NCBI GenBank assembly: GCA_902812365.1
Contig: CADDZC010000032.1
Location: 1 to 40,903, forward strand
Direction of reading: 5' to 3'
Source: Acidobacteriota bacterium
GTDB taxonomy: Bacteria; Acidobacteriota; Terriglobia; UBA7540
Length of the DNA: 40,903 bases
In this document: positions 1-40,903 of the stretch, piece by piece
How positions within the stretch are numbered: position 1 is the stretch's first letter
How the letters are laid out: each line of letters opens with the position of its first letter
The notes under the pieces: generated by a model
The model's input: only the letters and a program-made list of their open reading frames with translations
Database searches by the model: none
Told to the model about the DNA's origin: nothing
Program-made: the position numbers and the translations under genes

Positions 1-2
1 GA

Positions 3-131
3 AGAACTCGGCCGATGGTCTCGTTCGTGAACGTGGAAAGCGTGGACCGGATCATCGATGCCATCTTCCATGGTTACAACGAGCAGCACCAATGCCGGAA
101 CCGTACCCTCCGCCCTTTTACACAAGCCTGA
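3..131 (+). CDS. C-terminal fragment of an unidentified protein (truncated by window edge)
   Basis: An open frame enters from the left edge and stops with TGA at 129-131, giving 42 residues. The part reading MVSFVNVESVDRIIDAIF looks like a genuine mixed helix/strand segment, while the last ~15 residues are basic and less protein-like. It ends just before the promoter of the S1 gene. I do not recognise the family. The other two forward frames either stop within 30 bases or read as low-complexity Pro/Arg, which is the main reason for preferring this one. Confidence 0.4.
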   Translation, partial: RTRPMVSFVNVESVDRIIDAIFHGYNEQHQCRNRTLRPFTQA

Positions 132-153
132 CATCACCGGCGCGGGGAGCCGA

Positions 154-183
154 TTGACTTCGATTTTCCGCGGACGGTACAAT
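154..183 (+). promoter_or_regulatory. Sigma-70-type promoter for the S1 gene
   Basis: TTGACT (154-159) and TACAAT (178-183) are separated by 18 bp. Transcription would begin near 190, about 40 nt before the ATG at 232. This excludes the in-frame ATG at 58 as the start of the S1 gene, because it lies upstream of the promoter. Confidence 0.65.
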
Positions 184-231
184 AAGCCTTCCCTCGTTGG
201 GAGTCGTCGGGTCAGCGGGAAAGGAGCGCGA

Positions 232-2175
232 ATGGCTTGGGATGATGATCCCGCTTCCGCGGCCGTGGGAGCAGGCCCCGAAGCGCCGGAGGCATCCTTA
301 TCGGGGCCTGCATCGGCGGCCGCGGTCGTTCGTAAGCCTGAGGATTCGACAGACGCGACGGAGATGATGTCCGATGTGAGCGGCTTGGGGACGGTGCGGC
401 TGGAACGCGGCCAGGTGGTGAAGGGCACGGTGCTGAAGATAACGGAGTCCGAGGTCATTGTGGATATCGGGCTGAAGAGCGAAGGTGCCATCCCGCGCGT
501 CGAATTTCGGGCGGCCGACGGAAACTTAAGCGTCCGGCCGGGAGATACCATCGAGGTTTGGATCGAGGATTACGACGAGGAAGAGGGGACGGCCACCGTT
601 TCCCATGAGAAGGCGGCCCGGTTGCGCGCCTGGGACGAAGCGGAGCGATCGTTTCGCGAGAAAATCAACCTGCCCGCGCGGGTCATCGAGCGAACCAAGG
701 GCGGCTTAACGGTGGATCTGGGCGGCATCCGGGCCTTTCTGCCTGCTTCGCAGGCGGATTTGCGGCCGCTTCGGAACCTCGAGTCGCTGATCGGCCAGGA
801 AATCGTCTGTAAGGTGGTCAAGCTGGACCGCCAGCGGAACAACGCTGTCGTTAGCCGCCGCGAGGCACTCGAAGAGGAGCTCAACCGAAAGAAAGCGCGC
901 CTGATCGAGCAACTGGAAGAAGGCAGGGAACTGGTGGGGCGGGTGAAGAACCTGACCGAGTACGGAGCCTTTGTGGATTTGGGAGGAATGGATGGCCTGC
1001 TCCATGTGACCGACCTTTCGTGGGGACGGGTGAGTCACCCTTCAGAGGTCATCAAGATCGGCCAGGAAATCCGCGTTAAGGTCCTCAAGTTCGATCGACA
1101 GAAGGAACGCATTTCCCTGGGACTGAAGCAACTGACGCCCGACCCCTGGGAACACGTATCCGGCACCTATAAACCGGGGGAGCGCGTCTTCGGGCGAGTA
1201 GTCAGCCTGACCGATTACGGGGCCTTTGTCGAGCTCGAGCCGGGCGTCGAAGGTCTTATTCACGTGTCGGAGATGACGTGGAGCAAACGGCTGAAACATC
1301 CTTCCAAGATTCTGAGCGTCAATGACCGGGTGGAAGTAGCGGTGCTGGACGTCAACCCGGCCCAACGACGCATCTCACTCAGTCTGAGGCAAACGCTTCC
1401 GGATCCCTGGGCGACTTTGGCGGAGCGCTTGGCCGTGGGGGCAACGGTCCACGGCCGGGTACGGAACCTGACGGATTTCGGGGCCTTCGTAGAGATTGAA
1501 GACGGCATCGACGGCTTGATTCACGTTTCCGACCTTTCCTGGACGAAGACGGTCAAACATCCGTCAGACGTTTTGACGAAGGGTCAGGAGATTGACGCCG
1601 TCGTTCTGGCCATCGATACGGAGCACCGGCGCATCTCGTTGGGAATGAAGCAACTCCAGCCGGACATTTGGGGGCAGTTTTTTGCCAAGACGGAGGTAGG
1701 CAGCATCCTGCGCGGCAAGGTGGTACGGATGGCGCAATTCGGGGCGTTTGTGGAGCTGGAGCCCGGTATCGAAGGACTCTGCCACGTTTCGGAATTTGAT
1801 GAGGTGCACGCGCGGCACGGCCCGGCTCCGCTACAAGTGGGGAGTGAACTGGATTTTCGGGTGATCCGCCTGAACCCGGCGGAGAAGAAGATCGGACTCA
1901 GCCTGAAAGCAGTGGCTGGCGGACGCGCCGCACCGGCCGAGGCCGGTGAGAAACCGGGAACGCATCCCGCGTCGGCTCCGACGCTTCAGACGGAGATGGC
2001 GCGGAAGATGGCGGAGGCGATGCGAGCGGCCAGCCCTCCGCCGTCCACGCCAGCCTCGGTGCCGCGCAATGCCGACGCGGCAGGCTTGGGCGGTGCGGAG
2101 GAGGCATCGGCGGCTCTCGACGGCGCGGCGGGTCCGGCGGCTGACCCGATGGCCGCGAAGGAGTCCGAGGGATGA
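232..2175 (+). CDS. rpsA: 30S ribosomal protein S1
   Basis: A 647-residue protein that binds mRNA on the 30S subunit and helps bring structured or weak-SD messages to the ribosome. Six S1 (OB-fold) repeats can be seen, starting near residues 59, 145, 230, 315, 402 and 488. Repeats 3-6 show the usual GxVxxLTxxGAFVxL...GLxHVS pattern and end in RISLGLKQ-like strands, while repeats 1-2 are more divergent, as in other S1 proteins. The N-terminal ~50 residues are acidic and Ala-rich. The C-terminal ~85 residues form a low-complexity Ala/Pro/Glu tail. ATG 232 follows AAGGAGCGCGA and lies downstream of a good promoter; the longer frame from 58 would add 58 unlikely residues. The following gene encodes an HU/IHF protein, an arrangement also known from proteobacteria (rpsA-ihfB). 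Confidence 0.96.
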   Translation: MAWDDDPASAAVGAGPEAPEASLSGPASAAAVVRKPEDSTDATEMMSDVSGLGTVRLERGQVVKGTVLKITESEVIVDIGLKSEGAIPRVEFRAADGNLSVRPGDTIEVWIEDYDEEEGTATVSHEKAARLRAWDEAERSFREKINLPARVIERTKGGLTVDLGGIRAFLPASQADLRPLRNLESLIGQEIVCKVVKLDRQRNNAVVSRREALEEELNRKKARLIEQLEEGRELVGRVKNLTEYGAFVDLGGMDGLLHVTDLSWGRVSHPSEVIKIGQEIRVKVLKFDRQKERISLGLKQLTPDPWEHVSGTYKPGERVFGRVVSLTDYGAFVELEPGVEGLIHVSEMTWSKRLKHPSKILSVNDRVEVAVLDVNPAQRRISLSLRQTLPDPWATLAERLAVGATVHGRVRNLTDFGAFVEIEDGIDGLIHVSDLSWTKTVKHPSDVLTKGQEIDAVVLAIDTEHRRISLGMKQLQPDIWGQFFAKTEVGSILRGKVVRMAQFGAFVELEPGIEGLCHVSEFDEVHARHGPAPLQVGSELDFRVIRLNPAEKKIGLSLKAVAGGRAAPAEAGEKPGTHPASAPTLQTEMARKMAEAMRAASPPPSTPASVPRNADAAGLGGAEEASAALDGAAGPAADPMAAKESEG

Positions 2176-2305
2176 AGTTGACGAGGGGCGGCGGCGGACG
2201 GGCTGCAAGATCTCGGCCGGGCCGCCGATCGCGCGGTGAAGGGCAGCCAGAGCGAACTCCGTGCGCTACCGAAATGAGCTGGTAATTCTTCCTGAGGAGC
2301 GCGTT

Positions 2306-2617
2306 ATGACAAAGGCTGACTTGGTGCAAGAGGTGGCACAGGCTGTGGAAATGAGCCGGAAGGACTCCGAGACTATCGTGGAGACCGTTTTCGAAAGCAT
2401 CATCAAGGCGCTCCGGAGCGGCAACAAGATTGAGGTGCGAGGATTCGGCAGCTTCCGCACACGGGAGCGCAAGGCGCGGGTGGGCCGCAACCCGAAGACA
2501 GGCACCCGCGTGGAGGTTCCGGCCAAGCGCATTCCCTATTTCAAGCCTAGCAAGGAATTGAAAGACCTCGTGAACGGCGGCGGCAAACCGGATACGGTTT
2601 CTGCGGCCGGACAATAG
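2306..2617 (+). CDS. HU/IHF-family DNA-bending protein
   Basis: A 103-residue nucleoid-associated protein of the bacterial histone-like family, which binds and bends DNA as a dimer. It has the N-terminal helical pair (MTKADLVQEVAQAV), the conserved GFGSFRTRERKAR strand region and the beta-arm tip RNPKTG at residues 61-66, whose proline intercalates into DNA. The IPYFKPSKELKD ending is also typical. A short Gly/Ser tail of ~13 residues extends past the usual ~90-residue length. ATG 2306 is preceded by GAGGAGCGCGTT; the open frame upstream to 2261 lacks a sensible N-terminus. HU and the IHF subunits cannot be told apart here, so no symbol is given. Confidence 0.95.
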   Translation: MTKADLVQEVAQAVEMSRKDSETIVETVFESIIKALRSGNKIEVRGFGSFRTRERKARVGRNPKTGTRVEVPAKRIPYFKPSKELKDLVNGGGKPDTVSAAGQ

Positions 2618-2716
2618 ACTGCCTGCCTTCTCTGGCGGAGGGAGCGGCTCGTTACAACCGCCCTGGCGGTGTTGGATCGACGAGTGAATTCTCGCGGGCG
2701 GCGGGCAAGGGTAGCA

Positions 2717-3238
2717 ATGGACTATTTATGGAGTCCCTGGCGGTACCAATACGTCGCCGGCGATGCGAAGCGCGAGGGATGCATTTTCTGCGAGATGAAG
2801 CGCCTGGACCCACGGCGTGACCCCGAGCGACTCATCCTTTATCGCGGCCAGTTCAACTTGGTCGTCCTCAATCTGTATCCGTACACATCGGGCCACTTGA
2901 TGGTGGCGCCGTACGCGCACGTGGCCAGCCTGGTCGAGCTCGACCACCGCGCTCTGGTCGAGATGATGTCCATTGGGCAGCGGGTCGAGGCGGCGCTCGA
3001 GCGCGCCTATCATCCGGACGGGTACAATTTGGGTATGAATCTCGGCCGCTCGGCAGGGGCCGGAGTCGCCGACCACCTCCACCTGCACTTTTTGCCGCGC
3101 TGGCGGGGCGACACCAACTTCATGACCGTGATCGGCGAAACGCGCGTGCTTCCCGAGGATTTATCGATGACGTACCGGAAACTCGCCCCCTTCTTTCAGG
3201 GCGAGGCGGCGGAATCGACACCCGGGGATCGTAAGTGA
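2717..3238 (+). CDS. HIT-domain protein (Ap4A phosphorylase/hydrolase type)
   Basis: A 173-residue histidine-triad protein. The opening MDYLWSPWRYQYV and CIFC at residues 22-25 are characteristic of a bacterial HIT subgroup that includes mycobacterial Ap4A phosphorylase. The catalytic triad HxHxH lies at residues 120-124 (HLHLHFLPRW), with the supporting NLGMNLG and SGHLMVAP segments in place. The expected activity is cleavage of dinucleoside polyphosphates or related nucleotide-phosphate bonds in the cytosol; substrate cannot be fixed from sequence. ATG 2717 starts the recognisable family N-terminus, so the longer frame from 2669 was not used. The gene lies 25 bp before the UvrC-like gene on the same strand, probably in one transcript. 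Confidence 0.9.
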   Translation: MDYLWSPWRYQYVAGDAKREGCIFCEMKRLDPRRDPERLILYRGQFNLVVLNLYPYTSGHLMVAPYAHVASLVELDHRALVEMMSIGQRVEAALERAYHPDGYNLGMNLGRSAGAGVADHLHLHFLPRWRGDTNFMTVIGETRVLPEDLSMTYRKLAPFFQGEAAESTPGDRK

Positions 3239-3263
3239 GAACCGGGGTCGCGGCGAGGCGGCA

Positions 3264-4430
3264 ATGAAACTGGAGCGCACCGCGCGGCTCGATCCCGATT
3301 CCAACCCGCCATCCTTTCTGGAGTTGCTGCCCTCGTGCCCCGCCGTCTTCGTCCTGCTGCCGGATGGCACAAAACATCCAGATGCCCTGCCCTACATCAG
3401 CCACACACGCAATTTACGCCGTCGTCTCACCCGGTTGCTCGGCCGGTCCGGCCCGCCTTCGCGGCTCCTCAATCTGCGGGACTTGGTGCAGGAGGTCCAT
3501 TACCAGCTCGTGGGATCGGCCTTCGAGGCGCAGTGGCTACTTTATCGGCTGAGCCGCCATTACGATCCCAGCCACTACCGCGATCGCCTGCGGTTGCGGC
3601 CGCCCGCATTGCTTAAGATCAATCTAAGGAATCGGTTTCCGCGCTGTTACTTCACGCGCCGGCTGGTGCCCGATGGCTCGCTCTATTACGGCCCCTTCCC
3701 CTCGCGGGCCGAAGCGGACCGTTTCGCCTCCGCCTTTCTGGATCTGTTCAAAATCCGTCGCTGCGTTGAGGATTTAAACCCGGATCCCAGTCATTCGGGT
3801 TGTATCTATTCGCAGATGAGAATGTGCCTGGCGCCGTGTTTTGCCGGCTGCAGCGATGAGGAGTATCGGCAGGAACTGGGCCGCGCCATCGAGTTTCTTG
3901 AGACCGAAGGTGGCTCCCTGATCCGGGCGCTCGAAGCGGAGCGCGACATTGCTTGCCGCGAGCTGGCCTTCGAGCGGGCTGCGCAGATTCACAAGAGGCT
4001 GGAAGCCGTGCGACAGGTGCTCGGTCTTCGGCCCGGATTGGTTCGCCAGGTGTGGCGGCTCCACGCGGTCATGATCCAGCGCGCGGCGCAACCCAAGACC
4101 GTTTTATTCTTTCGCGTTCGCGCGGGCGAGATTTGCGGCCCGGCCGCTTTGGCGTTGGAGCAGAAAGTATCGACACCGGTTTCCTTGGACCAGCAGCTCT
4201 GCACTTTGCTCGATTCCCTCAAGCCGGAATCGCCTCGGCAAGCAACGAACGGGCGCTCCGGACAGCTTCCGCCTTGGGAGCACCTGAGTCTTCTGGCGCG
4301 GTGGTATTACAGCAGCTTTCGGGAAGGTGAACTTGTCATGTTGCCCGAGAACCAGGAGATTCCCCACGCACGCTTGATCCGGATCTGCCGCAAGTTGGTC
4401 AGCAGCGTGCTGCCGGTCGGCCAGAAGTGA
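3264..4430 (+). CDS. UvrC/Cho-like protein with degenerate GIY-YIG domain
   Basis: A 388-residue relative of the N-terminal half of excinuclease subunit UvrC (~600 residues). Three parts can be aligned: a GIY-YIG-like domain (about 25-105), a UvrC-type Fe-S region with four cysteines at 167, 180, 188 and 192 (ending CLAPC), and a UVR (UvrB-binding) helix pair at about 218-253. The C-terminal RNase H-like nuclease and the helix-hairpin-helix domains are absent. The GIY-YIG signature is eroded: GVY reads AVF (27-29), YVG reads YIS (44-46), and the conserved metal-binding Glu is replaced by Leu93. The fold is therefore probably kept but nuclease activity is doubtful. A role tied to UvrB or DNA damage is an inference from the UVR motif. 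Confidence 0.85.
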   Translation: MKLERTARLDPDSNPPSFLELLPSCPAVFVLLPDGTKHPDALPYISHTRNLRRRLTRLLGRSGPPSRLLNLRDLVQEVHYQLVGSAFEAQWLLYRLSRHYDPSHYRDRLRLRPPALLKINLRNRFPRCYFTRRLVPDGSLYYGPFPSRAEADRFASAFLDLFKIRRCVEDLNPDPSHSGCIYSQMRMCLAPCFAGCSDEEYRQELGRAIEFLETEGGSLIRALEAERDIACRELAFERAAQIHKRLEAVRQVLGLRPGLVRQVWRLHAVMIQRAAQPKTVLFFRVRAGEICGPAALALEQKVSTPVSLDQQLCTLLDSLKPESPRQATNGRSGQLPPWEHLSLLARWYYSSFREGELVMLPENQEIPHARLIRICRKLVSSVLPVGQK

Positions 4431-4470
4431 GCGGATGCCGGAGACCAGGAGGCTCAGCCTTAGCGGGGCC

Positions 4471-5109
4471 TCAAGCGCCTAAGATTCGCCGCACCGTAGC
4501 CAGCAGTTGGTGGGAGTTGAACGGTTTCTCCAGGTAATGGCACGGTCCCCGCAAGGCCGGAGAAAGCGCGCTTATTGGCTGCGGGCAACCCGAGACGTAT
4601 AAAACCCTCATTTCGGGGCGCCACCGGGCCATCCGCTCCGCCAGCTCAGGACCGGTCAGCGGAGTCATGAGTACGTCGGCGATCATCAGGTCGATCGGAG
4701 CCGGGTGATGGGCGGCCACTTGCTGAGCCTCTTCGCCGCTTGCTGCCTCGACCACCCTGTAACCGCGAGCTTCGAGGACCATCCGTAGGACCGCTCTTAC
4801 GCGTTCTTCGTCTTCGACCACGAGGACGGTCGCTGGCGCCGGGGTCGGCTCTGCGAGACGACGATCGCTGCCCGAGGCTGGGGTCAGGACGGTCAGCTCG
4901 GACCGGAGCGTTGGGAACCCGGCAGGCGAGAGCAACTCCTTCTTGATTAACCACAACTGGAAGAACGGCCACGCCGTGCTGACGAGCAAGCCCGCTTCCG
5001 CCATGCGTTTGCCCCACCGGCCGTGGAGGTAAGTCAAGGCTAAGGTCATCCCCAGGTTCGCCGCCCCCGACAGCACGGCTACTGGCCACCCGATGGTCCG
5101 AAGAGTCAT
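4471..5109 (-). CDS. Response-regulator receiver protein with N-terminal membrane segments
   Basis: A 212-residue protein. Residues 1-60 contain two hydrophobic stretches (about 8-27 and 40-55) followed by KK, suggesting a membrane hairpin. Residues 93-212 form a CheY-like receiver with acidic pair E99/D100, phospho-acceptor D145 (LMIADVLM), S173 and K195 (EKPF). There is no DNA-binding output domain, so it is either a stand-alone receiver held at the membrane or a phosphate sink. No histidine kinase is nearby. It converges with the UvrC-like gene (40 bp between stops). The start ATG at 5109 follows GGAG about 10 nt upstream on the minus strand. Confidence 0.85.
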   Translation of the reverse strand: MTLRTIGWPVAVLSGAANLGMTLALTYLHGRWGKRMAEAGLLVSTAWPFFQLWLIKKELLSPAGFPTLRSELTVLTPASGSDRRLAEPTPAPATVLVVEDEERVRAVLRMVLEARGYRVVEAASGEEAQQVAAHHPAPIDLMIADVLMTPLTGPELAERMARWRPEMRVLYVSGCPQPISALSPALRGPCHYLEKPFNSHQLLATVRRILGA

Positions 5110-5212
5110 CGCCGAGACTCCGTGCTAAGGTGTATCGGCGGGAGGGCCACTGACCATGAACGAACCGTCGCCGTGTTCTAACGGCGATGCGGGCGGAATA
5201 ATGGTTTTCCGG

Positions 5213-5218
5213 TATAAT
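5213..5218 (+). promoter_or_regulatory. Consensus -10 element upstream of the YggX gene
   Basis: A perfect TATAAT preceded by a TTCCGG segment. No good -35 hexamer is found at 16-18 bp. It lies about 110 bp before the YggX start, so it could provide a leader of about 100 nt. Confidence 0.4.
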
Positions 5219-5327
5219 CGTCAGGAAAGTTTCGGGCCAGCAACAGCAGGGCAGGCGTGGCGATGGCCGGCAGCGTTCGGCCGCTGGAAATTCACGGGCT
5301 CCGACCGGGAGCCGGAGCGAGGTTTTG

Positions 5328-5609
5328 ATGGCAGAGCGGATGGTTAAGTGCGTGAAGTTTCAGAAGGAGCTTCCCGGGCTGGAAGAACCGCCCTGGGGCG
5401 GCGAACTCGGCCAGCGAATTTACGAGAACGTCTCACAACAAGCCTGGGATCTGTGGACGGAACACCTCAAGATGATCATCAACGAATATCGGTTGAATCC
5501 GGCCACCCGCGAAGCTCAGGAACTGATTGAACGGCAGATGGAAGACTTTTTCTTCGGAAAGGGCGCGGCCCTACCGCCCGGCTACGTGCCGCAAAAAAGA
5601 AAGGCCTAG
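5328..5609 (+). CDS. yggX: Probable Fe(2+)-trafficking protein, YggX family
   Basis: A 93-residue protein of the YggX family, linked in enterobacteria to iron supply for Fe-S clusters and protection against oxidative damage. It carries the family hallmarks: an early Cys (C8, VKCVKFQKE), PPWGGELGQRIYENVSQQAWDLW, and INEYRLNP, then the acidic/aromatic MEDFFFG near the C-terminus. Its length matches the family (~90). ATG 5328 follows GGAGCGAGG with a 5-nt spacer; an alternative ATG at 5340 would remove four residues. It is monocistronic here, with an opposing gene on its 3' side. Confidence 0.92.
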   Translation: MAERMVKCVKFQKELPGLEEPPWGGELGQRIYENVSQQAWDLWTEHLKMIINEYRLNPATREAQELIERQMEDFFFGKGAALPPGYVPQKRKA

Positions 5610-5634
5610 CTACCGGTGGCAGCCCGGAGGAGGG

Positions 5635-5892
5635 TTACTGCACCCGGCCGGGAAGGCTGTTTCCGGGCGGCGGAGTCGGGGTGGCCATGAGCCCCAAACC
5701 CTGTAACAGAAATACGGTTCGCTGAGCAGCGCCTCGCCACACGAGCTGACATCCGTCTCCCTGGCAGTTCTGCACGTAGACATCCCCGCCCGAGTATTCC
5801 AGGCTGCAATTTTTGAACGTGCAGTTGATGAACACGCCGTCGTCAAGAACGACGTGCTGATTTTCAAACACCTTGCCCTCGTGGCGATTCAT
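5635..5892 (-). CDS. Small Cys/Asn-rich protein with pentapeptide-like beta pattern
   Basis: An 85-residue protein. Residues 8-50 read as short beta turns (VFINCTFKNCSLEYSGGDVYV) with Cys or Phe at roughly every fifth position, the rhythm of a short pentapeptide-repeat or right-handed helix fold. Five cysteines fall between residues 24 and 48. The C-terminal ~20 residues are Pro/Gly-rich. There is no signal peptide. I do not recognise a named family. The regular side-chain pattern makes it much more convincing than the two overlapping minus-strand frames, which are low-complexity Arg/Ser. Confidence 0.65.
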   Translation of the reverse strand: MNRHEGKVFENQHVVLDDGVFINCTFKNCSLEYSGGDVYVQNCQGDGCQLVWRGAAQRTVFLLQGLGLMATPTPPPGNSLPGRVQ

Positions 5893-5940
5893 AAAGCGGT
5901 GGCCGGCGGCCGTTGAACGCGATCAGCCCGCCACACCTGA

Positions 5941-5969
5941 TTTTTATCATTCCCCGTCGGCGGTTGCAA
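5941..5969 (-). promoter_or_regulatory. Possible promoter for the small Cys/Asn-rich gene
   Basis: On the minus strand TTGCAA (5969-5964) is followed after 17 bp by TAAAAA (5946-5941), about 50 bp before the ATG at 5892. The -10 match is moderate. Confidence 0.35.
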
Positions 5970-6071
5970 CCGATTGCCGGCGCGGGCCGAAGCTGGCAGG
6001 GGTCGGCCCGAACCCATCGCGCCGTTAACGAGGCAAGAGGCGACCGCTGGTCATCACCCCGCAGCCAAAGG

Positions 6072-6935
6072 TTAGAGCGCCGGCGGCTGCGGGTGAGGCG
6101 CGCGCAGCATCGTCTCGACCTTGGTGCGTAAGTGGGCAAGGGCGGCGGAGTGAATCTGCGAGACGCGCGATTCGTCGATGCCGAGCTGCTCGCCGATCTG
6201 TTTCATGGTCAGGTCGTGCTGATAATAGAGCGTAATCACGGTGCGCTCGCGCTCGGAGATACGGCTCAAGGCGCGGTCCAGCAGGGCGCGCTGCTCGTTG
6301 CGATAGCAAAGGTCAAACTGGTTGTCGTGGTTGTCCGCCGGCAGGCTTTCTTCATCCGGAAGCTTCTGCTCCGCCGCCTGCATCGGACGGAGCCAGTCCA
6401 CGCCCATGCCTTGGAGTTCCTGCACGGTTGCATACCACTTCTTCAGACTGATGCCGAGCGCTTGGGCCATCTCCCCGTCGGTCGCCGCTCGGCCGAGCTT
6501 GGTTTCGAGGGCGCGGAAGACGCTTTCCGCCTTCTTGTTCTTTTTCCGCATGTCACGGGAGGCTGTGTCCAGGCTGCGCAGGCCGTCGATGATCGCCCCG
6601 CGGATTCGATAGCGGGCGTAGGTCTCGATCTTGACGTGCTTGCGAGCGTCAAACTTGCGGACGGCGTCGAGCAAACCCAAGGTGCCGGCCCCGACCAGAT
6701 CGTCCACCTCGACATGCGCCGGCAAGTGCTCGCGCATTTCATAGGCCACGCGTTTGACCAGCGAGAGGAGCTTCACGGCGAGTTCGTCTCGTTCCCCGCT
6801 TGGCCGGTCGGTAACGAGCGCGTGTTGAGCAGGGGCTTCGGAAACGGAGGGTGACCACGGTCGCGGCCGGCGAGCACGGCGAACCACCGCCCTCAGCGAA
6901 GTGGAGTTGCGGGAGGAAACAGCCTGGGATGCCAT
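6072..6935 (-). CDS. RNA polymerase sigma factor, FliA/sigma-28 family
   Basis: A 287-residue alternative sigma factor. Region 2 (about 50-125) includes HVEVDDLVGAGTLGLLDAVRKFD and YARYRIRGAIIDGLRSLD, the signature of the FliA/WhiG/SigF group. Region 3 follows (about 128-200), then region 4 with ERERTVITLYYQHDLTMKQIGEQLGIDESRVSQ-type helix-turn-helix (about 225-280). The first ~45 residues are basic and Ser-rich and are additional to the usual ~240-residue FliA. ATG 6935 has AGAGG eight nt upstream on the minus strand; the extension to 7031 lacks support. No flagellar, chemotaxis or anti-sigma gene is visible nearby, so whether it controls motility or something else is open. Confidence 0.93.
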   Translation of the reverse strand: MASQAVSSRNSTSLRAVVRRARRPRPWSPSVSEAPAQHALVTDRPSGERDELAVKLLSLVKRVAYEMREHLPAHVEVDDLVGAGTLGLLDAVRKFDARKHVKIETYARYRIRGAIIDGLRSLDTASRDMRKKNKKAESVFRALETKLGRAATDGEMAQALGISLKKWYATVQELQGMGVDWLRPMQAAEQKLPDEESLPADNHDNQFDLCYRNEQRALLDRALSRISERERTVITLYYQHDLTMKQIGEQLGIDESRVSQIHSAALAHLRTKVETMLRAPHPQPPAL

Positions 6936-7616
6936 GAAGAGTACCTCTTTTCTCGAAGAGCGGCTGGGGCCCGATCGAGCCGCGGCCGTCCGCGCCCGGC
7001 ATCCTTGAGCCCTGTGGTCGGCTGTCCACACCTCACCGTCGCCGTGGAGCTGGATCGCCCCCGGCGTCGGCCGCCGCTACTTGACTCTCCGTATGTCCGT
7101 GCGCTGTCCAAGGGAGGAGCACGCTCGATGCCAATCGACGGCGGGCAACGAACGCGGTGGGGCGGCCGGATGCTCTAGGCTATTTGATAGCCTGACCGAA
7201 GCGCGGAGCCGGCTGCGGATCGATTTCATGAGGCGGGTTTCATGTAAGGGACTAACCAAAGCGCTCTCAGCTCTTTATGGCAGCACGGGTGGCCTCGCCC
7301 CGGCCGTGCGGATTGCTCCCCGAAGGCTCAAGCCTTCAGGGCGTCGATGGCGGACAAGCAGGTTGGGGCCTGGCCCGGGCGAAGACCGAAACCGTCAGCT
7401 TTCCCGCCCGGCGAGTTCCAAATCGGGAATCGCGTTCCATTTTGGAACCGCGGCGCGTCGACGGTGCTGACCCGGAGCAATCGGCAGTTCCTGGCGGCCG
7501 CTTGAGGAAACTCATGACGCCGCCGGCCCTGGCCGATAAACGGGGCGGGAGCGAAACTCCGATGGCGCCGGCAAGCAACACCCGTCCAGCGGAGTCGGCT
7601 GGAACCTGATGGCAGC
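6936..7616. other. Intergenic region without a recognised gene
   Basis: This 681-bp stretch separates the sigma-factor start from the zinc-ribbon gene. Open frames exist on both strands but none resembles a protein family or has a clear ribosome-binding site. The only structure noted is a perfect short palindromic hairpin, GAAGGCT-CA-AGCCTTC at 7322-7337, and GTTCC-ATTTT-GGAAC near 7434. No riboswitch consensus was recognised. Confidence 0.5.
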
Positions 7617-7976
7617 ATGAAAACGTCTCGAGGTCGGTGGACGAACTGGGTCTCGCGCAGCTTCGGCGCATCCTCCCCTCACGCCGTCGAAGAGGGGAAT
7701 GCCAGCCCTCTACCGGGATTCATCCACCAGGTCGAGGCCTTGCGCGTCGGCGACCTGAAGCCGGCAGGCTTGGTATTGCTCGACGAAACCCGTCACCGTC
7801 AACCGCCGGCGTCAATGTTTTGCGCCGTCCTTGCCTGTCCCCGGTGCGGAATCCCGACGTTGATCACGACGGCGCAATACCACGGCGTCGTCCCCATCAC
7901 CTGCGGGGCCGACGACTGCCCCTGCCAGGTCAAAATCGACGAGCACGGCAGTCTGATCTATCTCCCCGTGAACTGA
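7617..7976 (+). CDS. Small protein with C-terminal Cys4/5 zinc-ribbon-like motif
   Basis: A 119-residue protein of unknown function. The C-terminal half carries CPRCG, then CGADDCPC about 25 residues later, a spacing typical of a treble-clef or zinc-ribbon knuckle, followed by the well-formed strand QVKIDEHGSLIYLPV. The N-terminal half is less ordered. An internal ATG at 7815 (MFCAVLACPRCG) would give a 53-residue zinc-ribbon alone and cannot be excluded. It is followed by the tRNA pair, which has its own promoter. Confidence 0.6.
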   Translation: MKTSRGRWTNWVSRSFGASSPHAVEEGNASPLPGFIHQVEALRVGDLKPAGLVLLDETRHRQPPASMFCAVLACPRCGIPTLITTAQYHGVVPITCGADDCPCQVKIDEHGSLIYLPVN

Positions 7977-8021
7977 GCCTGCTTCCCCGGCCCCAGGATG
8001 CGATCCGGCGGCAACCCCGGC

Positions 8022-8051
8022 TTGACAACGCCGCTGTGCGATTTTTATAAT
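8022..8051 (+). promoter_or_regulatory. Consensus promoter for the tRNA-Gly/tRNA-Cys unit
   Basis: TTGACA (8022-8027) and TATAAT (8046-8051) are perfect hexamers with an 18-bp spacer. They lie about 40 bp upstream of the tRNA-Gly 5' end. A 7-bp hairpin, GGCAGAG-AGG-CTCTGCC (8068-8084), lies in the 5' leader of the precursor. Confidence 0.85.
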
Positions 8052-8091
8052 TAGAGACGTTGGGGGCGGCAGAGAGGCTCTGCCGAGCTGA

Positions 8092-8166
8092 GCGGGAATA
8101 ACTCAGTGGTAGAGTGCGACCTTGCCAAGGTCGAAGTCGCGGGTTCGAATCCCGTTTCCCGCTCCA
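8092..8166 (+). tRNA. tRNA-Gly (GCC)
   Basis: A complete cloverleaf of 75 nt with encoded CCA. The acceptor GCGGGAA pairs with TTCCCGC, the anticodon loop is TTGCCAA (anticodon GCC), and the T loop is TTCGAAT. The discriminator base is U. It is expected to read GGC and GGU. Confidence 0.98.
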
Positions 8167-8205
8167 GTACTCATAATTGTGTACTCTGGTTGGACGGAAT
8201 CTTTC

Positions 8206-8280
8206 GGCGCGGTACCCAAGTGGTAAGGGAGAGGTCTGCAAAACCTTTATGCGGGAGTTCGATTCTCCCCCGCGCCTCCA
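8206..8280 (+). tRNA. tRNA-Cys (GCA)
   Basis: A complete 75-nt cloverleaf with encoded CCA. The acceptor GGCGCGG pairs with CCGCGCC, the anticodon loop CTGCAAA gives anticodon GCA, and the T loop is TTCGATT. It lies 39 bp after tRNA-Gly and is probably processed from the same precursor. Confidence 0.98.
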
Positions 8281-8492
8281 TTCCTTTCGCTGGCTGAGTC
8301 TTCCGTGATTCTGAACCCACCGCGTTGAGCGGCGGAACAAATGTTGAGCTTGATGCGGGCCGAGCACGCTCTGAAGCACGAGCGCATCTCCACACTCCTA
8401 CCGCCTCTGCGGGCGGGTTGACACCGCGGGCCGGAAAGGGCGAAGCTTGCTTGGCGGCGACCAGGCGGTTGCCGCAGCGAAACACGCCGCCT

Positions 8493-8921
8493 ATGACCCG
8501 GAAGCAGGTCGCGCTGGTGATGCTGGTGGTGGTTGCGGCCTCAGGTTTGAGCGCCTGGGTCGCCTACCGGCGCGGCTTGCAGGCCTCCCGCGACCTCATC
8601 CGTGGCCGGGGGCCGGCGAAATCGATCGGCGCCTGCGTGGATTTCACCCAGGCCGGTGATCACACCGGCGAGACAGCTTGCGTAACCGGGCGCGTGCTGC
8701 GCGTGTTCACCTCCCGCAGCGGCAACACGTTCCTCGACTTCTGCGCCGATTATCGGCACTGTCCGTTCACCAGCGTTATCTTCGCCTCCGATCACGACAA
8801 GTTTGGGAATCTGGAGAGCCTGGCCGGTCGCACGGTTGAGCTGCGCGGGGCGATCGTACCCTATCAGGGGCATGCCGAGATCGTCGTCCACGATCCGGAG
8901 CAGATTCATGCCGAAGAATAG
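8493..8921 (+). CDS. Membrane-anchored OB-fold-like protein
   Basis: A 142-residue protein. Residues 6-25 form an uncleaved-looking signal anchor (VALVMLVVVAASGLSAWVAY). The rest resembles an exported OB-fold nucleic-acid-binding-type domain: ETACVTGRVLRVFTSRSGNTFLDF gives the first strands, and VELRGAIVPYQGHAEIVV gives the closing strands. The two cysteines at C127/C134-type positions (FCADYRHC) could form a disulfide outside the cytoplasm. Substrate and role are unknown. The TPR gene starts 14 bp downstream with its own GAGGAGG, so the two are likely co-expressed. ATG 8493 starts the hydrophobic anchor; the longer frame from 8325 gives only low-complexity residues. Confidence 0.75.
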   Translation: MTRKQVALVMLVVVAASGLSAWVAYRRGLQASRDLIRGRGPAKSIGACVDFTQAGDHTGETACVTGRVLRVFTSRSGNTFLDFCADYRHCPFTSVIFASDHDKFGNLESLAGRTVELRGAIVPYQGHAEIVVHDPEQIHAEE

Positions 8922-8935
8922 ACCGAGGAGGTCGG

Positions 8936-9949
8936 ATGCGACGAAACACGAAGGGGTGCGCAGAAAGGGACCGGAGGCGTCCAAGCGGGAAGCCGCTCCG
9001 GGTCTGGACTTGGGGCCTGCTGTGCGCCTGGTGCGTTCTGCCGCCCGCCCGGGCGGCTGATCAGGACCCGGTAGCCGAAGCCGAGAAGGCAGTGAAGGCC
9101 GCTGCCACCGCCTCCGCCAAGTCCGCCGCGCTGGTCGAACTGGGGACGGCCTACCTGAGGACGGGTGATCAGAGCCAGGCGGAGGCGGAGTTCAAAGCGG
9201 CACTCGACCTGGATCCGCATCGCCTCGCCGCCTATCTCGGCCTCGGACGCATCCGCCTCTTGCAACGTCGGCTTCCCGAGGCGGCGGCGGAGTTTCGCGA
9301 AGCCATCCGCGTAGCCCCGAACGCCGCCGCCGGTTATGCGGCACTGGGCGAGATGGAGCTGGACACGGGCCATGCCGCCGAAGCCCGAGCCTTGTTCGAG
9401 AGGGCGGTTGCCCTCGACCCCAGCGACTGGCAGAGTCAATACCATCTGGCGACGCTGGTCGCCGAGGCGGGTGAAACGGAGCGTTCCGCCGAACTGCTCA
9501 CCCTGGTCGTTCGGTCGCATCCGGGTTTCGCGCCCGCGCGCGAGGCGCTGGGCCTCCAGTTGCTCCGCCGCGGAGACCTCGAGGGCGCGAGCGCCCAAGC
9601 CAACGCCATTCTGGGACAGAACCCGCAGGCGGCGGAAGGCCATCAGTTAATGGCGCTGGTGTTGTGGAAAGAACGTCAGCCGGAGGCAGCCCTGGGCGAA
9701 GCGGGTCAGGCGCTCGCCGCCGTGCCGGGCACGCCTCGGATGCTGGCGCTCGAAGCCTTGCTGCTCTGGCAGGCCAACCGCAAGCGGGAGTCTCGGCGCT
9801 TGTTCGCGCAAGCTTCAAAGATTGAGCCGCACGCCGGCTCAGCGGAGGTTTTTTGCCGCCTGCTGGTGTGCGACAGCCGCGACATTAACATCGTGGCCGA
9901 CTTTCTTCGCCGGAACCGCTGGGTGAGTGAACCGAGCCCGGAGCCGTGA
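8936..9949 (+). CDS. Secreted tetratricopeptide-repeat protein
   Basis: A 337-residue protein. After a basic N-terminus (1-22), residues 23-40 (VWTWGLLCAWCVLPPARA) form a signal peptide ending in an ARA-A type cleavage site. Residues 60-290 are tandem TPR helices, for example AYLRTGDQSQAEAEFKAALDLDP and AYLGLGRIRLLQRRLPEAAAEFREAIRVAPN, with at least seven 34-residue units. TPR proteins scaffold protein complexes, and the location suggests the periplasm or cell surface. ATG 8936 has GAGGAGG at a 4-nt spacer. Its partner is probably the OB-fold protein directly upstream. Confidence 0.85.
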   Translation: MRRNTKGCAERDRRRPSGKPLRVWTWGLLCAWCVLPPARAADQDPVAEAEKAVKAAATASAKSAALVELGTAYLRTGDQSQAEAEFKAALDLDPHRLAAYLGLGRIRLLQRRLPEAAAEFREAIRVAPNAAAGYAALGEMELDTGHAAEARALFERAVALDPSDWQSQYHLATLVAEAGETERSAELLTLVVRSHPGFAPAREALGLQLLRRGDLEGASAQANAILGQNPQAAEGHQLMALVLWKERQPEAALGEAGQALAAVPGTPRMLALEALLLWQANRKRESRRLFAQASKIEPHAGSAEVFCRLLVCDSRDINIVADFLRRNRWVSEPSPEP

Positions 9950-10013
9950 TCGGGTCTTCCCACTCCGGCAGCGATGCGCTTAGCGACGGCGACCCGAGGC
10001 AAGTCCTGCACGA

Positions 10014-11048
10014 TCAATGCGGGCGCGGCCACTCGAGGATAACTTTGGCGGCTTGGCCCGTCTCCATAACTTCAAAGGCTCGCTGAAATTCATCGTAGCG
10101 GAACCGGTGCGTAATCACCGGGCTGATGTTGAGGCCCGATTGCAACATCACGGTCATCTTGTACCAGGTCTCATACATCTCGCGGCCGTAGATGCCCTTG
10201 ATGGTCAGCATGTTGAAGATCAGAGTGCGCCAGTCAATGGCGACTTCGCCGTCGGGAATCCCCAGCATGGCGATCTTGGCCCCGTGGCTCATATTGGCCA
10301 GCATGTCGCGGAGCGCGGCGGGCTGACCGGACATCTCCAGGCCCACGTCAAAACCTTCGGTCATTCCCAGCTTTTTCTGGACCTCAGCCAGAGTTCCTTC
10401 TTTGACGTCGAGCGCCAGCGTGGCCCCCATCTTGGTGGCCAGCCGGAGCCGGAAAGGATTGACGTCCGTGACCACGACGTAGCGCGCCCCGGCGTGGCGC
10501 GCAACCGCCGCCGCCATCAGCCCGATCGGGCCCGCCCCGGTGATGAGCACGTCTTCGCCCAGCACCGGAAAGGACAACGCCGTGTGCACGGCGTTGCCGA
10601 AAGGGTCGAAAATCGCCGCGATGTCCAGGTCGATCGAGGGGTGGTGCCGCCACAGGTTGGTCATCGGCAGGGCGATATACTCGGCAAAGGCCCCGGGCCG
10701 ATTGACGCCCACGCCCGCCGTCCGCGCACACAGATGACGCCGACCTGCCAGGCAGTTCCGGCAACGCCCGCAAACCACGTGGCCTTCGCCGCTGACGATT
10801 TCGCCCGGATAAAAATCGGCTACGTTCGAGCCAACCTCGACGATCTCGCCCACGAACTCGTGGCCGACCACGAGCGGCACCGGGATCGTCCGGCGCGCCC
10901 AGTCGTTCCATCGGTAAATATGCAAATCCGTGCCGCAGATTCCCGTACGGAGCACGCGGATGAGGACGTCATTAATCCCGATCTTGGGCTCCTCAACCTC
11001 TTCCAGCCACAGTCCCGGCTCACTCCTGCTCTTAACCAGCGCTTTCAT
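10014..11048 (-). CDS. tdh: L-threonine 3-dehydrogenase (zinc alcohol dehydrogenase family)
   Basis: A 344-residue medium-chain dehydrogenase close in length and motifs to bacterial Tdh, which oxidises L-threonine with NAD+ to 2-amino-3-ketobutyrate. Catalytic zinc ligands are C38 (GICGTDLH), H63 and E64 (GHEFVGE); structural zinc ligands are C93, C96, C99 and C107. A Rossmann glycine motif GAGPIG lies near residue 170, and NPFRLRLA follows the acidic VVTD end of the second strand, as expected for NAD. Tdh normally works with Kbl, but no kbl gene adjoins it, so a related polyol or sugar substrate is possible. ATG 11048 is preceded by GAGAGGAGG on the minus strand. It diverges from the kinase gene across a 152-bp region. 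Confidence 0.85.
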
Positions 11049-11200
11049 CGGCTTCCGCCTCCTCTCCCGAAGCAAGGCGCCGCCCTTGCACCTTACCGCA
11101 ACTTTAACCATACTGCACTGTGGAGCGGGAGTTGAAGTAAAGATGCCTTGGCGAGGGGCCGCCCGCTGAGTTTCCCTGACGTGATTTTGACCCGCCATCG

Positions 11201-12229
11201 ATGGCGAGCGCCGAGTTCTTCATTACGTGCGAGAATCTGCCGACCTACTTGGTGCAGCAGGGATTGGTGGCCGAGGGTCAACCGCTCGCCGTCCGCGAGC
11301 TGGGAGGCGGTGTCTCGAATTTAACCTTGCTGGTCGAATGTCCCGACAGCGGCGCCTCTGGCGAGCGATGGGTGGTGAAACAGTCCCTCGGCCAGCTGCG
11401 CGTCACCGAGGATTGGCGCAGCGACCGAGCACGGATCTTCCGCGAGGCTGAGGCTCTGCGGGCCCTCGAACCTATCCTGGGGGATTCCGTTCCGCGGGTG
11501 GTTGCGGTGGATCGGGAGAATTATCTCTGTGTCATGACCGCCGCGCCACAACGAGCGACGGTCTGGAAAGAGTCGCTCCTTGCCGGGCGCTGCGAGCGGG
11601 TCGTAGCCTGCGACGCCGGGCGGCTGTTGGCGCGCATCATCGCGGCATCGGGCGCCAACCCGCATTTTCACGAGCGGTTCTCGGATCGCGATGTGTTCGA
11701 TCAACTTCGCATCGATCCCTACTATCGCACGACTGCGCGCCGGCATCCCGGCTTGGCGACAGAGTTCGCCGAGCTGATTCGTGACACCTGGGAGAGGCGG
11801 AGCTCGCTCGTGCACGGGGATTACAGCCCCAAGAACATGTTGGTGGAGGGCGACAGAATTTTCCTCATCGACTTCGAGGTGGCGCATTGGGGCGACCCGG
11901 CATTTGATTCCGGCTTCCTGCTCAATCATCTTTGCCTCAAGGCCTTTCACCGCCCGCCGTTCGCCCCTCTGTATTTCGACGCCGCGCGCGAGTTCTGGGC
12001 CGCGCTCGTTTGCGGCCTGCCCGCAGACGCTCCGGCCGATTTCGAAGGCCTCACGGTGCGCCACCTGGCGGCATTGATGCTGGCCCGCATCGACGGCAAG
12101 TCACCCGTGGAGTACATTAAGGACGAGGCCACGAAAGGCCGGGTCCGGCAGGCGGCCAGCCGGCTGTTGGCCGACCCGCCGGACACGGTGGCGGAGGCTC
12201 TGGCCAACATCGGGCGGGCGATCGCCTAA
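11201..12229 (+). CDS. APH-family small-molecule kinase (methylthioribose-kinase-like)
   Basis: A 342-residue protein-kinase-like phosphotransferase of the aminoglycoside/choline/methylthioribose kinase superfamily. Visible motifs are the ATP-binding lysine K60 (WVVKQSL), the Brenner motif HGDYSPKN with D207 and N212, and the metal-binding D224 in [12 protein letters not shown]. The N-terminal [12 protein letters not shown] and overall length fit methylthioribose kinase-like members, but no other methionine-salvage gene (mtnA, mtnB) is nearby. The enolase-like gene starts 26 bp downstream, so they probably form an operon. The substrate is unknown. Confidence 0.8.
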
Positions 12230-12255
12230 GGTTTTGCCAAAAAGGAGGAGCTGCG

Positions 12256-13572
12256 GTGCCCCTCATCGTTGCCATTCGCGCCCGCGAGGTGCTGGACTCG
12301 CGGGGAAATCCGACGGTGGAAGCGGAGGTACGGCTCGAGGACGGCGCGTGGGGCCGCGCTTTGGTACCTTCGGGAGCCTCCACCGGTCGAGCGGAGGCGC
12401 TCGAGCGGAGGGACGGAGATCCGAAACGCTACGGGGGCAAGGGCGTCCGCAAGGCCGTTGCCGCCATCGAGCAGGAAATCGCTCCGGCGCTGCGAGGGGC
12501 GGAGGCCGGCGAGCAGCGGAGGGTGGATGATCGCCTGAAGGCGCTGGACGGAACGCCGAATCGGCAGCGCCTGGGCGCGAACGCCGTTCTTGGCGTCTCG
12601 CTGGCGGTGGCTCGCGCGGCAGCCTCATCCGCCGGCGTGGCTCTTTATCACTACTTGGGAGGAGCGTCAGCGGTTGAACTGCCCGTGCCCGCCGTCAACA
12701 TTCTAAGTGGGGGCATTCATGGCGGCGGCAATTTTGACATTCAGGACTTTCAGGTCGTCCCCTTGCGCGCCGAGCGGTATTCGGACGCCCTCGAGCAGGC
12801 CGTCGCCATCCGCCGCGCCATGAAGGAAGTGCTGCGGCGGCACGGGGCTGACACGCCCGGCGTCGCCGACGAAGGGGGATACGCGCCGCTGCTAAAATCA
12901 AACGAAGCGGGTTTCGAGATGATGGTCGAGGCGATCGACCGCGCAGGGTTCCAGCCTGGCAAGGACGCGGCCATTGCCGTCGATGTGGCGGCCAGCCACT
13001 TTTATCGAGACGGCGTTTATGACCTCATCGCCGAAGGGTTGAAGCTGACAACCGAGCAACTGATCGAGCGGCTGGTTGCCTGGGCCGATCGGTATCCCGT
13101 GATCTCGATTGAGGACGGTTTGACCGAGGAAGAGTGGGGGGGATGGAGACGATTGACGGAGGAACTCGGCGGCCGCTGTCAATTGATCGGCGATGATCTG
13201 TTCGTGACCAACCCTGAAAGAGTGCGTCAAGGCATCCGGCAGGGCGTGGCGAATGCGGTGCTCGTCAAAATGAACCAGATCGGCACCCTCAGCGACACCC
13301 TGGACGTCGTGGAAATGGCGCGCCGCCACGGCTATCGCGTCGTGATCAGTGCCCGCTCAGGCGAGACGGAAGACACCTCTATGGCTGACTTGGCGGTGGC
13401 CACGGGTGCCGGACAGATTAAGGTTGGCGCCACGACGCGCTCCGAACGGCTGGCCAAATACAACCGTTTGCTGCGCATTGAAGAGGAGCTAGGCCAACGC
13501 GCCGTGTATCGAGGAGCCGCCGTTTTTAAGGGCTTGACAAACGCTCCGGACGGCGATGGATCGGGGGCGTAA
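12256..13572 (+). CDS. Enolase-family protein with altered active-site residues
   Basis: A 438-residue enolase homologue; classical enolase interconverts 2-phosphoglycerate and phosphoenolpyruvate. Using E. coli-type positions, retained residues are the SGASTG loop (39-44), H155, E206 (ADEGGYAP), metal ligands D243, E286 and D313, catalytic K338 (LVKMNQIGT), R367, S368 and K389. Two active-site positions differ: the normally invariant His of SHRSGETED is Ala366 (SARSGETED), and the Glu of IQEF is Asp164. The GGxHADNN loop reads GGIHGGGN. It could be an inefficient enolase or a paralogue acting on another 2-phospho-acid; annotation simply as eno is unsafe. GTG 12256 has a strong AAAGGAGGAG at a 5-nt spacer. 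It follows the kinase gene closely. Confidence 0.85.
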   Translation: MPLIVAIRAREVLDSRGNPTVEAEVRLEDGAWGRALVPSGASTGRAEALERRDGDPKRYGGKGVRKAVAAIEQEIAPALRGAEAGEQRRVDDRLKALDGTPNRQRLGANAVLGVSLAVARAAASSAGVALYHYLGGASAVELPVPAVNILSGGIHGGGNFDIQDFQVVPLRAERYSDALEQAVAIRRAMKEVLRRHGADTPGVADEGGYAPLLKSNEAGFEMMVEAIDRAGFQPGKDAAIAVDVAASHFYRDGVYDLIAEGLKLTTEQLIERLVAWADRYPVISIEDGLTEEEWGGWRRLTEELGGRCQLIGDDLFVTNPERVRQGIRQGVANAVLVKMNQIGTLSDTLDVVEMARRHGYRVVISARSGETEDTSMADLAVATGAGQIKVGATTRSERLAKYNRLLRIEEELGQRAVYRGAAVFKGLTNAPDGDGSGA

Positions 13573-13955
13573 CGTCGCTCGCGGGCCGTTCGGCGCTCAA
13601 ACAATTCACGGCGCCTCTTTTTGCCTTGGGAACCCTGCGGGTGGAGGGGACAGCCTTCTCCGAGGCCCTCTGAGGCGAGCGAAGCGCCCCCGGGGTTCCT
13701 CGAGCCCGACGGCGAGCGCCAGACTTCAAACCGCACCTTCCATTCTGTCCTCCCCCAAACCTGGCCCTGAGCTATCTGGCTGGCTCGTCAAGCGTTGTCG
13801 CTTCATCGTCGCCTCCGCCCGAAAGGCCTCCGGGGTGCTACGAGTCTGCCGGACGAGTACAGTTCCTTGACGAGAGTTCCGCCGCAATGGTAACGTTCGG
13901 GAGATTGTCGGCCGGCGTTGGCGCGGCGGGGTGGACATCCTAGCTTGGAGACGCC
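13573..13955 (+). other. Intergenic region before the SBBP gene
   Basis: A 383-bp region with no supported gene. A weak promoter-like pair, TTGACG (13867-13872) with GTAACG 17 bp later, is the only candidate for expression of the large downstream gene. No terminator with a T-run was found after the enolase-like gene. Confidence 0.4.
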
Positions 13956-16900
13956 ATGAGTGCGAATCGCGTTGCGGGGTGGAAGTGGTGTATTTGGGTT
14001 GTCGGCGTCGCCGGGTTAGGAGCGGCTTCCAGTGTCATTCACCGAGGTGTCGGTCAGGAGGCCAGGGTCCGGGCCGATTCGGTGCCCGCCTCGGTCGAGG
14101 CTAAGACTAAGTACCAAATTTTTCAAGAGTATACCAGCCTCCCCCTCAGCTTCGAAGCTAACCAAGGCCAGGCGCCATCGGGCGTACGCTTCCTATCCCG
14201 AGGCGGCGGCTATACCCTTTATCTGACGTCACGGGGAGCCTTGCTGACCCTCCGGGCGGCGGGCCCAAGGCCGATTGTAAAGCATCCGGGGCAGGCGGTA
14301 TCGAGCAGCCCGCCGGTTCGGCTGACCTTCAGCTTTCCCGGCTCCAATCCGATGCCGCAAGTCATTGGTATCGAAGAACTTAGTTCTAAGAGTCACTACT
14401 TCATTGGCCGCGATCCTGCTGCTTGGCACCGCAACGTCCCCAACTACGCCCAGGTGCGGTATGTCCACTTATACGCGGGCGTAGACTTAGTCTATCACGG
14501 GCATCGCCGTCAACTAGAGTATGACTTTGTGGTTGGCCCGCAGGCCGATCCGAAACGGATCGTGGTTGAGATTGCCGGAGCCCAGCAGGTGAGGACGGAC
14601 CGAATGGGTAATCTGGTGGTGGGAACCATGAGCGGATCCGTTATGGTGCGTAAGCCTATGGCTTATCAACAGGTTACAGGCAATAAGCAGCGTCGTGTCG
14701 CCGTTTGTTACATTGTCAAGGAGCGCCAAGCCGCCTGCCGGCGACGGAATCCGCATCAGCGATTGGGCTCCGAAACACATGCGGCCGCTCACCCTGAGGC
14801 TCGAACGGTTTCGAGCCTTAAGTTGTTCGACGTTCGGTTTCACGTGGCCCACTACGACCGCCGCCGCCCGCTGATTATCGATCCCGTCCTCAGCTATTCG
14901 AGCTATCTGGGAGGCCTAAAAGACGAGTCGGGGAATGCCATTGCGGTCGATTCTGCCGGTGCCGCCTATGTGGTGGGCCAGACGCTCTCCAGTGCCAACG
15001 ATAACCCTCCGTTTCCCACCTCCAACCCGGAGCAGCCCTCTTGCGCCAGTTGCAGCGCGGGCGCCCCAGATGCTTTCGTGACCAAGATTAGCCCAGACGG
15101 CACGAAGCTTGTCTATTCCACCTACCTGGGCGGGAGCTCGGCCGACGCGGCCAATGCCGTGGCTGTCGACTCGGTGGGCAATGCCTATGTGGCTGGCACG
15201 ACTTATTCAACGAATTTCCCGACCACTGCTGGAGCCTTCCAATCCACACCGATTGGGGCGCCTGTCTTTCCGGATGCTTTCGTGACCAAGCTCAACGCCG
15301 CCGGTTCGGCGCTGGTCTATTCCACGTATCTCGGCGGGAGTTTCGAAGACGATGCCTTCGGCATCGCTGTCGACTCCGCGGCCAATTGCAGCCCCGCCGG
15401 TTCGTGCGCCGCCTACGTTACCGGGCGGACCGCCTCAGCGAACTTTCCGCTGAAGAATCCTTATCAAGCTACTCTAGGCGGCGGCAGCGGCTTTGACGCG
15501 TTCGTTACGAAGCTGGATCCGACCGGCGCTAGCGAAGTTTATTCCACCTACCTCGGTGGCAGCGCGGAGGACGATGGATTTGCTATCGCCGTCGACGGGT
15601 CCGGTAACGCCTACGTCACTGGCCAGACGCAATCCAACAACTTTCCCACCAATAAGGCTTATCAGGCAGCCTTTGCGGGTGCGTCGGATGCCTTTGTCTC
15701 GAAGTTGAGCTTTTCCAGCTCCACCCTGACTCTGGCCTATTCGACTTATCTTGGGGGCAGCGGCGCGGACGTCGGTTTCGGCATCGCGCTCGGCTCTGCC
15801 GGCGATGCCTACGTGACCGGTCAGACGCAATCCAACAACTTCCCGCTCACTAACGCCTTACAAAACACTTTCGGCGGAGGCGGCAGCGACGCCTTCGTGA
15901 CCCATCTCAAGGCGGACGGCTCCGGACTGCTCTATTCGACCTACCTGGGGGGAAACGGGAGCGATACGGGCGCATCCATCGCCGTGGACGCGAACCAGAA
16001 GGCGCATGTGGCCGGATTCACGACATCTTCCAACTTCCCCACCGCAAACGCCGTCCAGACGACTTACAAGAACAATCAAGACGCGTTTGTGAGCCGCCTG
16101 ACCCCTTCCGGCTGTTCCTTAATTTTCTCGACTTTCCTGGGTGGATCGGCGAAGGACGGCGCCTCCGGAATTGCCGTCGATGCGGCCGGCAACAGCTACG
16201 TGGTGGGCACCACCTTCTCGAACGATTTCCCGACCCAAAGTCCGTTCCAGGCGACGACGGGCGGTGGCAATGACGCCTTCGTCGCCAAGATGACCGCCTT
16301 CACCGCCCCCGCCGCCTGTCTGTCGGCCTCCAATCTGACCTTTTCGCCCCAGAATGACACCACGACGAGCGCGGCGCAGACCGTCACCCTGACGAATGAC
16401 GGCGATGCCGCTCTCAGTATCACCAGCATCGTTGCGACCGGCGACTTTGCGGAGACGAATACGTGCCCGAGCGGGAGCAACACCCTGGCTCCAGCAACGA
16501 ACTGCACCATCAGCGTCACGTTCAGCCCCACTTCGGCCGGGCCCCGCGCCGGATCGCTGACGATCACCGACAACGCCGCCAACAGCCCTCAGGTTGTCAG
16601 TCTCAATGGTACGGGCAACGATTTCGGCCTGACGCTGTCGCCGGCGTCGGCAACGATCAACCCCGGACAATCGGCCACCTTCACGCTGACCCTGACGCCG
16701 TCGCCCAACTTTACTTCCACGGTCAGCCTGGCGTGCAGCGGCCAACCTCCCGACGGCAGTTGCAGCCTTTCGGTTCCTTCGATTACGCCCTCGGGGGGCA
16801 ACCCGGTGACGGCCACGGTGACCGTCACGACGCAGGCCCCGTCGGTCGTCTTCCCCGGTCGCAGCCGGCGCAACGGGCCGCGATTCGTGTCGCCGGTGAT

Positions 16901-17156
16901 GGTCGTCGGGTGGGAGCTGCTGGCGCTGCTGGCCGTCCTCCTGGCGGCACGGTGGCGCGTCTTCGCGGCTCCTGCTGTTCGGCTGGTGTTATCGCTGGTC
17001 ATCTTGATGCTGCCGGTGCTAGTCTGGAGTGGTTGTGGCACAGGAGGCGGCAGCAGCGAGCCGTCGTCGACGCCGCCCGGCACCTATCAGATTAAGGTGA
17101 CCGCGACGGCCGGCACGCTGACGCACACGGTTAGCGCCGCGCTGACGGTCCAGTAG
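13956..17156 (+). CDS. Secreted seven-bladed SBBP beta-propeller protein
   Basis: A 1066-residue exported protein. A hydrophobic N-terminus (12-28) is followed by a domain beginning LPLSFEANQGQ, the type seen before SBBP repeats (about 55-310). Seven SBBP repeats follow (about 312-765), each with a YSTYLGG...AIAVDSAGNAYVTG core, predicting a seven-bladed propeller. Then comes a choice-of-anchor D/ASPM-like domain (about 785-885, with CTISVTFSPTSAG), and an Ig-like region from about 890. Near residue 985 the Ig-like region is interrupted by Arg-rich sequence, two hydrophobic segments and WSGCGTGGGSS, after which a final strand pair resumes to the end. A surface or adhesion role is an inference. 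The ATG follows CTTGGAGACGCC. Confidence 0.88.
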   Translation: MSANRVAGWKWCIWVVGVAGLGAASSVIHRGVGQEARVRADSVPASVEAKTKYQIFQEYTSLPLSFEANQGQAPSGVRFLSRGGGYTLYLTSRGALLTLRAAGPRPIVKHPGQAVSSSPPVRLTFSFPGSNPMPQVIGIEELSSKSHYFIGRDPAAWHRNVPNYAQVRYVHLYAGVDLVYHGHRRQLEYDFVVGPQADPKRIVVEIAGAQQVRTDRMGNLVVGTMSGSVMVRKPMAYQQVTGNKQRRVAVCYIVKERQAACRRRNPHQRLGSETHAAAHPEARTVSSLKLFDVRFHVAHYDRRRPLIIDPVLSYSSYLGGLKDESGNAIAVDSAGAAYVVGQTLSSANDNPPFPTSNPEQPSCASCSAGAPDAFVTKISPDGTKLVYSTYLGGSSADAANAVAVDSVGNAYVAGTTYSTNFPTTAGAFQSTPIGAPVFPDAFVTKLNAAGSALVYSTYLGGSFEDDAFGIAVDSAANCSPAGSCAAYVTGRTASANFPLKNPYQATLGGGSGFDAFVTKLDPTGASEVYSTYLGGSAEDDGFAIAVDGSGNAYVTGQTQSNNFPTNKAYQAAFAGASDAFVSKLSFSSSTLTLAYSTYLGGSGADVGFGIALGSAGDAYVTGQTQSNNFPLTNALQNTFGGGGSDAFVTHLKADGSGLLYSTYLGGNGSDTGASIAVDANQKAHVAGFTTSSNFPTANAVQTTYKNNQDAFVSRLTPSGCSLIFSTFLGGSAKDGASGIAVDAAGNSYVVGTTFSNDFPTQSPFQATTGGGNDAFVAKMTAFTAPAACLSASNLTFSPQNDTTTSAAQTVTLTNDGDAALSITSIVATGDFAETNTCPSGSNTLAPATNCTISVTFSPTSAGPRAGSLTITDNAANSPQVVSLNGTGNDFGLTLSPASATINPGQSATFTLTLTPSPNFTSTVSLACSGQPPDGSCSLSVPSITPSGGNPVTATVTVTTQAPSVVFPGRSRRNGPRFVSPVMVVGWELLALLAVLLAARWRVFAAPAVRLVLSLVILMLPVLVWSGCGTGGGSSEPSSTPPGTYQIKVTATAGTLTHTVSAALTVQ

Positions 17157-17244
17157 AGCAGAAAGATCACCGCCGCTCGGACAACGCGCGGCTGTGGATT
17201 CGACATCTGAAGGTCAAGGATCGAGACGCGGCAGGACTGAGGAG

Positions 17245-18183
17245 ATGATGAAAAAGTCAGCCATCATTCTGGGTTGGGCCATCGCCCTCGCCGTTCCGGC
17301 GTTCGGTGCGGACGACTTGGTGAACGAGGCTCTGGTTAGCTTTCCCGCGCGTACCATCCGGCTCGAAATGACGGACGCCGCGCGCCTTCGTGAGCTTTCC
17401 GATTACGCGACGCTTCGCGCCCACTACATGGCTCCCAATCTCCGCCACCTGGAGGAGTACTTGTCGAAGCTCGGCATCCAAGAAAGGGACATCGATCAGG
17501 TCGTGCTGGGGTGGCAATCGACCGACGAAGGGCTTAAGCTGACCGGCCTGGCCGCCGGCCACTTTGACCCCGTCAGGATCGCGCAGCGGGCCGCCGCGCA
17601 GGGATTGAGGAGCTCGCCCATCGAGGGCCAACCGAGCTATTGTTTCGGCGCCGAAGCCCAATCGGTCTGCCTGGTGGTGATCTCGCCGACCCTCGGCGCC
17701 TTTGGCCCGCTCAGCTCGCTCGATCAGATGCTTCTCGCCCGCGGCGGCCAGGCTCCAAGCCTTCAGGCGAATCCGGGATTCTCGGCCTTAGTCCGCCAAG
17801 GCCGCCGGTACGTCCCCATCTGGGGCGTGGCCACGGGCCCGGCGATCGTCGACTGGTTCAAGGGCTGGATGCCGGCGCAAAAGAGCCTGCAGCTCAACTG
17901 GTCGGCGGCCTTTCAGAACGTGGAGTGGGTGGACTATCACGTGGAGCCTGCCGATCAGGTCGAACTGGGCATCGATCTGCACTGCATGACCCCGGCCGCG
18001 GCGACCAGTCTGCGCCAAGTTTTCGATGGCCTGAGGATGTTTCAGCAACTGGCCTGGCAACAGCAGAATCCCGGCGCCGCCAACCCGTTCCAGAATCTGG
18101 TGATTGACGCGAGCAACCGTGAGGTCACGCTGCATCTGACGGCGGCGTACGCGACGCTCGAACACGGTATTCCCGCGCAATAA
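17245..18183 (+). CDS. Secreted protein of unknown function
   Basis: A 312-residue protein with a clear signal peptide (MKKSAIILGWAIALAVPAFGA, cleavage near residue 22). The mature part is mixed alpha/beta, with LSDYATLRAHYMAPNLRHLEEYLSKLGI-like helices, then strands around residues 130-160 and a Gln-rich helix near 280. Two cysteines (SYCFGAEAQSVC) may form a disulfide. I cannot assign a family. ATG 17245 and ATG 17248 are adjacent with GGAG directly before them, so the second is an equally good start. It lies between the SBBP gene and an outer-membrane barrel gene, 17 bp before the latter, suggesting an envelope role. Confidence 0.75.
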   Translation: MMKKSAIILGWAIALAVPAFGADDLVNEALVSFPARTIRLEMTDAARLRELSDYATLRAHYMAPNLRHLEEYLSKLGIQERDIDQVVLGWQSTDEGLKLTGLAAGHFDPVRIAQRAAAQGLRSSPIEGQPSYCFGAEAQSVCLVVISPTLGAFGPLSSLDQMLLARGGQAPSLQANPGFSALVRQGRRYVPIWGVATGPAIVDWFKGWMPAQKSLQLNWSAAFQNVEWVDYHVEPADQVELGIDLHCMTPAAATSLRQVFDGLRMFQQLAWQQQNPGAANPFQNLVIDASNREVTLHLTAAYATLEHGIPAQ

Positions 18184-18200
18184 CGACCCTTGTCCGAGTC

Positions 18201-18998
18201 ATGCCCCGTCGCCTCCTCATCCGCGCGGTGTTGTCGATGGCGAGTGTCCTGGCGGTCGGACCGGCGCTCGGGCTCGTGGCTCTGGCGCAAGATAACTACG
18301 AGATTCAGGTATACGGAGCGGACACGGTCGAGCCTCACCATACGATGGTGGAGCTGCACAGCAACTTTACCGCCGAAGGCCGCAAGGACTGGGAAGACGG
18401 CCTGGCTCCCACTGACCACGCCGAGCACGAAACCATTGAAATCACCCACGGGTTCAACGACTGGTTCGAAACCGGTTTGTATATCTTCACCAGCCTGCGC
18501 AACGGGGACGGCTGGGACTGGGTCGGCGATCACATCCGCCCGCGCTTTCGCATTCCGGCCCGCTGGCACTGGCCGGTGGGCGTCAGTATCTCAAACGAGA
18601 TCGGCTACCAGCGCCGCAAATTCTCGCCCGACACCTGGACGTGGGAAATCCGCCCGATTATTGACAAGCAGCAAGGCCGTTGGTACTGGTCGTTTAATCC
18701 CACCTTCGACCGTTCGTTTCACGGCGAGAGTGTAAGTAAAGGGCTGGAATTCTCGCCAAATTTCAAGTTCAGCTACGACATCACCAAAAAGATCGCCGCC
18801 GGCCTCGAGTACTACGGGTCACTCGGCCCGATTACCGGGTTTGATCCGCTCCGCGACCAGCAGCAGCAGATTTTCCCCGCCATCGACCTCAACCTCGCCC
18901 CGCAGTGGGAAATTAACTTCGGCGTGGGGATCGGGATGACGAGGTCGACCGATCACCTGATCGCCAAGCTGATTTTGGGCTATCGCTTTGACTTTTAA
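18201..18998 (+). CDS. Outer-membrane beta-barrel protein
   Basis: A 265-residue protein with a signal peptide (1-29, ending LVALAQ) and a mature part made of alternating aromatic strands, such as HETIEITHGFNDWFETGLYIFTS in two adjoining strands and WEINFGVGIGMTRS. It ends in YRFDF; a terminal Phe is the usual recognition signal for outer-membrane barrel assembly. Acidic loops (GDGWDWVGDH) fit the extracellular side. About 10-12 strands would fit the length. It may be a small porin or transporter. The gene follows the unidentified secreted-protein gene by 17 bp, so the two are probably co-transcribed. Confidence 0.8.
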   Translation: MPRRLLIRAVLSMASVLAVGPALGLVALAQDNYEIQVYGADTVEPHHTMVELHSNFTAEGRKDWEDGLAPTDHAEHETIEITHGFNDWFETGLYIFTSLRNGDGWDWVGDHIRPRFRIPARWHWPVGVSISNEIGYQRRKFSPDTWTWEIRPIIDKQQGRWYWSFNPTFDRSFHGESVSKGLEFSPNFKFSYDITKKIAAGLEYYGSLGPITGFDPLRDQQQQIFPAIDLNLAPQWEINFGVGIGMTRSTDHLIAKLILGYRFDF

Positions 18999-19019
18999 TA
19001 ATCGGCCGCCGGCGCGCCG

Positions 19020-19979
19020 TTACGAGCTTCCGATCACGATCCCGGTGGCAAATACTAGAACGCCCCCTACAACCACCTGGAAGGCTGCCGAGAGGAAGGG
19101 GGTGTCCATGTAGCGATGGCGGACGTAACTGATGGCAGCCAGTTCGGCGGCGACGATCACGACCGCAGCGGTGATGGCCAGATGGAAGTTGGCGACCAGA
19201 AAGGGCAGGGTGTGCCCGATCCCTCCCGCGGTGGTCATCAAGCCGCAGACGAGTCCGCGCAGCCACGGATATCCCCGCCCCGTCAGCGAGCCATCATCGG
19301 AAAGGGCTTCTGCAAAACCCATGGAGATGCCGGCACCAACCGCCGCCGCCAGGCCGACCAGAAAAGCGTCCCAGGTGCTATGGCTGGCGAACGCCGCCGC
19401 GAACAGCGGTGCCAGGGTGGAGACGGAACCGTCCATCAGACCGGCCAGACCCGGCTGAACGATCTGGAGTACAAAGCGCCTCCGCGCCGCCACCGCTTCC
19501 CTTTCCTGAACATCGCTCGTCAGGTGAGTTTCCTGGAGAGACTTGCCCAGATCGTAGTGTTGCCGCTCGACTTCTGCCAGCTCGCCCAGCAGTTTCCGCA
19601 CCGAGGCGTCGCTGACGCGCTCGATGGCGCGCTCGTAGAACCGCCGAGTTTCGTATTCCATAATTTGGATCTGCTTTCTCACAGCGGCAATGCCAAGAGG
19701 CCGCACAAGCCACACCGGGCGGCGCTCGACGAACCCCTTGACGTCCTGGCGGCGAATCAGCGGAATGTGTTCCCCGAAGCGCTGGCGGTAAGTCTCAATC
19801 AGCCGATTTCGATGGTTGAACTCTTCGGCCCGCATCTCATCGAGGATGCGGGCGGTGGCGGGATAGGCTTCTCGCAACCCTTCGGCGAAATCGCCGTAGA
19901 TGCGGCTGTCTTCTTCCTCGAGGCTGATTGCCAGGGCAAGAATTTCTCTTTCCGACAAATCCTTGAAGTTTCGCGCCAT
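19020..19979 (-). CDS. mbfA: Ferritin-like/VIT1 fusion, iron exporter of the MbfA type
   Basis: A 319-residue fusion of a ferritin-like di-iron domain (about 8-150) with a VIT1/CCC1 membrane domain (about 170-319). The di-iron ligands can be seen: an acidic LEEEDSRIY first helix, E53xxH56 (EFNH), E108/E110 (MEYE) and E138xxH141 (ERQH). The membrane part begins QPGLAGLMDGSVSTLAPLF and has about five hydrophobic helices. In Bradyrhizobium and Agrobacterium, MbfA exports iron and protects against iron and peroxide stress; the same role is expected here. ATG 19979 follows GGAGG (8-nt spacer). It converges with the barrel gene and diverges from rpmE; no Irr box was recognised. Confidence 0.9.
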   Translation of the reverse strand: MARNFKDLSEREILALAISLEEEDSRIYGDFAEGLREAYPATARILDEMRAEEFNHRNRLIETYRQRFGEHIPLIRRQDVKGFVERRPVWLVRPLGIAAVRKQIQIMEYETRRFYERAIERVSDASVRKLLGELAEVERQHYDLGKSLQETHLTSDVQEREAVAARRRFVLQIVQPGLAGLMDGSVSTLAPLFAAAFASHSTWDAFLVGLAAAVGAGISMGFAEALSDDGSLTGRGYPWLRGLVCGLMTTAGGIGHTLPFLVANFHLAITAAVVIVAAELAAISYVRHRYMDTPFLSAAFQVVVGGVLVFATGIVIGSS

Positions 19980-20128
19980 ACTCGAGCCTCCGGCGTGGCC
20001 TGGTTCCGTTATGAACCGCGCCACATCCTCAGTCCGCCGGACGCGGTCTGCCGCCGATTAAAACCGCAGCCGGCCCGCGGCGGGGTGCTTCTCCACATTA
20101 AATCATATCCGGCATCCGCGTTTTCGCG

Positions 20129-20157
20129 TTGAAAGATCGCTCCGGACTCGGTAGAAT
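20129..20157 (+). promoter_or_regulatory. Sigma-70-type promoter for rpmE-thyX
   Basis: TTGAAA (20129-20134) and TAGAAT (20152-20157) are separated by exactly 17 bp, 31 bp upstream of the rpmE ATG. Confidence 0.7.
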
Positions 20158-20188
20158 GAAGGTTTAGTAGCTGTCCCGAAGGAGATCC

Positions 20189-20431
20189 ATGAAGAAGGAC
20201 ATTCACCCGGCCTATCATGAGATTACCGTGGTGTGCGCGTGCGGCAACACCTTCAAAACGCGCTCCACTTACAAGAGCGACGTTCTGCACCTGGAGATTT
20301 GCTCTCACTGCCATCCGTTTTTTACCGGCAAACAGAAACTGGTGGATAGCGCCGGCCGCGTCGAGCGGTTCCAGAGAAAATACAAACGGGTTCCGGCGGC
20401 GGAGAGCGCTGCGGCCCGGCCGAAAGCGTAG
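20189..20431 (+). CDS. rpmE: 50S ribosomal protein L31 (bL31)
   Basis: An 80-residue large-subunit protein. It opens with MKKDIHPAY and carries the zinc-binding cysteines of the C+ form: CACGN (C16, C18) and [16 protein letters not shown] (C36/C39-type pair). C+ forms can act as a zinc reserve that is replaced by a zinc-free paralogue under zinc shortage; no such paralogue lies here. The C-terminal ~12 residues are Ala-rich. AAGGAGATCC precedes the ATG. thyX follows within 25 bp. Confidence 0.96.
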
Positions 20432-20454
20432 GAGCACGACTTTCCGTTTTGTCG

Positions 20455-21240
20455 ATGGGCGATCCTTACATCACCAAACCGAAAGTCTACCTGCTCGGGC
20501 GCCAGGTGGTGGTGGACCAAGAACTGGAACGGTTCCTCGCCGACGAGGGCCTGACCTTTACAACGGACACGGCGGTGGCGGCGGAAATTCTGAACGAAAT
20601 CGCCGGCCGCACGTGTTATCTGTCGTTCGGGAAGGGCCGCAAATCCAACCGCGAGTACCTCGAGAATATCCTGGCATCCAAGCACGGCAGCGTGCTCGAG
20701 CATGCCGTCTGGAATCTGTTGATTACCGGGGTCAGCCGCGCGCTCACTCATGAGCTGGTTCGCCACCGCGCCGGGTTCGGTTACTCGCAACTGTCGCAGC
20801 GATACGTGGACGAGAGCGAGGCGCGTTACGTGGTGCCGCCGCTCTATCAGCAGAATGCGGAACTGCGGGCGAGGTGGCAGCAGACGATCGAGTGCGTGCG
20901 CCGGGCTTACGCTGAGCTGGCTGAAGCGACGAGCGCTTACGTGCAAGAGCGGTATCCGGAGCTGCCGCCCCGCGAGCGGCGCAAATGGGCCCGGCAGGCG
21001 GCCCGCTCCATTTTGCCCAATGCGTGCGAGACCAAAATCTTTGTGACCGGAAATTCTCGCGCCTGGCGGCACTTCCTTGAACTGCGCGGCAGCCCGCACG
21101 CCGACACGGAGATACGGCTCTTGGCGGTGGAGATCGGGCGAATCCTCAAGCGAGAAAGCCCCAACCTTTTCCAGGACGTTGAAATCATTGACGAGCCAGA
21201 CGGCATGCCCTCGGTGCGCGTTACCCATTCCAAGGTCTAA
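20455..21240 (+). CDS. thyX: FAD-dependent thymidylate synthase
   Basis: A 261-residue flavin-dependent enzyme converting dUMP to dTMP with methylene-tetrahydrofolate and NADPH. The ThyX signature runs from RHR at 103-105 through YSQLSQRYVDE; HGSVLEH (near residue 80) and ILPNACETKIFVTGNSR (about 205) are also typical. Compared with the RHRx7S motif, there is one extra residue between RHR and the second Ser (RHRAGFGYSQLS). It follows rpmE with a 23-bp gap and probably shares its promoter. ATG 20455 was chosen; a TTG at 20449 is the alternative and would add two residues. Confidence 0.95.
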   Translation: MGDPYITKPKVYLLGRQVVVDQELERFLADEGLTFTTDTAVAAEILNEIAGRTCYLSFGKGRKSNREYLENILASKHGSVLEHAVWNLLITGVSRALTHELVRHRAGFGYSQLSQRYVDESEARYVVPPLYQQNAELRARWQQTIECVRRAYAELAEATSAYVQERYPELPPRERRKWARQAARSILPNACETKIFVTGNSRAWRHFLELRGSPHADTEIRLLAVEIGRILKRESPNLFQDVEIIDEPDGMPSVRVTHSKV

Positions 21241-21285
21241 TCCGCAGGCAGCGATAACTCAAATCAGGCTGGAGGCTTGTGCACC

Positions 21286-23094
21286 ATGCAAAGAAGCATT
21301 CATGCTAGCTGGAGGTTGGCCATGGGCGCCGCGATTTTCCTGATGGCCCCCATACGGGCGCTGCCCGCGGCGGCGGATCATCACCGCGTCCCGGATCGCA
21401 TTCCGCCCCGCCGCTCCTCCCAGATTCGCGACGGTTTCGGCATCAATTCTGATCTGCCGCGCGATCCCTATCTGCCGTGGGACCGGTGGTGGTGGACGCG
21501 GATGTTTGATGCCGGTGTGAAGTGGATTCGCATCGGCCAGTACGAGAACAGCTCCGACCGCACGAGCTGGGATTGGGTGGAGCAGAAGCGGGGCGTTTAC
21601 GCCGTCAGCCCTGAACTCGAGGACGACGTCAATTCGCTTGTCGACAACGGCGTCCACGTCCAGGTTCAGCTTCTTTACGGGAATCCCCTCTATACCTCCC
21701 CTTCCGGGAAACTGCCGGACTCGATCCTGCCGGAGCCGGGCTCGTTCCACAATGACGACCGCAGCCTCTATTCCATTTTCTGGCCGCCGCGCACTCCAGC
21801 GCAGATCGAGGCGTTCACTCGCTACGCCCGCTGGATGGTCCGTCACTTCCGCGGGCGCATTCATTATTGGGCGCTTTGGAACGAGCAGGACATCGGTTAC
21901 TGGAATCCGTGGGGAAATCCCGAGGAATACGGCCGACTCCTCAAGGCCTTCGTGCCGGCCGTGCATGAGAGCGACCCGGCAGCGAAGGTCATTTACGGCG
22001 GCCAGGCGGATCCCAGCCGCGACTTCGCCAAGCGCGCCCTTGATGCCTGTGGGTGCGCGGCGGGAATCGACGTCTTCGCCTACCATACCTATCCCGGCTA
22101 CGGCCAGAACCTCAACCCGGAATCGATGGACTACGGGGCTTACGGCCCCGAATCACCGACCCAGCTGCGAGACATGGTGCGTCACTATCCCGGCATCCGG
22201 CCCGATATCCAGTTCTGGGACGACGAGTTCAACTCCATTCCATCGTGGGCCGGATCGGATGAATCCGTACAGGCAAAGTACATCCCGCGCGCTCTCGTCT
22301 ATAATTTGGCACGGGGCGTCAAGACGTTCGTCTGGCTCCTCGCCTCCGCGACCGACGGCAATGAATACGACGACTTCGGTATGATTCACGGTTTGCGCAA
22401 TCTGCCCGACGACTTCACGCCGCGCCCCGTCTTCTACGCGCTTCAGAACACGAACGCGGTTTTTGCGGATACGCGCTTTGACCCCTCGATTAAGGTTGGG
22501 GGGCCGGGACTTCCAGCGTTGCGGCGGCAATCGGGATATCCGTTCTACGCGTACGGCTTTCGCGCGCCGAGTGGCAAGGCGGTGGTGGCGTACTGGCTCG
22601 CGGCCCACAGTTTGCCCGGAGGCGTATTTCCGCCTTTTTACGAAGGCCTGACACTCGAGAACACCGGAATCGAGCACCCGGTGCTGATCGATGTCGTGTC
22701 GGGGGAAATTCACCCCGTCCAATGGAAAGCCGGCACCCGGAACGTCATCGCCGTCCTGCCGGTGCGCGACAGCGTTTTGGCCATCGCAGATGAGAGTTAT
22801 TTTGACTGGAGTGTGTTACCCGAGGCTCCCAGCTCACTGCGAGCGGAGCGGACGAAGGCGGGAATCCGGCTCACATGGATTGTTCATGGCGGGAATCCGG
22901 CCCAAGTCGCGATTGAACGCAGTAGCGGCGACACAAGCTGGCAACGCATCAAAACCCTCCCATCGACGACCCAAGAATACATCGATGGCGCTGCGGGCCA
23001 AGGGCCGCTCGCGCTTTACCGAGTTCGAGCCGTGAACTCGGCGGGCGAATCGGCTTATTCGAACGTCGTGCGGGTGAGACTTTCGGAGAGGTGA
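21286..23094 (+). CDS. Exported GH-A-type glycoside hydrolase with fibronectin-like tail
   Basis: A 602-residue protein with a signal peptide (about 1-29, MAPIRALPAAA). The catalytic domain (about 50-430) has a TIM-barrel, clan GH-A layout: WALWNEQD places the acid/base at E200, and FWDDEFNS places a candidate nucleophile at E314. The resemblance is to GH39/GH5-like enzymes, but I cannot fix the family or substrate. A beta-sandwich region (about 440-500) follows, then a C-terminal fibronectin type III-like domain (about 505-602, APSSLRAERTKAGIRLTW ... YRVRAVNSAGESAYSN). ATG 21286 has GGAGG upstream. The DegT gene starts only 7 bp downstream, linking it to polysaccharide metabolism. Confidence 0.8.
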   Translation: MQRSIHASWRLAMGAAIFLMAPIRALPAAADHHRVPDRIPPRRSSQIRDGFGINSDLPRDPYLPWDRWWWTRMFDAGVKWIRIGQYENSSDRTSWDWVEQKRGVYAVSPELEDDVNSLVDNGVHVQVQLLYGNPLYTSPSGKLPDSILPEPGSFHNDDRSLYSIFWPPRTPAQIEAFTRYARWMVRHFRGRIHYWALWNEQDIGYWNPWGNPEEYGRLLKAFVPAVHESDPAAKVIYGGQADPSRDFAKRALDACGCAAGIDVFAYHTYPGYGQNLNPESMDYGAYGPESPTQLRDMVRHYPGIRPDIQFWDDEFNSIPSWAGSDESVQAKYIPRALVYNLARGVKTFVWLLASATDGNEYDDFGMIHGLRNLPDDFTPRPVFYALQNTNAVFADTRFDPSIKVGGPGLPALRRQSGYPFYAYGFRAPSGKAVVAYWLAAHSLPGGVFPPFYEGLTLENTGIEHPVLIDVVSGEIHPVQWKAGTRNVIAVLPVRDSVLAIADESYFDWSVLPEAPSSLRAERTKAGIRLTWIVHGGNPAQVAIERSSGDTSWQRIKTLPSTTQEYIDGAAGQGPLALYRVRAVNSAGESAYSNVVRVRLSER

Positions 23095-23101
23095 GGAAAT
23101 C

Positions 23102-24418
23102 GTGGGCAAACTTGCCATTACCGGCGGGACGCCGGTGCGGAACAAACCCTTTGCTCCTTGGCCGGTCTACGATGCCAGGGAAGCCACGGCGCTCCAGGCC
23201 GTGCTCGAAAGCCGCAACTGGGGCGGCTATCCGTTTCCGAATCGGCACGGCGAGAAGTTCGCGCGCCGGTTTGCCAAATTCCACGGGGCCAAGTACGGCT
23301 TGCCGGTGGCCAACGGCACTGTGGCGATCACAGTGGCCCTGAGGGCCGCGGGTATTGAACCGGGCGATGAAGTGATTGTCCCCGCGTACACTTGGGAAGG
23401 GACGGTAACCCCAGTTCTCGAAGTGAACGCCGTTCCGGTGTTTGTGGACGTCGACCCCCACACCTACTGTCTGGACACGACACTGGTCGAAAGAGCGATT
23501 ACGAGAAGGACGCGCGCCATCTTGCCGGTACACCTAGCGATGAACTTTGCCGATCTTGACGCCATTCGCCGTCTCGCGCGTCGTTACGCCTTGCGCGTAA
23601 TTGAGGATTGTGCGCACGCCCACGGTGGCCAATGGAAGGGGAAAGGGGCGGGCGCGACCGGTGACTTGGGGTGCTTCAGCTTTCAATCGAGTAAATTGAT
23701 GACCGCCGGAGAGGGTGGCGCCGTGATCACCAATTCGTTGGAACTTTTCGAGCGTGCCCAGTCGTACGCCAATTGCGGCCGAGCCAGCGTCACCGACAGG
23801 TTTCGCCATCGCTTGATCGGTTTCAACTACCGGATGACGGAGTTTCAGGCTGCCATCCTTGAAGTTCAGCTTCAGCGATTAACCAGCCAGGCCGCGACTC
23901 GCCGGCGGAATATGGACTACTTTGAGGACCGGATCCGAGGGGTGCGCGGAATCGGCCTGCTCAAGCGCGATCCTCGCGTGACCGGGGTCGCCGCTTATCA
24001 GTACGTTTTCAAATACCTAGCGGACGACTTGGGCGGTATTCCCCGCGCTGCCTTCCTGGGAGCGCTCAGTATGGAAGGGATTCCTTGTGATGGCCTTTTC
24101 TATGAGCCGGTGTACAAGAGTACTCTGTTTCCAGTCCGAGCCAACGAATATCCAGCCCTCTCGTGGCGCCGGAAACGGCCGCTCGACCTGCGCAAACTTT
24201 ATCGCTGCCCGGTCGCAGAGCGGGCCGCGTACGAAGAATCCGTTTGGCTCCCCCACCATATCTTTTTAGGCAGCCGCCGCGACGTTGACGACATCGCGGC
24301 CGCCGTAATCAAGGTTTGCGAAAACGTGGGTGAGCTGCGGGGTCTGCGCCATCCGGCCATCACCCTTCAACAGGTGAGTCGTGCAGACCGAGCCCGCCTC
24401 GAGAAGCGCCAGTACTAA
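23102..24418 (+). CDS. DegT/DnrJ/EryC1/StrS-family PLP aminotransferase
   Basis: A 438-residue sugar aminotransferase-type enzyme. The opening GKLAITGGTPVR is typical of the branch that includes AHBA synthase and the aminocyclitol aminotransferases. Conserved features are the GTVAITVAL cofactor-phosphate segment (about 72-80), D169 (IEDCAHAHGG), which contacts the pyridine nitrogen, and K198 (FQSSKLMTAGEGG), which forms the Schiff base. NYRMTEFQAAI near 245 is another family marker. It probably aminates a keto-sugar or cyclitol for a glycan or small metabolite. It starts with GTG behind GAGG, 7 bp after the glycosidase gene. Confidence 0.88.
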   Translation: MGKLAITGGTPVRNKPFAPWPVYDAREATALQAVLESRNWGGYPFPNRHGEKFARRFAKFHGAKYGLPVANGTVAITVALRAAGIEPGDEVIVPAYTWEGTVTPVLEVNAVPVFVDVDPHTYCLDTTLVERAITRRTRAILPVHLAMNFADLDAIRRLARRYALRVIEDCAHAHGGQWKGKGAGATGDLGCFSFQSSKLMTAGEGGAVITNSLELFERAQSYANCGRASVTDRFRHRLIGFNYRMTEFQAAILEVQLQRLTSQAATRRRNMDYFEDRIRGVRGIGLLKRDPRVTGVAAYQYVFKYLADDLGGIPRAAFLGALSMEGIPCDGLFYEPVYKSTLFPVRANEYPALSWRRKRPLDLRKLYRCPVAERAAYEESVWLPHHIFLGSRRDVDDIAAAVIKVCENVGELRGLRHPAITLQQVSRADRARLEKRQY

Positions 24419-24849
24419 GGCGAGTTCTCCGAGCTGTGTGCGATGCCGGAAGCATGAGGTGCAGCCGGACTCTCGGAGGAGTATTACATAGGCCGGGTGA
24501 TGCTTCGCGGCTGCAGCACGGGATCCCACCGGCGGGGCCGCAAAAGCGACTTGATAATGTATTGTCGGCGAATGCCATCGATGGGTAGTCTCGGGCGCTC
24601 CTCGCACGCAATGCCCTTTGAGCTCCCCGTGCTCGTAGACTGCACGCGGGCCGACTCTCTGTCGGTCAGGACCAGCAAGCCGGCCATGGCCTAGCCTCGG
24701 TAGGCTAGTAAACCAAGCCCGCCCACCTCATCCGCCTACTCGACGCCAGCCGTACCTCGCGCCCGACGTGCGCCGGTGCGGAGCTTGTCAATCCGTTCAC
24801 CAACGGCAGAAGGAGCCACCGCTCCGAGAACCCATCGGCGAAAAAAACA
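24419..24849 (+). other. Intergenic region with a strong hairpin
   Basis: A 431-bp region with no supported gene. It contains a perfect 7-bp hairpin with a 4-nt loop, CTAGCCT-CGGT-AGGCTAG (24691-24708), which is not followed by a T-run on either strand. The start (24427-24470) faintly recalls a group II intron-type stem but does not pair well. Confidence 0.45.
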
Positions 24850-25062
24850 CTATTGAGCCAGCCGAGTCACCTTGTCGGCTTGAGGCCCCTTTTGACCCTG
24901 CACGACTTCAAACTCAACCGCATCACCTTCCTGCAGGGTTTTGTATCCCTCCATGTTGATGGCTGAATAATGAACGAACACATCTGGCCCACCGTCTCGA
25001 CCGATGAAGCCATAACCTTTGGTATTGTTAAACCACTTCACCTTGCCTTGAAGTCGAGCCAC
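24850..25062 (-). CDS. Cold-shock domain protein
   Basis: A 70-residue CspA-family protein that binds single-stranded nucleic acid and loosens mRNA structure. It has [15 protein letters not shown] with RNP1 (KGYGFI) and RNP2 (DVFVHYSAI), and the [21 protein letters not shown] ending split over two strands. The start is GTG 25062, preceded by AAGGAGG at an 8-nt spacer; the open frame upstream is untranslated leader. The stop codon is followed on the minus strand by a run of seven T, and a 6-bp hairpin (AGCCGA/TCGGCT) lies in the last codons, a possible weak terminator. Confidence 0.95.
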
Positions 25063-25203
25063 TTCCGCTTCCTCCTTGATCTGCAGTGGGGCTGTCGGAT
25101 GATCGACGGGCTTTCGACGGCAAGGGCCAGAGCCGTCCGCGCCTCCAACCAAACCCGGGAATTCCCCCGAGACCCGAACCCGACGCCCGCTCCCCGCGTG
25201 TTA

Positions 25204-25231
25204 ACTATAAACAGCAAACCCCGCTTGTCAA
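25204..25231 (-). promoter_or_regulatory. Promoter of the cold-shock gene
   Basis: On the minus strand, TTGACA (25231-25226) and TATAGT (25209-25204) are 16 bp apart. The resulting 5' leader is about 135 nt, like the long regulatory leaders of other csp genes. Confidence 0.7.
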
Positions 25232-25309
25232 GGGGTGTGATACGAGAAACGCGTTATATCAGTTGGAAATAACCACATGGCGAACCTGGCTCGAGGAGGC
25301 GGCGTCCGG

Positions 25310-25840
25310 TCAGGACACTGGACCCAAAATCCAGAGCAAGCCGACGAGCGTCTTGGCGTCTTCGAGCTTCCCCGTGTCCAGCATCTTCCGCAGTTCCGCA
25401 GCGGAGAATTCGGCCACCTCGATGTGCTCGTCGGCCTCCGGCTGGGCCTGAGCCGGCGCCAGGCCGCGCGCCTCAATCAGGTGCATGCGCTCGGTCAAGA
25501 AACCGGGGCTTGGATAAAAGCTGATGAGTCGTTTGAGCGATCGGGCCCGAAAGCCCGTCTCTTCAGCAAGCTCCCGCCGCGCAGCCTGTAACGGCGTTTC
25601 ATCGGGTTGAAGGCCGCCAGCGACCAACTCCCAAAGATGCTTGCGGGCCGCGTAACGAAACTGGCGCACAAGCACCACCCGTCCGTCGTCACGGCGCGGC
25701 AGGACAACGACCGAGCCCCGGTGGCACACGACCTCACGGATCGCGGTCACCCCGCCCGGCTCGGCGACGCGATCGAGCCTGAGTTCGAGCACCCGGCCGG
25801 AAAAAACACTCTTACTCTCCAGAGTCCGAAACACAGTCAC
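25310..25840 (-). CDS. Nudix hydrolase, ADP-ribose pyrophosphatase type
   Basis: A 176-residue Nudix enzyme. The complete Nudix box Gx5Ex7REUxEExGU lies at residues 75-97 (it ends RRELAEETGF), and PGFLTERMHLIEARGL downstream resembles ADP-ribose pyrophosphatases (NudF group), which convert ADP-ribose to AMP and ribose 5-phosphate. The specific substrate is not proven. The start is GTG 25840, very close to GGAGG; a second GTG six bases further in has better spacing and would give a protein two residues shorter. Confidence 0.9.
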   Translation of the reverse strand: MTVFRTLESKSVFSGRVLELRLDRVAEPGGVTAIREVVCHRGSVVVLPRRDDGRVVLVRQFRYAARKHLWELVAGGLQPDETPLQAARRELAEETGFRARSLKRLISFYPSPGFLTERMHLIEARGLAPAQAQPEADEHIEVAEFSAAELRKMLDTGKLEDAKTLVGLLWILGPVS

Positions 25841-25920
25841 CTTCCTCCAACGTCCCAGCGTGCCAGTCGGGACTGGATGCCGACCCCGTGAGACGACCAG
25901 CGCAACGATCCCTGGCCGCT

Positions 25921-26355
25921 TCAGTTTGAAAGATCGATCTTCTCAATAAACGCCTTCGCCGCCTTGGGATCCTGCTCAGCCCTGACGGCGTTGCGATCCC
26001 GGTCCAGTTTCGCCTTCAGCTTAGCGTAAGTGTCGCGCTTCGTCTTGGTGGCGGCGGCCTGTTCTTTTGGAACCGCAGGATCCTGGCTGGCCTTGTCCAG
26101 GCAGGCGACAAGATCGTTCAACAAGCTTGCCGTGAAAGTAAGGTTGCTGACGCAACTCTTCTGATGAAACTTGTTTTCAAAGTCCTGAAGAGTCTCCTTC
26201 TTTACCGTCTCCACCAAGTCGGCGATGCTCTTGGTCGCGTCCTTCACCATCGCCTCCTCGTCTTGACAGGTCTGGGCCTTGAGCCGCCCAACCATCAGCA
26301 ACGTCGCCGTTGCTATCTCCACAATGAAGAGCGAACGCAGAACTGCGTGATTCAT
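25921..26355 (-). CDS. Exported helical protein of unknown function
   Basis: A 144-residue protein with an N-terminal signal (about 1-27, ending GRLKAQT) and a mature part that is almost entirely charged, amphipathic helix (for example KTKRDTYAKLKAKLDRDRNAV). Three cysteines lie at about 30, 68 and 84. It is likely a small periplasmic helical bundle. I do not recognise a family. It diverges from the LytTR regulator gene. Confidence 0.65.
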   Translation of the reverse strand: MNHAVLRSLFIVEIATATLLMVGRLKAQTCQDEEAMVKDATKSIADLVETVKKETLQDFENKFHQKSCVSNLTFTASLLNDLVACLDKASQDPAVPKEQAAATKTKRDTYAKLKAKLDRDRNAVRAEQDPKAAKAFIEKIDLSN

Positions 26356-26589
26356 GGCAACGCCTCACGTCCGCTCCGGGAATGTTGTCAGGGTAGACCT
26401 ACCATCCCGGAAGCACGAATTCTAAAATTTCTGGTGTTTATGGTAGCAGACTGGGGGCGCTGTGAAAGGGCTTTGTTGCTTTTCTGGTCGCCGTGCCCTC
26501 CTGGCGGCGGCGGGGGAATTCGCGTCCTGGCCGAAGGCGTCGCGCTGCCCGGATGCCGCGCTTCGGCTATACTAGTGTCGGAGGTGGCG

Positions 26590-27366
26590 ATGAAAATTAC
26601 CGCTTTGATCGTCGACGACGAACAGCCGGCGCGCGACGAACTGGCGTTTTTGCTTAAGGGTTTTCCCGACCTGGAGGTCGTGGGAATCGGCAAAAACGGG
26701 GTCGAGGCGGTGAATCTGTCCCGCGAGCTGAATCCCCACCTGATGTTTTTGGATGTCGAGATGCCCGGTCTCGATGGATTCGGCGTTATCAAGAGGCTGC
26801 TCGAGAAAAAGTTGCACCTGCCTTTCGTGGTGTTTGTGACCGCTTACGATCATTACGCCGTCCAGGCTTTCGACGTCAACGCCATCGACTATGTGCTCAA
26901 ACCGATCGCCAAGCCGCGCCTCGAAAAGGCGCTGGGCAAGGTCCGGCGCATGGTAGAAGGGGCGGAATCGGCCCGCGAGAAGCTTGACCGCCTGATCCAG
27001 ATGCTCGAGAAGAAAAATCCTGTGCTGCAGAAGAACAAGCTTCTTGTCAAGAGCAACGGGCGGCTATACCTGCTCGACTCTGATGATGTGATTTACGCCA
27101 GTATCGAAGACGGCGTCATTAGCATTGTCGCCCACGATCTCGAAGGGCAATCCAACTTCCGGACGGTAGAGGAACTGCAAAACAGTCTTGACCCGAACAC
27201 GTTCTGGAGAGTGCACCGCTCTTATCTCATTAACATCAACAAAATTAAAGAAGTTGTCCCTTGGTTTAAGAGTTCGTATCAACTTAAAATGGATGATCGC
27301 CGGCAAACCGAGATTCCCGTCAGCCGCGCCCAAACTCGCCGTTTGCGGCAGTTGCTGAACCTCTAA
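26590..27366 (+). CDS. LytTR-family response regulator
   Basis: A 258-residue transcription regulator. The receiver domain (1-120) has the acidic D9/D10 pair, phospho-acceptor D55 (LMFLDVEMPG), T84 and K104 (YVLKPIAK). After a helical linker rich in Lys/Glu (about 122-148), residues 150-258 form a LytTR DNA-binding domain (KNKLLVKSNGRLYLLDSDDV, FWRVHRSYLININKI, IPVSRAQTRRLR). Such regulators usually pair with a LytS-type kinase, but none is adjacent. ATG 26590 has TCGGAGG at a short spacer, and the long upstream frame from 26164 runs through the divergent gene, so it is not coding. Confidence 0.94.
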   Translation: MKITALIVDDEQPARDELAFLLKGFPDLEVVGIGKNGVEAVNLSRELNPHLMFLDVEMPGLDGFGVIKRLLEKKLHLPFVVFVTAYDHYAVQAFDVNAIDYVLKPIAKPRLEKALGKVRRMVEGAESAREKLDRLIQMLEKKNPVLQKNKLLVKSNGRLYLLDSDDVIYASIEDGVISIVAHDLEGQSNFRTVEELQNSLDPNTFWRVHRSYLININKIKEVVPWFKSSYQLKMDDRRQTEIPVSRAQTRRLRQLLNL

Positions 27367-27490
27367 ACAGCACACCGACCCATCGGGAGCTAGGTCCAGG
27401 CTTCTCGGCAGTGAACAGGCGCCGAACGGTCCTCTCGGCACCTGGCGGCGCCGACCCATCGTTCCCCCGTCGCTCCGGATCGCTGCCTTT

Positions 27491-28216
27491 TTACGATTTC
27501 GTTCTGGTCAGCGTGAGGGGCGTCGCGAGCTTGAAGGTCAGTCGGGTCTCCGGACCCAGCACGATTTCTTTTTTACCGGTGATGGCGGCTCCCGCGGTAC
27601 CCGCGCCTGCTCCCACCGCAGCGCCGATCGCTGCCCCCTTTCCCTTACCGGCCAGCGCTCCGATCAAAGCGCCAACACCCGCTCCGCCCCCGATCATTTC
27701 GGCGTCCCGCTTCTTGTGCGAGGCGGCTTTCTCCCTCCAGGTACTGGTAGTAATATCCACCGCCTGACCACCCGGCAGGGTGAGCGATGTGAGCGTGAGC
27801 GAAAGCTCGGCGGGTCGATTCAGACGGCCGGAGCTGACTACGTGGGTAACCCGGCCGGTGACGCTGCTATTGATCGGCGCAATTTCGACGCCATTAACCG
27901 TCAGAGGGGAAGCCAGGGTCCCCTGGAATGCCGCGCCTTCCGATGTCCTTCCCGTATCGATGGTGTCACTCAGGCGCACGTCGAGTTCAGTGCCGGAAGG
28001 CACCGTAATCGTTTCCACTTTGGAAAGTGCGCCCGTCTTGGACCCTTCCTTGGCGCGATGTTTTAGCCCTCCCGGCTGAGTGCCGGTCCGGGCTGGCTGA
28101 GAGCCTGGCGCGCTGGATTGTTCAGTGGATTGCTCAGCACTTTTGTTCTGGCAGCCAGCAAAGGCCAATGCGAGAGCAACCCCAAGCGAGGCGACCAGCT
28201 TCGTTCGTCTTGGCAT
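27491..28216 (-). CDS. Glycine-zipper lipoprotein
   Basis: A 241-residue protein. The signal peptide ends in the lipobox LAFAGC with the lipidated C22. A Ser/Gln/Gly-rich linker follows to about residue 68. A beta-rich domain (about 70-150, TVPSGTELDVRLSDTIDTG...) precedes a glycine-zipper segment (about 172-205, GGGAGVGALIGALAGKGKGA and repeats) that probably packs into or against a membrane. The ending returns to beta structure (LGPETRLTFKLATPLTL). Envelope location is secure; function is unknown. Confidence 0.85.
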   Translation of the reverse strand: MPRRTKLVASLGVALALAFAGCQNKSAEQSTEQSSAPGSQPARTGTQPGGLKHRAKEGSKTGALSKVETITVPSGTELDVRLSDTIDTGRTSEGAAFQGTLASPLTVNGVEIAPINSSVTGRVTHVVSSGRLNRPAELSLTLTSLTLPGGQAVDITTSTWREKAASHKKRDAEMIGGGAGVGALIGALAGKGKGAAIGAAVGAGAGTAGAAITGKKEIVLGPETRLTFKLATPLTLTRTKS

Positions 28217-28413
28217 AAAAGCCCTCCAGCCCGCGAATTTCGGGTGTGTTTCCTCGTCGCCGCAACTGCGCGGTAATGGTGGCTGAGTTTCTGACTTTGA
28301 TGTCCTGCCGTCTGACCGGAGTGCGCGGCCATGTATTCCTCCGTCCGCCGGGCTTCTGCGCCGATTGAGCTAAGAGGCGCCGCAACACCGCGGGTGAGTC
28401 ACTCTCACGTTAT

Positions 28414-28442
28414 CCTATACTATAACTGACGTTAATTGTCAA
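28414..28442 (-). promoter_or_regulatory. Promoter for the glycine-zipper lipoprotein gene
   Basis: On the minus strand, TTGACA (28442-28437) and TATAGG (28419-28414) are 17 bp apart. The -35 hexamer overlaps the TGA stop (28441-28439) of the upstream glycosyltransferase gene. The 5' leader would be about 190 nt. The surrounding 50 bp are unusually AT-rich. Confidence 0.6.
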
Positions 28443-29227
28443 TTAGGAAATAGCTTTGAACGCCGGGCTTCTTCCGGCCAAGGCGCGCCTTGCAGCTCCC
28501 TCCACCGGCTGTACTTTCTCCGAACGTATCGGGCTGCCATGCGCGCAAGGTAAAAGCCCGGAACACCGTCCAGAACACCCAACCGGAAGAAATATGTATA
28601 GGTGAAAACCCACGGGGGGGCGAGCCAGCGGCGGACGAGGCCTGGACCTTCGCCGCGCTCGATCATCTCTTGCGCGGCGAGCTGCGCGTAAAACTCGATG
28701 CGCTGCCGGTGCTCCGCGACAGAATCGCAGGTATAATGCAAAATCTCGCCGGGTAGGGTTTCGACGGGACCCCGCACGGTCACCGATTCGTGCACGTAGT
28801 CGCCCTCCCAGCGGCCAGCGCGTCGGTCAAAGAGCCGCAACTTGAAATCCGGGTACCAGCCGGAGTGCAAAATCCAGCGTCCCAGATACCGGGCGCGGCG
28901 GCGAAACCGATAGCCCGCGGCCGCCGGCTCCGCCCGTTTCCAAGCGCCGAGGGCTCGCTGCGCAATCAAATCGAGCTCCTCATCGGCATCGAGGCTCAGA
29001 ATCCAATCGTGGCTCGCCAACTCCGCCGCGAAGTTCTTTTGCGCGGCGAAGCCTGGCCAGGCGTGGCGTACGACTCGCGCGCCCAGGCTAGAAGCGAGTT
29101 CACAAGTGTTGTCCGTCGAGCCGCTATCCACCACAATGACTTCGTCCGCGCAGGCGAGGGAACGAATGGCGCGGACGAGGTTGGGGCCCTCGTTGTACGC
29201 GATAATGGTGGCAGAAAGTTGCGGCAT
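28439..29227 (-). CDS. Family 2 glycosyltransferase (LPS-core WaaE/KdtX-like)
   Basis: A 262-residue GT-A fold enzyme. The N-terminal nucleotide-sugar site reads SATIIAYNEGPNL, followed by EVIVVDSGSTDNT and the metal-binding SLDADEE (about residue 79-85). Conserved HSGWYPDFKLRLFDRR and a HYTCDSVAEH segment match the group that includes LPS-core beta-1,4-glucosyltransferases. An aromatic patch (VFTYTYFFRLGVLDG) near the C-terminus could lie on the inner membrane face. It probably adds a sugar to a surface glycan. ATG 29227 follows GGAG. Confidence 0.9.
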   Translation of the reverse strand: MPQLSATIIAYNEGPNLVRAIRSLACADEVIVVDSGSTDNTCELASSLGARVVRHAWPGFAAQKNFAAELASHDWILSLDADEELDLIAQRALGAWKRAEPAAAGYRFRRRARYLGRWILHSGWYPDFKLRLFDRRAGRWEGDYVHESVTVRGPVETLPGEILHYTCDSVAEHRQRIEFYAQLAAQEMIERGEGPGLVRRWLAPPWVFTYTYFFRLGVLDGVPGFYLARMAARYVRRKYSRWRELQGAPWPEEARRSKLFPN

Positions 29228-29321
29228 TGCGTATCACTCCGGGATTCCCAACCTTTGCCAACAGCCGGCCCTCAGGGCTGCGCGTTGGGGGCACGAGGGC
29301 CGCCCGTCGGTGGGTGGCGCC

Positions 29322-30857
29322 TCACTGGCGGCGAACCACTTGCGCAAACCTCCCCGCCATCACCGCTTGGCTGACCCGGTCAATATCCGCCGCGAGCGAG
29401 CGATCCGCTTTAAGCGCCGGAGAAATGCTGCGCACGAGGGCTCGCGCTCGCTCCGCCACCGGTGCCGTCGTGAGAGGGGCCAGGCATTCGAGAGCCCGGG
29501 TGGCAGCCAGAAGCTCGATGGCGAGAATCGCCGCTACGTTTCCCAAGATCGGCTTAAGCTTGAGAGCCGCGGCCATTCCCATGCTGACAAAGTCTTCCTG
29601 ATTGCCTGAAGTCGGAATGGAATCGACAGACGCGGGATGCGCCAACACCTTGTTTTCCGAAACGAGCGCGGCCGCCGTCACTTGGGCCATCATCAATCCG
29701 GATTCCAAGCCGGGGCGTTGCGCCAGAAAGGGTGGAAGATCCGACGTCAGAGGATTGACCATGCGGTCGATCCGTCGCTCGGCGATGCCACCGAGCTGGG
29801 CGAGAGCCACAGCCATCAGGTCGAGCGCAGTCGCAATCGGCTGGCCATGAAAGTTGCCGCCGGAAATCACTTCCCCTTCTGGCGCAAAAACCAAAGGATT
29901 ATCGGTGGCGCTATTCATCTCAATCTCGAAGACACCGCGGGCAAAGCCCAGCGCGTCGCGGACCGCCCCGTGGACCTGGGGCATGCACCGCAAACTGTAG
30001 GCATCCTGCACTCGCGGGCAGCCGCGATGGGATTCGCGGATCGCGCTACCCCGGTTCAGGCGGGCGAGGTTGCGCGCCGTTTGAAGCTGGCCCGGGTGAG
30101 GCCGCGCGCGGTGCAAGCGGTCGTCAAAGGCGGCGGGTGATCCGCGCAGAGCGTCCAGGGAAAGGGCTCCCGCCACGTCGGCCGTGTCCGCGAGAATCTC
30201 AGCTTGTCTTAAAGCCAGCAGCCCCAGCGAGAGCATGGCCTGGGTGCCGTTGACCAGCGAGATGCCCTCCTTCGCTTCGAGCGCCAGCGGTTGGAGCCCA
30301 AGCTGCCGGAGCGCGGCGCGAGCCGACACAAGCTTGCCGTCCTTCCCGAGTTGCGGCTCCAGCCACACCTCACCTTCGCCAATCAAGGCGCGCGCTACGT
30401 GCGCCAAGGGCGCTAGATCTCCGCTCGCCCCCACGGAACCCCGGCTCGGTACCAACGGCCGGACGCCCCGGTTGAGGAACTCGCAAAGGCGGTCGGCGAC
30501 GACAGGCCGGACGCCCGAAAGGCCGGTGGCGAAGCCGTTCGCCCGCAGCAGCATCAAACCGCGGGTCTCGGCTCGATCCAGTGGTTCGCCGACGCCGCAA
30601 GCGTGACTACGGACGACGTTCAACTGCAGCTCGCGGGCGTGGCGGACGGAAATGCGCTCGCTGGCCAGGCTGCCAACGCCCGTGGTGACGGCGTAAACGG
30701 TTCGCTTCTGTCGAATCATCCTTTCCACCACGGCGCGGGACCGCTCCATCGCCCGCCGCGCGCGGGGATGAAGGGCCACACGACGTCCCTCGAGAACTAC
30801 CTCGTAAAAATCTTGGCGGGTCAGATGGCGGCCCGTCAGCCATAGGGTACTGGACAT
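29322..30857 (-). CDS. hutH: Histidine ammonia-lyase
   Basis: A 511-residue MIO enzyme that deaminates L-histidine to urocanate, the first step of histidine degradation. The Ala-Ser-Gly that cyclises to the MIO cofactor is at 144-146 (GSVGASGDLAPLAH). Other HAL features are TTGVGSLA, SHACGVGEPL, VQDAYSLRCMPQVHGA and SATDNPLVF. Length matches bacterial HutH. No hutU, hutI or hutG is nearby. The gene starts 5 nt after the thioesterase stop (TGA-CCCCG-ATG) without a Shine-Dalgarno sequence, implying translational coupling. A tyrosine- or phenylalanine-lyase activity is less likely given these residues. Confidence 0.93.
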   Translation of the reverse strand: MSSTLWLTGRHLTRQDFYEVVLEGRRVALHPRARRAMERSRAVVERMIRQKRTVYAVTTGVGSLASERISVRHARELQLNVVRSHACGVGEPLDRAETRGLMLLRANGFATGLSGVRPVVADRLCEFLNRGVRPLVPSRGSVGASGDLAPLAHVARALIGEGEVWLEPQLGKDGKLVSARAALRQLGLQPLALEAKEGISLVNGTQAMLSLGLLALRQAEILADTADVAGALSLDALRGSPAAFDDRLHRARPHPGQLQTARNLARLNRGSAIRESHRGCPRVQDAYSLRCMPQVHGAVRDALGFARGVFEIEMNSATDNPLVFAPEGEVISGGNFHGQPIATALDLMAVALAQLGGIAERRIDRMVNPLTSDLPPFLAQRPGLESGLMMAQVTAAALVSENKVLAHPASVDSIPTSGNQEDFVSMGMAAALKLKPILGNVAAILAIELLAATRALECLAPLTTAPVAERARALVRSISPALKADRSLAADIDRVSQAVMAGRFAQVVRRQ

Positions 30858-30862
30858 CGGGG

Positions 30863-31309
30863 TCAGGCGTCGACCCGGCTTCGGCTCCCGCGGCCGACAA
30901 ACAGATCATAGTATTTCTCGGGGAGGGCGCGCGGACGGCCTTCGCGGTCGGTGATGACGTGGACAGTTTCGCCTTCCGCCAGCAATTCGTCGTTCCTCTG
31001 CCGGTAGACTTCGTAGCCGAATACCAGCACGCGCTTCCGGACAGCCCGCAGACAAGTACGGATGACGATCTCGTCGTCGTAGCGGGCCGGAGCCTTGTAG
31101 CGGCAACGGCTTTCGGCGACCATAATATAAAGCCCATCCTGCTCTTCCATCTCGCGGTAAGCAAAACCGTGCTGACGGCAGAATTCAGTCCGCCCGATCT
31201 CAAACCACACGAAGTAATTGGCGTAATACACGATCCCCATCTGGTCGGTCTCCGCGTAGCGAACGCGCAGCGTGGTTGAACTCCAATCAGTTGGAATCGT
31301 ACGCGTCAT
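30863..31309 (-). CDS. Hot-dog acyl-CoA thioesterase, YbgC/4-HBA-CoA thioesterase family
   Basis: A 148-residue hot-dog fold thioesterase. The family motif RYAETDQMGIVYYANYFVWFE contains the catalytic Asp at residue 22 and is followed by the IGRTEF helix. It should cleave a short- or aromatic-acyl thioester (CoA or ACP). The start at 31309 lacks an obvious ribosome-binding site. It is directly upstream of hutH in the same direction, with 5 nt between the genes. Confidence 0.9.
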   Translation of the reverse strand: MTRTIPTDWSSTTLRVRYAETDQMGIVYYANYFVWFEIGRTEFCRQHGFAYREMEEQDGLYIMVAESRCRYKAPARYDDEIVIRTCLRAVRKRVLVFGYEVYRQRNDELLAEGETVHVITDREGRPRALPEKYYDLFVGRGSRSRVDA

Positions 31310-31426
31310 GGAAAGGCTGCGACGAGACCATGGTGACAGATGGACGGGGGATCTGAAAGGCCGGCTTCGGCAACGGTCTGTTCGCTGGCCGGCCGCCGTG
31401 CTTCCCGGGCTGGCGATCCATCCTGT

Positions 31427-31837
31427 TCAGGGCCCACCCCGGGCCAGGCGCGACAGCGCCGGCTCGATCTGTTTCAAGGCCCGCTCCAACTCGGCCAAGG
31501 CTTCCGCGGCGCGCGCCAGATCACCCTCGCGGCCCCAAAGCTCGAGCTGCCGGGCCCGGTCCAACGCCTGCGGCGCCGCAAAGTTGCATACAGATCCCTT
31601 GATGGCGTGGGCGTGTTCGGCCACCCCCCGGGCGTCGCCGCGCGCGAGGGCGTGGCGGATTCCCTCGAGCTGCTTGGGGCAGTCTTCGAGGAACAGGCGA
31701 GCCATCTCGGCCAACAACTCGGCGTCGCCCTCGACATTGGCCAGCGCGGCCGCGCGATCGAGCCCTTCGGCGTCGCCGGCCTCGGATCGCGTGCGGCTCT
31801 CGTCTGACGAGGGGCTGGAGGCCATGCCCTCTATCAT
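31427..31837 (-). CDS. Stand-alone HPt phosphotransfer protein
   Basis: A 136-residue helical protein with one HPt domain (about 28-128). The phosphorylated His is at 77 in EHAHAIKGSVCNF, and the remaining sequence folds as a four-helix bundle (LLAEMARLFLEDCPKQLEGI, ALDRARQLELWGREG). Such proteins relay phosphate between hybrid kinases and response regulators. No kinase adjoins it. Two ATGs are possible (31837 and 31825). On the minus strand a TATGAT sequence ends 7 nt before the second ATG, so a leaderless transcript starting at 31825 is conceivable. Confidence 0.88.
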   Translation of the reverse strand: MIEGMASSPSSDESRTRSEAGDAEGLDRAAALANVEGDAELLAEMARLFLEDCPKQLEGIRHALARGDARGVAEHAHAIKGSVCNFAAPQALDRARQLELWGREGDLARAAEALAELERALKQIEPALSRLARGGP

Positions 31838-31909
31838 ACCAGAAGGCGAGGCGGGCCGTTCGACCCCGGCCGCCCGGTCGGTCAGCGAGGAGGCGCCCAG
31901 GGCCGGGCT

Positions 31910-33535
31910 TTACGGCGCCGCAGCCCCCGCCGGCAGGCTCCACGCGTACAGAGTATCCCCGGCCGCCATCAGCACGTACTGACGTCCGTCCAGTTCGTAG
32001 GTCATGGGAGAGCCCGACAGGCGATCATTCACGTTCAGATGCCACAACGTCTTGCCGGTGGCGGGATCGAGCGCCAGCAGATTGTCTTCGTTGTCGGCGG
32101 TAAAGAGCAGATGTCCAGCCGTGGTGAGGATGCCGGCGCTATTTTCGCCCGGGCCGGTTTCGTGGTCCCACACGATGCGGCCCGTGCGATAGTCGATGGC
32201 GCGAATGGTGGAATTCGCCCAAAGGCCGCGGTCGCGGCCCGCCCAGCCTTCCGGTTTGCCAGTCGCGGTCAAGTAGAAGATGCTGAACACGCGTCGCGCA
32301 TCCACGTAAAACAAACCGGTCTGCGGGTCGAAGCTCGGTGACATCCAGTTGGTCGCGCCGTCCGAGGCGGGCTCGACCAGCGCTCCGTCAGGCCTCGGAT
32401 CCATGTCGGGATTGCGGATGGGGCGTCCCCGCGAATCGATTCCCGCCGTCCAATTGGTGTCAATGAAAGGGGCCGTGAGCAGATGCCGGCCATTGGTGCG
32501 GTCCAGCACGAAGAAGAAGCCGTTGCGGCTCGCTTGGGCCAGAAGTTTGCGCGGCTCGCCGCCAAAGGGCGCGTCAAAGAGCACCGGAGTCTCCACTGCA
32601 TCCCAATCATGCACATCGTGCGGCGAGGGCTGGAAGTACCACACCAGCTTGCCGGTATCGGGATTGAGCGCCACAATCGAGCACGTGTACAGATTGTCCC
32701 CCGGGCGCGCCTGGCCGGCCAGGACCGGGTTCGGGTTTCCCGTACCCCAATAGAGCAAATTGAGTTCCGGGTCGTAGGTCCCGGTCATCCAGGTCATGCC
32801 GCCGCCATGCCGGATCGCGTCGCTGTTTCTCGGCCACGTTTCCGACCCCGGTTCACCGGGAGCGGGCTCCACGTACCAGCGCCACTGGAGCTCTCCCGTG
32901 GCCGGATCAACCGCATCCAGGAAGCCCGGGATATCGGTGACGTCGCCGGAGACTCCGACGATGACGTGGTTGCGGACGACGAGCGGGGCCATGGTGGAAA
33001 AGTAGCCGAGCTTGGGATCAGCCAGCTCGCGGTCCCAGCGCACGCGGCCGTCCCGGGCGCGGAGCGAAACCAAATGGGCATCGGGCGTCGTGAAGTAAAG
33101 CCACTCTCCATACATGGCGACGCCGCGATGGCCAATGTGGTCGCCTTCGGAGGGACGGTGGTAATGCCAGATTTCGCGGCCGTAACGGGCGTCGACCGCC
33201 CAAACGTTATCCGGCGCGGTGAAATACAGGATGCCGTTCACCTCGAGAGGGGTCGACTTGATTTCTGCCCCGCGCGCCCGGTAGACCCAGGCCAAGGTGA
33301 GCGCCCCGATATTGGCGGCGTTGATTTGGTCGAGCGGGCTGTAGCGCCGGCCGGAATAGTCGCCGTTGTACGTCGGCCAGGTATCGGTCGCCGGCCGCAG
33401 CAGCGCCGACGGGTCCAGACCCTGGGCGAACAAAGCCGCGGCCCCCAAGCACAAGCCGGCCACCCCCGCCAGCCATACAGCCCACCATGAGCGCCTCGCG
33501 GCCGCCGGCTCGAACCCCATCGCGAAACGAGTCAT
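31910..33535 (-). CDS. PQQ-dependent dehydrogenase (quinoprotein)
   Basis: A 541-residue exported eight-bladed propeller quinoprotein. A signal peptide (about 17-38, LFAQG) precedes the typical WPTYNGDYSGRRYSPLDQIN opening. Repeated tryptophan-docking motifs (AVDARYGREIWHY, ALNPDTGKLVWYFQ, AIDYRTGRIVWDHE, ALDPATGKTLWHL) define the blades. The vicinal Cys-Cys pair of methanol dehydrogenases was not seen, and PGDNLYTC replaces the lanthanide-type PGDNKW region. It would oxidise an alcohol or sugar in the periplasm. Its start overlaps the cytochrome c stop by four bases, and that di-haem protein is the likely electron acceptor. Confidence 0.92.
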   Translation of the reverse strand: MTRFAMGFEPAAARRSWWAVWLAGVAGLCLGAAALFAQGLDPSALLRPATDTWPTYNGDYSGRRYSPLDQINAANIGALTLAWVYRARGAEIKSTPLEVNGILYFTAPDNVWAVDARYGREIWHYHRPSEGDHIGHRGVAMYGEWLYFTTPDAHLVSLRARDGRVRWDRELADPKLGYFSTMAPLVVRNHVIVGVSGDVTDIPGFLDAVDPATGELQWRWYVEPAPGEPGSETWPRNSDAIRHGGGMTWMTGTYDPELNLLYWGTGNPNPVLAGQARPGDNLYTCSIVALNPDTGKLVWYFQPSPHDVHDWDAVETPVLFDAPFGGEPRKLLAQASRNGFFFVLDRTNGRHLLTAPFIDTNWTAGIDSRGRPIRNPDMDPRPDGALVEPASDGATNWMSPSFDPQTGLFYVDARRVFSIFYLTATGKPEGWAGRDRGLWANSTIRAIDYRTGRIVWDHETGPGENSAGILTTAGHLLFTADNEDNLLALDPATGKTLWHLNVNDRLSGSPMTYELDGRQYVLMAAGDTLYAWSLPAGAAAP

Positions 33536-34338
33536 CGCAGTGTTTCCAAATAGGCAAAGAGATTGTGGAGGTCATCCTGAGTCAACCGACCAAGGAGCGC
33601 CTCGTGCGCAGCGAGCGGATCCCGCACCTCCACCTTCACCCGGTCGCGTGGAAACGATCGATACCACCCGGACGCCTCGCGCAGGGACACCATGAACTCA
33701 TCCAGGTGCAGCAGCCGCCCGCTCACTTGCTCCCCCGAGGCCAGCGTGACGGTGACCGACGCCGGCTGGGCGCCGCGGGGATAGAGCATGCGAGCTTCGA
33801 GCTCGAGCGGCGGGTACTTGCTGGCCACGTGGGCGAGGTCGCCGCCCGGGGAGTGGCAGGCATTGCAGCCGCCCGCGCCACTGAAGTAGGCCTTGCCGGC
33901 CTCCGCCTTCCCGGTTAGCAGTCGCGCGAGCGGGTAGACCGCCGGCACGCGGTTTGACGCCAGAGCCTCCCGAGCCCGCTCATGGAGAAAGGCCGCCACA
34001 TCGCGAATCTGATCGGCCGACAGAGGCAGCGCCGGCATCCCCTTGTCGGGGCGCCCGTTGCGAATCACCTCGCCGATCAAGTTGCCGTTCACGTCGTGGG
34101 CGACCACCTTCGAGCGCACCAGGTCAGGACCCCGCGCCCCGGTGGCGTCGGCTCCATGGCAGAAACCGCAGGATTGTTGGAATTGCCGGCGGCCGCGCTC
34201 CGCCGGCCCCGACGAGGCGGCCTGGGCCAACATCCAGGAGAAGGCCGTCAGGCCGGCAACAACGCCGCAGGCATACGGCAGGGCGCGAACTCGCCGGTCT
34301 CCCCGGCCACGCGCCCCGCTCCCGATCCATCGCCTCAT
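33532..34338 (-). CDS. Di-haem cytochrome c, partner of the PQQ dehydrogenase
   Basis: A 268-residue exported protein. A basic N-terminus and hydrophobic segment (about 21-42) are followed by two c-type haem sites: C57-x-x-C60-H61 (SCGFCHGAD) and C158-x-x-C161-H162 (GCNACHSPG). Met residues suitable as sixth ligands occur (GMPAL at 101). It should carry electrons from the PQQ enzyme to the respiratory chain. Its last codons overlap the dehydrogenase start (ATGA, 33532-33535), so the genes are translationally coupled. The region between the haems and the last ~60 residues forms a beta domain of unknown role. Confidence 0.92.
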   Translation of the reverse strand: MRRWIGSGARGRGDRRVRALPYACGVVAGLTAFSWMLAQAASSGPAERGRRQFQQSCGFCHGADATGARGPDLVRSKVVAHDVNGNLIGEVIRNGRPDKGMPALPLSADQIRDVAAFLHERAREALASNRVPAVYPLARLLTGKAEAGKAYFSGAGGCNACHSPGGDLAHVASKYPPLELEARMLYPRGAQPASVTVTLASGEQVSGRLLHLDEFMVSLREASGWYRSFPRDRVKVEVRDPLAAHEALLGRLTQDDLHNLFAYLETLR

Positions 34339-34347
34339 GACCCTCTT

Positions 34348-34376
34348 CTCATATCCGAGCGCTCGGCAAAGTGCAA
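34348..34376 (-). promoter_or_regulatory. Promoter with embedded 12-bp palindrome for cytochrome c/PQQ operon
   Basis: On the minus strand, TTGCAC (34376-34371) and TATGAG (34353-34348) are 17 bp apart. The spacer contains the perfect palindrome CCGAGCGCTCGG (34355-34366), placed where a repressor or activator dimer could bind. The transcription start would lie only a few bases before the ATG. Confidence 0.55.
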
Positions 34377-34552
34377 CACTTTAGCACGAGATGGCCTCGC
34401 GCGGAGCCCGCCGTTTTTGGACGGCCGCCACGCTCAGGCGAGTCCGTCTCCGCCGCGGGCGGAGCGTCGTAAAACCTTTTTTTGCTGCGGAGCGTCTAGG
34501 AGGGTGTACACTAGGGCCAGTGTGCCGTCAGCGGCACAGCAAGGGGTGCATC

Positions 34553-36178
34553 ATGAAACCCACCGTTCGGCTGGCAGCTCTCTCCGTGGCTTTGGGCTTC
34601 GCGTTCGTGAATGGCCTGATGGCGGGAGAATATTCCCATGTCCGGATCGTGCGCTTGAGCTTTACGGAGGGCACGGTCAGCCTCCAACGTCCGGGCTCAT
34701 CGGAGTGGGTGGAGGCACCCGTCAACACGCCCATCGAAGAGGGCTTCAAGCTCTCCACCGGGAAGGGCGGTTATGCGGAAGTCGAGTTCGAGAATGGCTC
34801 GACGGCGCGCTTGGGCGAACAGTCGCTGCTCGATTTCACCCAGCTCGTGCTCGGCGCGGCCGGCAACAAAATCAACCGCATGGCGCTCCTGCAGGGCTAC
34901 GGCACCTTCCATGCCGAAATGGGCAAAGATGATGTTTATGAAGTCGCGGCCGGCGGGGCCACGCTGCAGGCCTCGCGCAAGGCGGAGTTTCGCGCCGACG
35001 TGGACGGCGGCCATCTCCGCGTCGAGGTCTTTAAGGGCGACGTCCAGGTGACCAGCCCCCAGGGTTCCGCCACCCTCACCAAGAACAAAGTCCTCGAGCT
35101 CGTCCCACATGAAGAGGCCTTCACCATCACCCATGGCATCGCCAAGGACGACTGGGACCGTTGGGTGGCGGAGCGGGATGAAGAAGCCGACGCCGCCAAC
35201 CGCCCCCCGGTCGGATTTCGGGGCGCGCCCCGGTTCGGCTGGAGCGATCTGTACGATTACGGCCAATGGTCTTACCTGGACGGTTTCGGCTGGGCCTGGA
35301 TGCCTTACGTAGGCCCGATGTGGTCGCCCTTTACGCTCGGGCAATGGTGCTGGTACCCCAGCCTCGGCTACACCTGGATTTCCTTCGAGCCGTGGGGCTG
35401 GCTGCCCTTCCACTATGGCAACTGGTTTTTTGACCCGATGTTCGGCTGGATGTGGCTTCCCGGCAGTTTCTACGCCTGGAACCCCGCCCCCGTGAACTGG
35501 TACGTCGGGGCCGGCTGGGTGGGCTGGGCGCCGCTCACCGTCAACCGGCCGCCGAAGGGCCACGGAGCGGGGATGGTGACAGGCGGAAGCGCGGGCTGCG
35601 CCCAAGGAATGACGTGCCGGATCGTGACGGTGAGTACGGCGGCTTTCCAAAGCGGCAAACCCGTGGTGCCGCACGAAGTCCGGTTCACATCGCCTGCCGA
35701 CGGCCGCTTGGTTACCCGGCTCGACTTGGCTCCAACCCCCCAAGCCATGCTGCCCGGCGCGGTGATCAACCCGCCGGCGGTGGCCGCGGCGTTCGCGGCG
35801 CACTCTCGGATTGAGCCGGGAGCCCGTCCGCTGGCCCTCGGGCGAACCCCGTTGGATCACTCCGCGCCGGCAATGGCGCTCCCCCGCCCCGCGACGGCCG
35901 GGTTCCCCGCCGCCGGCCGCTCTTTCGCCCGCCCATCACCGGGCTTCGGCGCGTGGCATTCCCGTTCGGCTCCTGCCGTCTCGCCCCGACGATCTTTCGC
36001 GCGGCCCACCTTCATCAATTCGGGCGGCGGATGGCGCGGTGGCGAGATGCGGAGCAGCGGGCTGCCGAGCGGCGGGTTTTCCGCGCCGTCGCCCAGTCTG
36101 AGCGTCAGTAGTCCGGCCGCCTCCACCTCGGCCGGCCCCGCCGGGGGCCACGGCGGCGCGGCCGGCCCGCATCGCTGA
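34553..36178 (+). CDS. Exported FecR-domain protein with Trp/Tyr/Gly-rich domain
   Basis: A 541-residue protein. A signal peptide (1-24, FAFVNGLMAG) is followed by a FecR-like beta domain (about 28-190: GTVSLQRPGSSEWVEAPVNTPIEEGFKL, EVEFENGSTARLGEQSLLDF). Residues 215-345 are exceptionally rich in Trp, Tyr, Gly and Phe (DYGQWSYLDGFGWAWMPYVG, WGWLPFHYGNW), resembling the DUF6600-type region. The C-terminal ~170 residues are low-complexity Ala/Pro/Ser/Gly. The classical anti-sigma/TonB context of FecR is missing here. The ATG at 34553 follows AAGGGG. The function is unknown; a cell-envelope structural role is possible. Confidence 0.85.
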   Translation: MKPTVRLAALSVALGFAFVNGLMAGEYSHVRIVRLSFTEGTVSLQRPGSSEWVEAPVNTPIEEGFKLSTGKGGYAEVEFENGSTARLGEQSLLDFTQLVLGAAGNKINRMALLQGYGTFHAEMGKDDVYEVAAGGATLQASRKAEFRADVDGGHLRVEVFKGDVQVTSPQGSATLTKNKVLELVPHEEAFTITHGIAKDDWDRWVAERDEEADAANRPPVGFRGAPRFGWSDLYDYGQWSYLDGFGWAWMPYVGPMWSPFTLGQWCWYPSLGYTWISFEPWGWLPFHYGNWFFDPMFGWMWLPGSFYAWNPAPVNWYVGAGWVGWAPLTVNRPPKGHGAGMVTGGSAGCAQGMTCRIVTVSTAAFQSGKPVVPHEVRFTSPADGRLVTRLDLAPTPQAMLPGAVINPPAVAAAFAAHSRIEPGARPLALGRTPLDHSAPAMALPRPATAGFPAAGRSFARPSPGFGAWHSRSAPAVSPRRSFARPTFINSGGGWRGGEMRSSGLPSGGFSAPSPSLSVSSPAASTSAGPAGGHGGAAGPHR

Positions 36179-36208
36179 CCCTTCTCGCTGCCGGCGCCCG
36201 CTAAGTCT

Positions 36209-37045
36209 CTACCCAATCAGAATGCCGGCGTATCCAACCACGGCGGCGCGGTCGCCCCCAGCGTCGGCCGAGGTGGCGTATTTCACCAACTCCGCCTCCG
36301 AGGCCGCCAGCTCCCGGGCCGCCGCCAGCAGGGCCACCGTCGGCGCATAGCCGCACATCGAGATGCGCTCGCGGTGAACCACGTCATCCAGACCGGCGGG
36401 GTCGAGCGCCAGGATGCGGTCGATGGCCTTGCGGTCCTTGATCCGCGTCCGGTCGTCCGGCTCGTAGTGGTTCAGATCGCTGGAAGCTACGATCAGCACC
36501 GCTTCCTCGGTTTCGCGCAGCACTTCGGCAAGCGCGCGGCCGAAAGCGGCCAGGCCGGCGTACTCCACCCAGCCGAAGGCGATGGGCACAATGCGAAAGT
36601 TCTTCGCCGTATATTGCAGGAAGGGCACTTGCACCTCGAGGGAATGTTCCTCGGCGTGGGCCTCGTGATCTTCCTGCACGGCCGGCGAACGCTTCATGAG
36701 GGCGCGCGCCAGAGTTTCGTTGATGGGAACTTCGCCGAGCGGCGTCAGCCACGCGCCGCTGGACATGATGGCCAGGGAGGCGAATCCTCGCCCGAAGTGG
36801 TTGGGACCCAAAATCACATAGGTTGAATACGGCGGCAAACGGCGATAGACGGCTCCCGCCACGTGACCCGAGTACATATACCCGGCGTGCGGCACCACGC
36901 ACCCGACCCAGCGCCGCCCCGCCGCCGGGGTACCGGCCTCCGCTTCCGGGGCGAGGTAGCTGGCCAACTCGCGCGCGAGCGTTTCGGGTCGCGAGGGATA
37001 GAATCGGCCCGCTACGGCCGGGTGACGGACCGAAGCAGTCGGCAT
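36209..37045 (-). CDS. MEMO1-like protein (AmmeMemoRadiSam system protein B type)
   Basis: A 278-residue protein of the MEMO1 family. It has the opening RHPAVAGRFYP, VPHAGYMYSGHVAG, GPNHFG and SSDLNHYEPD signatures, plus MCGYAPTVALLAA near the C-terminus. These His/Asp/Cys residues line a metal-binding pocket in MEMO structures. In many prokaryotes the gene sits with AMMECR1 and a radical SAM enzyme, but neither is seen here. The reaction is not established. It converges with the FecR gene with only 30 bp between stops. Confidence 0.92.
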   Translation of the reverse strand: MPTASVRHPAVAGRFYPSRPETLARELASYLAPEAEAGTPAAGRRWVGCVVPHAGYMYSGHVAGAVYRRLPPYSTYVILGPNHFGRGFASLAIMSSGAWLTPLGEVPINETLARALMKRSPAVQEDHEAHAEEHSLEVQVPFLQYTAKNFRIVPIAFGWVEYAGLAAFGRALAEVLRETEEAVLIVASSDLNHYEPDDRTRIKDRKAIDRILALDPAGLDDVVHRERISMCGYAPTVALLAAARELAASEAELVKYATSADAGGDRAAVVGYAGILIG

Positions 37046-37076
37046 GAAAAAATCCTAGTGGGGGAATCCGGCGGTG

Positions 37077-37316
37077 TCAAGCCAGCCGAGGCCCGGCGCG
37101 CCCTCCCTCATCGGGACCCCGCCGCTCGGCCTCCTCAAACCCCGCGCATTCGGTCACCGGCAACCGCGGGTAAGCGGGGAACCTCACGTCGGCCCGCGAG
37201 CGCTCGCACCGGTAAAAGACCGAGCCCCGGTCGGAGCGAACCGTGCGCGCGTGACGGCACCGCGCGCACAGGCCGGCCTCGGGCCTGGCGGCGCTCTCGG
37301 GCGAGATCAGGCTCAT
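37077..37316 (-). CDS. Small Cys4 protein overlapping msrA
   Basis: A 79-residue protein with CARCRHA (C17, C20), YRCERS (C37) and ECAGF (C57), a spacing that could bind zinc or an iron centre. Arg is frequent between the cysteines. Its ATG overlaps the msrA stop in ATGA (37313-37316), so it is probably translated by coupling. I do not recognise a named family. A role with MsrA in thiol or methionine repair is suggested only by the overlap. Confidence 0.7.
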
Positions 37317-37786
37317 GGGATGGCGCACGGCGCCAGCCCGCGCTTTTCCAGATACTGCTGATGATACTCCTCGGCCCGCCAGAACTCCGCCGCCGGCACG
37401 ATCTGGGTGGCGAGGGGACGGCGGTAAAGGCCGGACTTTTCGACTCGCTCCTTCGAGGCTCGGGCGGCCGCTTCCTGTTCCGGCGTGTGAAAGAAGATGA
37501 CGGAGCGATACTGAGTGCCAACGTCCGGGCCTTGGCGGTTCACTTGCGTCGGATCGTGGATTTGCCAGAACACCTCGAGCAGGTCTTCGTAGCGAATCCG
37601 CGCCGGATCGTATTCCAGTTGGACCACTTCCGCGTGCCCCGTCCGGTCCGTGCACACCTGCCGGTAAGTCGGATTCGCCACCGTGCCGCCCATAAATCCC
37701 ACCGCCGTCGACACCACACCCTCGATGCGGCGAAAGGCCGCTTCCACGCCCCAAAAACAGCCGGCTCCAAACGTGGCTCTTTCCAT
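37313..37786 (-). CDS. msrA: Peptide-methionine (S)-S-oxide reductase
   Basis: A 157-residue enzyme that reduces methionine-S-sulfoxide in proteins. The catalytic Cys is C10 in GAGCFWGVE, with the active-site segment [32 protein letters not shown] split across strands, and [19 protein letters not shown] typical of the family. A second Cys near the C-terminus (LAPCAIP) could act as resolving cysteine. The Cys4 gene overlaps its 3' end by four bases. Confidence 0.95.
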
Positions 37787-37832
37787 GTCCTCCCCCGCGC
37801 CGCCGGCACCGCGCCCCGGAGCGCGCGGCCGG

Positions 37833-38141
37833 CTAATCCTTCTGGTCGTCCTCGATGGTAATCTTGAGCGCGCGCAGGAATTCCGCGTCCTGGCGGGTCA
37901 GTTGAAAATCCTCCTGCCCGGCCGCCGCAGAGTCCCGTTCTCCGAACTTCTCCCGATGCATGATACTGGTCTCACCCCGCTTGTTAACCCCGATCGTGAC
38001 CTCGAGCACCAGGAAAAGGTCGTAACCGGCGTCGCGGATGCGGCTCATCACCTCGGCGATCCGATCCGATTCGGACAGTGACTCGTTGATGGCTTCACCC
38101 AGCTCTTTAATGAGGCGCTTGAATTGGTCACCCAGTTCCAA
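37833..38141 (-). CDS. Small acidic protein of unknown function
   Basis: A 102-residue cytosolic protein. Residues 1-40 form an amphipathic helix pair ([25 protein letters not shown]), residues 42-58 form two strands ([13 protein letters not shown]), and a Lys/Asp-rich helical C-terminus follows ([18 protein letters not shown]). No cysteine cluster or membrane segment is present. I do not recognise it. It starts 46 bp upstream of msrA, so it may be the first gene of a three-gene unit. Confidence 0.65.
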
Positions 38142-38167
38142 CCGTCACCCGCCTTGCTCTCACCCGG

Positions 38168-38372
38168 CATCGAGTCTGGTTTCATTGTAGGAGCCGCTTT
38201 GAACCGGTGTCAAGCTGGCGGGCTCCGCGGGGACGAGACAACGGGCCAACAGCTCTTGACAGTGACCTGCAAAATGTGTATTTTACAGTTATCTATGCTC
38301 CTTCTTCCATCGCCTCCTGAAGCTCGGTACGCGGCCCCTGCTACCACTCTGCGCCCGTCATCGAGTCTGGTT
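38168..38372 (+). repeat. 14-bp direct repeat pair
   Basis: CATCGAGTCTGGTT occurs at 38168-38181 and at 38359-38372, extending leftwards with one mismatch (CCCGgCAT / CCCGtCAT). The copies are 191 bp apart and flank the promoter-like site below. Confidence 0.6.
38256..38288 (+). promoter_or_regulatory. Promoter-like site with overlapping inverted repeat
   Basis: TTGACA (38256-38261) and TATTTT (38279-38284) have a 17-bp spacer. A 22-bp near-palindrome, CTGCAAAAT-GTGT-ATTTTACAG (38267-38288, one mismatch per arm), covers the -10. No gene lies close downstream. Confidence 0.5.
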
Positions 38373-38418
38373 CGAGCCGAAGGGGGCTTGCAGAGGCAAA
38401 AATCTCAACTGGGGCGAT

Positions 38419-38437
38419 ACCCCCCATCCCAGGGGGT
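38419..38437 (+). repeat. GC hairpin before the repeat array
   Basis: ACCCCC (38419-38424) pairs with GGGGGT (38432-38437) around a 7-nt loop, directly upstream of the first array repeat. Confidence 0.5.
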
Positions 38438-38440
38438 CGA

Positions 38441-38661
38441 AGCCACTATATTATTGAAAACAAGCAACCTAGCGGCTTCGCTCGAAAAACGAAGCCGCTA
38501 AGTTATTGAAAATACGTAGAAGCGGTTCTGGAAAGCCACTAGGTTGATGAAAAATAAAGGAGTTAGATAAAAACAGCGGGGTCCAGACGGGCTGTAAGTG
38601 ATTGAAAATTCGTCGAACCCTCCAAACCGGCCCTCGATAAAGCCACTAGGTTGTTGAAAAT
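38441..38661 (+). repeat. Array of five degenerate ~21-bp direct repeats plus one inverted copy
   Basis: A motif close to AGCCACTAGGTTGTTGAAAA-T occurs at 38441-38461, 38493-38513, 38534-38555, 38589-38609 (weakest, 16 of 21 bases shared with the second copy) and 38641-38661. The conserved end is TTGAAAA or TGAAAA. Start-to-start distances are 52, 41, 55 and 52 bp. An inverted partial copy at 38461-38480 (AACCTAGCGGCTTCG) pairs with the second direct copy to form an 11-bp perfect stem, TAGCGGCTTCG / CGAAGCCGCTA (38470-38500), with a 9-nt loop. The sequence between copies is not conserved. Confidence 0.7.
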
Positions 38662-39166
38662 GCTAGATATAGCGATTCATGGCCGAGAAACTCTGCGAAC
38701 CCCGCCCAAACCTGGCGCTCGCCGAAACTGGCCAGCGGTTCCTCGAGCGGAAAGGGCGAATTAAATTGCTTGGCCGGGAGAACAAACGTGGTACTATGAA
38801 GCGGCAATTTGTTGAGTCGCAGGGCCGACGAGCATCGTACGAACTTCAGGAGCGCACTTTCGGATCTCTCTCTGCCGTTGTGACCCGCCGAATGCCCGCC
38901 AGGCGCGGGATGTCCCCGGCGTCGCCGCAATCGCAAATTGCCAAACCAACGATAGAGCGTTTGAATGAAGAAGCAACGCACGGAGAAGCCATTCAGCCCC
39001 CGGAACCGTGACGGCTTCGCGCTTCCGGCTGGAAGGCACCGGGTTCCTAACGGGAGGGCAAGCTTCAGGTTCCGCCAGGAGCCGAAGAGCTTGGCGTCCG
39101 ACCAGATCGAGAACTGTAACCCAGCGGGGCGGCCTCGCAAGTCCGCCCGGATTCGGAGTGTTACTT

Positions 39167-39502
39167 ATGGCAAGACTTTTCGTGGGTAATCTTCCTCATA
39201 GCGCCACGGACAGCGCTTTGCAGGAATTCGTCACCGCGGCGGGGTTTCAGGTGGCTTCGGCCGTGGTGATCCGGGACAAGATGACGGGCGACTCGCGGGG
39301 ATTCGGCTTCGTGGAGCTGGCCGAGAACGAGGACGTCCAGCGCGCGATCGAGGGCCTGAACGGCCAGCCGATGGAAGGTCGCCGGCTGACCGTGAACGAA
39401 GCGCGGCCCCAGCGTTCGGACTTTTCCCGCTCGGGAGACCGCGGGGGCCGGCATCAGGGGCAGCGCGACCGGGGCGACTTCGATCGCCGAAGGCGGTTCT
39501 GA
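39167..39502 (+). CDS. RRM-domain RNA-binding protein with Arg/Gly-rich tail
   Basis: A 111-residue protein: one RNA recognition motif (1-80) with RNP2 LFVGNL at 4-9 and RNP1 RGFGFVEL near 44-51, then an Arg/Gly/Asp-rich tail (RGGRHQGQRDRGDFDRRRRF). This is the bacterial RBP architecture known from cyanobacteria and others, where some members are cold-induced. It likely binds structured or single-stranded RNA. ATG 39167 follows GGAG by nine nt. Upstream is a long leader without genes, which could hold regulation. Confidence 0.93.
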   Translation: MARLFVGNLPHSATDSALQEFVTAAGFQVASAVVIRDKMTGDSRGFGFVELAENEDVQRAIEGLNGQPMEGRRLTVNEARPQRSDFSRSGDRGGRHQGQRDRGDFDRRRRF

Positions 39503-39561
39503 AGTGACGCGATGGATCGTAGGGTCCTCCTCTGCCGTTCGACGTTGACTCTGCCTTGGCT

Positions 39562-40632
39562 ATGAGCCCCGCCGAGTTCATCGCCGCGCTGGGCGGGGGC
39601 CGGCTCGCGTCGGCCTACCTGCTCTGCGGCCCCGACCGTTTTTGGCACGACGAGTGCCGGAGGGCGATCGTGCAGGCCGTCCCCGCCGAGGCGCGGGCCT
39701 GGTGCCTGACGGAGGTGGAGTTTGAGGCCGGCCGCCTGAACGAGCGGCTCGAGGCCGCCCGTCAAATACCGATGCTCGGCGGTCACGCCTTCTTTCTCTT
39801 TTCCGATTTCGAGGATTTCCGGCGCGCCACGGACGAAGACTACGAGGCGCTTGAAGCCTACTTGGCCCAGCCGTCGCCGTTCGCCACGCTGGTCTTTGCC
39901 GCTGCCGAGCCCGATCGGCGGCGGCGCTTTCTCCAGTTGCTCGAGAAGAAGGCGGTGGTGGTGAACCTGAGGCCGCTCGCGCGCCGCGAGGCCGTGGACT
40001 GGCTGATCCGCTATCTGCGCGACCGCGGGGTCGAAATCGAGCGGCGGCTGGCGGAAGAGCTGGCCGCCAAGTTCGAAAGCCAGCCGGAGCCGCGCGGCGA
40101 GGTGCGGGCGGCGGCCGTCAATCTGCTCTGGATGCGCACGGAAGTTGAGAAACTGCTGACCGCGCGCTGCGGAGCGAAGCGGCTCCAGCCGGAAGACCTC
40201 GAGCTGATCGTCTCCGTCCGCGAGGAGCACGAGATGGGCGGGCTGTTGGCGGCGCTGGCGGAACGGACCTGCGGGCCGGCCATCGAGCGTCTGCGGGCTC
40301 TGGCGGCCGGCAAGGAGCCGGAAACTTTGATCCTGTGGTGCATCGGAGACCTGTTTCGGCAAGCGCTGAAGAACGGAGCGTCAGCGGGTGCCGGCGCGGC
40401 GGGTTGGTATCACTCGGCCCGTCCGTTTTCGCCGTTTGAAGCGGCCCGGCGCGCGGCGCGGACTTATTCCCGCGACGAATTGTTGCTCGCGATGCGCGCC
40501 GTGCGCGCCACCGACCTGGCCATCAAGTCCTCGTGGAAAGACGCCCGCATTCTCCTGGAATCGCTGGTGTGGGAGATCGTGCTCGGCCGCCGCGGCGGAG
40601 GAGTACCGGCCTTCGAGGCGCCGGAAATGTGA
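39562..40632 (+). CDS. holA: DNA polymerase III subunit delta
   Basis: A 356-residue clamp-loader subunit, which opens the beta clamp. The N-terminal AAA+-like fold begins SAYLLCGPDRFWHDECRRAI, with VEFEAGRLNERLEAARQIPMLGGHAFFLF and PSPFATLVFAAAEPDRRRRF following; the helical collar domain occupies about 230-345. As usual for delta, no functional Walker A motif is present. It opens ATG 39562; a TTG at 39556 would add two residues. It follows the RRM gene by 59 bp. Confidence 0.88.
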   Translation: MSPAEFIAALGGGRLASAYLLCGPDRFWHDECRRAIVQAVPAEARAWCLTEVEFEAGRLNERLEAARQIPMLGGHAFFLFSDFEDFRRATDEDYEALEAYLAQPSPFATLVFAAAEPDRRRRFLQLLEKKAVVVNLRPLARREAVDWLIRYLRDRGVEIERRLAEELAAKFESQPEPRGEVRAAAVNLLWMRTEVEKLLTARCGAKRLQPEDLELIVSVREEHEMGGLLAALAERTCGPAIERLRALAAGKEPETLILWCIGDLFRQALKNGASAGAGAAGWYHSARPFSPFEAARRAARTYSRDELLLAMRAVRATDLAIKSSWKDARILLESLVWEIVLGRRGGGVPAFEAPEM

Positions 40633-40716
40633 CCCCGGGCCCGCCGTCGCGGACGGCGAAGAGAAGGGCGCCTCCATCGCGCGAGCGGCGCCGAGAGCCG
40701 TGCAGCGGGAATCGCG

Positions 40717-40902
40717 TCACGGGACGAAAGGGCTGGGCGAGGCGCTCGCGCCTTTGCCGCCGCTCGCCAGGGCGGCCGCCGCGCCGGCAGCGGCGGCGGC
40801 TCCTGCGGCCAGGACGATGATCGCGGTATGGCTCGAGGGTTTCGGCTGAACCGGCGCGTGTTCGGGTGGAGCGCCCGATTCCTGCCCGGACGGTTTGGGC
40901 GG
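40717..40902 (-). CDS. C-terminal fragment of an envelope protein (truncated by window edge)
   Basis: A minus-strand frame open at the window edge, ending with TGA at 40719-40717; 61 residues are visible. They begin with a Pro/Glu-rich linker (PPKPSGQESGAPPEHAPVQP), then an Ala/Gly-rich hydrophobic helix (TAIIVLAAGAAAAAGAAAAL) and a short Ser/Pro tail. This looks like a C-terminal membrane-associated helix of an exported or surface protein. The gene's identity needs the sequence beyond the window. It converges with holA. Confidence 0.6.
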   Translation of the reverse strand, partial: PPKPSGQESGAPPEHAPVQPKPSSHTAIIVLAAGAAAAAGAAAALASGGKGASASPSPFVP

Positions 40903-40903
40903 T

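Follow-up and report, generated by a model that had tools for sequence, protein, structure and literature searches.

When bacterial genomes contain small interspersed repeats, these are usually taken for parasites or for hairpin terminators. Correia repeat enclosed elements of Neisseria are small dispersed repeats that can carry promoters and have terminal inverted repeats and a TA duplication, and REP/BIME sequences, associated with a RAYT transposase, occur in many intergenic copies with hairpins. CsrB-type sponge RNAs present many short recognition motifs for an RNA-binding protein on one RNA. The BOX element is built of boxA-boxB(n)-boxC sequence modules and is not known to have a promoter of its own. 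BOX is found in Streptococcus pneumoniae in about a hundred dispersed intergenic copies and is modular, with variable middle repeats (PMC3049150). It is over-represented between convergent genes, strongly folded and co-transcribed with genes, and it can form ORFs; its mobiliser is uncertain (PMC3049150). We found no paper in the open literature on repeats of the kind described here in Acidobacteria.

The window (the whole stretch of 40,903 nucleotides that was analysed) contains repeats that form the 3′ part of a dispersed element of about 400 bp. We consider them to be one copy of a lineage-specific dispersed family that acts at the RNA level, its linear motifs being read by a putative RNA-binding factor, and we give this reading a probability of roughly one half.

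The element in the window and its copies in the source genome

The unit begins with a sigma-70-like promoter, continues with a locus-specific leader (~125 nt) and closes with a conserved array, in which five direct motifs are accompanied by one inverted copy. The array motif of the source genome (G000) has the consensus GAAGCC-N4-A/GGTTRTTGAAAA. In 29 aligned copies the motif blocks, spelled out as GAAGCC-N4-A/GGTT-R-TTGAAAA, are nearly invariant, and the spacers between them vary in sequence at nearly constant length.

The window array occupies positions 38419–38660. The five direct copies that the first-pass annotation had reported 41–55 bp apart were recovered in place on the forward strand, with starts at 38439, 38491, 38532, ~38588 and 38639 and start-to-start spacings of 52, 41, ~54–55 and 52. 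Motif 1 (GAAGCCACTATATTATTGAAAA) spans 38439–38460, motif 2 (GAAGCCGCTAAGTTATTGAAAATACGTAGA) 38491–38520, motif 3 (AAAGCCACTAGGTTGATGAAAA) 38532–38553 and motif 5 (AAAGCCACTAGGTTGTTGAAAA) 38639–38660; motif 2 is the best conserved block and the one common to the relatives. The unit of motif 4 keeps its 3′ half alone (GTAAGTGATTGAAAA), which lies at 38594–38617 (GTAAGTGATTGAAAATTCGTCGAA). The GC hairpin placed ahead of the array was found at 38419–38437 on the same strand (ACCCCCCATCCCAGGGGGT; ACCCCCC-ATCCC-AGGGGGT), a position that holds AAAACATCTTTTTTT instead in most other copies. The inverted motif copy (38466–38480, reverse strand) does form the proposed stem: it pairs with motif 2 in a hairpin at 38466–38504, its 15-nt arm being 93% complementary to 38490–38504. 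The element ends on the forward strand with an AT-rich stretch, usually ATAAnnnAGATAnnnnATTT, at 38661–38680.

A composition profile confirms a lower GC content here than in the neighbouring DNA. Its description as gene-free holds for ordinary genes between 38142 and 39166, but a 68-codon ORF (38295–38501, forward strand) runs from the promoter into the array. Similarly, the extent first given to the feature, 38409–38663, contains real repeats but is too small, since promoter and leader begin at 38256. Outside the element lies a divergent gene of 102 aa without Pfam match (37833–38141, reverse strand); the downstream gene (39167–39502, forward strand) encodes an RRM-domain protein of 111 aa (PF00076, E = 8e-16). 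A role for this protein as a cognate, autoregulated factor was not supported: no copy of the element lies close to the related RRM genes in other genomes. Farther away in the window, a large ORF (34391–36178) resembles a FecR/DUF6600 protein encoded downstream of another element copy (L016:4541-6925).

A search of the 3.5-Mb source genome (assembly 97% complete) with the window region gave ~40 matches at E below 1e-3, with E values from 1e-4 to below 1e-100. Most are 220–245 nt long and 75–84% identical, and one further copy, on contig C25, is nearly identical; with 29 loci aligned, we estimate about 30–40 copies. So many matches lie far beyond chance. Together with the tens of copies per genome that same-motif arrays reach in other family members, this bears out the suggestion of a dispersed intergenic element of the lineage. 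The first-pass annotation had tied a reading as decayed sequence to the absence of a second locus, which is clearly not the case here. The copy on contig C1 has a longer array, other copies show 11-nt length variants and a few have a spacing of 63. Genes were called with a simple hexamer scorer, and genomes other than the source were read through fetched loci.

The window and C25 copies are identical over 38290–38660 (371 nt). This stretch begins at the predicted transcript start and runs through motif 5, where the interval copied between loci stops; the two copies have different promoters and 3′ flanks. The simplest explanation is gene conversion of one existing copy by the other. Because the identity begins at the predicted transcript start, copying through RNA would be possible, but no reverse transcriptase was found and gene conversion accounts for the identity. 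A sequence of 19 nt next to where the divergent gene begins (38163–38181) is nearly duplicated in the leader (38354–38372), and since the C25 copy has the window leader including this duplicate, the window may be the donor. The assembly breaks inside element copies at several contig ends (C24/C54, C37/C20, C4/C1 and C95/C43/C80), suggesting that there are more near-identical copies than the assembly shows.

These features also fit the main rival explanation, that of a BOX- or Correia-like parasitic repeat, mobile but non-autonomous and promoter-bearing, with no host function. In its favour are the many copies, the modular arrays of unequal length, the intact transfer of interiors between loci with different surroundings, the contig breaks within near-identical copies and the patchy presence in the family. 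The flanking genes, which are functionally unrelated (EF-P, IMPDH, PriA, a permease and outer-membrane proteins), fit it as well. It is harder to reconcile with motif blocks that are kept in every copy while the spacers drift, or with the continued conservation of old orthologous copies (see below). Moreover, neither terminal inverted repeats nor a target-site duplication was seen by eye in the aligned ends. The RAYT domain Y1_Tnp (PF01797) has no match in G000 and in the relative G010, and is present in some other carriers; RVT_1 (PF00078), the reverse transcriptase domain that a group II intron, a DGR or a retron would bring, has none in G000, G010, G036 and G038. We therefore rejected a RAYT or a reverse transcriptase as mobiliser, both domains being absent in G000 and G010. 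On balance, a parasite is quite possible but not what we would expect.

Promoter, leader and mini-ORF

In the composition averaged over all copies, a second AT-rich dip appears 125–175 bp upstream of the array, and it was there that the promoter was noticed on reading the sequence. The promoter predicted in the window (38256–38284, forward strand) consists of TTGACA (38256–38261), a 17-nt spacer and TATTTT (38279–38284). Promoter-like sites with 16–18 nt spacing, usually CTTGACA-N17-TACTAT and variants, lie upstream of 27 of 30 copies in the source genome, counted as consensus matches. Of the remaining three copies, one is truncated by a contig end and another falls within a gene. Most G036 copies and about half of the G027 copies also have a promoter-like site. 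In G036 and G037, the −10 region of promoters (e.g., L128 and L146) includes GGCCTAGYATGGTAGCC, which resembles a palindrome; GGCTAG is found again 3′ of many arrays. The G036 loci L123, L124 and L125 have no recognisable promoter and a common 25-nt lead-in (AATGGAACATGACGTGCGTGGGAC); one of them directly follows a coding region.

Promoter and array are separated by 56–204 nt of locus-specific leader, with a median of ~125 nt. The window leader (38290–38415, forward strand; transcription predicted) is C-rich, then G-rich, and is common only to the C25 copy. Leaders show no excess of RNA structure compared with shuffles (mean z = −0.35). An ATG follows the −10 box by 7–15 nt in 23 copies. In the window the distance is 10 nt, so that the ORF would be nearly leaderless, and it ends at the TAA in motif 2. 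No stop codon interrupts the ATG frame within the leader in 22 of the 23 copies, compared with 9 and 12 for the other two frames and ~10 expected from shuffles (P ~3e-8).

This openness is what a family of small protein genes, with the mini-ORF as product and the array as its 3′ part, would lead one to expect. However, the peptides of the 23 copies are unrelated and their composition is flat by codon position, indicating that selection appears to act on openness and not on the product. The ORFs also end in different frames and at different array positions, and the frames are not kept in G036, which makes a protein product barely credible. The leader is often not open in G036, so the mini-ORF is not family-wide.

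Relatives, genomic placement and folding

A 24-letter array pattern occurs in 13 of the 39 genomes of the family (Bryobacterales, soil Acidobacteriota), whereas the 211 genomes from elsewhere in the class have no match; the reversed pattern, used as a control, has zero matches in all 250. Relaxing the pattern to 14 letters brings in several further family genomes, with a background of 0–4 per genome elsewhere. Exact and BLAST searches found the array in no group other than one family of Acidobacteriota. At the motif's four variable bases each genome has a version of its own (variable letters CCGCT/CCACT in G000, CCACC in G010, CGGAG in G036, CTAGG in G026 and G027, and CCAAG in G017). In G036 and its relatives, promoter, leader and array follow one another as in the source genome, with A-rich arrays that, read by eye, lack the inverted copy.

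The first-pass annotation had suggested protein binding on one DNA face, with motifs phased by five helical turns. Indeed, the G000 spacings of 52, 41, 54 and 52, and the variant of 63, are close to whole turns, as expected for a phased array of DNA sites for a regulator, a nucleoid protein or a roadblock protein. The proposal does not extend to the relatives, where the spacings (65–66 in G036, 77 and 65 in G027, and 105–243 in G010) are neither whole turns nor constant. It would also leave unexpected the placement of the G010 copies, nearly all of which sit in sense in the intercistronic gaps of operons. We therefore regard an array acting as DNA as unlikely.

After removal of duplicates, the gene downstream of a G010 copy is on the same strand in 18 of 18 cases and the upstream gene in 18 of 19. 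The motif copies of this genome show no promoter excess (mean score 7.3, compared with 6.9 on the control strand). Its sites in conserved operons (L058, L061 and L064) were read by eye as murG–murC, a xanthine dehydrogenase pair and NADH dehydrogenase genes. The bias is weaker where copies have promoters: the downstream gene is on the same strand for 24 of 28 copies in G000 (including one gene reassigned by eye), 29 of 39 in G036 and G038, and 10 of 15 in G027. What these genomes have in common is that the strand carrying the motif would be the transcribed one, driven by the element's promoter or by that of an operon, and it is mainly for this reason that we prefer a role as RNA. Since orientation is not strict where copies have promoters, as in G027, action in cis on the following gene is not a general feature. 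If the element were a parasite, selection against harmful insertions would account for the sense bias and the avoidance of antisense positions. The bias could also come from the pyrimidine-rich antisense strand, which might provoke Rho termination.

Arrays are retained over time. In five of the six G036 loci that could be compared (those with alignable flank in G037 or G038), an array is present at the orthologous place in the same orientation. Orthologous arrays are 78–88% identical, similar to coding DNA (75–87%), and the adjacent intergenic DNA is mostly unalignable; in one sister pair the alignment is continuous through intergenic DNA at 81%. Concerted evolution may contribute to this conservation.

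The array could alternatively be a structured cis-regulatory or noncoding RNA whose helices carry the function, a reading the first-pass annotation had also considered. G000 arrays are moderately folded, with a stability above that of shuffled sequences (mean z = −2.7), RNAalifold gives one consensus hairpin of 13 pairs in nearly all G000 copies, and the 5′ hairpin exists with two unrelated sequences. On the other hand, the covariation looked for in the stem did not appear, as the 13-pair hairpin has zero compensatory changes by RNAalifold, and the inverted copy is absent in G036. Spacers, leader and flanks show no convincing covariation either: pairs within a copy are not above those of mismatched copies, the smallest p in 21 tests being 0.049. 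No covariance model of Rfam 15 matches at E up to 1 over 37800–39300. We regard a function carried by helices as very unlikely. GC skew had hinted at a stem enclosing the array, which was not significant (p = 0.07–0.32).

A possible mechanism and comparison with known systems

The evidence as a whole suggests that the element works as an RNA. From the sigma-70-like promoter, transcription is predicted to begin ~5 nt ahead of the ATG. The short leader, unconstrained in sequence, would probably be translated, with translation stopping at stop codons where the array begins. The remainder of the transcript would present four or five single-stranded copies of the linear motif GAAGCC-N4-A/GGTTRTTGAAAAYACG as docking sites for the putative RNA-binding factor. 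Such an RNA might act in cis, in transcripts that run into the next gene, or in trans, as a multi-site RNA; recombination would homogenise the copies within each genome. We only tentatively go further and propose a new class of multi-locus array RNAs, encoded by tens of genes per genome and made of tandem linear motifs, in which the factor and the four variable bases co-evolve species by species and a near-leaderless mini-ORF, free in sequence, ends translation ahead of the array; in this full form the proposal is rather doubtful. Should the RNA reading be true, a single RNA motif would take up dozens of loci across a whole bacterial family, which must then possess a matching factor.

Among known systems, the family resembles CRISPR in its direct repeats of ~22 nt and spacers of similar length. 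It differs in that spacer positions are homologous and align between loci, the repeats are degenerate, the arrays are dispersed and no cas genes were noticed near the window copy; the earlier exclusion of CRISPR is thus upheld. CsrB is an analogy only: the motif is another one, there are tens of loci per genome and there is no known binding protein. REP/BIME sequences are set apart by the lack of Y1_Tnp in G000 and G010 and by the hairpin of the window family, which is not common to its relatives. With Correia elements the family shares small, dispersed, promoter-bearing repeats, but inverted termini and duplications were not seen by eye.

Like BOX, the family is dispersed, and its modular copies differ in how many internal repeats they contain. 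It also resembles BOX in its predicted transcription, in the ORFs it can form and in having no clear mobiliser. The description of BOX nevertheless sets the two apart: there is no apparent sequence relation, and the window family has a sigma-70-like promoter, a sense-biased placement, linear motifs and weak folding. The nearest known kind is the small interspersed repeat, with an RNA-level role favoured but unproven. As such a repeat, the family looks unusual in having its own promoter in several genomes, in lying in sense inside core operons of one relative (G010), in being retained at orthologous places in sister species and in having a motif that changes in concert within each genome.
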